64,000 nucleotides of DNA from Phlegmacium glaucopus (taxonomy: Eukaryota; Basidiomycota; Agaricomycetes; Agaricales; Cortinariaceae). A program made the translations under genes and the position numbers. The notes under the pieces were generated by a model. The model made no database searches and was not told the DNA's origin. It worked only from the letters and a program-made list of their open reading frames with translations. Location: positions 84,409 through 148,408 of the forward strand of contig MU130543.1 of the NCBI GenBank assembly GCA_015039465.1, given 5' to 3'. This document shows, in pieces, positions 1 through 64,000 of this stretch (its first letter is position 1; every line of letters starts with the position of its first letter).

Positions 1-240
1 CACGGTACTGACCGTGGCCATAAAAGTAATATATGCCAGCAAAAACTTCCGCATGCGTCGAGAGATGGCATGCGACGTTTTCAGAAGGAGAGGAACGTAA
101 GACAGAGTGAGAGAAAGAACGATTACATTTGCCACTGACGAAATAATGACGCCCGTCATCACTACTTTCAAGGGCATTGGTTGCTTGGGGCAAATTTGAA
201 GTACCACGCCGCCAGGTATCAGTGACCCGATGTCAGACAT
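1..240 (-). CDS. Seven-helix membrane protein, N-terminal part (cut by window start)
   Basis: The minus-strand frame is open from an ATG at 238-240 to the window edge (80 codons). It starts MSDIGSLIPGGV and then gives a hydrophobic stretch nearly the same as the N-terminus of the complete paralogue at 2746-3849 (shared segments such as PLLLKTSHAISRRMR). It is therefore the first exon of a multi-pass membrane protein of the same basidiomycete family, whose function is unknown to me. This copy keeps about 11 residues after the start that the second copy lacks. The rest of the gene lies outside the window, so intactness cannot be judged. Confidence 0.7.
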   Translation of the reverse strand, partial: MSDIGSLIPGGVVLQICPKQPMPLKVVMTGVIISSVANVIVLSLTLSYVPLLLKTSHAISRRMRKFLLAYITFMATVSTV

Positions 241-2440
241 TGTGGCAAGAACGAAGGCGAGATTCGAGAATTTGAAAGGAACGCCAGAGTTTATGTAGGC
301 ACTGCTATACTAATGACATCCATCAATTTTTGGATGCGGTGACGACCAATAATCCGCTCAGACCTGAGTAAAATAGAGTGGCAGTGCTCACTAATCGGCA
401 CGTGGCATCCTGTAACACTTTCGAATCACATCCAACCGATTCCAACGTCACCTCATCTTCCTCTTTTCTGCTTGCTGACCCTGGTCACTACCTCATACGC
501 CAGAACGTATTCCACCACCACCCCAGCAGATATTTATCCTCTACCAGGGCCACTCCCTACACCAGACGAAACCATCGAAACTCTTCAAGTTCGAGCCATG
601 GTCTAATTCTATCAATCTCGTAAACGAGGAATTTTACAAAGCTACATTCTTGTGCGTTCATTTGGACGAGATCATCTCAGTTTTATGACTTAAAGGAATA
701 TGACAAGGTGTATAAAAAATAAAGGTTTTGGTTAACTGTACATGACGCTAACTATGTTTTGTTCTTTTGGAAATAGCTCCTTGATGAAGCAGATTGATAT
801 CTATTAGTGCGCTTGAGGTTACATGCCCGGAACGGGGGTGAAAGTGATTCGCAAGATGCCACCGCTATAAACTTGTCAGATGGGCATGGGAGGGTCAGTA
901 TACTTTCAGCTATTATTCTCTGTTAAAATAAAACTGTGAGTCCATCAAGTAGTCTTGAACGCTTCAAGACTACCCGATAGACCTCTCAAATGTTTACTTT
1001 ACTTCCTTTTGTTCAACAGAGTTGTAATGGCACACCATAGGGATCACGGCAGGCTGAAGATGCGTCACCCACTTATATTCGACAATCAATTGGCCTCACA
1101 TGCATACATAGAGCTGTTGTAGGACCCAACGGTCGTCACCTTTTTGCATACACTCAGCTTTAATTGTTGAGCTTTCCGAAACACGTTTTTAGGGGCCCAA
1201 ACAGTTCACCGGGGCCAACCCTCAAACCTCAGGTTTGTAACTACCTGATTCCATATTGGTAGTTCAAAAAAGGCTACTACTCTGGTCCCTCAAACGGACA
1301 AACGAACCCCTCCTAGGCCAAGTAAACGGTCCCAGCGACGCATGTGGAGGTCATACGACGCAGCAAGATTGTTATAGATAAGCACAAGGTTAGCTTCGTC
1401 ATCCATTTGTTTGACGTATCTAAAGCTAACCTCTAGCGTCTTCCTCAATGCTCATAAACCACGAGTAAACCAATTGAGGTTGGAGACATACATAGAGGCC
1501 TTATGATCACTAGTCGGGGGTTTTTTTTTTTCAATTCATGTCTTCTTCCACTTAACCAGCACATCCTTTCCCCATGGTCCGTTGCCATTCCCCTCTTGCA
1601 GTGGGTTGAACTGCAATCTCATGATCAACGTCACGGTGGACGCCAATTTCAAGTTCAAATTGCGCCGCTATCTCCACCGCAAATGCACTACAGCTTAACA
1701 CTTATGCCTAGGCAGCGACTGACTTGTCCCATACACCTTCGACGGCCCATTCGTTTCTATCATCATGTTTATGTAAACTCACCAACCTGAATGATGGACG
1801 TCTCCACTGCACTTGGAAATTGTACGTACCCGTCGACCAATATCAATCGTCTGCAGAAAGCATTCTTCAAGGTCCCGCGTCACTGATTCATTAGCCGTGC
1901 GATCCGGGATTCAAGCCAGTCATACATAAAACCTTCTTCGGTAGGAACTGTAGGGATTGAGAGCAGCCGAGAAAATACTTTTAACCTCCTCCACTGATAG
2001 CCCAGTTCTGGATCAAAAATACCTTACAATTCGTACAACGTGTCAAACCGTGGTGTTTTATACCTATATAATCTCCGCATGACGATACTTCTCTGAAAGC
2101 CGGCGCAGCTCTTGTTCGTCAATTTTACATCCAAACATGCCCTCAGTGAATCAACGCCAACTGCTCAGAATCAGTGCGTTACTACGGGGGAAGTTCCATC
2201 TTCGCCCTTGCACAAGGGCTGGTCTCAAAACGATACACCAGACAATACTGTCGAAATGGGAATAATGACTCTGGGACATATAAGAGATATTGCCGGTGGT
2301 AAAAGACTTGTCGGAGTATAATTTCCCTGGACTCATCGTTCTTCATCATTAAGATGAGGAGTTCAAGGAGTAAGGAGGCGTGTAGAGAGTACAGAGGGAT
2401 GGGTCAAAATGAGCTATGACGGGCGGGTAAGGACAATCCT
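1..2440. repeat. Segmental duplication, copy 1
   Basis: This block matches 3640-5570 in order and orientation: membrane-protein 5' exon, then an upstream region with 'gagtaaaatagatg'-like and 'aaaataaaactgtgagtcc' segments, then a segment around 1780-2330 with 'ggaaattgtacgtaccc' and 'gataccaga'-type blocks. Divergence is visible (many substitutions and small indels), so the duplication is not recent. Apart from the partial gene at 1-240, I see no gene in 241-2440; the short ORFs there are not conserved in frame between copies. Confidence 0.65.
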
Positions 2441-2521
2441 CTCTCATCCAAATCCAAATCCATATCCATGCAACTACGACTCAGCGATCTATCATCTACA
2501 TTGTCCATCGTTAACGGATGA
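2441..2521 (-). pseudogene. Fragment of the 8019-10277 gene with an internal deletion
   Basis: About 80 bases match the C-terminal coding end of the Ser/Pro-rich gene at 8019-10277. The first part corresponds to about 8089-8155 (shared 'tcctctctcatccaaatcc') and then jumps to about 8289-8308 (shared 'atggacggatgag'-like end, 'catcgttgacggatgag' in the gene). Roughly 130 bases are missing between them. It directly follows duplicated block copy 1. The piece is too short to be functional. It indicates that a stretch joining the duplicated block to the neighbouring gene end was copied and then shrank. Confidence 0.6.
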
Positions 2522-2745
2522 GAAAACAAGGAATACATTTGATACAGCAAGTAGAAGGGAGATAAACGTGTAGCGTATTAAGTACAAATCATGTCCTTGA
2601 GTAGATATAATAAAACTGCAGACATAAATAAAAGGGATAGGATGAGGATAAAAACAACGATATAAGGTGGAAAGTTTAATAAGAACGTAGTCGTTTGCCT
2701 ACTAGATCCGATATTCCAACATGACCTGGCAGGTACTTGTATATT

Positions 2746-3849
2746 CTATGCTTCATGATTGTCAGTGGATGATGAACCCGGTGGCGGTTCGAAGTGTAAT
2801 GTTGATACAACGGTCCCATTGTCCGCAGGACTCTGTCTGATGGTTGCGGCCCTGCCCCGGGCTACCCGATAAATGATAAGAAGCGGAGCGAGGGCCTATA
2901 TGAATTTTCAATGAGTTTCATTATTTCTGGACTCCAAAGTTTGCAAAAGCTACGAAGGCTTACATATATATGGACCAAGGATTGCATTGGAATAACTGAT
3001 GCGTCAGGGTGTCGAAAGAACAGAACTATATATATCAAGCTGACGACGATAATGAGTGCCGAGGATTCAACGCAGATAATAATAATCGCCATGTAGGAAC
3101 TATTACGTTCCAATCCCACTGTCTTCTGGATGTATCTCTTGAAATATAGAATTCGCAAAGTAATCAAGGTGGCGGTGACGGTATTGAGGACGCCTGACAT
3201 CATGGTGACCCACATTAAGGGGAAGGATGGAGTGTCCTGGAACATGAGTGCGACACAGTCTTGATAAATGAATGTCAACGAAGAAAGGCTACATAATGCA
3301 ACAACTTTGTACATACACAATGACACCCCCGCAAAAAGGCCCGCAACAAGACACAATACTCCGTACGAAACTCTCTGATATTTCGAAACTCCCTGATATA
3401 GCATCACACATCGCCAGAGCTATGTAGCGCACAGAAAACGAGAAACAGTCAAGACGTCCTTTCTCTTAGATCTTTTTAAAATTGCTTACCATAAACCCGT
3501 CAGCACCCCAATTAGCAAACACAGTACACAATCCACTTAGAGGTCCATTTGGAGAGGTGGTCGAGTCCCCCATAAATCCAACACATTCGAGGAAGGTTAA
3601 GGAGCTAACAGACCGAATCCAGAAGGCGATAACTATTATGATGAAGTACACGGTACTGGCCGTGGCCATCGAAGTAACATATACCAGCAAAAGGTTCCGC
3701 ATGCGTCGGGAGATGGCATGCGATGTTTTCAGAAGGAGAGGAACGTAAGACAGAGCGAGAGAAAGCACGATTACATATGCCACTGCTGAAATAATGACGC
3801 CTATCATCACTACTTTCAAGGGTACTGGTCGCCCGGAGCAGGTTGACAT
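2746..3849 (-). CDS. Seven-helix basidiomycete membrane protein, complete
   Basis: Three exons join in frame on the minus strand: 3849-3490, 3419-2964 and 2895-2746 (966 bases, 321 residues). Introns are 70 and 68 bases with GTAAGC...TAG borders. The protein starts MSTCSGRPVPLK and has about six or seven hydrophobic helices. A charged stretch reads RILYFKRYIQKTVG, and the C-terminus reads ALAPLLIIYRVARGRAATIR. This arrangement is typical of an abundant Agaricomycete family of unknown function, localised to membranes by prediction only. Against the copy at 1-240, about 11 codons after the start are missing. Spacing and flanks show a tandem duplication. The single-frame stop after SLRSF is only intron read-through. 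Confidence 0.8.
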
Positions 3850-5570
3850 TGTGGCAAGAACGGGGGCGAGATTCGAGAATTTTTGAAACGAACGCCAGAG
3901 TTTATGTAGGCACTGCTATACTAAGATATCGATCACATCAATCAGTTTCGTGAAAGTTGGAAAGTTTGACACATGATAGACCTGAGTAAAATAGATGCCA
4001 CTGCTCATGCCAGTGAGTCATCAGTACCTCCTCTTCTCTACTTGCCGACCCGTGGTCACTACCTCATACACCAGAACGTATGGATTCCACCAGCAGATAT
4101 TTCTCCTCTACCAGGGCCACTCTTCAGACCAACGAAACCATGGTCTAGACTCTAGACCGTCTAGTCTATCAATCTCGTAAACGAAGAATTTTAAAAAGGG
4201 ATATTCAATCTCAGTGTTATGACTTGAAGGAGTGTGAGAAGGTCTATGACAAATAAAGGTTTTGGTTAAGTGTACATGAAGCTGACTATGTTTATGTTTT
4301 AAAAAAACTCCTTGATGAAGCAGATTGGGATATCTATTATTGGGCTTGAGGCTTTGAGGCCTTAAGGTTCCATGCTCGGAACGGGGAGAAAGTGATTCGC
4401 AAGATGCCACCGTTATACACTTGTCAGATGGGCATGGGACCGGGGTCAGCATGCTTCCTCAGGTATTATTCTCTATTAAAATAAAACTGTGAGTCCATCA
4501 AGTACTAGTCTTGAAGGCTTCAAGACTACTTGATAGACTCTCAAATATTTACTTTATGTCCTTTAGAGTTGTAATGGCACACCATAGGGGTCCCTTGTCA
4601 ACCCCTACAATCAGAACTAGACTAGAGCTTTTATAGACCAAAACGACTGTCACCTTTTTATATACATTCAGATCAGATTTAATTTTTGAGCTTCGGAAGT
4701 ACGTTTTCTAGTAGGGGCACAAAGAGTTCACAGGGGCCAACCCTCAAACATCAAGTTTGTAGCTACATATCTGGTCCCTCAAATGGACAAATGAACCCCT
4801 CTCAGGCCAAGAAAACGGTCCAGCGACGTACTTGGAGGTCATACAACGTAGCAAGATTGTTATAGATTAAGATAAGCACAAGGTTAGATTCGTCGTCCAT
4901 TTGTTCGACGTATCTAAAGTAACCTCTAGCGTCCTTCTTCAATAGTAAATAGTACTCATCAACCATGAGGAAGCTCAATTTATGTCTTCCACTTACCCAG
5001 CACACCCTTTCCCCAGAATCCCCACAGTCCGTTGCCATTCCCCTGCCCCTCTTGCCCTGGGCTGAACTGCAATCTTATAGTCAACGTCACAGTAAACGCC
5101 AATTTTAAGTACAAATTGCGCCTTTATTTCCACCACGAATACAATACGCCTATGCTTACGCAGCGACTGACTTTTCCACACATTCTTCGACAACCCCATT
5201 CGTTCCTATCGTCATATTTATACAAACTCATCAACTTGAATGATGCACGTCTTCACTTCACTTGGAAATCGTACGTACCCGGCGACCAATAATATCCATC
5301 ATGGAAAACATCTGCAATTTCGCATCCAAACATGCTCAGTGAGTCAACGCCAACTGCTCATAATTAGTGCGTCACAACGGGGTAAGTTCCATCTTCGTCC
5401 CTGCAGGAGGCTGGTCTCAAATTCTCCGACGATTACACCAGACAATGCCGTCGAACTGGGACATAGCAACGCTGGGACATATGTACCAGATACAGAGATG
5501 TTGCCGGTGGTAAAGGCCTTCTTGGAGTATAATTTCCCTGGACCTGCCAAAGTAGCTTGCTTTTGTAAAG
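3640..5570. repeat. Segmental duplication, copy 2
   Basis: This is the second copy of the block at 1-2440, beginning inside the membrane-protein exon. The stretch 3850-5570 holds no convincing gene. It shares long similar segments with copy 1 (for example around 4475-4560 versus 925-1010, and 4980-5560 versus 1540-2330). A minus-strand stretch near 5344-5530 stays open in copies 1 and 2 (shared 'TTGNIS' and 'QGRRWN' peptide pieces), but I cannot tie it to a gene. Confidence 0.65.
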
Positions 5571-5758
5571 GATGGAAACGTTTCAAATACAAATCGGACC
5601 AACCTCCCACGCCCAACTTTCGTGGTTGAGGATAATGTAATGTTGTTACAACTGACTACCAAATATAGAACAAGCTATATATGAGGCCAATTTGACCTGT
5701 ACGGTTAGCTTACTATTGAATCACTTGCTAAAAGAAATACGGCACAAACCAAAATGGA

Positions 5759-6178
5759 TTAACCATGCTGGACAAGGAGCACCACGCAAGTTGCAAAAAC
5801 AGCACCAGAGACGTTACCCATGATGATGTAGTGTAATCTAAACAATTGTTTAAAAACATAGGAAGAACGCGGTTGACATCACACAAACCTTGGGGCAGCG
5901 AGGAATGGTCTTGCCTTTCTCATGTCCTGAAACCCTTTACAATACTCCCAAATGCCAGCTGAAATAGAGGCAATGGCGGCAACAAATTGCAAAGAGGCAA
6001 GTGGTATGTTGTTAGCCTCACGGGTTTGATCTTTGGGACTGCTTGGCGGAACTAAACGTGCATGAAGAAGAAGAGAAGAAGAAAGTAGGGAAAGCAGTAT
6101 TGCAAGTTTGAGATGACAAAGAATATTTCTCTCAAGCATGCAAAAGTCTCTTGCTGTACTGCCAACGTTCTCCAACAT
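5759..6178 (-). CDS. DUF202-type small membrane protein
   Basis: Two exons, 6178-5889 and 5837-5759, join in frame (369 bases, 122 residues from MLENVGSTARD). The protein has an ERN motif before the first helix (LKLAILLSLLSSSLLL), a second helix (LASLQFVAAIASISAGIWEY) followed by a charged GFQDMRKA turn, and a third helix supplied by exon 2 (GAVFATCVVLLVQHG). This three-helix plan with Arg/Glu before helix 1 is that of the DUF202/YidH-like family common in fungi; its function is unknown. The frame stays open upstream to about 6250 without a clear ATG, so the true N-terminus may lie in an earlier exon. It lies between duplicated blocks 2 and 3. Confidence 0.65.
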
Positions 6179-6529
6179 GGATGCGTCGTGAAAAACGATA
6201 TTGAGAACCTCAGAAAAATTGGAAGGAAGGCCAGGGACAGGCTTCAGCGATTTACATCAATTTGTAGACTTGCGGACCCAACTATTTCAATCGTAACTGG
6301 TTCCCAAGGTCTACAAATTACGTCAGTACAAGTACGTCAAATCCATCGCGATCTTTGGAGGTCGAGGCTTGATAACTCGGAACGTGTTCCCAAGTTCTAA
6401 ATATGAGTTCTGGTTCAGTGCCACGGGTACAAAATTAAACACACGCTCGGCCGAATGTGTATATGATGGCTAGAGGACTCAGCGAGAGATGATTGTGACG
6501 GACAAGCCTGGACCCATTACTGAAGTCAA

Positions 6530-7140
6530 AAACTCACCAACTTGAGTGTTGCACGTCTCCACTCCACGTTGGAAATTGTACGTACCCAGCGACCAATTAT
6601 CAATCATCTGCAGAAAGCGTTTTTCAAGGTTCCTGCATCAGTGCGATCCGGGATCCCGAGATATGCTTTATCCTCCTCCACGGATAGGCCGGTTCTATTG
6701 GATCAAAATACCTCACAATTCGCACAACGCGTCATGCGTCAAACCCGTCGCTGTTTTATACCTATGTCATCAATGATCATCTCCGCGTGACGATACTTCT
6801 CTGAAAACCAGCGCAGCCTTCTTCGTCAATCCAAAACATGCCCTGTGTCAATCAAGAAGTAGTTCCATCTTCGCACCCCTGCAGGGGCTGATATCAAATA
6901 ATTCTCCGACGATTACACCAGGATAATGCCGTCGAACTGGGGCTTGGGACATGGGTGGCACCCGGATAAAGAGATGGTGCCGGCGGTAAATGCCTTGTCG
7001 GAGTATAATTTTCCTGGACTGAGGATTTTTGTTCGTCAAGTTCATCGTTAAGATGAGGAGTTGAAGGAGTGGGGAGACATATAGAGAACTACAGAGGGGT
7101 GGGTCTGAATGAGCTACGGCCCTCAGACATGGGCGGGTAG
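6530..7140. repeat. Segmental duplication, copy 3 (distal part only)
   Basis: This matches about 1785-2420 of copy 1 and 5240-5570 of copy 2: 'ggaaattgtacgtaccc', 'gtgcgatccggga', 'gatcaaaatacc', 'cgatgatacttctctgaaa'-type segments in the same order. The membrane-protein part is absent. No gene is supported here. The minus-strand ORF at 6848-7234 changes frame relative to the other copies. Confidence 0.6.
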
Positions 7141-8018
7141 GGACAACATCAGGCCTCACTTGTTCTATCAAAACATGGGCACGGGGAGAGTATAAAGGGT
7201 CGCAGAGGGGGGACATAATCTGTGGAATCTTCATTTACCTTTTTTTATTCATATCAATACGCTCATGGACATAATCAGAAACGTTAATGCAACAAGAAAA
7301 ACACTTACTTTTCGTTGAAAACAAACATATTCGTCAGGTTTCCCACACCTGACTGGGATGGAGATTAGAAGTGAAGACATGTCATTCGAGTTGTAGAGAC
7401 AGACAGCAAGCTAAAGCACATGGGAAAAAAAAGAAGAGAAGAAAAAAAAGGGGTGTTTTTTATAAAAAAGAAAAAAGGAAAAGAAGAAAAGAAAATGGAA
7501 ACGGACTTAGTTGGATTGTATTGAAATATTTGCTACAAACATAATACTTTGATGGGGAGAAGTATTTTCGGATGATGCTAAAGGAAAAATGCTTGTTGTG
7601 AATGGATCGATCACAAGGAAAGGATAGCGTATGAAGCAAATGGAAAAATGCATGAAGCAGGACTCGCAGCAGGAAAAATAGCATGGAAAATGAAAGCAAA
7701 AAGGCGTGGAAAAAAGATATACTTATGTATTGATCGATAACAGCCGAAATGGGATAAAGAAAGTGGGAGAGAAAGACAGTATGTTGAATTGAAGAGAGAA
7801 AAATGCTTGAGATTGAAGTTTGATAGTATACAATTTGCACTTGGGTTGTTGGGGTGACAGGAAAACCGGCCTGCACATGCTAGAGATCTAATATGATGCG
7901 TCAGCGTTTAAATCATAGAAGAAAGTCAAGTAAAGCAGACAAACAATACTCACTTTCTTTCTTTCATCTGAACCCCCGTCGCAAACCTCTCCTTTCTCCA
8001 GCACGAGAAGCGCAGTCG
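7141..8018 (-). other. 3' flank of the Ser/Pro-rich gene
   Basis: No gene is visible. The minus strand is very pyrimidine-rich at 7430-7800 (runs of T and C), as in the 3' untranslated regions and downstream flanks of basidiomycete genes. The 138-codon ORF at 7460-7876 is explained by this composition. Confidence 0.5.
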
Positions 8019-10277
8019 CTATTGTATACTCATCATGTGAGAACATGACGGAGCCGCGTCAGTCACGGTGTGACTGCTGCTATTCCCACATCCTCTCTCA
8101 TCCAAATCCATATCCATGCAACTTCGACTCAGCGATCTATCATCCACAACTTCTTCATTTTCTTCTTCACCCATATCGCCATGTTCCACCTCTTGCCCCT
8201 CTTCCTCCGAGTCCATCTCCAACTCTTCTGGTAGAATGACCTTTGAAAGCCTTGATTTCGGCGTTGTGAGCACCTTCACTCCTGCACCACCCATCGTTGA
8301 CGGATGAGCATATTGATGAGATGAATGGCAAGAGGTATGCTCGAATCTAGGCTTCTTTGACAGATGCTGGCGCGAGGCGTCACTTTGTCTGTTGAATAAC
8401 ATAGACGCAACAAGCTGTGCCATACTTCTGATTTTATGCTTCGGTCGTTCGGATTGTAAGGTTGATGGAAGAGTCGAACTTGAACTTGAGGAAGTAGGAT
8501 TAAGAATTAGGTTTTGGGAAGGGGAGGAATATGGCGATATGGATAAAGAAGAAGATGAAGGAATTGTGGGTTGAGGCTGATAGACCACTGGTGAATCACT
8601 GGGTGGACTTGAAGAAAAAGATGAGTTGGAACAACAGGAGAGAGAACGTGAACCGCTCTGATGATTACCGTGTTCACCACCACCGAGCACACCGCGTTCA
8701 TCAAGCTTTAACCTCAACAATGCCGAAAGCTCTCGACACTTCTCCCTCTCCCTCTTCTCGTTCTTTGCTGTCCGTTGTCTCAACTCGTAAACCTTCTGCA
8801 TCTCCTCATCAGCACACTCCGCCAACACTGTCGGATCGAGATAAAAGTCCTCGGGAGATGGAGAACGCGGGGTGGGAATGTCGCTGCGATCAGGATTGTG
8901 GCCGTGATCCCAAAGAAGTAAACTACGTAGTCCAGTGGAGGTTGAGGGTACAATTGCGGAAGGATCAGAGATATACCTCTTTGAAGCCAGTTCCACAGGT
9001 ATCAGATCGTCATCTGTCTCGCATCCCGGCAGGGAGCGCAAGGGTACGTCGGGTATATCCATGTCAATATCGTGGGACGGGGGTACCTCTACTGATGGTG
9101 ATGTATGTAATCCAAAAGGATCGGCATTAAAAGTTGTGGGTTCCAGTTCGGGAAGAGTGGACGATCGGCGGCGAGAAGGAGAACAAGGCAGGGGTATTGA
9201 AGGGTCGTAATCGAAGGAATAGTGGTTATATCGTGGTGGATTGTAAGTAAACGAGTCATTGACGTTGAGGGCGGAGATAGGCTTCTGTTCCGAAAGTGAT
9301 AAGAGACGGAGTTGATCTAAACTAGGCGGAGAAAATGTCAGTGGCGAAAGATCATTGTGATCTTCGTCATCAAGACCAGCTGCGGGAATGAAGCGCTCAT
9401 CGTGACTAGAGTGAGGTGAGGTATGTAGTGGGTATTGTTCTAGGGGGTGGTATATTGATTCGCTCCCCGGCGACGCCGCGGGACTGATGTAGAAGTTTTC
9501 ATCGTCTTCATCTTCGACTGGCATTTCACTGAGAAGTGTATCCATATCAAAAATATCCGGCGATAGGGAGGAAGTCGAGGAGGCGAGAGACGAATCATCA
9601 TCCGTATCAGTGCTCACAGACGCCGGGCTAGTCATCCAAGGTTCGCCTAGGAAAGACAGATAGGGCGACGTTGCAAGCGAGTCTGGAGAAGACAGGATAT
9701 CAGGGGGAGAGAAATTAGAGCTTGTTTCTCCATATCTTGCTTTACCGCCCCGTGGCATTCCAGATTGTGGATGGTTATTATGTGGAAGATCCCGCAGCCT
9801 GAAACCATCCAAAGGTGACAGTAAATGGCCCTTTCGATCAGCGTACACTCCTTGACCATCATCATTAGGCCCATCAGAATCCAAGGGCGGCAATTCACTG
9901 GTCCATGTTGCCTGCGATGCGGGAGATGTGGGCGGCGTCAAGGTAACGTTTATAGGGACCACTGAAGAGTCAAGGGCACCATTGAAGTGAGGCTGACTCG
10001 ACCAAACCTGGTTTGTGTGCAACAATGGTCCATTGTTTTGTTTATTATGAAAGGAAGTCGTGGTAGGGGGATACGTCGCTGCATAAAAGGAATTATTTCG
10101 GTAATAATGTGGTTGCGAGTCTTTTCTCATCGAGTCGTATCCGTGCAGATCGCAAGGGATATCAAAGGGTGAGCCCAGCTGGTTTTGGCTGAAAAAATTG
10201 CCGTTGGAGTAGTAGAATTCGTAAAAATCGGGAAGAAAATGGTTGGAGTGACCCATGATATCGTGGGTAGGAGGCAT
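8019..10277 (-). CDS. Large Ser/Pro-rich, probably disordered protein
   Basis: An uninterrupted 752-codon frame starts at the ATG at 10275-10277. An upstream TTTTTCAG suggests that an intron ends in the 5' leader. The protein is rich in Ser, Pro, Asp and His with many SPxxS-like stretches. Around residues 500-545 there is a charged, probably helical segment (MQKVYELRQRTAKNEKRERE), then a long Ser tract. Near 635 it has a short ordered motif, KHKIRSMAQLVASMLF, and it ends in a Glu/Asp-rich tail. I recognise no catalytic domain. The composition resembles fungal regulatory or scaffold proteins, but that is inference. A piece of its 3' end recurs at 2441-2521. Confidence 0.75.
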   Translation of the reverse strand: MPPTHDIMGHSNHFLPDFYEFYYSNGNFFSQNQLGSPFDIPCDLHGYDSMRKDSQPHYYRNNSFYAATYPPTTTSFHNKQNNGPLLHTNQVWSSQPHFNGALDSSVVPINVTLTPPTSPASQATWTSELPPLDSDGPNDDGQGVYADRKGHLLSPLDGFRLRDLPHNNHPQSGMPRGGKARYGETSSNFSPPDILSSPDSLATSPYLSFLGEPWMTSPASVSTDTDDDSSLASSTSSLSPDIFDMDTLLSEMPVEDEDDENFYISPAASPGSESIYHPLEQYPLHTSPHSSHDERFIPAAGLDDEDHNDLSPLTFSPPSLDQLRLLSLSEQKPISALNVNDSFTYNPPRYNHYSFDYDPSIPLPCSPSRRRSSTLPELEPTTFNADPFGLHTSPSVEVPPSHDIDMDIPDVPLRSLPGCETDDDLIPVELASKRYISDPSAIVPSTSTGLRSLLLWDHGHNPDRSDIPTPRSPSPEDFYLDPTVLAECADEEMQKVYELRQRTAKNEKREREKCRELSALLRLKLDERGVLGGGEHGNHQSGSRSLSCCSNSSFSSSPPSDSPVVYQPQPTIPSSSSLSISPYSSPSQNLILNPTSSSSSSTLPSTLQSERPKHKIRSMAQLVASMLFNRQSDASRQHLSKKPRFEHTSCHSSHQYAHPSTMGGAGVKVLTTPKSRLSKVILPEELEMDSEEEGQEVEHGDMGEEENEEVVDDRSLSRSCMDMDLDERGCGNSSSHTVTDAAPSCSHMMSIQ

Positions 10278-13078
10278 CGAGACTGTTCAAACCTGAAAAA
10301 GGTATGTTAGACGCTGGCATGGTTTGTAGGAGACGCCTGGGCCTATAGAACCGCTGGCATCGGGAAAAAAAGGGGGGGTTAAGACGTACTAGGGTATTTC
10401 AATCACTGAATGTCCATAACATACAATCCCAAAAATCAGTAAAAATTTAGCGGTTGGCTAAAGGCGTTGAATGAGATTCTAAGTCGTTTGTTGTCTGGAG
10501 TGTGTGGAGGAGAACAGAGTTCATTTGGGTTTGGCTTTGACCACATGTAATACAAATTATTAGTCAGCATACACAAGTCCGAACAACCATCACACGAGGC
10601 TCACGGACTCCTGACACCCCCACCGCTTCCACAGGGGCCAAGTTCGCCTCGAGGCCAGTTCGTGGCTGCTCGTGGCTGCTGTCCATCACTGATTGTATCT
10701 ATATTGCTAGCTGCTGGCAGATGGCCGCAAACAGAATAGCCATAAGTAACGGTGAATAGCCACAGCTTACAGGTTTATCGGGTTACACCGGTGAGCGTTG
10801 GGGCGGCCGCGCAGCATACCAAGCCAATTTCAATCCGAAGCCCACCAAAATCTGCTGACAAAGTTCTTGTTTTTTTTCCTACGACCTATCACCATTCGGG
10901 AAAAATAGATGTTGCGCTTTGACGGTTATAAACCGCCATTGTTCTCCGATGTTCTTGCCGGCCTTACATAGACAGAAAAACATGAAACGGCGGAGCTGTT
11001 CACTGTGCGCTGATGTAGTTCTAGAGTAACCTTACTATGTAACTGAGTATGACAATATACGTAGTCATCGTTTCTGACATGGAACCGAACCTTTACCGAA
11101 CCACTGAATGAAGGGAAATGAGTATTCACATGTACATACAATTTAGTGGGTTCTGAACCATCCCTTTCCTGACGTATGTACTCATCGTGTACATACATAC
11201 ACATTCGAAATTATTTCCTGATGTTCTGGAAACAAATGATCACACGCGATGACATGACACGCCGAAGCTTTATATAACCTTTTCAATGGCTACAATACAC
11301 ACGACTACCACCTTCTACTACTTGTTTGCTAACCACCACTACATCGATATCGCTACATAAACCTGAGGCTTGCCCTTCGCTCGGGGTCCCATAATACGTC
11401 GTCCATAAGTATGTGACCCTTAACGACATTTGACTCATGTGCCAGTGTTTCCTGAGGTGAGAATTTTTGCAGCAACTTGAACAAACAACCTTGAAAGGGG
11501 GTTCCTTTTACTCTCCGACCATAGACAAACTGACATCAACAAACTGACATCGACAACACCGGCATTCACGGCATTGATATTCGTGTATCGATGACAAGAG
11601 ATTTCTTCCATTCACGGTCTCAACTTACGAACGTCAATCGGCCGAAAGCTCGGAACGAGGCAGAACTTCCAGGGCATGTAACCCATTATATCGACGCCGC
11701 GAACCCTGGTTTGTGTCCTATATCCACTTGGAAGCTCCAAGAACTGAGAATTTGAACTCTAATCTCTACCAACTCCCAGTTGCTCCAAGAAACTTCGAGG
11801 TTGCACGCGAGCCCAGTTCGAGTTTAATAGGGAAAAAAACAATTACTTCATATCATTATCAAATCGGCACTCCTTTCCCGAAAGTTTGACGGACACCTTG
11901 GTATCATCGATCATGAACAAACGTCCTTGTTGTAAGATTTTTTTGTTCCGAGTTCGACACTTAGACTTGAAGAAAATTAAAAAAATTTCATCCGACGCCA
12001 CAATGTATCCCGGCTGGAACGCATAGCAGTCTCATGACTCTTGAAATTTGTGGATCCGAGTCCAATTGACATCGATATAAATCATAGAGGATTTATAAGG
12101 GGCCGGAGTGGCAAGCGTGTAGTTAAAAGAATCAGCGCTCAGCGCCCACACATAACGATTCGAGACTCCTTGAGGGCCAGCTGAGGTCCAGTCGCGGTCT
12201 TCCATCCAGGCCTTGCTAGACTAAAATCAAAGACCTCAACTTTGGTGAACGAAGATCCGCAAAAGATAGAATCCATGACAAGCCAGAGAAGGATAGACAG
12301 CCACAGCCTCAAGGAGCCCATGATCAACCACGTGTTTAATAGAGTGGATATCCCGATAAACCGGGATATCCGGTAATTGAGACTCAGCCAGAGAGTAAGC
12401 TCGAGCAAGCCACAGTAAGCCTCATCCCAGGGTTGCATGATACCGATTGATTGATTGATTATCGAGAAAGCCAGGACGACGGAACCATTGCTCAGCGCTG
12501 GTAAGCTCTCAGTCAATGACGACACAGATAAACCTTAGCCCCACACCTAACAACCATCAGCACAAAGACCTCAAAAGCATAAATGCACAAAGTTTTTTGA
12601 CGATTACTTTACACATGAACCGAACAAGGTGAAAAAAGAACATATATACCAAACAAAGCAGGGGAATATATCGATTTCGGACTTCCGTTTCGTCTATAAT
12701 CGCCGTACAAAGTTCTCTGGATAACTGACTGACCGTATATCAATCACCTGGCCCTGGAGGGTACCCAGTGAGGGCAGAAGTGTCTGGGGGCTGATATATC
12801 AATATCGATAATCGATGTACCTATGTTCGAACACGTTTGAATCTGGGTCTATCCTGTGGTCTATCCCTGGACGAAAATAGCTCTTCCCAGATTCCTCTCT
12901 ATTTGGAAGTAACGGGACGGGGGGAGATCTCTCTATATCAGCAGTGTGAAAAGGCTACCCTATTACATACTTTGCGTAATGATAAAGATTACAGTTCGTG
13001 ATGTATTAGAAGAGTTATGTATATATTCTTTCTTTCTAGCATTTCTAGTCTATGTGGATGAACTTCGGGTATAATTTA
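10278..13078. other. Gene-poor stretch
   Basis: I see no recognisable gene. The first few hundred bases are the likely promoter and leader of the gene ending at 8019. A 128-codon minus-strand ORF at 12139-12525 is hydrophobic but begins with TTG and matches nothing I know. A short inverted repeat (GGATATCCCG, 6-base loop, CGGGATATCC) lies near 12344-12371. Confidence 0.4.
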
Positions 13079-15220
13079 TCAGTTGTTATCAGCAGTCGAA
13101 AATCCAACATCCACCGCGGCTCTCATCCTGTCTCCGTATCGGATAGTGAAGAAAAGAAGTCTGAGGATAAGAACACCATGGATCGTTAATGTATCTGACA
13201 TGAGGGTAAAAGTTTAGGAGTAGAGCCAACTTACCCGAAACCAACCCATGCTAAAATCGCCGCAGTCAAGTTGGTGGCTACAATTCCAAATGTTTCAATC
13301 ATGGGAAGAATACCGGCAATCGCGCCTGACAGTATGATGGCGCGGAACCCACTTAGAGATGGACAGTTTCGGTTAATTCACACGATACAAAAATAGAAAA
13401 AGTGAAACAACCATACTTATTGGCAGCCATCGCCTCTGCACTTTTCGAGTGCATCAAATCAACGACATAGGCGGCAGACGGAGTGAGCACAATATCAACC
13501 TAAAACAAACGCGGGAGAACCCTAATTTCAATACACGGAATAAAGGTGATGACAAGGACCGCTCAAAGTTTTACCCCGATTCCGTTCATAAATAAACAAA
13601 GGAGGTTGAGGACCAAACCCGGTGTTCCAGACACGTATCGCGTCAAAAGTCCAGAGAAAAGTATTGATAGAGGTACGAAGAGAAGAGCTCCTGGCAATGT
13701 CGCTCGTAAACGGTCTTCGGCATACCATTCTCCACGTCTTTTCTTTCGGTAGTAGACAACCAGCCTATCAGATAGACGCCCAGCAATAGGCGATCCGACT
13801 AGATCGACGGATAATTGATGGATTGATGGACATTGGGCAGGGGAAGAAAATTAGAAAGACGTACTCATATTACCCAATCCGGCGGGTAAGAAACATGCAC
13901 CTATTAGCGCCTCATTTTTGATATTATATCGCGCGCCCTTCGAAATTGTTGTTTAGAACAGTTTTAACCTGAGATTGTCACCTGTAACCTACAATCGTGT
14001 ACGCAAGTGGTACGAGTAGCACTGTCAAGTAAAGGACTGAGTGACGCCAAGCCAGAAGAAATACAAACCATATCTCACCATAATCGGTGAGCAGGGTAAC
14101 AGAGCCTGCCAATGTCTATGATCGTGATATTTCAATCATTGGAACCCCAGACAACAAGAAAGAAAAGCTCTACGTACAACAGCAAGTAAATTTGGGCTTC
14201 GCAAAAGCCATAGGGGTTGTAAAGGGTTGAGTAGCACAGGCCTCCATCTTGGGTGTAAACCGGGGTCAAGTTTATCAACGCCTCGCGCTCCAGGATGATA
14301 AGTTTCGGGAAAGAAGAGAACTATGGCAATGAATGACATAAGGCCAAGAACCCCGAAAGCTAGTTGCATGATACGCCATGAATAGTAGTGAGTAGTGAAA
14401 CCTAATCAGAACAAAGCCGCCGTTCAGAAAAGCATAATAAGATCAATGAGGATGATTTACCTCCAACGAAAGGCGCCAAAGCAGGGCCGAGAAGGATAGC
14501 CTGTCGCCATTCGCGATTATTTTAAAAGTAGCTATGAATGATACCAAAGAATAACTTACGGCAAAGAAAATTCCTATAGCCTGACCTCTTTCCTCCAGTT
14601 TATAGATATCCCCGATAACGCCTGGCCCAATAGCCAGTCCAGGTGAGGCTCCCATAGATTGTATAAATGTCCATATCATCAGCTGAGGTATATTCTGTGA
14701 AGCGGCGATGCCTAAGGAGCCTACAAATAGCAGAGGGGTCCCCATCAAGTATGCAGGTTTTCTGCCATCTGTTCCAAGTGAAGTTATTCTTAAAAAGAGG
14801 AATGTTTGAAGAGGCTTACAGAAACCCGAATACGATGCACCCAAGAGGGAGCCCAGACAGGTTGCAAGTACTGATAAACTTACGGCGAGGCTGTAATCCG
14901 ACGATGTAAAAAGCACAAAGCTATAATTAGAGGAAAATATTTATTTACCCTACTACTGAGCCTGTCGAGTTAAGATCCTTTGCAACTTGGGGTATAGTGG
15001 GAACAAAAGTGCCAGAAACGAAGACTATAAGGTTTTGGGCTCAGCATTAGCTCAGCGTTCGGTTTAATCCTGTTGAAAGGTACGTACAAGGAAGTAGACC
15101 AGCGACGGATACAATCACGACAATCCCTCGTTTCCTTGCTGGTGTGAAACGCTGGTAGACCTCTTCATGGGCCAAAGTCCTGGATGATAGCAATGGCGTC
15201 TCTTCCGAGTCGTTCGCCAT
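13079..15220 (-). CDS. MFS drug:H+ antiporter-type transporter, tandem copy A
   Basis: Thirteen exons can be joined without a frame break, from ATG at 15218-15220 (context CACCATGG) to TGA at 13079-13081. The N-terminus is MANDSEETPLLSSRTLAHEE. MFS features include the helix 2-3 loop YGRKPAYLMG, the central GDIYKLEERGQAIG, a loop after helix 6 (PETYHPGARGVDKLDP), the second-half GRLSDRLVVYYRKKRRGEWY, and TPSAAYVVDLMHSKSAEAMAANK split over two fields (TPSAAYVVDLMHSK, then SAEAMAANK). The acidic/dileucine N-terminus, 12 helices and these motifs fit the DHA1 multidrug-type MFS class in a cellular membrane; the substrate is unknown. Introns are 50-70 bases. It is the last gene of a minus-strand tandem array. 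The C-terminus reads FFTIRYGDRMRAAVDV. Confidence 0.85.
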
Positions 15221-15862
15221 GGTGGACAAAAAACAATGTTGGTATTACGCGATTGAGCGTTATACATGGCTGGGTGCCACCAACTTGAAGGCACCAGATT
15301 GAGTTTTTTTTTGCGCCAGTAATTATGGGCCGGATCAAACGGTGATGCATCGTGCATCATTTTCATCATTTGCATGACGCCGGATATCTCCTGAGTCCCA
15401 ACACGTAACATTCCTTCAGACGCCAATCAGATCTTGAGGCTAAGGCCTGAGCTTGAGTTTCGAAGTTATCAGCATAAATAGCGGATGGCATACCCTGCCC
15501 CCCTGTGATTGACCGATTTGAGGCAGAGATAAGGATACTTATCATGCCATGTGCATTGTTGGAGCTGGTAGAAGCTTAAGCTTTAGTACTTCTAGTACTT
15601 CAGGAGTATGGTGCTGATAGAGGCTCTGAGCCGACAAGCCGAGGAGCTGAGCCGAATAATTAGCTATAATTAGCCAAGTTGCACAGCTCCATGCTCAGAG
15701 CCAGTCCGAGCAGGTTCAAGCTAGAACTGGGGGAAGTTAGAGAAACCCCCGCTTCGGAGAGAAAGGGCTGAGAAAGGGGGGTTTCGCAATAGAAGTATCT
15801 ATGTATAACCTTCTTCTAGCATATCTATCTAGTCTATGTGCATGAACGTTTGGTACAATTTG
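15221..15862. other. Spacer between MFS copies A and B
   Basis: No gene. It holds the upstream region of copy A and two short elements that recur in the array: an AAGCTTAAGCTTTAGTACTT segment at about 15570-15690 (also near 18990-19110 and 22390-22497), and a hairpin-forming segment at 15727-15790. Confidence 0.55.
15727..15790. repeat. Hairpin element, copy 1
   Basis: The segment 'ctgggggaagttagagaaacccccgc...' pairs GAAACCCCC with GGGGGTTTC about 30 bases later and recurs at 19967-20040. Both copies lie just downstream of an MFS gene stop (copies B and C), so it may be a terminator-proximal repeat or a short mobile element. Confidence 0.5.
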
Positions 15863-18006
15863 TCAGTTGTTATCAGCAGTCGAAAATCCAACATCCACCG
15901 CGGCTCTCATCCTGTCTCCGTATCGGATAGTGAAGAAAAGAAGTCTGAGGATAACAAAACCATGGATCGTGAAATTATCCAACATGAGGGTAAACATTTA
16001 GGAACAGAGCCAGCTTACCCGAAACCGACCCATGCCAAAATCGCCGAGGTCAAGTTGGTGGCTACAATTCCATATGTTTCAATCATGGGAAGAATACCGG
16101 CAATCGCGCCTGACAGTATGATGGCGCGGAACCCACTTAGAGACGGACAGTTTCGGTTAATTCACACGATACAAAAATAGAAAAAGTAACACAACCATAC
16201 TTATTGGCAGCCATCGCCTCTGCACTCTTCGAGTGCATCAAATCAACGACATAAGCGGCAGATGGAGTGAGCACAATATCAACCTAAAAAAACGGGAGAA
16301 CCCTAATTTCAATACACGGAATAGAGTGATGACAAGGACCGCTCAAAGTTTTACCCCGATTCCGTTCATAAATAAACAAACTAGGTTGAGAACCAAACCG
16401 GGTGTTCCAGACACGTATCGCGTCAAAAGTCCAGAGAAAAGGACTGATAAGGGAACGAAGAGAAGAGCTCCGGGCAATGTCGCTCGTAAACGGTCTTCCG
16501 CATACCATTCTCCACCTCGTTTCTTTCGGTAATAGACGACCAGCCGGTCAGATAGACGCCCAGCAATAGGCGATCCGACTAGATCGACACATAATTTATG
16601 AATTGATGGACATTGGACATTGGACAGGGGGAGAAATTTTGAAAGACGTACTCATATTGCCCAATCCGGCGGGTAAGAAACATGCACCTATTAACGCCTC
16701 GTTTTTGATATTGTATCGCGCGCCCTTCGAAACCGATGTTAAGAACAGTTCGAAACCTGAGATTGTCACCTGTCACCTACAATCGTGTACGCAAGTGGTA
16801 TGAGTAGCACTGTCAAGTACAGGATTGAGTGACACTAAGCCAGAAGAAATACCAACTATATCTCACCATAATCGGTGAGCAGGGTAACAGAGCCTGCCAA
16901 TGTCTATGATCGTGATATTTCAATCATTGGAACCCTAGAACAACAAGAAGAAAAAATCTCTACGTACAACAGCAAGTAAATTTGGGCTTCGCAAAAGCCA
17001 TAGGGGTTGTAAAGGGTTGAGTAACACAGGCCTCCACCTTGGGTGTAAACTAGGGTCAAGTTTATCAACGCCTCGCGCTCCAGGATGATAAGTTTCGGGA
17101 AAGAAGAGAACTATAGCAATGAATGACAGGAGGCCAATAACACCGAACGCTAGTTGCATGATACGCCATGAATAGTAATGAGTAGCGAAACCTGGCCAGA
17201 ACAAAGGCAACCTTCAGAAAAGCATAATAAGATCAATGAGAATGATTTACCTCCAACGGAAGGGGCCAAAGCAGGGCCGAGAAGGATTGCCTATTGTCAT
17301 TCGCGATTATTAAACGCAGTTATGAATGATACCAAAGAATAACTTACGGCAAAGAAAATTCCCATAGCCTGACCTCTTTCCTCCAGTTTGTAAATATCCC
17401 CGATAACTCCTGACCCAATAGCCAGTCCAGGCGAGGCTCCCACAGATTGTATAAATCTCCATATCATTAGCTGAGGTATATTCTGTGAAGCGGCGACGCC
17501 TAAGGAGCCTACAAAGAGCAGAGGTGTCCCCATCAAGTACGCAGGTTTTCTGCCATCTGTTCCAAGTGAAGTTGTTCTCAGAGGAATGTGTGAAGAGGCT
17601 TACAGAAACCCGAATATGATGCACCCAAGAGGGAGCCCAGACAGGTTGCAAGTACTGACAAACTCACGGCGAGGCTGTAATCCGACGATGAAAAAAAAGG
17701 ATAAAGCTTTAATGAGAGGAAAATATTTATTTACCCTACTACTGAGCCTGTCGAGTTAAGGTCCTTTGCAACTTGGGGTATAGAGGGAACAAAAGTGCCA
17801 GTAACGAAGACTATAAGGTTTTGGCTCAGCATTAACCCAGCGTTCCGTCGAATCCTGTTTGGAAGTTACGTACAAGGAAGCAAACCAGTAACGGATACGA
17901 CCACGACAATCCCTCGCTTCCTTGCTGGTGTGAAACGCTGGTATACCTCGTCATGGGTCAAAGTCCTGGATGACAGCAATGGCGTCTCTTCAGAGTCAGT
18001 CGTCAT
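15863..18006 (-). CDS. MFS drug:H+ antiporter-type transporter, tandem copy B
   Basis: It has the same 13-exon structure as copy A and is intact by reading, from ATG at 18004-18006 (MTTDSEETPLLSSRTLTHDE) to TGA at 15863-15865. Splice borders are preserved in every intron I checked. Differences from A are scattered substitutions, for example GSGVIGDIYK instead of GPGVIGDIYK, and GRLSDRLVVYYRKKRGGEWY. The same motifs support a DHA1-type transporter with unknown substrate. The upstream spacer carries a hAT-like transposon whose inner edge is about 170 bases from the start codon, so its promoter may be altered. Confidence 0.85.
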
Positions 18007-18168
18007 GGTGGACAAAAAACAACCTTGGTATTACGCGATCGAAGCGTTATACATGTCTGGGAGCAATTTGTAGGAGAGCGTGCCAGCCACCAAGGGACTA
18101 GGTTGAGGCTTTTTTGCGCCAGTAAGTATGGGCCGGATCAAACGGTGATGCACGTTTGACCTGCATGA

Positions 18169-18176
18169 TCTGACTC
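18169..18176. repeat. 8-base target-site duplication, left
   Basis: TCTGACTC immediately precedes the transposon at 18177. The identical TCTGACTC follows it at 18854-18861. Eight-base duplications are characteristic of the hAT superfamily. Confidence 0.8.
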
Positions 18177-18853
18177 AGGACCCCGGGCAATGGTAGGTAG
18201 GGCCTGATGCCATTCCGGACGGTTTTTCCAGAAATTTTGAAAAAAGCCGGGGCAAAATCCGGACAAAATCGAGGAAATTTTCGAAAAAGCCAGGGCATCT
18301 ATCCGGACAGAAATTCCGTCTCAGTATCTAATAGCCAGGTCCACAGTCCGGACATATATCAGTCATACCGGTTCAGCGCCGTTTGTCGAGACCAGAGAGT
18401 TGGTGTTCGAGTCCTCTCAATACATTTTTATTTTCATGTGTGGGATTTGTATGCTATTTTATTTCAAGCTCTCGCTTGCAGATTTGAATAGATTTCGCAC
18501 CCTACAAAAGGTTGACAAGTACTCATTCAAGCTCTCAAAGAAGCAAGGCAGAAATTCTGACAATAACAGTGATTAGGGTGCTATTAGATACCAATTCAAA
18601 CGAAGCTGCCTGTCTATTGTAGCTATTGCTTTTTGGTGTTGTCTAGATACCTTATATGTTGTTTCCTGCATCCCTGCCTCGTCTGTGGCGATTTTGACAA
18701 ATTTTGGTGAAAAATAGGCTAGATACTGAGATCCGGACAAAATTTTGGAATTTTGAGGAGGCCAGGCGCAATCCGGACAAAAAGACGTAACCTCTGTCCG
18801 GATGAAAGGTACCTTTCCGGGAACAGGCCTCGCCTACCATTGCCCGGGGTCCT
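18177..18853. mobile_element. hAT-like non-autonomous transposon (MITE), 677 bases
   Basis: The ends form imperfect terminal inverted repeats of about 30 bases: left AGGACCCCGGGCAATGGTAG, right the reverse complement of the same with a few changes further in (TAGG versus CGAGG). Flanks are a perfect 8-base duplication TCTGACTC. The interior has no coding capacity but many copies of TCCGGACAAAAT-like motifs near both ends, like the subterminal transposase-binding repeats of hAT elements. The matching spacers of copies A and D lack the insert. A B-box-like GTTCGAGTCC at about 18400 is probably chance. Confidence 0.8.
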
Positions 18854-18861
18854 TCTGACTC
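18854..18861. repeat. 8-base target-site duplication, right
   Basis: TCTGACTC directly follows the right terminal repeat, identical to 18169-18176. Confidence 0.8.
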
Positions 18862-19966
18862 CCTTCAGACGGCGATCAGATCTTGAGGCCTGAGCTTGGG
18901 TTTTGAATGCTATACGCTGCCTTCCCAAGATTTCCATGACCGATTTGAAGCAGAGATAAGGACAGTTATCATTGTTGAGGGCCGAGGCTTGTTGAAGCTT
19001 AAGCTTTAGTACTTCTAGCTTCAGTACTTCAGGAGTGGCTGATGGCCGCTCGGCTCAGAGCCGACGAGCTGAGCCGAATAATTAGCTATAATTAGCCAAG
19101 TTGCACAGTCGGCGGCTCCGAGTCCCAGCTCAGAGACAGCTTGAGCTAGAACTTAGAAGTAAAATTTGTTTAAAGATAAGGGGGTACAATATACACATAT
19201 ATGTTCCCTATGCATACCTCTGCCATTCCTATGTATTATCTTGCACATTTTCCCAGGTCAAAGTTAGGTGCCAGGTCACACAGGTGTCGACATTAGCAAA
19301 TTCAAGGGTCCTACATACATGATACAACAACGTCATTTTAACGATACAAAATATACACTAGAATTATTTTTTTCATATGATTTTACAATGAGCGGTAGTT
19401 ACCACATAATTCTATTACGAAATCCTCCTTTCCCAGAGGCAGGGGGGGGGTTAGTTGCGAACCCTAATTGATGTGTCAGTGAGGGCCATCATCATGGCAC
19501 GCAGCATATATACACGTTCCTTCTTTCCTTCTGTTTTTCATAGTAAATCCATGCATAGCAACACTAGCCCAATCCTCAGAAAAGTAGCAATATACTACGT
19601 TGAGAATTAAGTAGTACATAAGGATAATATTGAGATTGTTTGGTTGTCACAAACTTAAAGTACAAGGAGTTAAACTCATGGTGGAGAGGTTGGAAGTAGT
19701 GTTGGACAGGGCCACCGGTGTCGCACAATTGCTTACCATATCTTCACAAGGGGAGATCAAAAGAGTTCAATGATCAAGGGGAAGGGGTAATTGGCTTTCC
19801 GTGAAGCTCTTTCAAAATATCAGAGGTGCAGTTAGCAGAATGAAGTAACGAAGAAAGGCACTCGTCGAGCAATAATTATTGAGCATTGAGGCCTTGAGGG
19901 TCGACGTTGAGCGCTGAGAACTTCCATGGCGTGACATCCACTTTTGGTAGTGTAGATCCATCACAC

Positions 19967-20040
19967 TGGGGGAAGTTAGAGAAACCCTGAGAAACCCCCG
20001 CTTCGGAGAGAAAGGGCTGAGAAAAGGGGGTTTCGCAATA
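19967..20040. repeat. Hairpin element, copy 2
   Basis: Second copy of the 15727-15790 segment. It contains a short internal duplication of GAGAAACCC and keeps the GAAACCCCC / GGGGGTTTC pairing. It lies about 80 bases downstream of the MFS copy C stop. Confidence 0.5.
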
Positions 20041-20120
20041 AAATTATCCACGTATCACCTTCTTCTAGCATATGATGCATATCTATCTAGTCTATGTGCA
20101 TGAACGTTTGGTACAATTTG

Positions 20121-22268
20121 TCAGTTGTTATCAGCAGTCGAAAATCCAACATCCACCGCGGCTCTCATCCTGTCTCCGTATCGGATAGTGAATAAAAGAA
20201 GTCTGAGGATAACAAAACCATGGATCGTTAATTTATCCAACATGAGGGTAAACGTTTAGGAACAGAGCCAGCTTACCCGAAACCGACCCATGCCAAAATC
20301 GCCGAGGTCAAGTTGGTGGCTACAATTCCATATGTTTCAATCATGGGAAGAATACCAGCAATCGCGCCTGACAGTATGATGGCGCGGAACCCACTTAGAG
20401 ATGGACAGTTTCGGTTAATTCACACGATACAAAAATAGAAAAAGTAAAACAACCATACTTATTGGCAGCCATCACTTCAGTACTTTTCGAGTGCATCAAA
20501 TCGACGACATAAGCCGCAGATGGAGCGAGCACAATATCAACCTAAAAAAACGCGGGAGAACCCTAATTTCAATACACGGAATAGAGTGATGACAAGGACC
20601 GCTCAAAGTTTTACCCCGATTCCGTTCATGAATAGACAAACGAGGTTGAGGACCAAACCTGGTGTTCCAGACACGTATCGCGTCAAAAGTCCAGAGAAAA
20701 GGACTGATAGGGGAACAAAGAGAAGAGCTCCGGGCAATGTCGCTCGTAAACGGTCTTCGGCATACCATTCTCCACCTCGTTTCTTTCGGTAGTAGACGAC
20801 GAGCCGGTCAGATAGATACCCAGCAGTAGGCGATCCGACTAGATCGACACATAATTGATGAATTGATCGACATTGGACAGGGGAAGAAAATTAGAAAGAC
20901 GTACTCATATTACCCAATCCGGCGGGTAAGAAACATGCACCTATTAGCGCCTCATTTTTGATATTATATCGCGCGCCCTTCGAAATTGTTGTTTAGAACA
21001 GTTTTAACCTGAGATTGTCACCTGTCACCTACAATCGTGTACGCAAGTGGTATGAGTAGCACTGTTAAGTAAAAGGACTCAGTGAAGCCAAGTCAGAAGA
21101 AATACCAACTGTATCTCACCATAATCGGTGAGCAGTGTAACGGAGCCTGCCAATGTCTATCATCGTGATATTTCAATCATTGGAACACCAGAACAACATG
21201 AAGAGAGAAAAACTCTACGTACAACAGCAAGTAAATTTGGGCTTCGCAAAAGCCATAGGGGTTGTAAAGGGTTGAGTAACACAGGCCTCCACCTTGGGTG
21301 TAAACTAGGGTCAAGTTTATCAACGCCTCGCGCTCCAGGATGATAAGTTTCGGGAAAGAAGAGAACTATGGCAATAAATGACATAAGGCCAATAACCCCG
21401 GAAGCTAGTTGCATGATACGCCATGAATAGTAATGAGTAGCGAAACCTGATCAGAACAAAGCCACCATTCAGAAAAGCACAGTAAGATCAACGAGAATGA
21501 TTTACCTCCAACGAAAGGCGCCAAAGCAGGGCCGAGAAGGACGGCCTATTGCCATCCGCGATCATTTTAGAAGCAGACATGAATTATACCAAGGAATAAC
21601 TCACGGCAAAGAAAATTCCCATAGCCTGACCTCTTTCCTCCAGTTTATAGATATCCCCGATAACCCCTGACCCAATAGCAAGTCCAGGTGAGGCTCCAAT
21701 AGATTGTATAAATCTCCATATCATCAACTGAGGTATATTCTGTGAAGCGGCGACGCCTAGGGAGCCTACAAATAGCAGAGGGGTCCCCATCAAGTATGCA
21801 GGTTTTCTGCCATCTGGTGCAAGTGAAGTCATTCTTTATAAATATAGGAATGTTTGAAGAGGCTTACAGAAACCCGAATACGATGCACCCAAGAGGGAGC
21901 CCAGACAGGTTGCAAGTACTGATAAACTTACGGCGAGGCTGTAATCCGACAATGTAAAAAGCACAAAGCTGTAATTAGACGAAAATATTTATTTACCCTA
22001 CTACTGAGCCAGTCGAGTTAAGGTCCTTTGCAACTTGGGGTATAGAGGGAACAAAAGTGCCAGAAACGAAGACTATAAGGTTTTGGGCTCAGCATTAGCT
22101 CAGCATTCAGTTTAAGCCTGTTGAAAGGTACGTACAAGGAAGTAGACCAGCGACGGATACGATCACGACAATCCCTCGTTTCCTTGCTGGTGTGAAACGC
22201 TGGTAGACCTCTTCATGGGTCAAAGTCCTGGATGATAGCAATGGCGTCTCTTCCGAGTCGTTCGCCAT
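20121..22268 (-). CDS. MFS drug:H+ antiporter-type transporter, tandem copy C
   Basis: The 13-exon model is intact from ATG at 22266-22268 (MANDSEETPLLSSRTLTHEE) to TGA at 20121-20123. Closest to copy A at the N-terminus. Notable changes are in the second-half motif, which reads SPTAGYLSDRLVV instead of SPIAGRLSDRLVV, replacing an Arg in a conserved MFS loop, and an acceptor changed from GAACAG to CACCAG that still ends in AG. Whether transport activity is kept is unknown. Only about 230 bases separate its start from the remains of copy D. Confidence 0.8.
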
Positions 22269-22496
22269 GGTGGACAAAAAACAATGTTGGTATTACGCGA
22301 TTGAGCTTTATACATGGCAAGGAGCATTCAACGTGCCACCAACTCAGGCTTGAAGGCACTAGATTGATAAGGATACTTATCATGCCATGTGCATTGTTGA
22401 AGCTTGTGGAAGCTTGAGCTTTAGTACATACTTCTAGCTTCAGTACTTCGGTATGCTGATGGCTCGGCTCAGAGCCGGCGACCTGAGCCGAATAAT

Positions 22497-24273
22497 AACA
22501 ACCATACTTATTGGCAGCCATCGCCTCTGCACTTTTCGAGTGCATCAAATCAACGACATAGGCGGCAGATGGAGTGAGCACGAGATCACCCTAAAAAACG
22601 CGGGAGAACCATATTTCAACATACAAAAAGTGATGACAAGGGTCGCTCAAAGTTTACCCCAATTCCGTTCATAAAGAAACAAACGAGTCGGATCGCCTAT
22701 TGCTGGGCGTCTATCTGACTGGCTGGTCGTCTATTACCGAAAGAAACGAGGTGGAGAATGGTATGCGGAAGACCGTTTACGAGCGACATTGCCTGGAGCT
22801 CTTCTGTTGGTGCCTCTATCAGTACTTTTCTCTGGACTTTTGACGCGATACGTGTCTGGAACACTGGGTTTAGTTCTCAACCTAGATCGACAAATGATTG
22901 ATGAATTGATGGATGGACATTAGGCGGGAAGAAGATTTGAAAGACGCACTCATATTACCCAATCCGACGGGTAAGAAATATGCACCTATTAATGCCTCGT
23001 TTTTGATATTGTATCGCGCGCTCTTCGAAACTGTTAAGAATAGTTTAAACCTGAAATTGTCACCTGTCACCTACAATCGTGTACGTAATTGGTATGAGTA
23101 ACACTCTCAATTTAAAGTAAACGATTGAGTGACGCCAAGCCAGAAGAAATGCCAACTATATCTCACCATAATCAATGAGCAAGGTAACGAAGCCTGCCAA
23201 TGTCTATCATCGTGATTCTTCAATCATCGGAACCCCAGAACAACAAGGGAAAAGAATCTACGTACAACAGCAAGTAAATTTGGGCTTCGCAAAAGCCACA
23301 GCGGTTGTAAAGGGTTGAGCAGCACAGGCCTCCACCTTGGGTGTAAATCGGGGTCAATTTTATCAACCCCCCGTAATCCAGGATGATAAGTTTCGGGAAA
23401 GAGGAGAAGTATGGCAAGGAATAACAGGAGGCCAATAACCCCGAAAGCTAGTTGCATGATACGCCATGAATAGTAGTGAGTAGCGAAATCTGAATCAGAA
23501 CAAAGGCTGATGTTCAGAAAAGCACAATAATATCGAGAATGATTTACCTCCAAAGAAAGGGGCCAAAGAAGGGCCGACAAGGATGGCCTATTGTCATTCG
23601 CGATTATTAAAAGCAGTTATGATACCAAGGAATAACTTACGGCAAAGAAAATTCCCATAGCCTGACCTCTTTCCGATAACGCCTGACCCAATACCCAGTC
23701 CAGGTGAGGCTCCCATATATTGTATAAATCTCCATATCATTAGCTGAGGTATATTCTGTGAAGCGGCGGCCTACAAAGAGCAGAGGCGTCCCCATCAAGT
23801 ACGCGTGCTTTCTGCCATCTGTTCCAAATGAAAGTCATTCATTATAAAAGAGGAATATTCGAAGAGGCTTACAGAAACTAGAATACGATGCACCCAGGAG
23901 CGAGCCCAGACAGGTCGCAAGTACTGACAAACTCACGGCGAGGCTGTAATCCGACGATGAAAAAAGCACAAAGCTGTAATGAGAGGTAAATATTTATTTA
24001 CCCTACTACTGAGTCTGTCGAGTTAAGGTCCTTTGCAACTTGGGGTATAGAGGGAACCAAAGTGCCAGTAACGAAGTCTATAAGGTTTTGGGCCCAGCAT
24101 TAATTCAGCGTTCATTTTAGTCCTGTTGAAAGGTACATACAAGGAAGCAGACCAGTGACAGATATGATCACGACGATCCATCGTTTCCTTGCTGGTGTGA
24201 AACGCTGGTAGACCTCTCCATGGGTCAAAGTCTTGGATGACAGCAATGGCGTCTCTTCCGAGTCGGTCGTCAT
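22497..24273 (-). pseudogene. MFS transporter, tandem copy D (broken)
   Basis: It is homologous to copies A-C from its ATG at 24271-24273 (MTTDSEETPLLSS) to the TPSAAYVVDLMHSK exon, but clearly dead. In exon 4, about 11 bases are missing after LLFVG near 23767 and about 20 bases near 23673, where DIYKLEE should be; together they shift the frame. The exon encoding the second-half GRLSD loop is inverted (22687-22882). The last two exons are lost: the sequence jumps at about 22497 into the spacer repeat upstream of copy C. The 5' exons remain free of stops, so decay may be fairly recent. Confidence 0.85.
22687..22882 (+). other. 196-base inversion inside MFS copy D
   Basis: In copies A-C this stretch is coding on the minus strand. 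Here the same sequence reads in the opposite direction: on the plus strand it encodes GSPIAGRLSDWLVVYYRKK and so on. The joins are clean: 'aaacga|gtcgg' on the left and 'ctcaacc|tagatcg' on the right, with flanks collinear with the paralogues and no bases visibly gained or lost. Confidence 0.85.
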
Positions 24274-25120
24274 GGTGGATAAAAAACAACCTTGGTTTTA
24301 CGCGATTGAACGTTATACATGGCTACTAGGAGCATTCAACGTGCCACCAACTTGAAGGCAAGATTGAGGTTTCTCTGCGACAGTAAATATGGGCCGGATC
24401 AAACGGTGATGCATCATTCCAGTTTAGCCTGCATGATGCCGGATATATCCCAAGCCCCGGCACATAACATTCCTTCGGACAGCAATCAGATCTTGAGCTA
24501 CCGGCTAAGGCCTGAGCTTGAGGCTTGAGGCATGAAATAGTGGATGTCATACCCAGAACGAGACGGCGTGCGACTTTTAAAAGTATTTGATTGATCTTCA
24601 AGTCGAGGGTGGGGTCGTTTCTTTTGCCGTCGTTGAACCCTCCTCGGTTCATAGGCTAGTGGATTCTCAGTAACATCATACATAACACAGTAGTGAAAGA
24701 AAAAGAAAGAACATACTGACGGCTCGGGAGGCGATGCCCCCTCAATCAACCTTTGTCTGGATCGACGGGAAGCAGCCAATGCCAGCCATTGCAACATGTA
24801 AAACCTAGCCTAGTCAAAGTACTTCTGTCCTTGGTATTAAGCTGTAGTTTCTCAGAAGCTGTATACCACAATAATTTTACTGTACTTTTGTCAAAATGTT
24901 GTAGCATTTGAAGTTCACATTCATGAAAGTAAAGATACTGATAACCTAGTAGTATTAGTTACAACAACAAGGCCTATGATAAGTAAGATATTATTTAAGG
25001 TATTTATCTCACTCTAAAATATATGTATGCACCCTAGTATGAGAATAAATATATCGGCAATACTTTGAAAACCCCATGCATAATAGGGAAATAACAAAAC
25101 AGAGAAATGAAATTAAGTAT
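24274..25120. other. Spacer downstream of the MFS array
   Basis: Its first 220 bases are the upstream repeat of the MFS unit (shared 'gggccggatcaaacggtgatg'). The rest, to 25120, shows no supported gene. A minus-strand ORF at 24498-24797 has a basic QRRQKKRPHPRLE stretch, but I could not extend it with good splice sites. Confidence 0.45.
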
Positions 25121-25823
25121 TTATATTCCTCCACCGTATGAGCGGGAGTGGCGTTTCCTATCCGTCCGAAGCTTTTCGACAAAAATGAATGTGACAACTA
25201 TAAGGTCAACCATATGTTGTCCTTGTGGAGAAATTTCGAGAGAAGCAGGGCGAGCGTCTCCTATGATGCCAAGTCGTCGACGGTGGTAGGATGCCACTAG
25301 GGGCTTGGAACCCTCTTTAAGATATAGCTATTCGAAAAAATAGGTTATGAAATTATTGGGATCAATAAATAAACATGATGAGATGAGTACTTACTTTGCA
25401 TACCCAGCGTCCTGGTTGCCATTCGTATTCTTTGCCATCAGGGCCTTTGAAAACACGATTTCTGTATATATATATCTGGTAAGCTGGCTGAATCGAAACA
25501 GAAGAACGGGTCAAACCAAGTTCTTACCTCCCGGAAAGACCCCATCCTCCTGATTTCCTGAAAAACTCAGTTGTAGCCATATCAATGCCGTTGTATCGTA
25601 TACGCGACGTGAAGAAGTAACTATAGTCTATTTCTGCCAAATGAGAAAATGAGTCTCGCATGGCATGTTCATTGTCGACATTTGGAGGGAGAATGCGTTT
25701 TATGGTGATTAGACGAGGTCCAAGAGTGAAGCACATCGGGGATTCTGACTTGTAGATGACTTGCCCTTCGTTGTTGCACCAGGTCGCGTTCCAAGGATCG
25801 TTCGTAGATAGGTAAAGATGCAT
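25121..25823 (-). CDS. DUF6593-family protein
   Basis: Three exons, 25823-25528, 25461-25395 and 25327-25121, join in frame (570 bases, 189 residues). The protein begins MHLYLSTNDPWNATWCNNEG and has FSHLAEIDYSYFFTSRIRYNG, then FFRKSGGWGLSGRN, FKGPDGKEYEWQPGRW, and a C-terminal GQHMVDLIVVTFIFVEKLR. This series (small-residue N-terminal strand, RI-box, FKG-DG-YxW, aliphatic C-terminal helix) is the pattern of DUF6593, an abundant basidiomycete family of unknown function. I start at the ATG at 25821-25823, because the open frame upstream lacks family similarity. A degraded paralogue lies upstream at 26505-27226. Confidence 0.8.
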
Positions 25824-26504
25824 GTTAGTTTCTGTTAAGTTGGGGTGATAGACGTTTCCAGACTCTTCACAATGATACCCCTTATATACACTTACAGGGG
25901 TGCCCTTTCCAGAAAGCAACTACAAGTCAGATCAGTATAATCATCAGGCGCAGCAGTAATACTGCCAACTATGCTGCCAAATTTGAAAATAACCGAGCAC
26001 AGGTCTCATTCACACCCAGTGACTAGATGAAAGAATGATATTGATCAGGACAAAAAGGAATTCAAAGTTCTAAAAGCAAGTGTATGTGTATGTGGCTATT
26101 CAGCACTGTCCAAACCAAGGTCGTGAGCGTGTCTGTATCTCCAATTAGAAACCTTCGGGCTCAGCTGACTCCTTTTTCGTATCAACCGTGCGAAAGACGC
26201 TGCGGCAGCCGGAAAGAATTCCGCACAGTGAGTAACTTATAGGATCAGTCCTGTAAGTCCCCATCGATCCTCGATCAAGGCTCTGGGCCCCCTACTACAT
26301 GATTTTCATATTCGGGTTCCGACAAACCGTCAACGTATACATCAGGAGGTGGTCCTAGGTGGTCGGGCTTAATCATGATAAGATAGCATCCAGATGAAGA
26401 GTAATATGGCAGAATTATACCCTTTCACCTTTGGTAGATTTTAAGGACTGGCCTTACTTTATGCAGCTCGCCAAATATAGATAGTACTTCAATGAAATGT
26501 CATG

Positions 26505-27226
26505 AACTCCCGCCCTCCTCCCCAAGTGAACTTGTCTTCGTCCCCGCCGCAGCCTTTCAACACAAATGAACGTGATTAAGAGCAGATCAACCATATTCTC
26601 CCCCTCAGCAAGCATTTCGAGCAGGCCGTGCTTTTATCAATAAAAATCTCGATCTTCGCTGGTGAAAACATGCAATAGGCGTTTTTGAGAGTTGGTTGAC
26701 GAAGAGCTAGCCAAAAGTGACAAGTGGAAGTGGGTTATGTAGTACCAACATATTTAATCTTTGCTGACCTTACAAACTTGGGATCCCACGAGTACTCTTT
26801 CCCGTCTGGAGATCTGAATGTACGATTCCTGTGGAAAGTGAGCTTTATTTACTCCAGTAAATATATGTGCCGTTCAGTACTACCTTCCAAAAAGCTGATA
26901 CCCCGACTTGGTAAAAAAACTCGAACGTAGACATGTCCCAGTCTTCATAGCGTATCCGTGATGCGCGAAGTGGGTGGTATTCTATCTCTGCCAGGGTACT
27001 TCAAAGATTCTCTTCGCCCTCGTCATCGGCATCACCATATTGTTCGACCAATTCTACGAGATTGCTAGTATACACAGAGGGTCGGCAGTCATGGAAGCAG
27101 GCCAGATCGTCTTGATAATGATATAACGGGTATCAAATTAGGCTGGAGATACTGCTTTGTAGAAGATATTTCCATCGTCACCAGTATACGTGGCGTTCCA
27201 AGGTCTCAAGAGAGGTATAGCTGCAG
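26505..27226 (-). pseudogene. DUF6593-family pseudogene
   Basis: Pieces in the right order match the gene at 25121-25823: LQLYLS (27226; the ATG is replaced by CTG), PWNATYTGDDGNIFYKAVSPA in pieces with a frameshift and a TAA after SPA, TLAEIEYHPLRASRIRYE preceded by a TGA, then FRSPDGKEYSWDPKFV at about 26780-26835, and MVDLLLITFICVERLR near 26560. Several stops and shifts make a product impossible. The two units are direct repeats and so arose by tandem duplication. Confidence 0.75.
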
Positions 27227-28266
27227 CTGCGGTTGAGCCTCCAGAATTCCCTCCTGGAGTTATTCAGACTAAAAGGAAATGCCTCTAGTGCTGGAGTGAA
27301 GGCTTTTGGAAAGCTGGGGTTGAAACCTTTAAGTAGTGGCAGCGTCAAAGCACTGGCACTCGGCAATTAGATCGGAAGTCTATCCGGATATAGATGTATA
27401 CGATAGGGAAAGGCTACTAGATTGTTCTCTGTGCAAGTATAGTCACAGATACGACGATGCTTGGTTTCCAAATAACAACAGCAGGCAGATGGCAATGGAA
27501 GGAAGTTCAAGTTGATGTTCGCTTCCTACCCTCCTGCCAGTGAGTGCGGGTGAATTCTGGAACCGAAAAAGCAACGAATAGGCTTAAGGGTCTCTCATAC
27601 CTTCACGGAGGGATTGCAAATTGTTTGAACGGTTTCAAGAAACCCTCCGATTCCGTTTGCAATGGGCGCGACGATCATTGGGCGCCGTTTGAATTTGAAT
27701 CTTGATGTTGTCAGTGATTCAGATTGTTCTCACTCTGTACCGCAAGTAACATTCTTCTCTATTCTCTTCTTGCGTCCCTAGTCCAAGTTGAATATGTCCT
27801 CATCAATCCTCTATCGAGAAAATTTCACAGGCAAATTTGTCAACATTTCTTTCTGACATTGAGATCGAACCTCATACAGAACGACTATCTGAAATTTCCT
27901 AATCATTTTTTTCCAAACTTATCGCTCTTTAATCAAACGCAAAACTCATTCCTAATCTCTCATCATCGTCGTGCGTTTTATACCACCCATCCCGCCGGTA
28001 CTGGGATGACAAACAAAGCGCGCGAGCCTTGCAGAAGTACTTAGTACCAGGGACAACCGCTGGAAATTGGCGATGCAGGGAGTACTATGTGTGAGGGCCG
28101 CAGTCTGCTTCTTTTTAGTTATCTGCTTCTCGTTCTCACCTTTCTGAATTTGTGATATTGCATTTATTCGTCATGTGAGTTTAATATAGGGGGAAAAAGA
28201 ACACGTTATTGCCATATGCATATAAATACAATTGTCATACCGCCCATCTATTGATTAAAGGCAGTT
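27227..28266. other. Spacer without recognisable gene
   Basis: No exon chain could be supported. The sequence is AT-rich, with ORFs that have no splice or family support. The last 70 bases are the likely 3' untranslated region of ATG15. Confidence 0.4.
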
Positions 28267-29847
28267 CTAATGCCATCCTGTATTCGTGGTACGATTCTTG
28301 AAATTACCATACTCCCAATTAAAGCAATCCTGTACATCATTCGATAAACGATTTGATGGACAAAAAGAAGAGAGCGAACAACATACCACACATTCACCTT
28401 CAGCGCCTTCCACCTCAACGGCACTCTTCGCCAGTGGTACTTCATCTGTCGCATTTCTCGGCAGCTTCTTGCGTCCCCAGCCCCAGTTGAACATGCTCAA
28501 GTCCCCTTGAGTCCCTTCATCTTTAGTACTCCATTCAGAATCGTCCGCAAGGAGTTGGTCGACTATAACTTTGATCCCATGGTTTCTAACATTAACAGAC
28601 CATCCGAGTTTCTGCACAGTGTCATAAAGAACAACTTGTCCAAGATGGCAGCGGCTCTCGAGCGCGAAACCACCGATGGAGCAGAGAGATGTCATGCCGG
28701 TGCAAGTACCCATTGGGATTGGCTATGGAAATCAGACCACGGTGAAAGAAGACAAGAAGGGAGGGTACGTACATCTGCTGTATGATAGACGTGTGTGATA
28801 TGGTGGGTGGAAGGCTGTTTGAAACAATTGAGTCCGGGTTCTTAGTTATTGTTAGGCTGTGACGAACCGGAGAAGGAAGGTGAAGTCTCCTCGACGCCAT
28901 CCTCTCGGCTGGGGCCTCAAAGGCGACCACGGGAGCACCGAATGTGGCACCTAGGAGGGCCGCGAGACCTCCACCAAGAGAATGTCCCGTCAACCAAATA
29001 TTAGCATGGGGATACATGTAAGTGATGTTGTTGTAAAGGTTCTGGCAAGAAACATTAAGCAATCAAAATGAAAGCGAGGGGTGGCAAACCACCCGGAACT
29101 TGGACCCACCAGGCCTATAGGGTAAAAAAGCCCCTCATCTACAAGCGCATCCTGGACGCACTGAGAGTCACATCGGTAACCGCTGTCGTAACAATCACAA
29201 ACGGTAGACCAAGTGGGACCAACACGTGCGCAGCAGCAAGAGAAAAGTAAGTTATCGTTCTTCTGGTCTCTCACAACAGTCGGTCCACCACCTCCAGCTA
29301 GCCATGGGGCAGAAGTGCCTTTGATAGCGATAATGACTGTCGAGTTGTCGGTAGAAACGAAGATGTGACCACGCAAGCCATCTTCCTCGGGGAGCCAACC
29401 GAAGGGAGTTGAACCCCAGGAATCAGAGACATCGTACCACCCCGTCGTATTATCAGCTTCGTACGCATCAAGCGACATCTTTGCAAGCTGGAGAAGGTTG
29501 GTACGTTTGGAGACATCTGGGGAAGCTACGTCCCAGTTATGCCAATCAAGAGCTGGGGTCCAGGCTCGTTGTGAATTTCGACGAGCCTCTTTGAAAGCGG
29601 CAAATGATTCTGGACGGGGGACTCTGTTAACCTTGGTTTGGATGGAAAATTGAGTCTCCACATTGTCTCCAAAAGACGAAGACTCCGGAGAGATATCAGA
29701 GAAGATGATTCTTGATGTGTTGGTCACTGCGTGTCGATGGCGAAGTTGAAACGTGATCGCAGGATGTATGTTCTGCGCTGTGGGTGCTGAGGCCCACAGC
29801 AGTGTTGAAATGAGACCGTTTAGAGTTGCCGGGAGACTGAACAACAT
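28267..29847 (-). CDS. ATG15: Autophagy-related lipase ATG15
   Basis: Five exons join in frame: 29847-29110, 29041-28868, 28814-28773, 28722-28387 and 28329-28267 (450 residues). The first ~25 residues ([20 protein letters not shown]) form a signal-anchor. Family blocks follow: [23 protein letters not shown] split as GWYDVSDSW and [10 protein letters not shown], then [72 protein letters not shown] and [10 protein letters not shown]. Ser267 (GHSLGG), Asp318 and His344 are the likely catalytic triad. Family knowledge: ATG15 is a vacuolar phospholipase delivered by the multivesicular-body route that lyses autophagic bodies. The 42-base third exon is unusually short but codes a conserved block. 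The end, [10 protein letters not shown], is also conserved. I picked ATG 29847 because the open frame further upstream begins with TTG. Confidence 0.93.
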
Positions 29848-30004
29848 ACACAACAGATGGTGGTCAGGAAGCAAGACGCGAGATCGGCCGCCACGACTCC
29901 GGACATGTGGCTCAGAGCCTCAGGTCGGCCCTAAAAAGTCAGATTCTCGGCCCGATACGGAGTTACCCCTTTTCCTTTTTCGGATACCCAGGTTGAGGAG
30001 ATGT

Positions 30005-30060
30005 TCCCCAAAGTTCTACCCCAAAAGTCAGTGCTGACTTTTGGGGTAGAACTTGGGGGA
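30005..30060. repeat. Long near-perfect palindrome upstream of ATG15
   Basis: Arms 30011-30031 and 30034-30054 are 21 bases each, exactly complementary, with a TG loop. After one mismatch, five more pairs follow outward (30005-30009 with 30056-30060). The core is CCCCAAAAGTCAG-TG-CTGACTTTTGGGG. It lies about 160 bases upstream of the ATG15 start codon, in its likely promoter. Confidence 0.9.
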
Positions 30061-31774
30061 AACTAGTCTGACCTAGGAAATGTTTACTTCAGTGTCGGTC
30101 ATCGATGCCACTTTTGTTGTTGGGAAAATTATGAACACGCCGCCGACACGTGCTAGCGGTATGGCATAAAAAAATTCGCTGTGCTCACGATATTTTGACC
30201 TGACGAGTCTGCATTTTATAGCGAGACATTTATTAATACGCAGTAATGTCATAAAATTCACATTTCGCGTGTTGTGAGGCACAAAATTACCTTAAAAAAC
30301 ACTTCTAAATAGCTACTGTCAATGGTATTATTATTATCTTTCGCATCGATAGCAATCACCGAAAGTTGTCAAATGCAAGTGTCATCAACTGACAGTGGGT
30401 ATCGATCGCTGCGTACCGGGCTGCGTTGTATCTGTTCTAGGGCGTATGAGGAGAGGGGGAGGAATGTGGGTCAATGGCATAAGAAAGGCTGGCTAAAATG
30501 GAAAGACATCGACCTGTTTCAACTTCAACTGGCTACTCACAACCGACGATTGTTGAGAAAGATGCTGTGCCCAATTTAATACGTCGAGCAAATTGACGGC
30601 GAGATTTATATCGAATTTTTTGCATATCCTTTCTATTGACGCCTATGGCCCGTTTCCCTGTTCTCGACTATTTGATGGACCAGCGCGGCCCCGTGCCATC
30701 CGTGTATAAATGAGACCGAACGTCAGCAGAGAGGCGCGAGTACAAAGTCGAAAGCGAGGTTTGAGGAAGGAAGGCTTGGGTGGCTAAAATGTGTGTGCGA
30801 TACCAGCGATCAACCTCAATTTAAATGATCTTTCTGGTCAGCTATTGGCGAGGAAGACCAACGAAGGCTCTAAGAAAAAGGTGTAGGTCAGTTAGTTATC
30901 GTGCATAAGCAACTGAGTCACCATTCCAGCCATGTAAAAAGCAGTTGTCAGTCATCAGAACGCTGCGGGCCTGCGGCCGATGGACCATGGTGCTTTCTTG
31001 TATCATGTCGACTTATCATAAATTTGAAAATGCACTGACCTGTTAACAGAGATTTGAACATATTTCATCACGCCTGTCCAACTCACTCGACTTCCTGAGC
31101 ATGGTTGTAGAGGAAGACACTAAAAATTGAATATGTAAAATTATAAATGCGTCGAATAAATGTATGACCAGACTTACTTCTTGTTATATTTCTTAAAGTT
31201 CTAAGGCCTTCGCCAATGTTGTTCCCTTGGGGATCCTTGACTTTTCCTGATTGAAAGATAGAGACCTCGTGTTGGTTGGAAATGTAGAGGCCACCGAGCG
31301 ATGAAAAATATCGGAGTGGAATTTTGCAAGGAGCTCAGTGTGGAAGGTGCGGAACATGAGATCTGAGAGACAGCTCTGGAGCTAGTCTAGATTTTCTGGT
31401 CCAAGTCTACTGATCGATCTTGTTCATATATAACATTTAAACGGGAAATTGGAGCTGGTCGAAAAACAGTGTTGTGCCGTCCTCGAGTTATGGATGACCG
31501 ATGTGAGCCGGACCTGTAGCGAGCTTTATATGCACTGAGAAACCGAAGATAAAAACCGCCATGCGCACGCCTCCTATAATATCTATTTCTTCCATCGAAG
31601 GCACACATGCAACGCCATAGGGACTAAGATACAAGGCACAGCCGGCAGTGGGCTGACTAACTTGACAGAACATGACTTAGTCACAACCTCCACATCACGT
31701 GCTGTTCAGCCCTAAATTTAGATAATTAGTAAGGATTTAAACTTAGGTTTAAGCCACATTGACTGGGTTTGGAG
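30061..31774. other. Spacer between ATG15 and MsrA
   Basis: No gene recognised on either strand. Short ORFs at 30322-30579 and 31387-31673 lack family or splice support. A TATAAAT at about 30704 has no gene attached to it. Confidence 0.4.
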
Positions 31775-32765
31775 ATGCTAGGCCGCCTTAGATCCCTTCT
31801 CTCCTCACGGCCCATCGTCGATCCTTCAATATCCAGAGCCTCCATGTCCAGTAAGTTGTCAGATTCAGAGACTACAGATAGCTAATCTACATCCCAGCTG
31901 GAACTCCATCTCAAATTGCTATTTTCGCTGGGGGCTGTTTCTGGGGTGTCGAGCACATTTTCCTGAAGCATTACCCGCCCTCTGAGAACAAAGGAATTGT
32001 CTCTACGGCTGTTGGATACACGGGCGGTAACCCGCTCGTGACCAACCCATCCTACAACCTTGTTTGTGGGGGTGCGACCGATCACGCGGAAGCTTTAAGA
32101 ATTGAGTTCGATCCTGGCGTCGTCAGTTACGAACAGCTTGTAGGTGGGTGGAATATCCGTTGTTGTTCGATTTAGCCCTCTAATTCAACCCTGTAATTTG
32201 AAGAATTCTTCTATCGCACACACGACCCGACAACGGTAAATCGTCAAGGAGGAGACACTGGCTCACGTAATGTTCTCATTCTAAGGTTGGAACCAATGCT
32301 GATAAGTTCTCTATAGAGTATCGCTCAGCCATCTTCGCAACCTCTGACGAACAACTTGCGGCCGCTAAGGTTGTTACAGAAGAGATCCAGGCTAAGCATT
32401 TTACCCCTAAGGGTAAGTACTTCTTTCAGTCATCTCTGTCTCCTTCGCCTGTCCCCATCAGGGAGTTTCTTTGAACTCTCAGCGATTCAAGCAAGTTTTT
32501 TTTTAAAATCTTGGCCACGGATGAGATGGATAACCAAACTCGGCTCGTGTGCTCATTTAAAATGGACTTGTCATTATCATTATTACTACTCGCTGCCGGA
32601 TTATTATTTTTATTGGTTACTAATATCGAGTATTTCACAGGCCAGAAAATCGTCACCGAGATTTTACCAGCTGGTCAATGGTGGAATGCAGAGGACTATC
32701 ATCAATTGTACCTCTTCAAGAACCCTCACGGATATCAGTGCCCAACTCATCGACTTCACTGGTAG
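31775..32765 (+). CDS. msrA: Peptide methionine sulfoxide reductase A
   Basis: Five exons join in frame: 31775-31850, 31898-32143, 32204-32266, 32317-32412 and 32641-32765 (606 bases, 201 residues). The hallmark [14 protein letters not shown] contains catalytic Cys39. It is followed by [56 protein letters not shown], split here at RQGGD, and a C-terminal [17 protein letters not shown]. MsrA reduces methionine-S-sulfoxide in proteins using thioredoxin. The first 23 residues are Arg/Ser-rich ([13 protein letters not shown]) and could target mitochondria; Met24 would give a shorter cytosolic form. Both points are inference. The fourth intron, 228 bases, is long for this genome. Confidence 0.93.
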
Positions 32766-33757
32766 ATATTTTTGTAACCATATGAGGTTTTGGTGTAACA
32801 ACGCGCGCTGTCAATAATTATTGTCTTTGTCTCAGGACATAGCGGTGGCTTCAAACTCTATATATCTCATATCATTATATAACAGTAAGGTTCTGGTATC
32901 GCGCATAGCCCCCGACTAAATTATAACTAGTGCTCTTTCATTCAAAGACTCAGAATCAGACTAGGATGAGTGCATATAAGGACTGTATCGATATGTAAAG
33001 GAACGTCACGGTAAGGCAAAAAATGTAAGAGTTGAGGGCACGTGACAGTCGCAACCCCATCCTCGTCTCGCAAGGACACGCCAGAACTCTATCCATTTTT
33101 TATATGCAAAACTACCCTCCGGATGGCCAATCGTATTTTGAATAAGGCTCTTCGGCGAAGGCTTTTTTTCCGAGTGCCCTACTAGTAGAGCGTAGCTTGG
33201 CTCAGTTTCTTCCTGTTTCTGACGATTTACTCTGATTGTGGGTAGCTATCAGACTCACGGAGATTAAGACCAGATACGGACTTGGCTATAATACACCTAG
33301 ACATTCAAGTTCAGGCCAATAGACGTGGCAACTTCAGAGACGGTCATAAACACGACACTCCATGGTAAAATCGTTCATAGGCGTCTGTTGGCCTCCAGGC
33401 AAGTTTCCGATACCACAAATTATCATCATGCAAAAAAAAACTTGCAGGTGCAGGTTGATAAATGTAGGTCTCTCTCCCTTCTTTTTTCTTTCAAGTTTTT
33501 TGATTCATTTTTATAGTTGTCGAGTTGGGGTTCGGGTAATTTACAGTTATGTTCGGGGTAGCTAATCGAGTCGAGGCAAAGGAAGTACCAAGGAAAGGAA
33601 GCTAATGACTTTTTTTTTTTGAGTTTTGAACGAAGATGAAACGATCGGGGTCATATGAAAGATAATGGTGGTTCAATGATGAGAAAAATGTTCGTGTAAG
33701 GGTGGCTGCGTGGCCGCGAACGACATCTTGACGAAAGGCACGAGGATTTGGAGGAAG
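32766..33757. other. Spacer between MsrA and tectonin gene
   Basis: No supported gene. The stretch 33470-33757 is probably the 3' flank of the tectonin gene (T-runs on the plus strand near 33610). Confidence 0.4.
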
Positions 33758-34177
33758 CTAATCAGCCCAGCGATAGACGGTGCCATTTCGGTTGACCCCC
33801 CAAACGGTGCCATCAGAAGCTACGCTAATGTCGGTGAGGGAACCAGGAATCGGGTCCCAGGGGTTGTTGTCGTCACCCGTGTAACGATAGATGTTGTCAT
33901 CACCTGCGACTCCCCAGACGTTGGTGCTCGATCCAGCAGAGATTCGTACGAGACTTGGAGCGCCAGGAATATTGGTCCAAACATCGGAATCTGGCGCGTA
34001 GCGAAAGACGTCGCCGTTGACGTTGACCGCCCAGTGAGAACGGGCTCTGAGGTTTTCTGAGTGTTGTGGAAAGGATCTGGGATTTTCCGGCTGCAGCTGA
34101 GCTGGACTGGTTTGGTCTGAGCTCATTCTGAATTGCAGTATTGAGTCGTCATCACACTTCTCGATTTGTAGCCTCAT
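33758..34177 (-). CDS. Tectonin-repeat protein, short copy
   Basis: A single open frame ends YRWAD-TAG at 33758-33760. I start at ATG 34175-34177; an internal ATG at 34124-34126 (MSSDQ) is possible. It contains about two and a half tectonin repeats: WAVNVNGDVFRYAPDSDVWTNIPG, here read as WAVNVNGDVFRY plus SDVWTNIPG, then VWGVAGDDNIYRYTGDD and TVWGVNRNGTVYRW. Tectonins are beta-propeller proteins; fungal members bind methylated glycans and act in defence (family knowledge). A full propeller needs about six repeats, so this copy is likely truncated at its N-terminus and its function is doubtful. The N-terminal 45 residues are unlike tectonin. Confidence 0.65.
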   Translation of the reverse strand: MRLQIEKCDDDSILQFRMSSDQTSPAQLQPENPRSFPQHSENLRARSHWAVNVNGDVFRYAPDSDVWTNIPGAPSLVRISAGSSTNVWGVAGDDNIYRYTGDDNNPWDPIPGSLTDISVASDGTVWGVNRNGTVYRWAD

Positions 34178-34745
34178 GCAGCAGAACAAAAATATTTGCG
34201 GCCTTCTAAGGCCTTTCTTTTTTTGACCACTCGCTCACCGGTAGGTTTTGTATTTTCGATGCTCTCAAAACGTGATGAAGATTCGAAAACTCCCCAAGTT
34301 GACCTGGAACGGATTGAGCTGTCCAATCACTCCTTTCCTTCCTTCCACCACGATCCCCTCTCCATCCGTGATTTCGACCTTCCCCAGCTTTTTGGCGTCT
34401 CCGATTTTAAGAACACACAGACTGAATATCCCTCGTGTTTCTATCTCCGATGATCCTAGTACCCTGAAGACAAGTGGGTTATCGCGTCCTGAGGCTTTCC
34501 TTAGGCCACCGTCACCACCATACTCAGCATTTGCAAGAAACCCGTCAAGTCTGTGTATGGTAACACCAACAATGCATTGCAATGCGCAACTTTACTAGGT
34601 GTCAAGTCACGGTGCGTCCATTGTCTTTCCTCCGATGGTTTTTTGAGTTCTAATCTGGTATCGCTTGTTTTGAGCCCGTAGGGTGTATTGGGCATATAGA
34701 CTAGCCTTTCCTCGTGGAACGAGCCTGTCGAAGCTGCATCGACAC
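34178..34745. other. Region with overlapping ORFs, gene content unclear
   Basis: Three frames stay open over 34250-34590 (two plus, one minus), an effect of composition. A plus-strand frame from 34265 is Ser/Pro-rich (DPSTLKTSGLSRPEAFLRPP) and could be an upstream exon of the gene at 34746, but no splice route convinced me. Confidence 0.3.
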
Positions 34746-35421
34746 ATGAAATGCTGCCCAAGGTAAGTATATGCGCATTATCTTTGATATTCTGATTCCC
34801 AGGCTTGTTCTTGGTTCTAGCACATAGTATCAACCTCGGCGAGGCACAGACCGAACGGAATCGTCACGAACAATTTACACGACCTCTGGCTAATTCGTTG
34901 TTCCGGTGAAATAGATCGACCCTTTGTAAGTATTTTGAGTATTTTTTTCCCACAAAACAGATCGTTTCCTCTATTTTAGACAAATTTTAGTCGTCCCGCG
35001 TCCCTCAGAGGAAGCTCTAATCGTTGAACGAACACCAATAGCACCAGCGCTAGCTCCTAAAAAATCTTCTAAAAGTGACGACAACGAGCTTTCCATTGGA
35101 AAGGGTTTGAGTGCGCGGTATGTCTACTCGCATTACCTTCTCGTTCCCTATTTGATTCATTTATCATAGCGGCTTGTATGCGGAGGAGTACAAGAAATCC
35201 CACCCCCACGTTACGACAGGACAATACCGGGTTCTCTGGGACAACATTGACGAAGCAACACGCAAGGTATTTTGATGTTTTCTTCTTTATTTGTTCGCAT
35301 AATTTGTAACGTTCTCCAGGAATTTGAACAGCTGAGGAAAGCCGAGAGGAAGGCCGGGAAATCTCTCGTCACTGCGACGCAGGCAGGGGATGTGGCGGAT
35401 CCATGTTTTTTTGCCTTCTAG
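34746..35421 (+). CDS. Small basic protein, weakly HMG-box-like C-terminus
   Basis: Five exons join in frame: 34746-34762, 34828-34905, 34980-35117, 35170-35266 and 35320-35421 (432 bases, 143 residues). The protein reads MKCCPSINLGEAQTERN..., then VVPRPSEEALIVERTP, a Lys-rich linker and GLYAEEYKKSHPHVTTGQYR, followed by LWDNIDEATRKEFEQLRKAE. The last segment, with aromatic and charged helices and a Trp-x-x-Ile spacing, faintly resembles the first two helices of an HMG box; I do not claim the family. Frame agreement across four introns argues that it is real. The frame is open upstream of the ATG to about 34680, so an earlier first exon is possible. Confidence 0.5.
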
Positions 35422-35756
35422 GTGCGTTCCCATACTCTAGTACTATTCTCATTGCGTACTAAGTCGTTCGCAGACTTCATATATTTCCTCGAAACCAGCT
35501 TCAAATGACTTGAACGACAACTAACAATTGTACATTATGCTAGAAGGATGTGAGCCGCTCAGATACTCAGATAACCGCAGACTCCCTCTGTAGAACCCAG
35601 AAATTTCTGTAGTATTCGGTAGAAATAAAGTTTTATTTAATTTGAACACGCTCCGAAGGAATCAGATGAAATCTGTAGAGTACCGACTACTTCAGACTAC
35701 CTCTGCCCCTCTCTGAGAGTTTCAAAATGTTCGAGAATGGGGGCACCGTGTTCATT

Positions 35757-36311
35757 TCAGACAGGTGGCAAATCTAGGTCGTCAGCCGTCCTTATCCGGT
35801 CTGAACTGTCCTCATCTGCCCCACCGCTCTCCTCCGTTCTCCTCAGAAATATTACTGTTAACCTCCGCCTCCCTCCGATCCCGTTCTCACTGGGGTTGAC
35901 CCCCCAAACGGTGCCATCAGAAGCTACGCCAATGTCGGTTAGGGCACCATGGACCGGATCCCAGGGGTCGCTGTCATTACTCGTGTAACGATAGATGTTG
36001 CCATTACTGTCGAGTCCCCAGACGTAAATGCTCGACCCAACAGAGATTCGTGCGAGACCACCGGGAACATGGGTCCAGGTCATGGACTCTGGTGCATAGC
36101 GAAAGACTTCGTCGCTGCCCGAGGTCCCCCAAACGGTGCCATCAGCAGCTGTGCTAATGTCGTTTAGAGAGCCGGAAATATGGTCCCAGTCGGTGGTGGC
36201 GTCACCTCTGTAACGGTAGATGTCGTCGGCAGCGTTGACCCCCCAGACATTAGTGGTTGACCCAACGGTGACTTGTGCGAGATGAACATCAGAGATCGCT
36301 TGCCAAGGCAT
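35757..36311 (-). CDS. Tectonin-repeat protein with replaced C-terminus
   Basis: One frame of 184 residues starts MPWQAISDVHLAQVTVG. Repeats follow: VWGVNAADDIYRYRGD, GTVWGTSGSDEVFRYAPE, VWGLDSNGNIYRYTSND and TVWGVNP. The first half matches the short copy at 33758 and the family well. After TVWGVNP the expected ending (NGTVYRWAD in the other copy) is lost and replaced by an Arg/Glu/Asp-rich tail of about 45 residues without repeat character. This suggests that a deletion or rearrangement joined new 3' sequence. The upstream region has a TATATAA at 36501-36507 and possible 5' leader introns (GTACGT near 36440). Confidence 0.7.
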   Translation of the reverse strand: MPWQAISDVHLAQVTVGSTTNVWGVNAADDIYRYRGDATTDWDHISGSLNDISTAADGTVWGTSGSDEVFRYAPESMTWTHVPGGLARISVGSSIYVWGLDSNGNIYRYTSNDSDPWDPVHGALTDIGVASDGTVWGVNPSENGIGGRRRLTVIFLRRTEESGGADEDSSDRIRTADDLDLPPV

Positions 36312-36500
36312 TGTGAGAGGAGATTAAACTTGATAAAACGATGACCTCAGCGCCGTGAAAGAGCAACAATAGTGGGTAAAATCTACCTGGATAAAGCACA
36401 GACTACATAGATATAAGCAGGGGATATTCATGGGTTAAATTGTGTACGTACCACTGGGAAAGAATGTGAGTGCTGACGGGGAGTTATTCTGCATGCGCTC

Positions 36501-36507
36501 TTATATA
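36501..36507 (-). promoter_or_regulatory. Possible TATA box of the tectonin gene
   Basis: TATATAA on the minus strand, about 190 bases upstream of the ATG at 36311. The distance allows for an intron in the leader. Position and sequence are the only support. Confidence 0.4.
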
Positions 36508-36561
36508 GTTGCAGGGAGAGAGTAAGTCGGCTAGAACTCAAATGATGACTGTTAGTTTGAA

Positions 36562-36915
36562 TTATGCGCGCAGGGATCTAATCGTGTCGTTCAACCTTTG
36601 CGCCTTCACCATCGTGTCTCCGTACTCCATGCAGTGATGAGTGATTACATACAGTGGGATGTAATCGCTGATGGGAGAAGCTCCAAATGAGTTGGATCCG
36701 CTCAGTTGAAAGCGCCGATATGGGCTCAGGGACCCCATGATAGGAATGCAATAACTCAACCCCTCCTGTATAATATACGCTGAATATGGCTGTGCATAGT
36801 AGTTCAGTAAGAGGACGGAATTAAAAAATATTTGTGTTACCTCAGATGCTGTCACGTGGTGTCGCGAACATTTGTTTTTGGCAGACTTTTGCGAAACTGC
36901 CAGGGCCCAGAGCAT
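36562..36915 (-). CDS. Possible exon(s) of an unrecognised gene
   Basis: A minus-strand frame of 117 codons ends ITHHCMEYGDTMVKAQRLND... and stops at 36562. The last ~65 residues look protein-like, but the start is not an ATG in good context. A stretch near 36760-36840 carries possible splice signals (GTAACAC, CACAG, ATACAG). I recognise no family. Confidence 0.3.
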   Translation of the reverse strand: MLWALAVSQKSAKNKCSRHHVTASEVTQIFFNSVLLLNYYAQPYSAYIIQEGLSYCIPIMGSLSPYRRFQLSGSNSFGASPISDYIPLYVITHHCMEYGDTMVKAQRLNDTIRSLRA

Positions 36916-37420
36916 AAAATAGTGAATCTGAACTTTTTGCTGACTGCAACTTTTACACTAAGTTTACAGTATACTGTTCGGCCGACCTGTCAGTGGCGCA
37001 CTGTAGTACATGGACAAGCTTCTGGAAAGCTCTACTTAATCTTTCATACTAAGAATCACTAGTTTATCACGTAGCTATAACCTGCAGCTAACTCGTGACT
37101 GGGTATGAAGTTTGACATTAAAATTCCGGCCCCTCAATGCCTCATGTAGTACGGATCAAATCGTTAGTGTGGAATCGGAACGGAACTATACATCTCATGA
37201 CATCATCCCCTTTCGCAAGAGAATTGACAAGGAAAGCAATTAGTGCTTATAATAAGTAAGTAGGATTGAACCAATGAACGAGTAAAATTGACTGATTTTT
37301 AAACTCCGGTTGTAGTAATAGCGAGTCGGCCCCGACCGCCGATTTTTTTTACGCGGCTTTTGGAGTCATCTATCTTCCGACTTCCATCGTGTCCCAACAT
37401 TTTGGTCCAAGTTGAGACCA

Positions 37421-37421
<1 letters not shown>

Positions 37422-37452
<31 letters not shown>
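37422..37452. repeat. Homopolymer of 31 C
   Basis: Uninterrupted run of C ending 17 bases before the ATG of the transporter at 37470, so it falls in the likely 5' leader. It could be length-variable or an assembly artefact. Confidence 0.85.
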
Positions 37453-37469
37453 TTCTTCCGACCGTCCAG

Positions 37470-40425
37470 ATGTCAGAACGAGAACCGCTCCTTCAACATC
37501 CTGAACAACAACAGCAAGGCGAAGGCTACAGACAGAATGGTGTCAATCGTGCACCAGGACCGTTGGAAATCTCTCGCTCGACACGTTATGGCATTCTTGC
37601 AGGATTATGGTTGGGGACGTTCCTCTCAGTGAGCCCTGTTTTATCCTTTCTGAGTTTAGAATATCAGAATGACCTCCCTTTGATAGGCTCTGAACCGTAA
37701 TATTTTTATCACAACCTTTGAATGGTTATAACTGACATGTGTTTGTTTTTTTACAGAAACTCTAGTACCTACCAGTTCGTCCAATTCCCTTTGATCATTG
37801 ATGTCTAAAAAAGATATTTCTCAGTGTTACCATCTATTTCTTCGGACTTCAATAAATCCAATCAGGCGAGTTGGCTTGGCACATCGTAGGTCACCAATAA
37901 TTCTGATCAATATACCCGCTACACCTTACTGACAAGCAAACCATAGGTATCTGCTGGCAACTTGTAGCTTTACACCACTTTATGGTCGTCTATCTAATGT
38001 GTTGGGTCGGAAAAGAGCTAGCCAAATGGCTCTATTCTTTGCGGGTTTAGGCGTACTTATGTGCGGTCTATCAACGAACATGGAGATGCTCATCGCAGCA
38101 AGATTCGTACGTCTACATTTTCTTCTTCCTGTAGATACAAAATGAGCTCAATCCTCCCTCCCTCTAGTTATCTGGTATTGGTGGTGGTGGCTTGTTCACA
38201 ACTGCATCGTAAGCCTCCACAACACCCCCCCATTGGCTAAAGACCATTCATATATATTCTTCGCAGTATAATTGTCAGTGATATGTATAGCATGCGGGTG
38301 AGTATTGCTAATGCCGTTAAAGCTTGGGATCGAAATTCACGTTCCCTCTTAGAGTCGAGGTTTGGCGCAAGGAGTTGCTAGCGTGTTCAATGGGGTAAGG
38401 TTGTACACTTCTTCTTCTTACCTCGTACTTGCTGACGCTTCGTCGTCTCTACAGCTTGGTATGGGTTTAGGTGGACCAATTGGTGGTTTGATTACCGACT
38501 GGTTCGTACACTAAAAAACACCTTTTTTCATATAACCTCTCGATGATGATCCTGAATCCTTTCTATAGGCTGGGATGGCGATGGGCATTCCTAATTCAAA
38601 TCCCTTTCTTCTTTGTATCTTTCGCGGTCACGGCTTGGAATCTCAATTATGTAACCGAGGTAAGTTGTGCGAAGTCCTTTTCATTCATTTTTCTGATAAT
38701 ATCCCTGTACAGGGAAAGGGAACCAGTACCAAAGAAATCTTGAAACGGATCGATTACTTAGGGAGTATTTGTCTTATGCTAGCTGTGCGTTTCTTATACA
38801 CCTTTTTTTTTATCCTATTGACGTTCTATCCTATTCCGGTTTCAAAGGTTGGTGCAATCCTCGTATTTTTGAGCGTGCGTTACAACGAAAGTCTTCCGGC
38901 AAGTGATCTTTCATCACAGCAGCATATTCAAACTCCTTTCTAACTTCTGATTCAAGTGGTCAAATCCTGCCGTCATCACATCCATCGTTCTAGCAGGCGT
39001 ATTCGCCATCCTCTTTCTTCTCGTTGAATTCTTCATAGCCCCTGAACCAGTCCTCGCTCCATCCCTTCTCCAACAGAAGATACCCGTCTTGGTCGGGATA
39101 TCAAACTTCCTGGTCGCAATATGCAACTTTGCGATCATGTATTTCTTCCCTATGTGGTTCCAGACAGTTATATTGACCAATGCGTCCATAGCTGGTATGC
39201 AAAAAAAAAAAGTTTTTTCTCATTTTAAGATTTTTTACCATTCAATTGGCATTGTCATTTTCTAGGTCTTCATCTACTCCCAAATAGTCTTTCATTGTCG
39301 ATGGGTTCTGTCTTTGCTGGATGGATGATGCATGCGACTGGGAGATATAAAATTATTAATTTGGTTTTTGGAACATTTCCGTTTATAGGCGCTGTTTTGA
39401 TATATAGGATGAGAGAAGACTCGGGACCTATTCAATCCTGGTTGAGTATCGTACGTCATTTTTCTTCTCTCCCTCCAACATATCCTTTTGCAAAAACTAA
39501 TTCTAAAGGTTTTTTAGATCCCTCTTGGTTTCGGAAACGCCGTTGTGCTACAAACCATGCTCAGTATGACTAGCCGTTCTTTATTATATTTTATACTTAT
39601 TTTTAACGATTTTTTCCCCTCAGTTGCTTTGTTGGCCCATTTACCTGGTAAGTTGAAAATTACACTTTTTTTGATAAATTTATATATATATATATATATC
39701 TTGAATTTGTTTTTTTAAGACGATCAAGTGGCTGTCGGCACCGGGTTTGGTCAACTCTTTAGAGGAATAGGTAAAGTACCTTCGCAGAAGTTGCACCTAA
39801 ATCTTCTGAACTTAATCATATCTCATCAGGCCAAGTTGGCGGTGTCGCTATTTCATCAGCAATTTTCCAATCAACCCTAGAACGCGAACTACGAAGTAGA
39901 ATTCATCGACCAGATGCAGAAGACGTATGTTTTTTTGACAATATACACCTACTATAATTAATCCAGTTCTAAATTGTTTGTTTGGTCAGTTAATCAGAAG
40001 GATTAGACAATCTACACGTCTCATATCAAGTCTACCACTTGATTTACAGAGGATTGCTAGAGATTCTTATTCTGTTAGTTTGAAATCGGTTTTCTTCTTT
40101 GCTGGATGTTCTACTCTGCTTGCCTATTTGGTCCGCCTACCAGTACGTTCTCCATAACCTCGTTGTATATTATTTCACTGCTCAAACACTTCAGATCCCC
40201 GACAAATTCCTAGAACACCGTCCTCGTGAGGCTGTACCACGAGACAGTGAATCCCACCAGCCCTTGACATCCGATAACGACTCTGAAAATTATATTGTAC
40301 ACGACGATAGTCATAGAGGACAGAATGGGAGACCTATGGCTCGACCACGACGATTATCTACGTACGAAGATGGAGATGCTGTGATGGATCCGGAAAGTGT
40401 CAAAGTTGGTAGTAGCCGCCGTTAA
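37470..40425 (+). CDS. MFS transporter, DHA2 / vacuolar basic amino acid type
   Basis: About 18 exons can be joined from ATG 37470-37472 (MSEREPLLQHPEQQQQGEGY) to TAA 40423-40425. Exon 1 ends at 37628. Two microexons follow, 37687-37696 (10 bases) and 37757-37774 (18 bases), which restore the conserved SALNQTLVPTMLPSISSDFN across exon joins. Further blocks are SNQASWLGTSYLLATCSF, PLYGRLSNVLGRKR, ARFLSGIGGGGLFTT, GMGLGGPIGGLITDWLGWRW and GTGFGQLFRGIGQVGG. These fit the 14-helix MFS families of vacuolar basic amino acid or multidrug transporters; location and substrate are inference. One intron (38899-38956) has a GC donor, GCAAGT. The C-terminus is a hydrophilic tail ending KVGSSRR. Confidence 0.88.
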
Positions 40426-43417
40426 TTGTTCTTATGGCTTCGACTTTGGGACCCCCGTGCATTACCCCGAACATTTATCCATTCATCATATAAATTTTCG
40501 TTTTCATTCGACACGCTTTGCCCCTGCATTGTTTTCCTTTGCTTTAAATACATACATAATAGTCTGTTTTAGATTATACATATATCGAATCAGTCTGGCA
40601 ACATGTCTATAACATGAAAGTTGGGTGCTTCCGATCGATCTTGAAGTCTATTACAGTCTTGTTTATTACCTGCTGACTGGTATAACGGACGTGTATATGT
40701 CGATCCAGTTTGGCAACATAACATGTCCGATCGATCTTGAAGTCCATATATCAAGTTCTGTTCATTACCTTGCTGTATATTTAGAACCTCCTGGGCGCAT
40801 CGAACCATAGTTTACATTGTTCGACTTTTTCTCCTCTGATGGAACAATCATTAAGTTTGTGGAGCAACTCGATTGGAACTCTGGTCCGCCCCATTCAAGA
40901 TCTTATTGACGGCATCTTTTTTGAAAGATGTCTACTTCAATACTTGTCAAAGTCATACACACACATATATATATCTAGTTCACACACCCATGGTAATTTT
41001 ATGCTTCTTATGAAAAAAACCACCCATTAAATGAGTGACTGTGGCGGTCCTCGTGCCTAATCTTCCATCTATGTAATGTCCTGTTCCCCAGGATAGGTAA
41101 AAATGAAATAGTATGTTGAGTTTGTTTGGGTAATGACATAAAAAACCCCTTGTGCTGGTATGTTATCCATTTAGATTTGGCCTGTGGCAACGGATCCGAC
41201 TCGGGGGGGGGGATGGGCTATGGAAGTCAAAAGGCCAAGCACAAAGAAGGATGTTTAGAAGATATCGAGGAAGGCAAGCGGGCTTGAAGCTGCGCAGTTG
41301 GGAACGGGGGGGGGGGTTAGATGCTGAATCTTGTCCCGAGTCTCGCGATCGAAAAAGCAAAGGGGTTTAGCACATTCATTTCCATATATACGGTGTACTG
41401 GTGTAGAAAGGCTGACTCGTGATGCAAACCTTTATAGTATCCCTGTAATTGGTAATTTCTCCTCAATAAGGCTTAGGAAAAGTTAGTTTGGCTTTTACAT
41501 ATTACAATAAGCCTTAACATGGAAAAGTGTTTTTTTTTTCAAGTTTTGCAAACGTTATATCCTCGAGGCTGTTTCCCTTTTTTGAACCCGGATTCAAGCC
41601 TCAATGAACCAGTCCGAACGACCCCCGTATCAAACGAACCATTGGGCACAATGTTGGCAATGCCATAATATCATGTCCCAGCCAATCCAATTGTGCGACG
41701 AAAATCCGCCGACAGTACGGATCCCCAAAGGTATATTTATATTTAGAACCCGTCAGAAAATTCTTCTTCTTCAATACTAATAGCCCACCCCAGTGAGAAA
41801 AAATTAGAAGGAAACAATGTGTTATGGGATGGTTATGTAATAGTCAAATTCTGAATTGAGCAAAACGGCAAACAAGGGGGGGCTACATTTATTCTCTTTA
41901 ACAAACGTTAACCGAGCCGTAACCGACACAATCAGCCTTGAGTCAGTCACCCTCCCCGTTTGAATCATGGTTGTACGTGTCAAGTGTACATGCTGCCCCC
42001 AATAAAACATTTCTACAGTTGAGTCAGCCACACTACGTCATTCTAACGGGTCACCCTGGACCATGGTTATGCCTTTAAGTTTAACACTCCGAGGAATTAA
42101 TGTTTTTCACCGAACTGCTAGGAGTGCCCCTTTTGTCGTGTTTCATCTCTTTCTAATCAATGACGATGTCAGTGAATATACAACAAGTGGGAAAGCAAGG
42201 AAGGGAACTGCAGAAATGATAAACGATTTCTGAACGAAAGACGGAGATCACGGCCGTACACAAATCAAGAGACATACAGTAGACCCCACAGCTGCAACAC
42301 GTTGTCAGAAATGAGGCCCACTAGCGAATTAGCGTTAACTGTTTATAGTGAAGATGCTCCAGAGAGGTATAATTGCTTGCGATGGACAAATACAGTTGGA
42401 AAACGGAGTCGGAACTAGAGATTAGGTCCGATGGAAAGGTTGATTACACAGGCGCGAACGTAGGATCGAGACCCGAAAAAAAGGCAATGATGGGCAGGGC
42501 GACCAAAGAAACATATACAATTTAACAAATTTATAAACATTGTCATTATGAGGCGCGAACGTTAGGGCAATGTCGGAACTAAAGATTGAGTCCGATAGAA
42601 AAGAAATACACAGGCGCGAACGTAGGGCGATGAGACCCAAAAAAAAAGGCAATGATGGGCGGTGGGAGGGAACGACCAACGAAATATATCCAATTTAACA
42701 AAATTTATAAACATTGACATGGACGTGAACGTTAGGGCAATCGAGACCCGAAAAGGTAGGGGGGCAGTGGGAGGAGGCGACCAGCATGAGGCAAAAGGCC
42801 TTGATTCGGGTGGTCGGCACGTACTCCGAGATAACTTGAAACTGAGAGATCAAACAGCCATATTACAGCCATGTGTGTGAGAAAATAGACGAAAAATATC
42901 GAGAAACAGGGTAAGCAGTCCCAGGCAGTTCCCAAATGATCAAGAAGCGGTAGCTTTAGTTTCGAGGCTCGAGGGCAGGTAAACAAATTTTAACAAGGGG
43001 TTGATATGAGAAAGAAAACAAATGAAACGCAACAGAGCAACAAAACATCGAGAAGTATCGAAGCAGCCGGGAAGGGGAGGCAAGGCCATCGCCATCTAAA
43101 AACAGAGCCGCCAAAACCAGAACAAAAAAGAGTTAGCTCCATATTCCCTAAATCTAGTACTTGACCAGAATCCAGAGGGAAAGGCATCCACCGTACACGC
43201 AAGGTTTATGAACTAGTGTTTGCGGCAAAGCAAGTGGGGGAGATCAAGGCAGGAGATAATGACGAAAAAAATTAGAGGAGCGCGACCTGCGGACGATGAT
43301 CGATAAAAAGTGTGCCTGCGGGAGAACAATTGGCCCATAATGAAAGCCCATATGCTGACAGCACTGATACCACCATCACCACCGCCCATCATTATTACGA
43401 GTTGGCTCATCTTTCCC
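40426..43417. other. Gene-poor stretch
   Basis: No gene recognised in almost 3 kb. Two related segments near 40640-40700 and 40700-40760 share 'ccgatcgatcttgaagtc' and 'ttcattacct'-like pieces, a small local duplication. G-runs lie near 41204 and 41307. A 164-base tandem repeat is listed separately. Confidence 0.45.
42411..42742. repeat. 164-base tandem repeat, two copies
   Basis: Copy 1 (42411-42574) and copy 2 (42575-42742) both start GGAACTA and share 'caggcgcgaacgtagg', 'aaaaaaaggcaatgatggg', 'caatttaacaaa' and 'gaacgttagggcaat' in the same order, with a few substitutions. Downstream, 'cgagacccgaaaa' begins a partial third unit. No coding potential. Confidence 0.8.
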
Positions 43418-43883
43418 CTAGTTAAACAGAGCCTGCCAAAAGGGAACAACGACACCTTCGGGTGGTTCGTTGTGTTTGGTAATGCCTTTATCCTCAAGTT
43501 GTACATGTCGACATGGAAGCAGTGGGGGTGTTGTATTTTGTTCCTTTTTGAACGTAACGGTAGCAAAGAGCAGAGAAGGAGATGAAGCACTGGAGAGGAA
43601 ACAATAGATGGAGGTTACTGCGCCAGAGTCATTGTCCCCTGTATAGGATAGAAAAGAGAAGCATGGATGTGTCCTCGAGAGCGAGTGCGAAGTGAAGAAG
43701 AGAGCAGGTGATGCCATGATTTACGTGTTCCGAGAAAAAAGGAAGAGAACTTTGAGGAGAGGGTTGTGCGTGTTATCTATCAGAATCACATACTCGGGCC
43801 CTTTGATTCGCCAACATAGGGTCAACAGCCGGAGCCGGTTGAAGGAGCGAAAAGTTTCCTTCAAACCTCTGAGTGTAGCTCAT
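43418..43883 (-). CDS. Possible small gene, three exons
   Basis: After a pyrimidine-rich leader an ATG at 43881-43883 opens MSYTQRFEGNFSLLQPAPAV, ending at a good donor (43794|GTATGTG). A short second exon (GTMTLAQ-like) and a third exon to TAG at 43418 (ending PFWQALFN) keep the frame across a GTAACC...CTCCAG intron. Exon 1 looks genuine by composition and context; the later exons are a best guess. No family recognised. Confidence 0.35.
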
Positions 43884-45183
43884 TGATGCAAACGATAGAC
43901 GTGGTTTGTGGGATATTACTAGGTGGAAGGGTGTTATGAGGTTGGTTATGAGACGAGGGTGGGAGAATAATTCCAAGAAACGAAAGGAGGAAGAATCTCG
44001 TCCTGGAATCGACAGATCAGTTCTGAATCTCGAGAAGCTAGCTACACTCCTCGAGAAGACCAGATAAGCAAGCGGAGAACGGATGAAGTTAATGACACAT
44101 ACATCACTCGTTCGCAAGATGTCCCTCTAATCTCCTGCTGCCAAAACCCATGAATAGCAACAAATCTCTAACAATCTGCAAACAAATCCAACGTAGTGGT
44201 CAAAAACGTCAATATGTTGACTTCTTTTCCTTAGATTGTTGTCATATCAAATTACTACATACACATTACCCTATAACTGGGAAATTGATGACTTGTTGAG
44301 ATATGTACATAGTCCTAGTTATCATTGCAAGAAGAACACAACAGGTTGTGAATAACGCCTCGGGAAGTTCGGATCGGGGTCCTTATCATCAAAAAAGTAC
44401 TTATCAGGACTTAAAATTATCCTATGTATAGTGTTATGTAGAGGTCCGCCCGTTCACGTCCGTTTCAACTGGATCAATCGGGAATCGGGATGTAGATGTG
44501 GGTACCGACGGCGAATATGAATGACCACACTCGACAATTCCGAGCTGAGCGCTGAGTCGCTGACCATCCCATTCTCGATGAACAATGGGAGTGTCAAGTA
44601 GAGAGTACAAGAGAAAACTGTGGTGGTCGTTATAGAGTCAAAGCAATTAGAGCTTGGGACAGCTCATATGTACCTTATTATTATGTACATGTAGTATATT
44701 ATACGGGCGAACAATGGATTCTAGTAGTACAAAGTTCAATTCCTTGAAGTCAAAGCAATGGATGGTGTTCGTCCGAAATGAACTGACCTGAATCATGATC
44801 ACGGATGGGCATGCAGCCCCACCCAATGCTTAAAAAAATTTACGATCTCAGCGCCTGTGGTATCCACTTCTGTAGTATATTTGGCACTCTCCTTCGTCAA
44901 CCCCCCCAGGTACCTATTGAGCAAACATTAAAAATAAAAACTTTGTTCATTTCTTTTCGTTACAGCTTCTTCAGTTCAAGAGACAATTCAAGGTTCTTCT
45001 GCTGTGCTGCAAAAAAACTAGCGAATGTGACCAGCGAGATTGTATTGACCCCCACCCTGAAAAAATTAAAACCGCATGAGATTCGTTTTGGATGGGACCT
45101 CCCTTTTTTGAAACTTTTGAAAGCTTGAAGCCCTTGCTTCATTCCCATCAGGTCTTCTGACCCTCCGAGTCAATTAGGGTTGG
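43884..45183. other. Spacer left of the 5.5-kb transposon
   Basis: No gene seen. The first 200 bases are the likely promoter and leader of the possible gene at 43418-43883 (T/C-rich on the minus strand). Confidence 0.4.
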
Positions 45184-45189
45184 TTGAGG
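45184..45189. repeat. 6-base target-site duplication, left
   Basis: TTGAGG directly before the element. The same six bases follow it at 50691-50696. Confidence 0.8.
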
Positions 45190-45427
45190 TACGGTGCGCC
45201 AGGAGTGCCAGGCAGGATTTTAAGATAAAGTGGACTTATGCTCGTCGTTATTAATTTATTTCCAAACTATTTATGTTATATATAATATAATATAGAATAT
45301 GATAACCGTTGCATGTGTCTGCTACTTCATACTCCGAGTCACTCAGTGTTGTGTATTCACCGCTCACAGTCGTTATCGCGTTTCCGTTACTTCTGCCTCT
45401 CAAGCTCTTGATGACCCAAGTCTTGAC
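45190..45427 (+). repeat. Left terminal inverted repeat, 238 bases
   Basis: Exact reverse complement of 50453-50690. AT-rich middle (45245-45300) and no coding potential. The first gene starts about 180 bases inside. Confidence 0.92.
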
Positions 45428-45608
45428 AACACCTTTATTTTGCAAGAGATATTGTTCATTCTCGGAGAGTAACGGTCATTGGTAAGGGGTCAGGAGGTGG
45501 AAAAAATGAATAAACATAGGGGCTATAAAAAATGACTGCGTAATTAGTATTACATATGGTTTGTATATCCAACAACCCATAGCAAGATTCCCTCACTTTT
45601 TTCCCTGC

Positions 45609-47205
45609 ATGGCGTCTGCATCGAACAACAATCCTGTCGGGGTAAACCAGTTCAAGGACTGTCGTTCGTGTTGAAATCTTGATATCTTATGTGATGATCT
45701 AACTGTCTGATTTTAGCAAAGTCCAATGACGCTCATGTGGAGAGCCTGATTCGGGACTATGATCGTCGTAACATAGTCAATAAGGATCTGGTTAGCAAGA
45801 TGCTCCTCGCTGAGCATGGTATCCAGATGAGGTATGTAATTTCATTCTTGCGAGTTGCTGTACTGAATTAATTGTGAAATGATGCAACTATAATACACAG
45901 TTCGAGAACAGTTGTACGCCGCCGTAAATCATATGGGCTCCTCGGTAGTGGTGCCACAACTCGTGCGCTGCCATTGCCAGAGAAGCGGCAGCTTGTGCTC
46001 GATCAGCTAGCCAAGGATCCCACAAGCAAACAAGGTCCAAAGACAATTGGTGAAGGCATCGTGTTGAACAAGGGCGTCCACCTGACTAGGTACGACATAT
46101 ACCTGCTTCTCAACATATCTTATCTGATATTTCTTTCAAATTCTTTGACTGTGGTAGATCTTTCATACGATCAGAGATGCACCTCCATGATCCAGCAGGC
46201 TTTGCAATCCGTGAGCCTGCCGCTAAGAAGATACAAAGGGGTGTATTGGTATCTCTCGGGCCCCACCATGAATGGAGTGGCCATGGCCATGACAAGTTAG
46301 CCGAAATTGGATTTCCCATATGGGGAGTACGCGACAAATGGTCGTCTAAGTGGCTGGGTCTCTGGGTGCTTCCTAACAACCGCCTCAAGAAAGCTATTGC
46401 GCTCTTGTATCTCAAGCTCATTAAGGAACAAGGAGGTGAGTATTACAACTTATGTAATGAGGTGCATAATCGATGTCCAAACTTTCTACTTAGGTATGCC
46501 TATTCAAATGAGCACTGACCGTGGAAGTGAGACAACCGAAGTCTTTGGTCTTGCTAATGCACTGAGGTAGATATGATTCATACCATCAAGTGATATACAT
46601 GTTCAGAGGCGGTTTTAGAGAACTCTTCGCAAACCATCTTTCCATTAGTGAACTTCCTGCGCACCGGTTTTTGAAAAGCATACACAACATTACAATTGAG
46701 CGGGGATGGCTTCGCCTGCGCCTCCAGTGGGGTGACAATGTCAAAGTATTCTGGGAAGCTGGTGCTGATATATATGTCGAGTCAAACCCTGATCACTAGT
46801 ATGTCATTTCATTATTCCAAATCCCAGATCCTTCACAACTTTTGAAACAGCAACCTTGTTCAATGGCTGTGGTCGACTCTGATCCAGGCCGACCTTGACA
46901 AACTCCGCCACCATTTCAACAACCATGTAACAAGAAAAGACCGTGGAAAGCAACTGCCCTCTGGATGCTCACCTCATGTTGCGATGACCCTTTACTCGCA
47001 GTTTGGTGCCGAGAATTGTTTACAACCGGTGGATACTGACATTATTGATGCGTTGATAGTGGAGATAGGCAGTGATGATGTCCTTCAATTTGTCACCCCA
47101 GCGTATGCTGAGCAAGCACAGGGGATATATGATAACCTTCAGATTGGTGAACTAACGTTCCAGAATGTCTGGAGTATTTTCGCCAAAATGCTGCCTTGTA
47201 TGTAA
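45609..47205 (+). CDS. DDE transposase with integrase-core domain (rve/rva_4-like)
   Basis: The ATG at 45609-45611 opens MASASNNNPVGVNQFKD, and exons can be joined to TAA at 47203-47205 (about 420 residues). An N-terminal helix-turn-helix-like part reads LVSKMLLAEHGIQMSSRTVV then RRRKSYGLLGS. The catalytic core follows: EWSGHGHDKLAEIGFPIWG (first Asp), LGLWVLPNNRLKKAIALLYL, MPIQMSTDRGSETTEVFGL (second Asp, in the TDRGxE context typical of integrases) and SIHNITIERGWLRLRLQWGD (Glu). All three acidic residues are present. Five introns with GT-AG borders interrupt it. The first junction (GACT|GTCGTT) is the weakest. Predicted role: cutting and joining the element's 238-base ends. No stop or shift seen, so it may be active. 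Confidence 0.85.
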
Positions 47206-47294
47206 TAAATATGTGAACAGTTAATCGCATTCAATATTTGCAAGATTTAAGACATATATTACGATGTTGACCAAGAAAAACAATAAATACCCGC

Positions 47295-49914
47295 TCAACG
47301 AGTCTGAGAAAAGCCTATGCGGAGTGGGTCACGACGGGTGTTAATATCCTTCAATTTTAGCTTTTTGCAAAGTTCTTTGCACTTGTGCGCTCCTTGCCAC
47401 ACCCTGATCTCAGCGGAGCCACCATCCCAAAACCCAGTGTCTTTGGCTAATCTATCAAAATAAATTGTCAAGGCCAACACGGGGTAAAAAAATGATCAAC
47501 ATACGATTGTGCTTGAGGATCAAACAGAATAACACACTGGTTTGGTCCCACAACGCCTGATAATGGACCAACAATCAAGACCCCACTCCATGAAGTATTG
47601 AGATAACATACCTTGAAGGTCAGTAAGCAAAAGGGTCCCATCAGAGTCAACGAGTACATGGTGGGCATATGCATCAATAGCTGAACCCACGACATCAATA
47701 CTGTGCCCAGCAGTTGTACTACCACTGAACTTTCTTTCAGTGTACAAACCGGATGACATATCTAAAAGTGGCGCTGCAAGGAAAGTTTGAAAGATGAGGC
47801 TTGATGTATCATCTAAGTAAGCATTGGTGATAGCACCAATGAAGGCACCATGAGTGTTCCAACGTATATCTAGACCTCAATGGACAAAGAATAATCAATG
47901 ATATGATATGGCTTACCTGGGATTCGGACACCGTATGTTTGCGCACGCTGTGCAAATGACTCTGCAAAGTACTGCCCATGAACAAGCAATTTCATTTCTG
48001 CGGTCAAATCCGCACGATTTGACACCTCATCAACACCAGGACGTGCCTTGCACTGGAAAATTGCATAAGAAGCACCTTCGTATTGGCCCTGCTATGTACC
48101 TTAGTTGTTGAATTAAAATTGGGAAATTTCATCACGCACCATGAATGCAAACTTGGTAGCACCTTTTGAGAGATATCCATCCTCAGGTTTATCACCTTCA
48201 CAAAAGGAGCGCCAGTCCTTTGAGATTTTGATCTTTTCGTCAAGGCTAAGAACTTCATCGAGGTTCCCATGCTTGTCAATTGTAATTGTTGTCTTTTGAA
48301 AGTCGTACTGGTCATATGTGATTTCGGGACTTGTATGGACTGTCGACATTAACTTTCGAGGGCGAAATGAGCTAGTGTACTCTGTCACGGTTGAAATACC
48401 TATCAAAACACTTCAGGTATATTAGAGATTGCACCTCCGAATGATGACCTACTGCCGGATGCCTTTCGTTTCACACTTGGCTTCAAGGACATGTGAATTT
48501 TGGAGCGTTGTGTAGATGGTTGGCCCCGAGAACCGCTAGACAGCTGGCGGACAGAACTGAAATCTTCATCTTCATCTAGAATCTTTATCTGGATTAGCGA
48601 AGTGAAAAGAAAGTAGTGTTACTACTATACAGATTGTGCCTCGTATGCGAAAACACGGAGGCTGAGCCGCCGTTCCTTAATGTCGGACTCGGAGATCTTG
48701 GAATCTGCCTTAAGCCTGTTGAACATGCCTTCAACGCTACCAAGGATATGATCCTCCGTCGGCTTAAAATTATAAACTGATTTTGCCGATTGGTTTATCC
48801 CAAACAGAACGCTAGAATTTTTTTAAACCTCAGATTAGAATGGAAGGTAAAAATTCTCACTCCTCGAAATTCAAAACATTCATGCCACCAACATTTGAGG
48901 CAGGCGATTCATCCCAAGCTTTCTGAAGTTCACTTCGCGCATGATCTAACACTGATTTCGCAGGATCTGTTCCAAAAAATTTCTTCAGGACAGGTAAAAG
49001 CTGAGCCTTCAATGGTACAATATCAGTGAAAAGTATGAGACTCGGATATGTGGAAATTTACCTTTCTTGCAGCAGCACCACTCTTTGGAAAATAGAAGAG
49101 TGTCGCCTCCATAGTGATTGTGTCCCCTTTAACCTGTTTTTTGAGGTTAGAAATCTTGGCCTTGAGTTGCGCAGCATTGGCAGCTTGAAGTCCAGCGTTC
49201 AGTGTAGGCGGCTGGTTGAGCCGATGCTGAGATGCGGTTGATTGATATTTGGCTGCGTGCGAAAGGATGTCGCTTGCTGTTTTGTTGGCTGCCCACAGAA
49301 CTTAGCGAGATGCTGAAAATATGTATAAATAATACTCACCGTCCCTCGCAGACGAAGCTGGCACTACAACAGTCAGTTTGGGCCAATATCTGATTACAGC
49401 AGAAACTGCCACTCACCATCCATACAGGCGCCACAAAGGACATTTTTCATGTATGGATATACCACAGAGCATTGTTCACACTGCGGTTGCTTCTATAATT
49501 TAAATGAGTAGATTCTCAACAGTCAAGAAGCAGCAACATTGAGCTAACCTCAATTGCCTCACGCTCTGTAGATGAAGGCGCAGCTGCAAGCTTGATACAC
49601 TTCATACAAAGCGGTCCATTGAGACCACGGAATAGCACCGCACATCCAGTACAGAGACCCATGATGAAATTTCCGCTGCAGAGTAAAGAGACCGCTGTTG
49701 ATGACGAGGCTTATGAGGCTTAAAAAAAAGATTAAGTTAAACCCGCGAAATTGTGCCAGGCTGAGGCGCACCGTTGTCGTCACTTTGCTTTCCCCATTGA
49801 TCTGTTGCCGCATACAGTTGCTGTTGTTCTATATCTGTTAAATAATATAAATTTATGATAAACGAATAAGTAGTGAGATATAATCCAAGTACATATTTCG
49901 AGGGTAGGTGACAT
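47295..49914 (-). CDS. Transposon-borne alpha-type protein kinase with N-terminal zinc-ribbon-like region
   Basis: About a dozen exons join from ATG 49912-49914 (MSPTLEIYIEQQQLYAATDQ) to TGA 47295-47297, giving about 650 residues. Near the N-terminus, paired cysteines (CTGCAV, LCMKC, QCEQC, LCGAC) suggest zinc ribbons. A helical Lys/Gln-rich middle follows (QLKAKISNLKKQVKGD). The C-terminal third has alpha-kinase (MHCK/EF2K/TRPM7-class) landmarks: YAIFQCKAR with the candidate ATP-binding Lys, YTERKFSG, LLLTDLQGVVG, FDPQAQS, and the zinc-binding end GAHKCKELCKKLKL. Family knowledge: these atypical Ser/Thr kinases phosphorylate residues in helices and depend on a structural zinc. The join into the first Cys-rich exon (near 49730-49690) is not resolved. 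It is convergent with the transposase, stops 90 bases apart. Confidence 0.85.
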
Positions 49915-50452
49915 GTTGACATTATTCGTCGAACTTGCTTTTTTCTTTCTGTTGATTGTAGGACATTATTTTTGTTTGATACGCTGCTGGAGTATCAGCA
50001 AGCCCATGACTGCCACATTGATAAATTGAGCGAAACGTTCATGAAAAGTCATAGTCCGCAATTGATTCATGCTTATTACGACCAAAAATTAAGCTCTTGT
50101 GAGAAAATAACACACCTCAACCACGAATTCGGAACATAAAAGAATCCAAAACTGACAGGCGCAGGTAAGGCACCTAAATACTATAGACATATATGTGAGA
50201 CAACGAGACAAGTATTCCAAATTAAAGGAAGGGTTACAGAACCAGGAATAGGAGAGTGCAGAGCCTGTAAGTCAATACCTCGTGAGTAGGGTAAAATAGG
50301 TGGAGAGATACATACCAAGTCAACATGCCAGTTGAAACCGACCATAGAATAAGAGCGTGCACAATCTTTATGGTGTTAACAGGATCATGATGTAATACTT
50401 TAAGCCGAATAAACGAACCCTTCAATGGAAAACCCTAGCAAGACTTGGGTGC

Positions 50453-50690
50453 GTCAAGACTTGGGTCATCAAGAGCTTGAGAGGCAGAAGTAACGGAAAC
50501 GCGATAACGACTGTGAGCGGTGAATACACAACACTGAGTGACTCGGAGTATGAAGTAGCAGACACATGCAACGGTTATCATATTCTATATTATATTATAT
50601 ATAACATAAATAGTTTGGAAATAAATTAATAACGACGAGCATAAGTCCACTTTATCTTAAAATCCTGCCTGGCACTCCTGGCGCACCGTA
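50453..50690 (-). repeat. Right terminal inverted repeat, 238 bases
   Basis: Exact reverse complement of 45190-45427. Just inside it the phrase CAAGACTTGGGT recurs, a short direct repeat. Confidence 0.92.
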
Positions 50691-50696
50691 TTGAGG
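50691..50696. repeat. 6-base target-site duplication, right
   Basis: TTGAGG immediately after the right terminal repeat, matching 45184-45189. Confidence 0.8.
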
Positions 50697-52441
50697 GTCA
50701 GTTTTTAGTTAATGTCATAAAGAAGCAGAAAGAGCTTTTCAGGACACTCAGGCTGCGAGCTTTCAAAGCTGGCGGAGGAGAGATAACCGACCGGGTTTAT
50801 TTATAATAATAATTATCCATCATCATTTTTTGATTGGAACCGCAACACGGATTACCTGTTGATACATTTATCATGACCACATGGATCACACAAGTTCCAC
50901 ATGACCGATCGATGAAGTCATAAACATGAGGCACCCGCGTGCAAGCGAGATATTGATATGCAATTCAATTAAACCGTGAACTAAAACCTCAATCGTAGCT
51001 TATCATAGTTACAATTATAAATTACTGTGTACTTTGCAAAAAAGGAAGAAGAAGATTGAATTGAGAAGGGACGGGGGGGAATTATGATATGGGGTTTTTA
51101 ATGCTGTGTTATCTATACGGGGAAACGGTTTTGAACTTTGAACTTGACCCTCGAACTCAAACTTGAAATTTCACCGGGCGGGTATACGTGTGTTTTGTTG
51201 CGAACGGTTAATTAACGATGTTTAGGCCCCGCGTAGGATATCCTAGTTGGGTATAGTAGAGGGGGTTATGTAGAATGAACTAGCAACGGAGCTTCATGTG
51301 GAATTATATAGGTTCGGGAGACGGTAGAGGCCGATAAATTAAATGTATAGTACCGTACGGTGCAGTGTTAACCGTGACGGGTGGGGCAGGGAGTAATGAT
51401 AGCCTCGTGGACAAATTTTTCCAATCGAATTTCGCTGCCAAAAAATGCGGACATTCCATTATTGACTCATTATCGTGACATCGCTCCTCTCCTATGCGTC
51501 TCCGACTTTGTCATATATGTAGTAAAAAAAGAGCCATATATGACAAGGCTAATAACGTTTAGTGGACAGGTGGCGCAATCGAGAAATCGGCCGCGGGATA
51601 AGCTTTGAAGCTTTGTGAAGGCTGTTTCAGCCTCCTGGATATTTCATTTGTTTGGAATTATGAATGATTAAGGGTCCTCTCCCCTCAACGTTCAACGTTG
51701 AGCGCGGAGTCAAAGAAATCTGTATTTATTAGTATGTATTACCCAATAGCACAGATATATTTCAGAGTCAGCGGAAGCTAGTAAGGTTTCGGTTAACGGT
51801 TAAACATGATGCGGAAATTGCAAAACACTGCCTTGCAATGGGCGGAGGCTATATGAAAAAAGCAGTGTGACAGACAAGCTTTGGAATTGACGCGCCTTCA
51901 TATTATTCATGTATTGGAGCCAGTGTTCGAACACGACCCCAGGTAATCTTAGATCAGTCACTTTTTTTGACGTGAAGGCCACGCGGTGTCTTTTTCTTTT
52001 TCTCTTTCCCTGTTCAGTTGTCCAATGTTGTCTTGAATATGTAATTCATATGGAAGGAGGGGAGCAATCCAAATTGTGTTGTTTCCTTTGATAGCTAGGG
52101 TATATATGCTCTGTTTACGTTGTTGTTTGCTTTTAGGGGAACTCGGGGAAAAACGGTCAAATCGGTGAAAGCCAAGCCATTCTAGTTGTAATAGGGTCAC
52201 ACGGCGACGACGACAACGACGACAGCGACGACAGTGACGGGGACTGATGGAAGAATGGTATACTAACCAATGCGTTCCAGGCAGTTCGATCTGTGAACCA
52301 AGAACAAGGAACAAGGCACGCAAACCAGTTCGGAATGCGCAAAGCGGCTAAGCCCCCTTTAGAACGAACCACGTGGATAACAATTGTGGCAACACCATGC
52401 CGGAATCAAAGCCAAAGTTGATGGTTGTTGTCGTCGCTTTT
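50697..52441. other. Spacer right of the transposon
   Basis: No gene supported. A degenerate GAC/GACGAC trinucleotide tract lies at about 52202-52240. Short ORFs have no family or splice support. Confidence 0.45.
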
Positions 52442-52448
52442 TATATAA
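52442..52448 (+). promoter_or_regulatory. Likely TATA box
   Basis: TATATAA in the context TTTTTATATAACACC, 78 bases upstream of the ATG at 52526 and followed by a CT-rich leader, a common arrangement in basidiomycete promoters. Confidence 0.55.
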
Positions 52449-52525
52449 CACCAGCCCTTGTCTCATCTCTCTCTTCTCTCACCGTTCACTACTTATCCCT
52501 TCAAGTTTTTTCTTCTTTCAAACAA

Positions 52526-53437
52526 ATGGCAGCTCCAGCACACTACATCCGTACAATTCATACTTCCTTCACCGCTGCTCACCCACACTCATCCACCGCT
52601 TGGGCCAACGCTGCGTCCGTCCGTTCACAACACCAATACCTCCTCCCATTCACTACTAGCATCAATTCTCATAATTCACAAATATATCAACAACATCTTC
52701 AGCAGCAGCATAATCATCACCATCATCTTCAACACCACCAACACCCACACCAGCAACACCAGCAGCAACAGCAACATCAACAACAGTTACATTATTTACA
52801 GTCGAGGAAGTCCACTACGTCCATGACAGGAGGTAGTGCTGCTCCGAGTCCTGCCGGTGCTGGAGGGAGACGTAGAGCAGCGTCCATCCGCATGGCACCT
52901 TCCTCCGTTTCCTCCTCCCCTGCTCCTTCTTCTTACATGAAATTCGATCCCTTCGCCGACGAGCCTCTATCAGCTCCTGCCTCCTCCCCCTTGACGCCAA
53001 GCACTCAAGTAAACAGGCTCTCGTATACTCAAAACACTACGTACCACAACCGCGATTACCAACATCATCACCAACAACCTCCTTCCATCACTTCTTCAGG
53101 TTCTGGTTCTGCCTCTACACCCCTTACGATCCACATCCCTGCAGCTGCACCTACCGAGATCAAACGTTATTCAGCCTCTCCAAGTCGTCGTGTCACCGAC
53201 CTTGGGTCTTCCAACTCAGGTTCTGCTGGCAGCGGTCGTAGCGGCAGCACTTTTCTCGGAGGTTCAACCATCCCTAGTGCTGTCCCTACGTTGAACCCTT
53301 CCAAAATCGTCGCTGGTATCCTGCTCAACCGTGTACATGCCGTTGGAAAACCCATGAAACGTCGTCTGCCTTCAGTTTCTGGTCCCAAGCAGTATGTGAA
53401 GAGTGGATTGTCGAGTGTTGTTTCTGTGGAGGCTTGA
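52526..53437 (+). CDS. His/Gln-rich low-complexity protein
   Basis: The frame from ATG 52526-52528 codes for 303 residues (MAAPAHYIRTIHTSFTAAHP). The open frame runs further upstream, but a TATA box and a CT-rich leader make the upstream Met at 52373 unlikely. Residues about 60-95 are nearly all His and Gln (encoded by CAN codons). A Ser/Pro/Gly-rich region with FDPFADEPLS follows, and a conserved-looking C-terminal block reads LNPSKIVAGILLNRVHAVGK then MKRRLPSVSGPK. No domain recognised. The tract suggests a nuclear or condensate-forming regulator, but that is speculation. Confidence 0.7.
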   Translation: MAAPAHYIRTIHTSFTAAHPHSSTAWANAASVRSQHQYLLPFTTSINSHNSQIYQQHLQQQHNHHHHLQHHQHPHQQHQQQQQHQQQLHYLQSRKSTTSMTGGSAAPSPAGAGGRRRAASIRMAPSSVSSSPAPSSYMKFDPFADEPLSAPASSPLTPSTQVNRLSYTQNTTYHNRDYQHHHQQPPSITSSGSGSASTPLTIHIPAAAPTEIKRYSASPSRRVTDLGSSNSGSAGSGRSGSTFLGGSTIPSAVPTLNPSKIVAGILLNRVHAVGKPMKRRLPSVSGPKQYVKSGLSSVVSVEA

Positions 53438-56400
53438 TAGAGTGTTCCATCGAGTATCCTTAATCCATTGCGCATCCCGTGGCTCTACTCAAATTCTCTC
53501 CGGATCATCCACCCGCACATCCCGAGGCCGTTTCAGCACTGCCACCCACAAGTTCGTTTCATGACCTCAAAATCAATTGGAAAACTGCAATCTTTTCATC
53601 ATCAATCACATTCATTACTATCACTGGTCCAGTTTTTTTTTAATGCACGACGCACACACGCTCTTTACGATTTCCATTTTCCTACCTCGCTGCCCTGCTT
53701 CGTCTGCCTAAGAGACACATTTCACGTGCATATACCTAACCCCCAAACGCCCACTCTCACGACCTACAACTCCAACTCAATCTGTATCATTCCCATCATC
53801 CGCATCCATCTAAAGAAACAAAAATCGGGTTGTATGTAACAACATAAAATTCACCTGGGTCTCCATTATACTTTTTTTTTATTACTCGTCTACTTTTTTT
53901 TGTCATCATCATCATTATTAAAGCATCATCGTACGTTGTATATACCACCACCACCACCACCACCACCATACACACCCAACCAACCCAAGAACTAACCCAA
54001 ACTTCCTTTTATCCGCCTACCTTTGTTTTCATCGGCCTTAATTCTTTTTAATGATGCAACTCTCCCCCCGGTATCCACTTTTGTAATTTTTTTTTTGTCA
54101 TATCGTTATTTCAGGCTTTCTCTCGACTCCCTTCTCTCCCTCTGATGCCATAGAACTCTTCTTTCTTCCTTTTTTTTCACTTACTCACTTGTGCAAAAAT
54201 TCATCCATCCACACATACATAACATATAGTATTCAAATTTTTCAATGCAATGCAATACGATACGATCTTCCTCATATACTTTGATCGTCCGTTTATGTTC
54301 AAATCCAAATGTTTAGCGCCACGTCATACTTGTAACATACTTCAGTCTTGCTAAGTGAAATGCTGTCCTTGCGAACTCAATCATTGTAGCATAGCTATCT
54401 GGCTATGTTATGACGTCAACGATAAAGGTCGATCACGCAATCGACAACTCGATGTCGACTTCGAAAAGCGCGGTATCATATCATCAAAACCCAACTTCCT
54501 TCCAACCAATAGCCAAAAGTACTACATGCACCATGATCGCGGAGCTGAGAAAAAGAAGGAAAAAAAAAAAGGTTAAATTGACAAAAGTGTCTTTCCTACT
54601 CCCATAGACTCCCATGAGCTCCCATGCCCTTGCGGCCATTAACGCGGCCCGGCGGTATAATCTCAATTGATAGAAAATTTGTGACTGATAAGAGATTTTT
54701 TGATATCGAGAAGGATCTGGTGGTGTATGAGTGATTAAGTCACCAGACACCTGCAGATAGTGAAGCTTCAAAGAAAGAAGCGGTTGTCGGACGTTTCGTT
54801 GCACGAGATTAGTAGGAGTATGCTCCTCTTTTTCGCCAAAAAAGAAACAATAGAAAATAGATTGGTAGGGATCTACGTTTAGTATTTGGAAAGGGTTCGT
54901 TACTACTATGTTGGTTAGTAGCGCCGCAATCAATGCGAGTAAATGTTTATCAATCTGAGCCTTCACCGATAGAAAAGGGGAAAGAAGGCCTCTGGGACGC
55001 TCCTCAAGGCCTCATGCCCCGTCCTTGGGTACTAACTAACTACATAACTGCTACTAAAACTTGATCAAACGTTCAGCTGCTCAGCCGAGCTTAGCCTTTT
55101 TTCCATTTCAGATCCGAGTCTATTGTGTAGACAAGCTCCACTCCACCCTCATTTAACGGGTATAAGCTTTAAATTTAGACGGCAAAGGGGAGCAAAGGGG
55201 CTCGTGATCTGATTTTATGTTGGGTGGTGTGATCGTTGATGCCGAGAACCGGTCGGATCCTGACGAGTCCAGACAAGTCCTTCCGGAACCGGAAAGCGGA
55301 ATCGGCTTGAATGATTAGTTATTAGTATTTTCCTTCTTTTGGATCGTAAGCAAATTGGTTCGAGTTGCCAAGGGTCAAGCTCAAGGGTGACTGAACTCTG
55401 TACGGAAGCTAAGCTTCGAAGTTCGTGCCAGCCCAGCCTGTGTAACTAGCTGTAACTAGCAGTGCGTACAGTGTCGAATGTCGATGAAAGTCCGACGACT
55501 CGGAAAATCTTGGTATGATTTGATACAGCCCTGCTGGCAGAACTCGTGACTATACAGCATAGCTGAATGTTATCAGTACCGGAGAACAGGACAGTCCGAT
55601 TCGAAAATGTATGTACCGTTGAGTGAGGTGTGCATCGAGAACCCATCAAGGGGTTGCTATGCTCCACCAGTGGCCCAGAGCTAGCTAGTGGTTTCAAAAG
55701 AAAGAAAAAAACGAGAGCCGCTATGAGCTGTAATGCCACTCCTAATCATTACAGAAGTCAGATCAGCGCTCATATACGGTTCGACTCGTCTTCGAAGGAA
55801 AGAATGATGACCACTAATCTCCGTCGTGTCGTGAATGGCCTAGCCCGGCCCAGACGGCTCGTAATCTCATTTGTAGGCATCACCAAAGAGAAGCTTGTTC
55901 GGACCTAGTCTGCTGAGTCATTGCCGGCCGAATCTACACTGAGCTGATTTGGCGATAGGTTGGTTTGTATCGCTACTCGTGTTAGTACGGTACGATTTGG
56001 GTTTGGGCTCGGTTGAACGTTGATGCCAGATGCCTAATAACTTAAAAGGGCGGCCCCCCCTCAATACCGACATGTCACTGGCAAGTTTGAGTCTAAAGGT
56101 GTTGGACTTCCATTCTGATGAAGGGTTGTAGATGAAGCTAAACTTTTTCAGGTTTCTAGGGGAAATGTAGCGGGACCCTAGTTGTATACATTCGCCCAAA
56201 CCGTCGAACGGATTCTTGAAAACCTCCTGCATCAGTCAGGTGGGTTGCACTTTAGCACCCGGGGCTGGACAGAAAGACCTGGCGTATTCAAGATATCACT
56301 TACATATCCCTTCGCTGTACTGAATCCGAGTCACCGAGTCAAGATTGGTACGTCCTCTCCTGAAACTTCATTCTCAACTGCAATCCATCTGTGTTAAGTC

Positions 56401-56553
56401 TTATATTTAATAGTGCTCTGCCTACCCTGTGGCCCAGCGTTATTGACACTATAAAATGAGTTTCAGAGGCTCAAAGGACGAAAGTGAGTTCACTGGGAAA
56501 TAATGTACATCTGTGACAAACACAGGAGCACGATCCGACGCAAAGGGGTTTTT
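53438..56553. other. 3' flank and gene-poor stretch
   Basis: 53438-54350 looks like 3' untranslated and downstream sequence: CT-rich, with a CAC repeat at about 53948-53968 and several T-runs. 54350-56553 shows no supported gene; ORFs there have no clear start context or splice partners. Confidence 0.45.
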
Positions 56554-57008
56554 TTATTCCTCATCATGTTGGGCGACAGGGAATCCTACATAAAAAGGTT
56601 ACTGAAAAGATATCTACTGCTTTTATTTGAAGGGAACGTACCTTGGCCTGAACTAGGAGAGCTACACTTGACAGTTGTGCCTTCATCGATACGCACGACA
56701 TCACCTGCCTTCACGATGGTCTGTAGGAGCGTTGCCTTATCCTCGAAGCAAATTTCGCCTGCGAATTCCCAGGATGAAGGGCAGTTTTTCAGTATGGGCT
56801 GTTCTGCGAGATAAGTGAACGCACCCTCAAGGACGATGATAAACTCAGAACAGGTATAGTTGAACGTGGTTGGTTTAGACGACTTGATTGTGAAGAATCC
56901 ACAAGTCATAGGGTTGACTTTATTTTTGTTACCGAAGATAGTCCCATATTGCAATCCCTCACCCGCCGAATCGGTGATAGCTGCAGCCTCTCGAGCGTTT
57001 GTACTGAC
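56554..57008 (-). CDS. Cupin-domain protein, copy 1 (start codon lost or moved)
   Basis: The main exon 57008-56642 and last exon 56585-56554 join in frame (133 codons). The sequence runs VSTNAREAAAITDSAGEGLQ, NPMTCGFFTIKSSKPTTFNY, FIIVLEGAFTYLAEQPILKN, AGDVVRIDEGTTVKCSSPSS and ends GFPVAQHDEE. The pattern of small beta strands with G-F-T and G-D-V-V-x-I fits an EutQ-like single cupin. The duplicate at 58317 shows the ancestral first exon ATG-TCT-ATC-ACC followed by GTAAGT. Here that exon reads ATTCCTATCACC, and the acceptor before GTC lost its AG. This copy may therefore be inactive or use another start. Neither metal ligands nor substrate can be named. Confidence 0.55.
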
Positions 57009-57141
57009 ATTTTTTTTATGACGATTGAGAGTTGCGGCATTCAGCTTTTGGTGAAAAAATACTTACGGTGATAGGAATTCTGATCTTGAGAATTGAAGTG
57101 GTGAAGGGAGAGAGGAATCGAAGGGGTTAGCAGGGGTGCTG

Positions 57142-57149
57142 TTTATATA
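57142..57149 (-). promoter_or_regulatory. Possible TATA box of cupin copy 1
   Basis: TATATAAA on the minus strand, about 50 bases upstream of the position of the ancestral first exon (near 57095). Confidence 0.4.
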
Positions 57150-58316
57150 TGCGAGGTGTGCTGTAATTTTCCGGGTCGACGCAAAGGTTCCAGTCAGCAG
57201 GCCAAAAAGCCTTGAGGGTAGTACTAACTAGTAACCTAGATATCAGATTGATTCGAAAACGAGGACAATTTGAATGCAAAATCAGGGCCTGGGGGTAATG
57301 TGATGCATCGATAACATTGATATGAGGAGCTTTGAGGCGGTCGATTAATGCATCTAACGGTTCCTTGCCATGAACTTAGATTGATTGTCTTGTATATTGT
57401 GATGGCCACCATCGATAGCATCGACAGCATTTAGATAGTGGAAAGGAACATACGATCTTCTTCTTTTGAGTGGGTCTGTTATGATGATTTCCATTCTACA
57501 TACTTTTTAAATTCAAGGCCACAGAGCGAAACCTGAAGTTTTCATAACTTATAATTCATAAATAGTAAAATGTTTGAAACGCCGCAGTCCGCAGTCAATT
57601 CAAAGTCGGTTTTAAGCAAATTTTTGAGCGCCTATTTTTACATAAGCAATGGAGGAGTGAAGGAAGAAGCGCGGATCACAGACCCGGAGGGGTTTTTCCC
57701 AATAAATAAATGATGGTAATAAATTTCGCACATTCTCATTATAGTCGAAAAGCGCTGTACTGATGAGTTAGTGAGTTATGTTTTTGTACGTCAGTAAGTA
57801 GAAATTTGCTCAAAACTGACTGCGGCGCCTCGAAGATTCTATTTTATTTAGGTCACGGCAAGTTCAGTTTCGCTCTGTGGCTCTGGAGATGGTAAGAAAT
57901 GCATAGAAGGGAACAATTAATATACCGTTCAAAGAAGAAGATCATATGTTCCTTCCAATATCAATGTTATCGATGCATCAGTGGCAGTGGCATCACATTA
58001 CCCCAAATTTCGCATTGTCCCCTCTTACACCGGTTTTCCAATCAATTCGGTGTCTGGTTTTTAAATTTAACAAGTACCAAAGGAAGAGGATCATATGCTC
58101 CTAATATAAATGCTTTCGATGCATCACATTACCCCTGATTTTGCATTGTATCTGGTTAGCAATAAGCATTGCACCCCAAGGTTTTTGGCGTGGTGATCAT
58201 TGGAACTTCTGTTTCCACCACAAACTTACAGCATAATTGCAGATATAAACACAATTCTATGGAAGCAACGCCCCCTATTCCTCTTCGCCATTGCCGTTTT
58301 TCATATCAGCCGCAGA

Positions 58317-58881
58317 ATGTCTATCACCGTAAGTTTTTTGTCAACCAAAGTTGAATGATGCAACTCTAAATCGTCGTGAGAAGGTCAGCACACTGTCAAA
58401 CGCTTGAGAGGATGAATCTGTCACAGATTTGGCGGGTCACGGATTGAATTATGCCACTATTTTCAGTAATGAAGACAAGTTTAACCCTATGACTTGTGGA
58501 ACATTCACAATCAAGTCGTCTAAAGCAACCACATTTGACTATACCTGCTCCAAGTTTATCCTTGTACTTGGGGGTGCGTTCACCATATCACAGAGATACT
58601 GAACAGCTGCGTCACTTTGGAAACAGGCGAAATTCGTTTGGAGGATAAGGCAAAACTTCAAGTTGAACAGATCAAAAATCTGAAGGCAGGTGATTGTAAG
58701 GTAGGCCGCATGTGCCGCAACACGCCATTACACCAAAAGGTTGAATATCTGAAAGATTATTCTTTCAGGTACCGGCACATATATATGGTGATGTATACAG
58801 CTGTATGGCAGCCAGCCTTACAGTGATGTTGTGCGTATCGATAAAGGCACTGTTGTCAAGTGTAGGTGTAGCTCTCCCTAG
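58317..58881 (+). pseudogene. Cupin-domain pseudogene, copy 2
   Basis: It starts ATG-TCT-ATC-ACC with a good donor. The next exon reads VSTLSNA, then TGA, then EDESVTDLAGHGLNYATIFS, NPMTCGTFTIKSSKATTFDY and FILVLGGAFTIS, closely matching copy 1. The internal TGA (CGA in copy 1), a deletion and frameshift after AFTIS, and loss of the stretch before LETGEIRLEDKAKL make it non-functional. The last pieces are LKAGD, a long insert, and DVVRIDKGTVVKCR. Confidence 0.75.
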
Positions 58882-59460
58882 TGAAGGAAAAGGCACGTTA
58901 TCTTCAAAGGAAAGCAGCTATCAGCCTTTTGACTAACTTTATATATACATATAGGATTTTACGTCTCCCAACCTTGATGACAAAGATGCCAGGGTTAAAA
59001 TTTAATAATAATAATAAAAAGCCGTTGCACCAAATCAGTCTTGCTCCTGTTTCGACTCATTGTTGTGTTTTCTACTCAGGTGTACATTACTAGTAATGTT
59101 GATGAGATTTTTTTGTCAAGGCGGTTTGGAGTCTTGGTTGCTGAAGCCAACATCTCGAGATGAGATAACTAGTGTGTTTCTTTAATGAGTAGTAGGTGGA
59201 AGGTGCTTGGGTGCTACGAGTAGTCAAGTAATTGCTGACAAGGAATTTGAATATGAATTCCGTGTTTGTGCCTAGGGCTTGCCCGGGCTCCTCAATTTGG
59301 ATCTCGAATGCGAGCGTGATTGGCCAGATTTTTTGGGCCCAATCGCACTAATAAAATAGGCCAGAGTTCTAGGCCCAATCGCGTGATCCGAGGCATTCAG
59401 ATTTGATCTGAAGTTAATTCGAGGAGAGCCGAGCAAGACCTGAGCATCTGGAGCTCGATT
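58882..59460. other. Spacer with short repeats
   Basis: No gene. An AAT microsatellite lies near 59004, and an imperfect inverted-repeat element at 59276-59446 is listed separately. Confidence 0.45.
59276..59446. mobile_element. Candidate small inverted-repeat element
   Basis: Left end GGGCTTGCCCGGGCTCCTC and right end (reverse complement) GGTCTTGCTCGGCTCTCCTC pair imperfectly over about 30 bases. The 170-base interior is non-coding and repeats GGCCCAATCGC. No clear target duplication was found, so this is tentative. Confidence 0.35.
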
Positions 59461-62400
59461 GTGGCTAGGGCTGCACACCGTCGCTGTATTTACAGCTTAC
59501 GGCTACCGACATACGGCCACCATCACCGTACCATGAGCCTCTGGGCTGACCACTTTACGGTACGGCAACGGTACGGTTGACCACCGATTACAGTGATAAA
59601 AAACAGCAATAAATGGCCATTGTGGGTGATTCGGCTCAGTCTAAAACTTAATTTTAAACTAAACAAACTGAACGCTGATGTTGACAACTTAAAAAAGATC
59701 AACACAACATTGAACCAATCATTCCATCTCTCTGTAACCATCAATGGCAGCCGACTCGATTTCCTATGCATTGTGCGCCACATTTTCTAAATGGATGTCC
59801 TTTCTTTGTCAGAAAGTCAAAGGACATTCCTTACCTGTCCTACCTCGTAAGCTTAGAGTTTGTAATGTAGCAGCAGTCTATAATTGTGCTCATCTCCTTG
59901 CTTTTGAATGCCATCCAGCTATGAAGTACAACTTACCTATGGAATAAGCCTGTTTCCAGCAATCAAGACCTCAAAAAGAATGTTGGGGCGCTCAATCTAG
60001 TTGACAACAACTCGTTGTACCCTCATGAGATTCTCTCCAATGTTTTCTGGTCTGGGCTGGAGAAAAGGACTGTATATCACATGGACACGGTCACCTTTTG
60101 AGTATTCCATTCCAATCTTTCGTTTTATCACTCCTTCAATTTCAAATAAGACTGGCAACGTGATTTCCTGTTTTCTCCATCTCAGCTGACCTCGTGAAAC
60201 ACTAGATTGCATGTGAGACACAAATTTTCACGGTTTCCAAGACCCTTCCTTGACGAGTAGTTATAAAGGTTTTTTCTCCCTCCAAAACTCAACTTGTTCT
60301 CTCCTTTCTCTCAATGGCTACAGGTTGTGCTCTTGATGAACTGGGCAATCTCAAAAATCCGTCTGACATTGAATTCTTCAATTCCGAAACTGATACTCGC
60401 CTGATTTCTGGACCCACTGCTCATGTTTCATCTGGCTGTTCAATAGGTCTGTCAATTCTTCCTCCTTTCCATATTCAAGCTAACTGAACTGCCTCATAGG
60501 TCATGCCCCATCTCATGAACCTCTAGGTCTGTTACTGTCGTTTTTAATGATCTTAACTAACTCCACTATTTTATAGGTCAACGCAGTGGGCAAGGGCCAA
60601 AGATGGCAGCCCTTGTCGCTGTGCAGGGTTTGGGCTCTGATGGTGAACCCGAGACAGCAAAGAAATCATATCGCCGTCGCCCCCGACGCCGTGGTACTGG
60701 AGCTACTGCGTCACGCAAACGGAAGTCAAACAAGGATGACGAGGACAGTGAGGCCCAAGATGGTGATTTTGCTGTGGCGTCCAGTGACTCAGAGTCCAGT
60801 GATGACTCGCAGTTCACAGGAGATGAGGTTGTTGGCAACGCTGAGGTGTGTCAACATGATTTATTGTTAAATATTCTAACTCATTGTACCTTTTAATTTA
60901 GCTCGCATCCATCCTACCTTCCAAGTCTATCCCCACTACAGGCCGTGGCTCTGGCTCTCACACCAGGAAGCGCAAGGCCACAGAGGTGATTGAAGTTGAG
61001 GATGAGGACAGCCCCTGACAAATTTCTGCTCGCTCATCAAGCCCTGCTGATAACTCTGTTATTCTTGAGGAAATACCTGCTGCCAAACGAGCATCAACCT
61101 CCACTTCTGGAACGAAACAAGCCAACAACAAACAGGTATGCGCTCTGTATTCAATGATGAGATAGAATGACCACTAACTACAAATCTTATTCAGTCAGCC
61201 ACATGAAACCCAATTTATTACTTTTACAAAAAGGTCGAGCATGGTGCTGATGGTAATATTGGCGAAGCGGGTGATAAGCATTATAAGTGCTATCATGGTA
61301 ATTCAAAGATATTTACACTCAAAAAGACTGGAAAATCAAACCTGACGTGTATGTTATCACCCTCATCAGTTATTCCCTTGTTTTAATTTATTTTTGTATC
61401 TCAGCAATGGTCAACAACTTGAAGGCGTGTTCGCCACAGATGTACTGCCTCTACAGTATTCTCAAAGAGAGGCCGGCAGATCAGCCTGTCACCGAGGACA
61501 AACTTGCTATTGCAGCTGGTTCCAAGGTGCTTGACCCTATCAAGGCAAAGGAGTACTTCAGAAATCTCAAGGTGACTTCGGAGAATATCTGTACTGCATT
61601 TGAGAAACAGTCAACAAATGCTGCAGTAAGAAATTGTATTCAACTTTGTTCTAAAGCATGTATTGACATCGGTATAGGGCCCATGGGATCAAGAAAAATT
61701 TGAGCAACTTCTGGCTGAGTGGATTGTCGCCTGCGACCAACCCTTTGAGGAGGTTGATAGGCCAGAATTCCATGACCTCTTGATGTATGCGCACCACCCC
61801 GCCCTCAATCTCAAGATCCCACACCGTGATGCCATTAGGTGTAGAATCATGAAGATGGGTGAAGATAGTATCGAGTCCACCAAGGCAATGTTTAAGGTCA
61901 GACTCAAACATTTTTTCAAGTCCTTTGTGAAATTGTTCTAATTCTTTTTTGTAGGACGATGTTAAAGGGAAGATCAGCCTCTCACTTGATGCTTGGACAT
62001 CAAGCAATAACTATGCATTCCTTGCGATTGTTGCACATTACATGACTGAAGATGGGCAGTTAGGTGAATAATTCAGTTTCTGTTCGTCTAGCTCTTTATT
62101 TACATACTACTTTGTCTAAAGAGGAGTTGTTAATTGATTTTTGTGAGCTCATTGGTGAGCATTCTGGCAAAAATATGGCCGAGGCTGTGTGGGAGACCCT
62201 GAAGCGATATGGGATTGAGGACCATGTACGCATACATCATTCAATGTATTGGTTATTTTGTATTGATAATGGTCCCAGATTTTGGCATTCATGCTCGACA
62301 ACATGTCCAACAATGACACAATGGTTGATGGAATACAATTGTGGGCTGCTAAAGAAGGAATCTATTTTGATGCGGCTTGGGCACATCTCCAATGCATGCC

Positions 62401-62654
62401 TCATACAATTCACCTGGCAGCCATCAAGGTTTGTAAATCACTCACATCTTGTATCATTCCAGAACTTATGCCATCTCTTTAAGTTGCTGGAGGCAATTGG
62501 GGCAATCTCCAAGACAGAGGCCAAGAAAGCATCCTCTCGCAGTGGAAACTACCAGAACTCAACTACGGCGCCTCTCAGTCGTGACCATGATGATGATGCT
62601 GCAGCACAGGAGGATGCTGATCAAGATGACAGCATCAGTTTGTCGCTCGCATCA

Positions 62655-63569
62655 GGAAAAATGACTTGTGCCCTAGGCCGTCCTGAAATGTCCTGGGGTG
62701 CCCCAGGCAGCTCAGGGCGCTCAGGTCAAGAGGTCGCCCTGGGGTGCAAGTTACCTATGTATGAAAAGTCTTAGGCTGTCCTGGGGCAACCTGAGGCAAC
62801 CTGAGAGCGTCCTGAGGCAACCTGAGAGCGTCCTGAGGCAACCTGAGGCAACCTGAGAGCATCCTGAGGCAGCCTTAGTCCCTTTGGATCTGATGCTAGA
62901 AAACATATATAAACCAGATATTTGAGTGGTCTCACACAACAGAATAATAATAATAACAATAAAATTATATTCAGTTATTCTAAACATCATATATAGTACT
63001 AGTAATAAAATAATAATGATACATAAATATACTAGTATAATACTGGGGAAGTAGGGAATAAGAAAACAAAATTGTGGGTGGTTTATATATCTTTTGGATG
63101 GCGCACAGACCATTGGTCACATGATCACAGATAAGCATGATTTCAAGCATATGGTGCTGGGTCAGGGTAGATTACATAAATTCCAAAAAAGGAAATTTTT
63201 TAAAGATGGTAGAGAATTGTTTTAGGACCCTGAATATGTTTAAATTATATTAATAGCAGCTCTCCTTATTGAGAAAACTGCAAAATACTTTTTTGGACGC
63301 AGCGGTTAAAGATTTTCTAGCAAAATTCATAAATTCTAAGGGACTCCCAGGGCCTCCTGATGTGATTTGGTCCAGATGGTCAATGCACAGGATACACTAA
63401 AGGTGTCCTGAGAAAATGGGTGACACTCAAAATTTTACCTGTGCTGCTCTAGGATGTCCTGGGGTGTCCTGGGATGTCCTGAGTAGTGATGTGATACTAA
63501 CAAATTACCCAAGGCTACCTAGGGCCAAAATCATTTTTCCTGATGTGATAAATCAGCAAACATTTTACC
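62655..63569. mobile_element. Nested ~0.9-kb element inside the hAT transposase
   Basis: The hAT reading frame stops matching after SLSLAS (62654) and resumes at AVEK (63571). The foreign part begins GGAAAAATGACTTGTGCCC and ends with CATTTTACC, whose reverse complement GGTAAAATG resembles the start. A second, better inverted match lies just inside the right end (GGAAAAATGATTTTGGCCC). Repeats of TCCTGGG and CCTGAGGCAA lie near the ends. There is no coding potential. The exact target duplication is not clear (A or CA). Confidence 0.65.
62770..62875. repeat. Minisatellite within the nested element
   Basis: Units of CCTGAGGCAA (10-11 bases) alternating with CCTGAGAGCGT form about 21-base higher-order units, repeated four to five times. 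Confidence 0.75.
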
Positions 63570-64000
63570 AGCTGTTGAAAAGGTTAGTCAATCAATTGTT
63601 TGTATGACTGGACACACTGGCACCTTCACCTGTTGATGTTTTTCAGCTTTGAAAAATCATACGTGCGATTCGGTCAAGTCCTCAACGCAAGCAAGCCTGG
63701 TTCAAGCAACTTGAAGACTCGTTTAGGGGGGAAAATGGTGAAGAGCGTCGGTGTGCATTGATGCTTATTCTAGATGTCAAAACACACTGGTCATCAACGC
63801 ACCAGATGATGAGTACATTTTATTTTCCTATCCATACCTTGCCAATGAAGTTCTAAAAAGTATAATCTACCTCAGGATGTGCCCTAGACTTCTCAAAGGA
63901 GATTGATGATTTTGTTGGACGAAACCACGATCTTTGGTCCCTCGAGCTTGACACTGACGACTGGTTAGCCATATCTCTTGTGGCCAGCTGGCTGAAAGCT

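Follow-up and report, generated by a model that had tools for sequence, protein, structure and literature searches.

The locus examined here raises the question of whether a protein kinase gene enclosed by a DNA transposon belongs to that transposon or was trapped in it by accident. The window, a 64,000-nt stretch of Phlegmacium glaucopus DNA (assembly GCA_015039465.1, contig MU130543.1, positions 84,409 to 148,408 of the forward strand; labelled C187 here), holds a 5,501-bp element at 45190 to 50690. As an earlier note made from the sequence alone had described, its 238-nt arms are exact reverse complements, with no match beyond that length, and TTGAGG is duplicated on both sides (Table 1). 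A perfect inverted pair of this length would lie far beyond chance. Identical inverted ends alone do not provide a clock. An empty TTGAGG site was not found in this assembly. The CpG observed/expected ratio is 0.75 in the window element versus 0.13 to 0.15 in another copy on contig C67, a contrast that strengthens the earlier suggestion that the insertion is probably recent.

Table 1. Layout of the kinase-bearing element (window coordinates)
Feature	Position	Strand	Description	Basis
Left target site duplication	45184-45189	.	TTGAGG	sequence check
Left terminal inverted repeat	45190-45427	+	238 bp, starts TACGGTGCGCC	92-93% matches at C67 and C184
Transposase gene	45609-47205	+	7 exons, 414 aa; rva_4 integrase core; H162, D221 and E264 at DDE positions	
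Transposase exons	45609-45663, 45717-45831, 45901-46089, 46158-46435, 46494-46566, 46619-46798, 46851-47205	+		
Alpha-kinase gene	47295-49662	-	12 exons, 600 aa; convergent to transposase	
Alpha-kinase exons	49549-49662, 49417-49492, 49340-49363, 49062-49288, 48861-49006, 48631-48811, 48453-48588, 48140-48399, 47917-48088, 47612-47869, 47505-47556, 47295-47451	-		
Right terminal inverted repeat	50453-50690	-	238 bp, terminates ..GGCGCACCGTA	reverse-complement match
Right target site duplication	50691-50696	.	TTGAGG	sequence check

Judged by its sequence, the element is almost certainly a member of the IS3EU superfamily, whose ends are TA..TA, in fungi TAYGG..CCRTA, according to the parts of PMC12730594 and PMC10045372 consulted. 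The 6-bp duplication, TACGG..CCGTA ends (shared with a second element on C220) and an rva_4 core are all present, and one family of this genome, on C137 and C87, deviates by starting with TACCG. The acceptor of transposase exon 6 was picked with homologue P0019 as a guide. The Pfam rva_4 match, scored on the first splice model of 418 aa, reached 32.9 bits against a cut-off of 26, and the predicted fold resembles those of retroviral integrases, IstA and TnsB.

The integrase core claimed in the earlier note held up, but its "all three acidic residues" did not. D221 and E264 are kept, and the first catalytic position is His162 instead of Asp, leaving the DDE triad incomplete; the note had probably counted D165. 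In the structure model, residue 162 falls within the first strand (158 to 164) and D165 outside it; the first catalytic Asp is D128 in PFV and D64 in HIV and RSV. The superfamily-marking Asp at W+3 is present in 110 of 121 aligned transposases, the others having His or Asn (8/121, in several other species), Tyr (2) or Gly (1). Within this genome, WHIDG or WHHDG was read at five of six other rva_4 loci, that stretch not being visible in the sixth.

Because H162 replaces the first catalytic Asp, autonomous activity of the window element appears doubtful; in our view a related transposase probably mobilized it in trans, unless the variant itself retains some activity. The stronger version, in which H162 kills the transposase and the now non-autonomous family was mobilized by a relative with D162, for example one on C83, C91, C124 or C137, seems to us evenly balanced. 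The window transposase and the C67 copy share H162, all four other modelled transposases of this genome have Asp there, and the modelled location of residue 162 in the first strand agrees with a catalytic role for that position. On the other hand, the ends of modelled relatives differ (TACGGTTGGCGCC on C220 versus TACGGTGCGCC in the window), and because transposases of several other species likewise have His or Asn there, the protein may work despite the replacement, unless the copies in question are themselves inactive.

The second gene is separated from the transposase by 90 bp. Its product has a pair of zinc-finger-like CxxC..CxxC units, what may be a beta-grasp domain, a linker of low confidence and, at the C terminus, an alpha-kinase domain. 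The start of exon 4 was picked from a homology-guided splice and homologue P0006, and that splice reproduces the first model (604 aa) save for one acceptor, a difference of 4 aa. The DLQGVVG and HKCKELC landmarks noticed earlier are both present, and the gene passes the Pfam Alpha_kinase search (PF02816) with 44.5 bits against a cut-off of 21.3, scored on the 604-aa model; 17 of 22 homologues match this profile at E <= 0.01, and the predicted structure of the window kinase has an alpha-kinase fold. Among 30 aligned kinases, counting those with a residue present, the DxQ residues are conserved (D529, 24/26; Q531, 23/26), as are the second Asp (D544, 18/22) and the zinc ligands (H515, 23/25; H571, 21/21; C577, 21/21); the Cys preceding C577 is found in 11 of 20, partly owing to alignment shifts. 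At the place where alpha-kinase patterns would put the nucleotide-binding Lys of the N lobe, most of the aligned kinases have Gln (Q400, 25/27), and K384 nearby is invariant (29/29). Catalysis with Gln at the expected Lys position would therefore be in doubt. Compared with TRPM7, MHCK-A, eEF2K and ALPK1, the window kinase shares about 13 to 18% structure-based identity and differs by this Gln, by the zinc-finger-like pair at its N terminus and by the putative beta-grasp domain.

If the kinase belongs to the element, the pair should not be confined to a single insertion. Twelve alpha-kinase loci were detected in the 60.5-Mb genome, and at 11 of them a transposase of the same lineage stands no more than about 5 kb away, versus about 0.07 loci expected by chance (our own arithmetic, with 17 transposase loci and a 10-kb reach). 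For this one genome, the proposal that copies of the alpha-kinase move together with transposases is supported. A genome search with the 238-base end, as suggested in the earlier note, led to the matches given in Table 1; that on C67 belongs to a decayed copy holding transposase and alpha-kinase, with stops in both genes. A second, distinct element on C220 has its own ends and a 6-bp duplication (GTCAAT), and encloses both genes in the same direction. Orientation is convergent in the window, on C67 and on C91, and codirectional at the other 8 of the 11 coupled loci. The bounded, kinase-carrying transposon first described from the window is thus seen again, as another copy on C67 and as a separate family on C220, and neither a one-off capture nor a failing profile search, the two objections foreseen in the earlier note, materialized.

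The coupling has exceptions. In the approximately 11 kb read around the C166 kinase no transposase turned up, no kinase was detected at 6 of the 17 transposase loci of this lineage, and none was found near a further 10 rva_4 loci. Between the window and C67, dN/dS is 0.48 (0.29 to 0.80) for the transposase and 0.50 (0.32 to 0.80) for the kinase, weak evidence of selection because C67 is decayed, with stops in both genes. Overall, the kinase is very probably an inherited component of this transposase lineage and not a one-off capture.

The pair also extends beyond this species. In at least four other mushrooms, kinase and transposase have neighbouring gene numbers; among 14 named kinases, at least four have such a transposase and at least one more (Phlegmacium) has a transposase on a contig of equal size. 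These counts are lower bounds, as the transposase matches used for pairing were the best 120 of 146. Lyophyllum gene numbers run in tens, so that a step of ten was taken as neighbouring, and the protein searches scored the 7,991 and 7,992 candidates with most shared words. Identity values of the kinases rise and fall with those of the transposases (r = 0.93, 9 pairs), a correlation carried largely by two deep clades and a Lyophyllaceae-like clade (0.92), since inside the C91/C83/C124/C137 group it is 0.18 (4 pairs).

The earlier note knew of no element with this gene pair; two sentences in section 4.1 of Kojima (2025; PMC12730594) attribute a transposase and an alpha-kinase in opposite orientation to IS3EU families bearing TET/JBP, so the pair is already described for those families. 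Within the open PubMed Central literature, as far as the texts consulted extend, it is stated only there. Those elements, from Pucciniales and Tuber indicum, resemble ours in duplicating 6 bp of target, in ending with TAYGG..CCRTA, in having inverted repeats of more than 30 bp and in opposite gene orientation, the last unlike 8 of the 11 coupled loci here. They differ in that the window element lacks a TET/JBP gene, resides in an agaric and has His for the first DDE Asp; in the rust relatives, the demethylase gene sits between transposase and alpha-kinase (PMC12730594). The TET/JBP profile PF12851 matched 13 places in the genome, none on C187 or the other alpha-kinase contigs. IS3EU/GingerRoot elements in general (Kojima 2023) have TA..TA ends, 6-bp duplications and an integrase-type DDE core, as here; the extra alpha-kinase is unmentioned for the superfamily at large in the parts of PMC10045372 consulted. 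Styx of Zymoseptoria, which its authors connect with IS3EU, is another large element of fungi that has coding sequences besides the transposase, and no alpha-kinase is named among its four in the consulted text of PMC10853768, a comparison by description only.

In our judgement, the element is probably a cut-and-paste IS3EU transposon of an agaric whose alpha-kinase is an inherited lineage component acting in trans for the element's persistence. The sequence itself shows the ends, the target duplication and two intact spliced frames; both genes recur together in further copies and in another bounded family, and their proteins have diverged in parallel. An integrase-type strand transfer at positions 6 bp from each other would have inserted the element, and the kinase, produced from the convergent gene, would help the element persist by aiding it against silencing or by regulating transposition. 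It seems likely that the kinase serves the element. The earlier note had named transposase, host repair or chromatin as what the kinase might act on. Since old copies are CpG-eroded and rust relatives add a TET/JBP gene between both genes, we tentatively rank host chromatin or silencing factors first as its target, then the transposase and, last, some general process of the host, for example translation; the link to silencing is circumstantial.

In an unlikely alternative, the substrate of the kinase would be the transposase encoded beside it, or the end complex, with phosphorylation as a timing or copy-number switch. Stable pairing and parallel divergence match a physical partnership, but linkage alone yields parallel divergence, and the occurrence of the same kinase lineage beside TET/JBP in rust elements (PMC12730594, in the part consulted) points to host silencing instead. 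Still less probable is a neutral passenger, trapped once between the ends and carried without benefit. Ends and transposase suffice for transposition in principle, and the transposase loci at which no kinase was detected would suit this idea; against it, the pair is kept across families whose kinase cores share 27 to 33% identity, catalytic and zinc positions are retained in most members, and between the window and Lyophyllum the kinase core is conserved as much as the transposase, where faster decay would be expected. That ordinary host alpha-kinase genes have expanded and come to lie near transposases by chance is very improbable, despite the C166 kinase and the treatment of rust alpha-kinases as an expanded gene family in the consulted part of PMC4469406, given the 11 coupled loci, and it is refuted for the window and C220, where the kinase lies inside ends flanked by target duplications.

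Alpha-kinases have been described as strikingly expanded in rust fungi. Table 3 of PMC4469406 gives 79 for Melampsora larici-populina, 39 for Puccinia graminis, an average of 5 for seven Agaricomycetes and 0 for its other seven basidiomycetes, and alpha-kinase members are listed among rapidly evolving rust genes in the consulted part of PMC4150398. Our results suggest that the alpha-kinase families of mushrooms and rusts may partly be transposon cargo, and as nearly all those detected here sit with an IS3EU transposase, the share that is cargo becomes testable. Protein kinases, rarely discussed as transposon components, would also be added to the means by which DNA transposons may work with their hosts or against them. 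It is possible, though we suggest this only tentatively, that the kinase has belonged to a major IS3EU lineage across mushrooms and rusts since its ancestor and has been kept by selection, as a transposon-encoded signalling enzyme for anti-silencing or transposition control in which the invariant K384, near the glycine-rich turn, replaces the usual Lys. If so, the rust alpha-kinase "expansions" would largely be transposon genes.

Our results demonstrate that the transposase and alpha-kinase genes form a pair, which lies within bounded elements and is passed on as a unit. The IS3EU-type transposon of the window has perfectly matching inverted ends of 238 bp each (5' terminus TACGGTGCGCC, 3' terminus its reverse complement), and the boundaries claimed in the earlier note, identical ends and TTGAGG duplication alike, were all seen in place. 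The spliced products also matched the expected profiles in their first models (transposase, 418 aa; kinase, 604 aa). The acceptor of transposase exon 6 was altered after comparison with the homologue P0019, and splicing the kinase with a homologous Termitomyces protein as guide gave identical introns save for one acceptor, where a Phlegmacium protein agrees with the guided reading.

Coordinates and structure of the elements, genes and associated features
Feature	Location	Structure	Flank or profile
Window element	45190-50690	5,501 bp	TTGAGG both sides
Transposase gene	window element, + strand	7 exons, 414 aa	Pfam rva_4, E 6.7e-8 (first model)
Alpha-kinase gene	window element, - strand	12 exons, 600 aa	Pfam Alpha_kinase, E 2.4e-11 (first model)
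Second element	C220:67170-75385	33-bp ends, one mismatch, TACGGTTGGCGCC..	GTCAAT both sides
C67 copy, stretch read	C67:22800-31800 (L046)		
Lone alpha-kinase	C166:220500-231400 (L050, L062)	~650-base gap ahead of its last part	
Palindrome	C137:26095-26484 (L060)	~390 bp, near-perfect, 98-99% self-complementary	
Palindrome	C87:71914-72304 (L059)	~390 bp, near-perfect, 98-99% self-complementary	
Tandem repeat	C184 (L003 157-803)	~168-bp unit, four copies	adjoins right-end remnant of the element
Open frame	window 62064-62774 (+)		
Open frame	L052 5075-5395 (-)		
TET/JBP matches	C129, C149, C106, C188, C127, C14, C120, C13, C206, C225, C138		

Across the genome searched (60.5 Mb, 259 contigs, the window being C187:84409-148408), the Pfam Alpha_kinase profile matched at 10 places, and the window kinase protein as query added C187 and C67, giving 12 loci; the C83 kinase as query returned the same 12 and none further. 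Transposases of the window lineage occupy 17 loci, a count that treats two C87 pieces as one gene presumably split by ~16 kb. At 11 of these 12 loci the kinase has a lineage transposase match no more than ~5 kb away, and our own arithmetic gives a chance expectation of ~0.07 coupled loci at a 10-kb reach. The exception is C166, where no lineage transposase was found in the interval tabulated; its kinase may be either a remnant or a freed gene. The six transposase loci without a detected kinase (two on C202, plus C171, C223, C48 and C221) are mostly fragmentary or divergent matches, and ten further rva_4 loci found with the Pfam model are not at kinase loci. The paired genes are convergent at three loci (window, C67, C91) and codirectional at eight (C83, C124, C220, C137, C87, C198, C105, C159). 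Since Kojima (PMC12730594) reports opposite orientations in TET/JBP-bearing IS3EU, codirectional pairs seem to represent a variant.

The second element, which emerged when C124 was aligned with C220 and the flanks were extended, encloses a codirectional transposase and alpha-kinase plus nested inserts; C124 holds a relative with the right end in common, 92-97% identical in pieces. A third family (C137 and C87) has ends TACCGTTGGCGG.., one visible in each. The palindromes on these two contigs, 96% alike, are apparently a fold-back insertion. The two open frames tabulated share a nearly identical 35-residue tail (..PEMSWGAPGSSG..) and, judged from sequence, are a dispersed repeat; one adjoins an insert nested within the C220 element.

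Protein searches recovered at least 15 kinases (14 named) and at least 146 transposases (120 of the 146 listed), and an alignment search added kinases from at least Amanita, Mycena, Collybia and metagenomic sources. Neighbouring gene numbers link kinase and transposase in at least four species (Lyophyllum shimeji, Hypsizygus marmoreus, Tricholomella constricta and a Termitomyces), and the Phlegmacium glaucopus proteins lie on equally long contigs. Among the matches listed, the window-family transposase is 90% to P0019 and the C91 kinase 86% to P0140, both of P. glaucopus. These close matches make a relative of P. glaucopus the likely host, with the caveat that transposon proteins may pass from one species to another. 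The public T. constricta models P0007 and P0009, one named laccase, contain both Cu-oxidase (laccase) and alpha-kinase Pfam domains and are probably fused models of adjacent genes. Kinase-core and transposase identity matrices, built from nine pairs (window, four species, C91, C83, C124, C137), were correlated (r = 0.93, Mantel p = 2.5e-4), with r = 0.92 in the five-member group and 0.18 in the four-member group. Both trees gave the same two-group split (100/100 support in each); in the kinase tree the convergent C91 fell outside the three codirectional members of the second group at 87/86, below the support mark.

A DNA search with the 238-bp end found, beyond its own two arms, C184 (93%) and C67 (92%), as well as a 45-base fragment of C41. 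C67 contains a copy with both genes; C184 retains right-end pieces only within the stretch read. The C67 copy is 95.4% identical to the window element over 4,535 aligned columns, and its right end was not found within the stretch fetched. Its kinase is interrupted by a 1,690-base insert, and premature stops (one in the transposase, three in the kinase) and frame-breaking gaps are present. Because 125 of the 208 substitutions relative to window 45190-49724 are CpG to TpG or CpA in C67, and CpG observed/expected is as low as 0.15 and 0.13 in its two parts (window element, 0.75; C220, 0.41; whole window, 0.83), older copies are eroded in the manner of methylated CpG, a sign that this fungus methylates CpG in its old copies. 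Little such erosion is seen in the window copy.

The claim that its transposase keeps all three acidic residues did not survive alignment. Among 121 transposases, Asp occupies the W+3 position in 110, position 165 in 113 and position 221 in 113, and the triad Glu is retained in 112. Since five of six other rva_4 loci fetched from this genome read WHIDGHHKL or WHHDG, the shared Asp is the one at W+3. This position falls within the first strand of the transposase model (158-164), with residue 165 outside it, and in an alignment with PFV integrase (148 to 114) residue 162 would correspond to PFV 128, provided no gap lies between; we take D128 to be catalytic. The window transposase reads WSGHGHDKL, placing His at 162, as in the C67 copy and P0019; His also occurs in two more aligned rows and Asn in four, and Asp is present in the models of C91, C83, C124 and C137. 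Autonomy of the window copy is therefore doubtful. Its insertion is clean despite H162, so either the variant is functional or the copy was mobilised in trans.

Catalytic residues of the kinase are mostly kept among 30 aligned kinases, counted over residues present: DxQ Asp 24/26 and Gln 23/26, DPQ Asp 18/22, the AYAH-stretch His 23/25, the C-terminal His and last Cys 21/21 each, and the Lys within GxGxxK 29/29. In 25/27, Gln stands at the place that follows the YAIFQ strand, where other alpha-kinases would be expected to have their nucleotide Lys. Consequently, either the family is active by means of an unusual Lys, or it is partly inactive. The Pfam profile matches 17 of 22 kinase homologues.

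IS3EU with a 6-bp duplication and characteristic ends is already in print (PMC12730594, PMC10045372), as are alpha-kinase genes in TET/JBP-bearing IS3EU (PMC12730594), whereas the earlier note knew of no description of an element with this gene pair. Searches of the open literature returned no paper dealing with the kinase itself, nor any on mushroom elements of this sort that lack TET/JBP. The expansion of alpha-kinases in rusts has been published (PMC4469406), and the accessible parts of that literature leave a link to transposons unstated. This genome has 13 places that match TET/JBP dioxygenase, of which 11 exceed the cut-off and none is on a contig with an alpha-kinase locus. Possible targets of the kinase are the transposase and host silencing, or its action may be more general. 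An anti-silencing role would be our first choice, at modest odds, because the TET/JBP gene of rust elements sits between transposase and alpha-kinase (PMC12730594) and CpG decay is found here.
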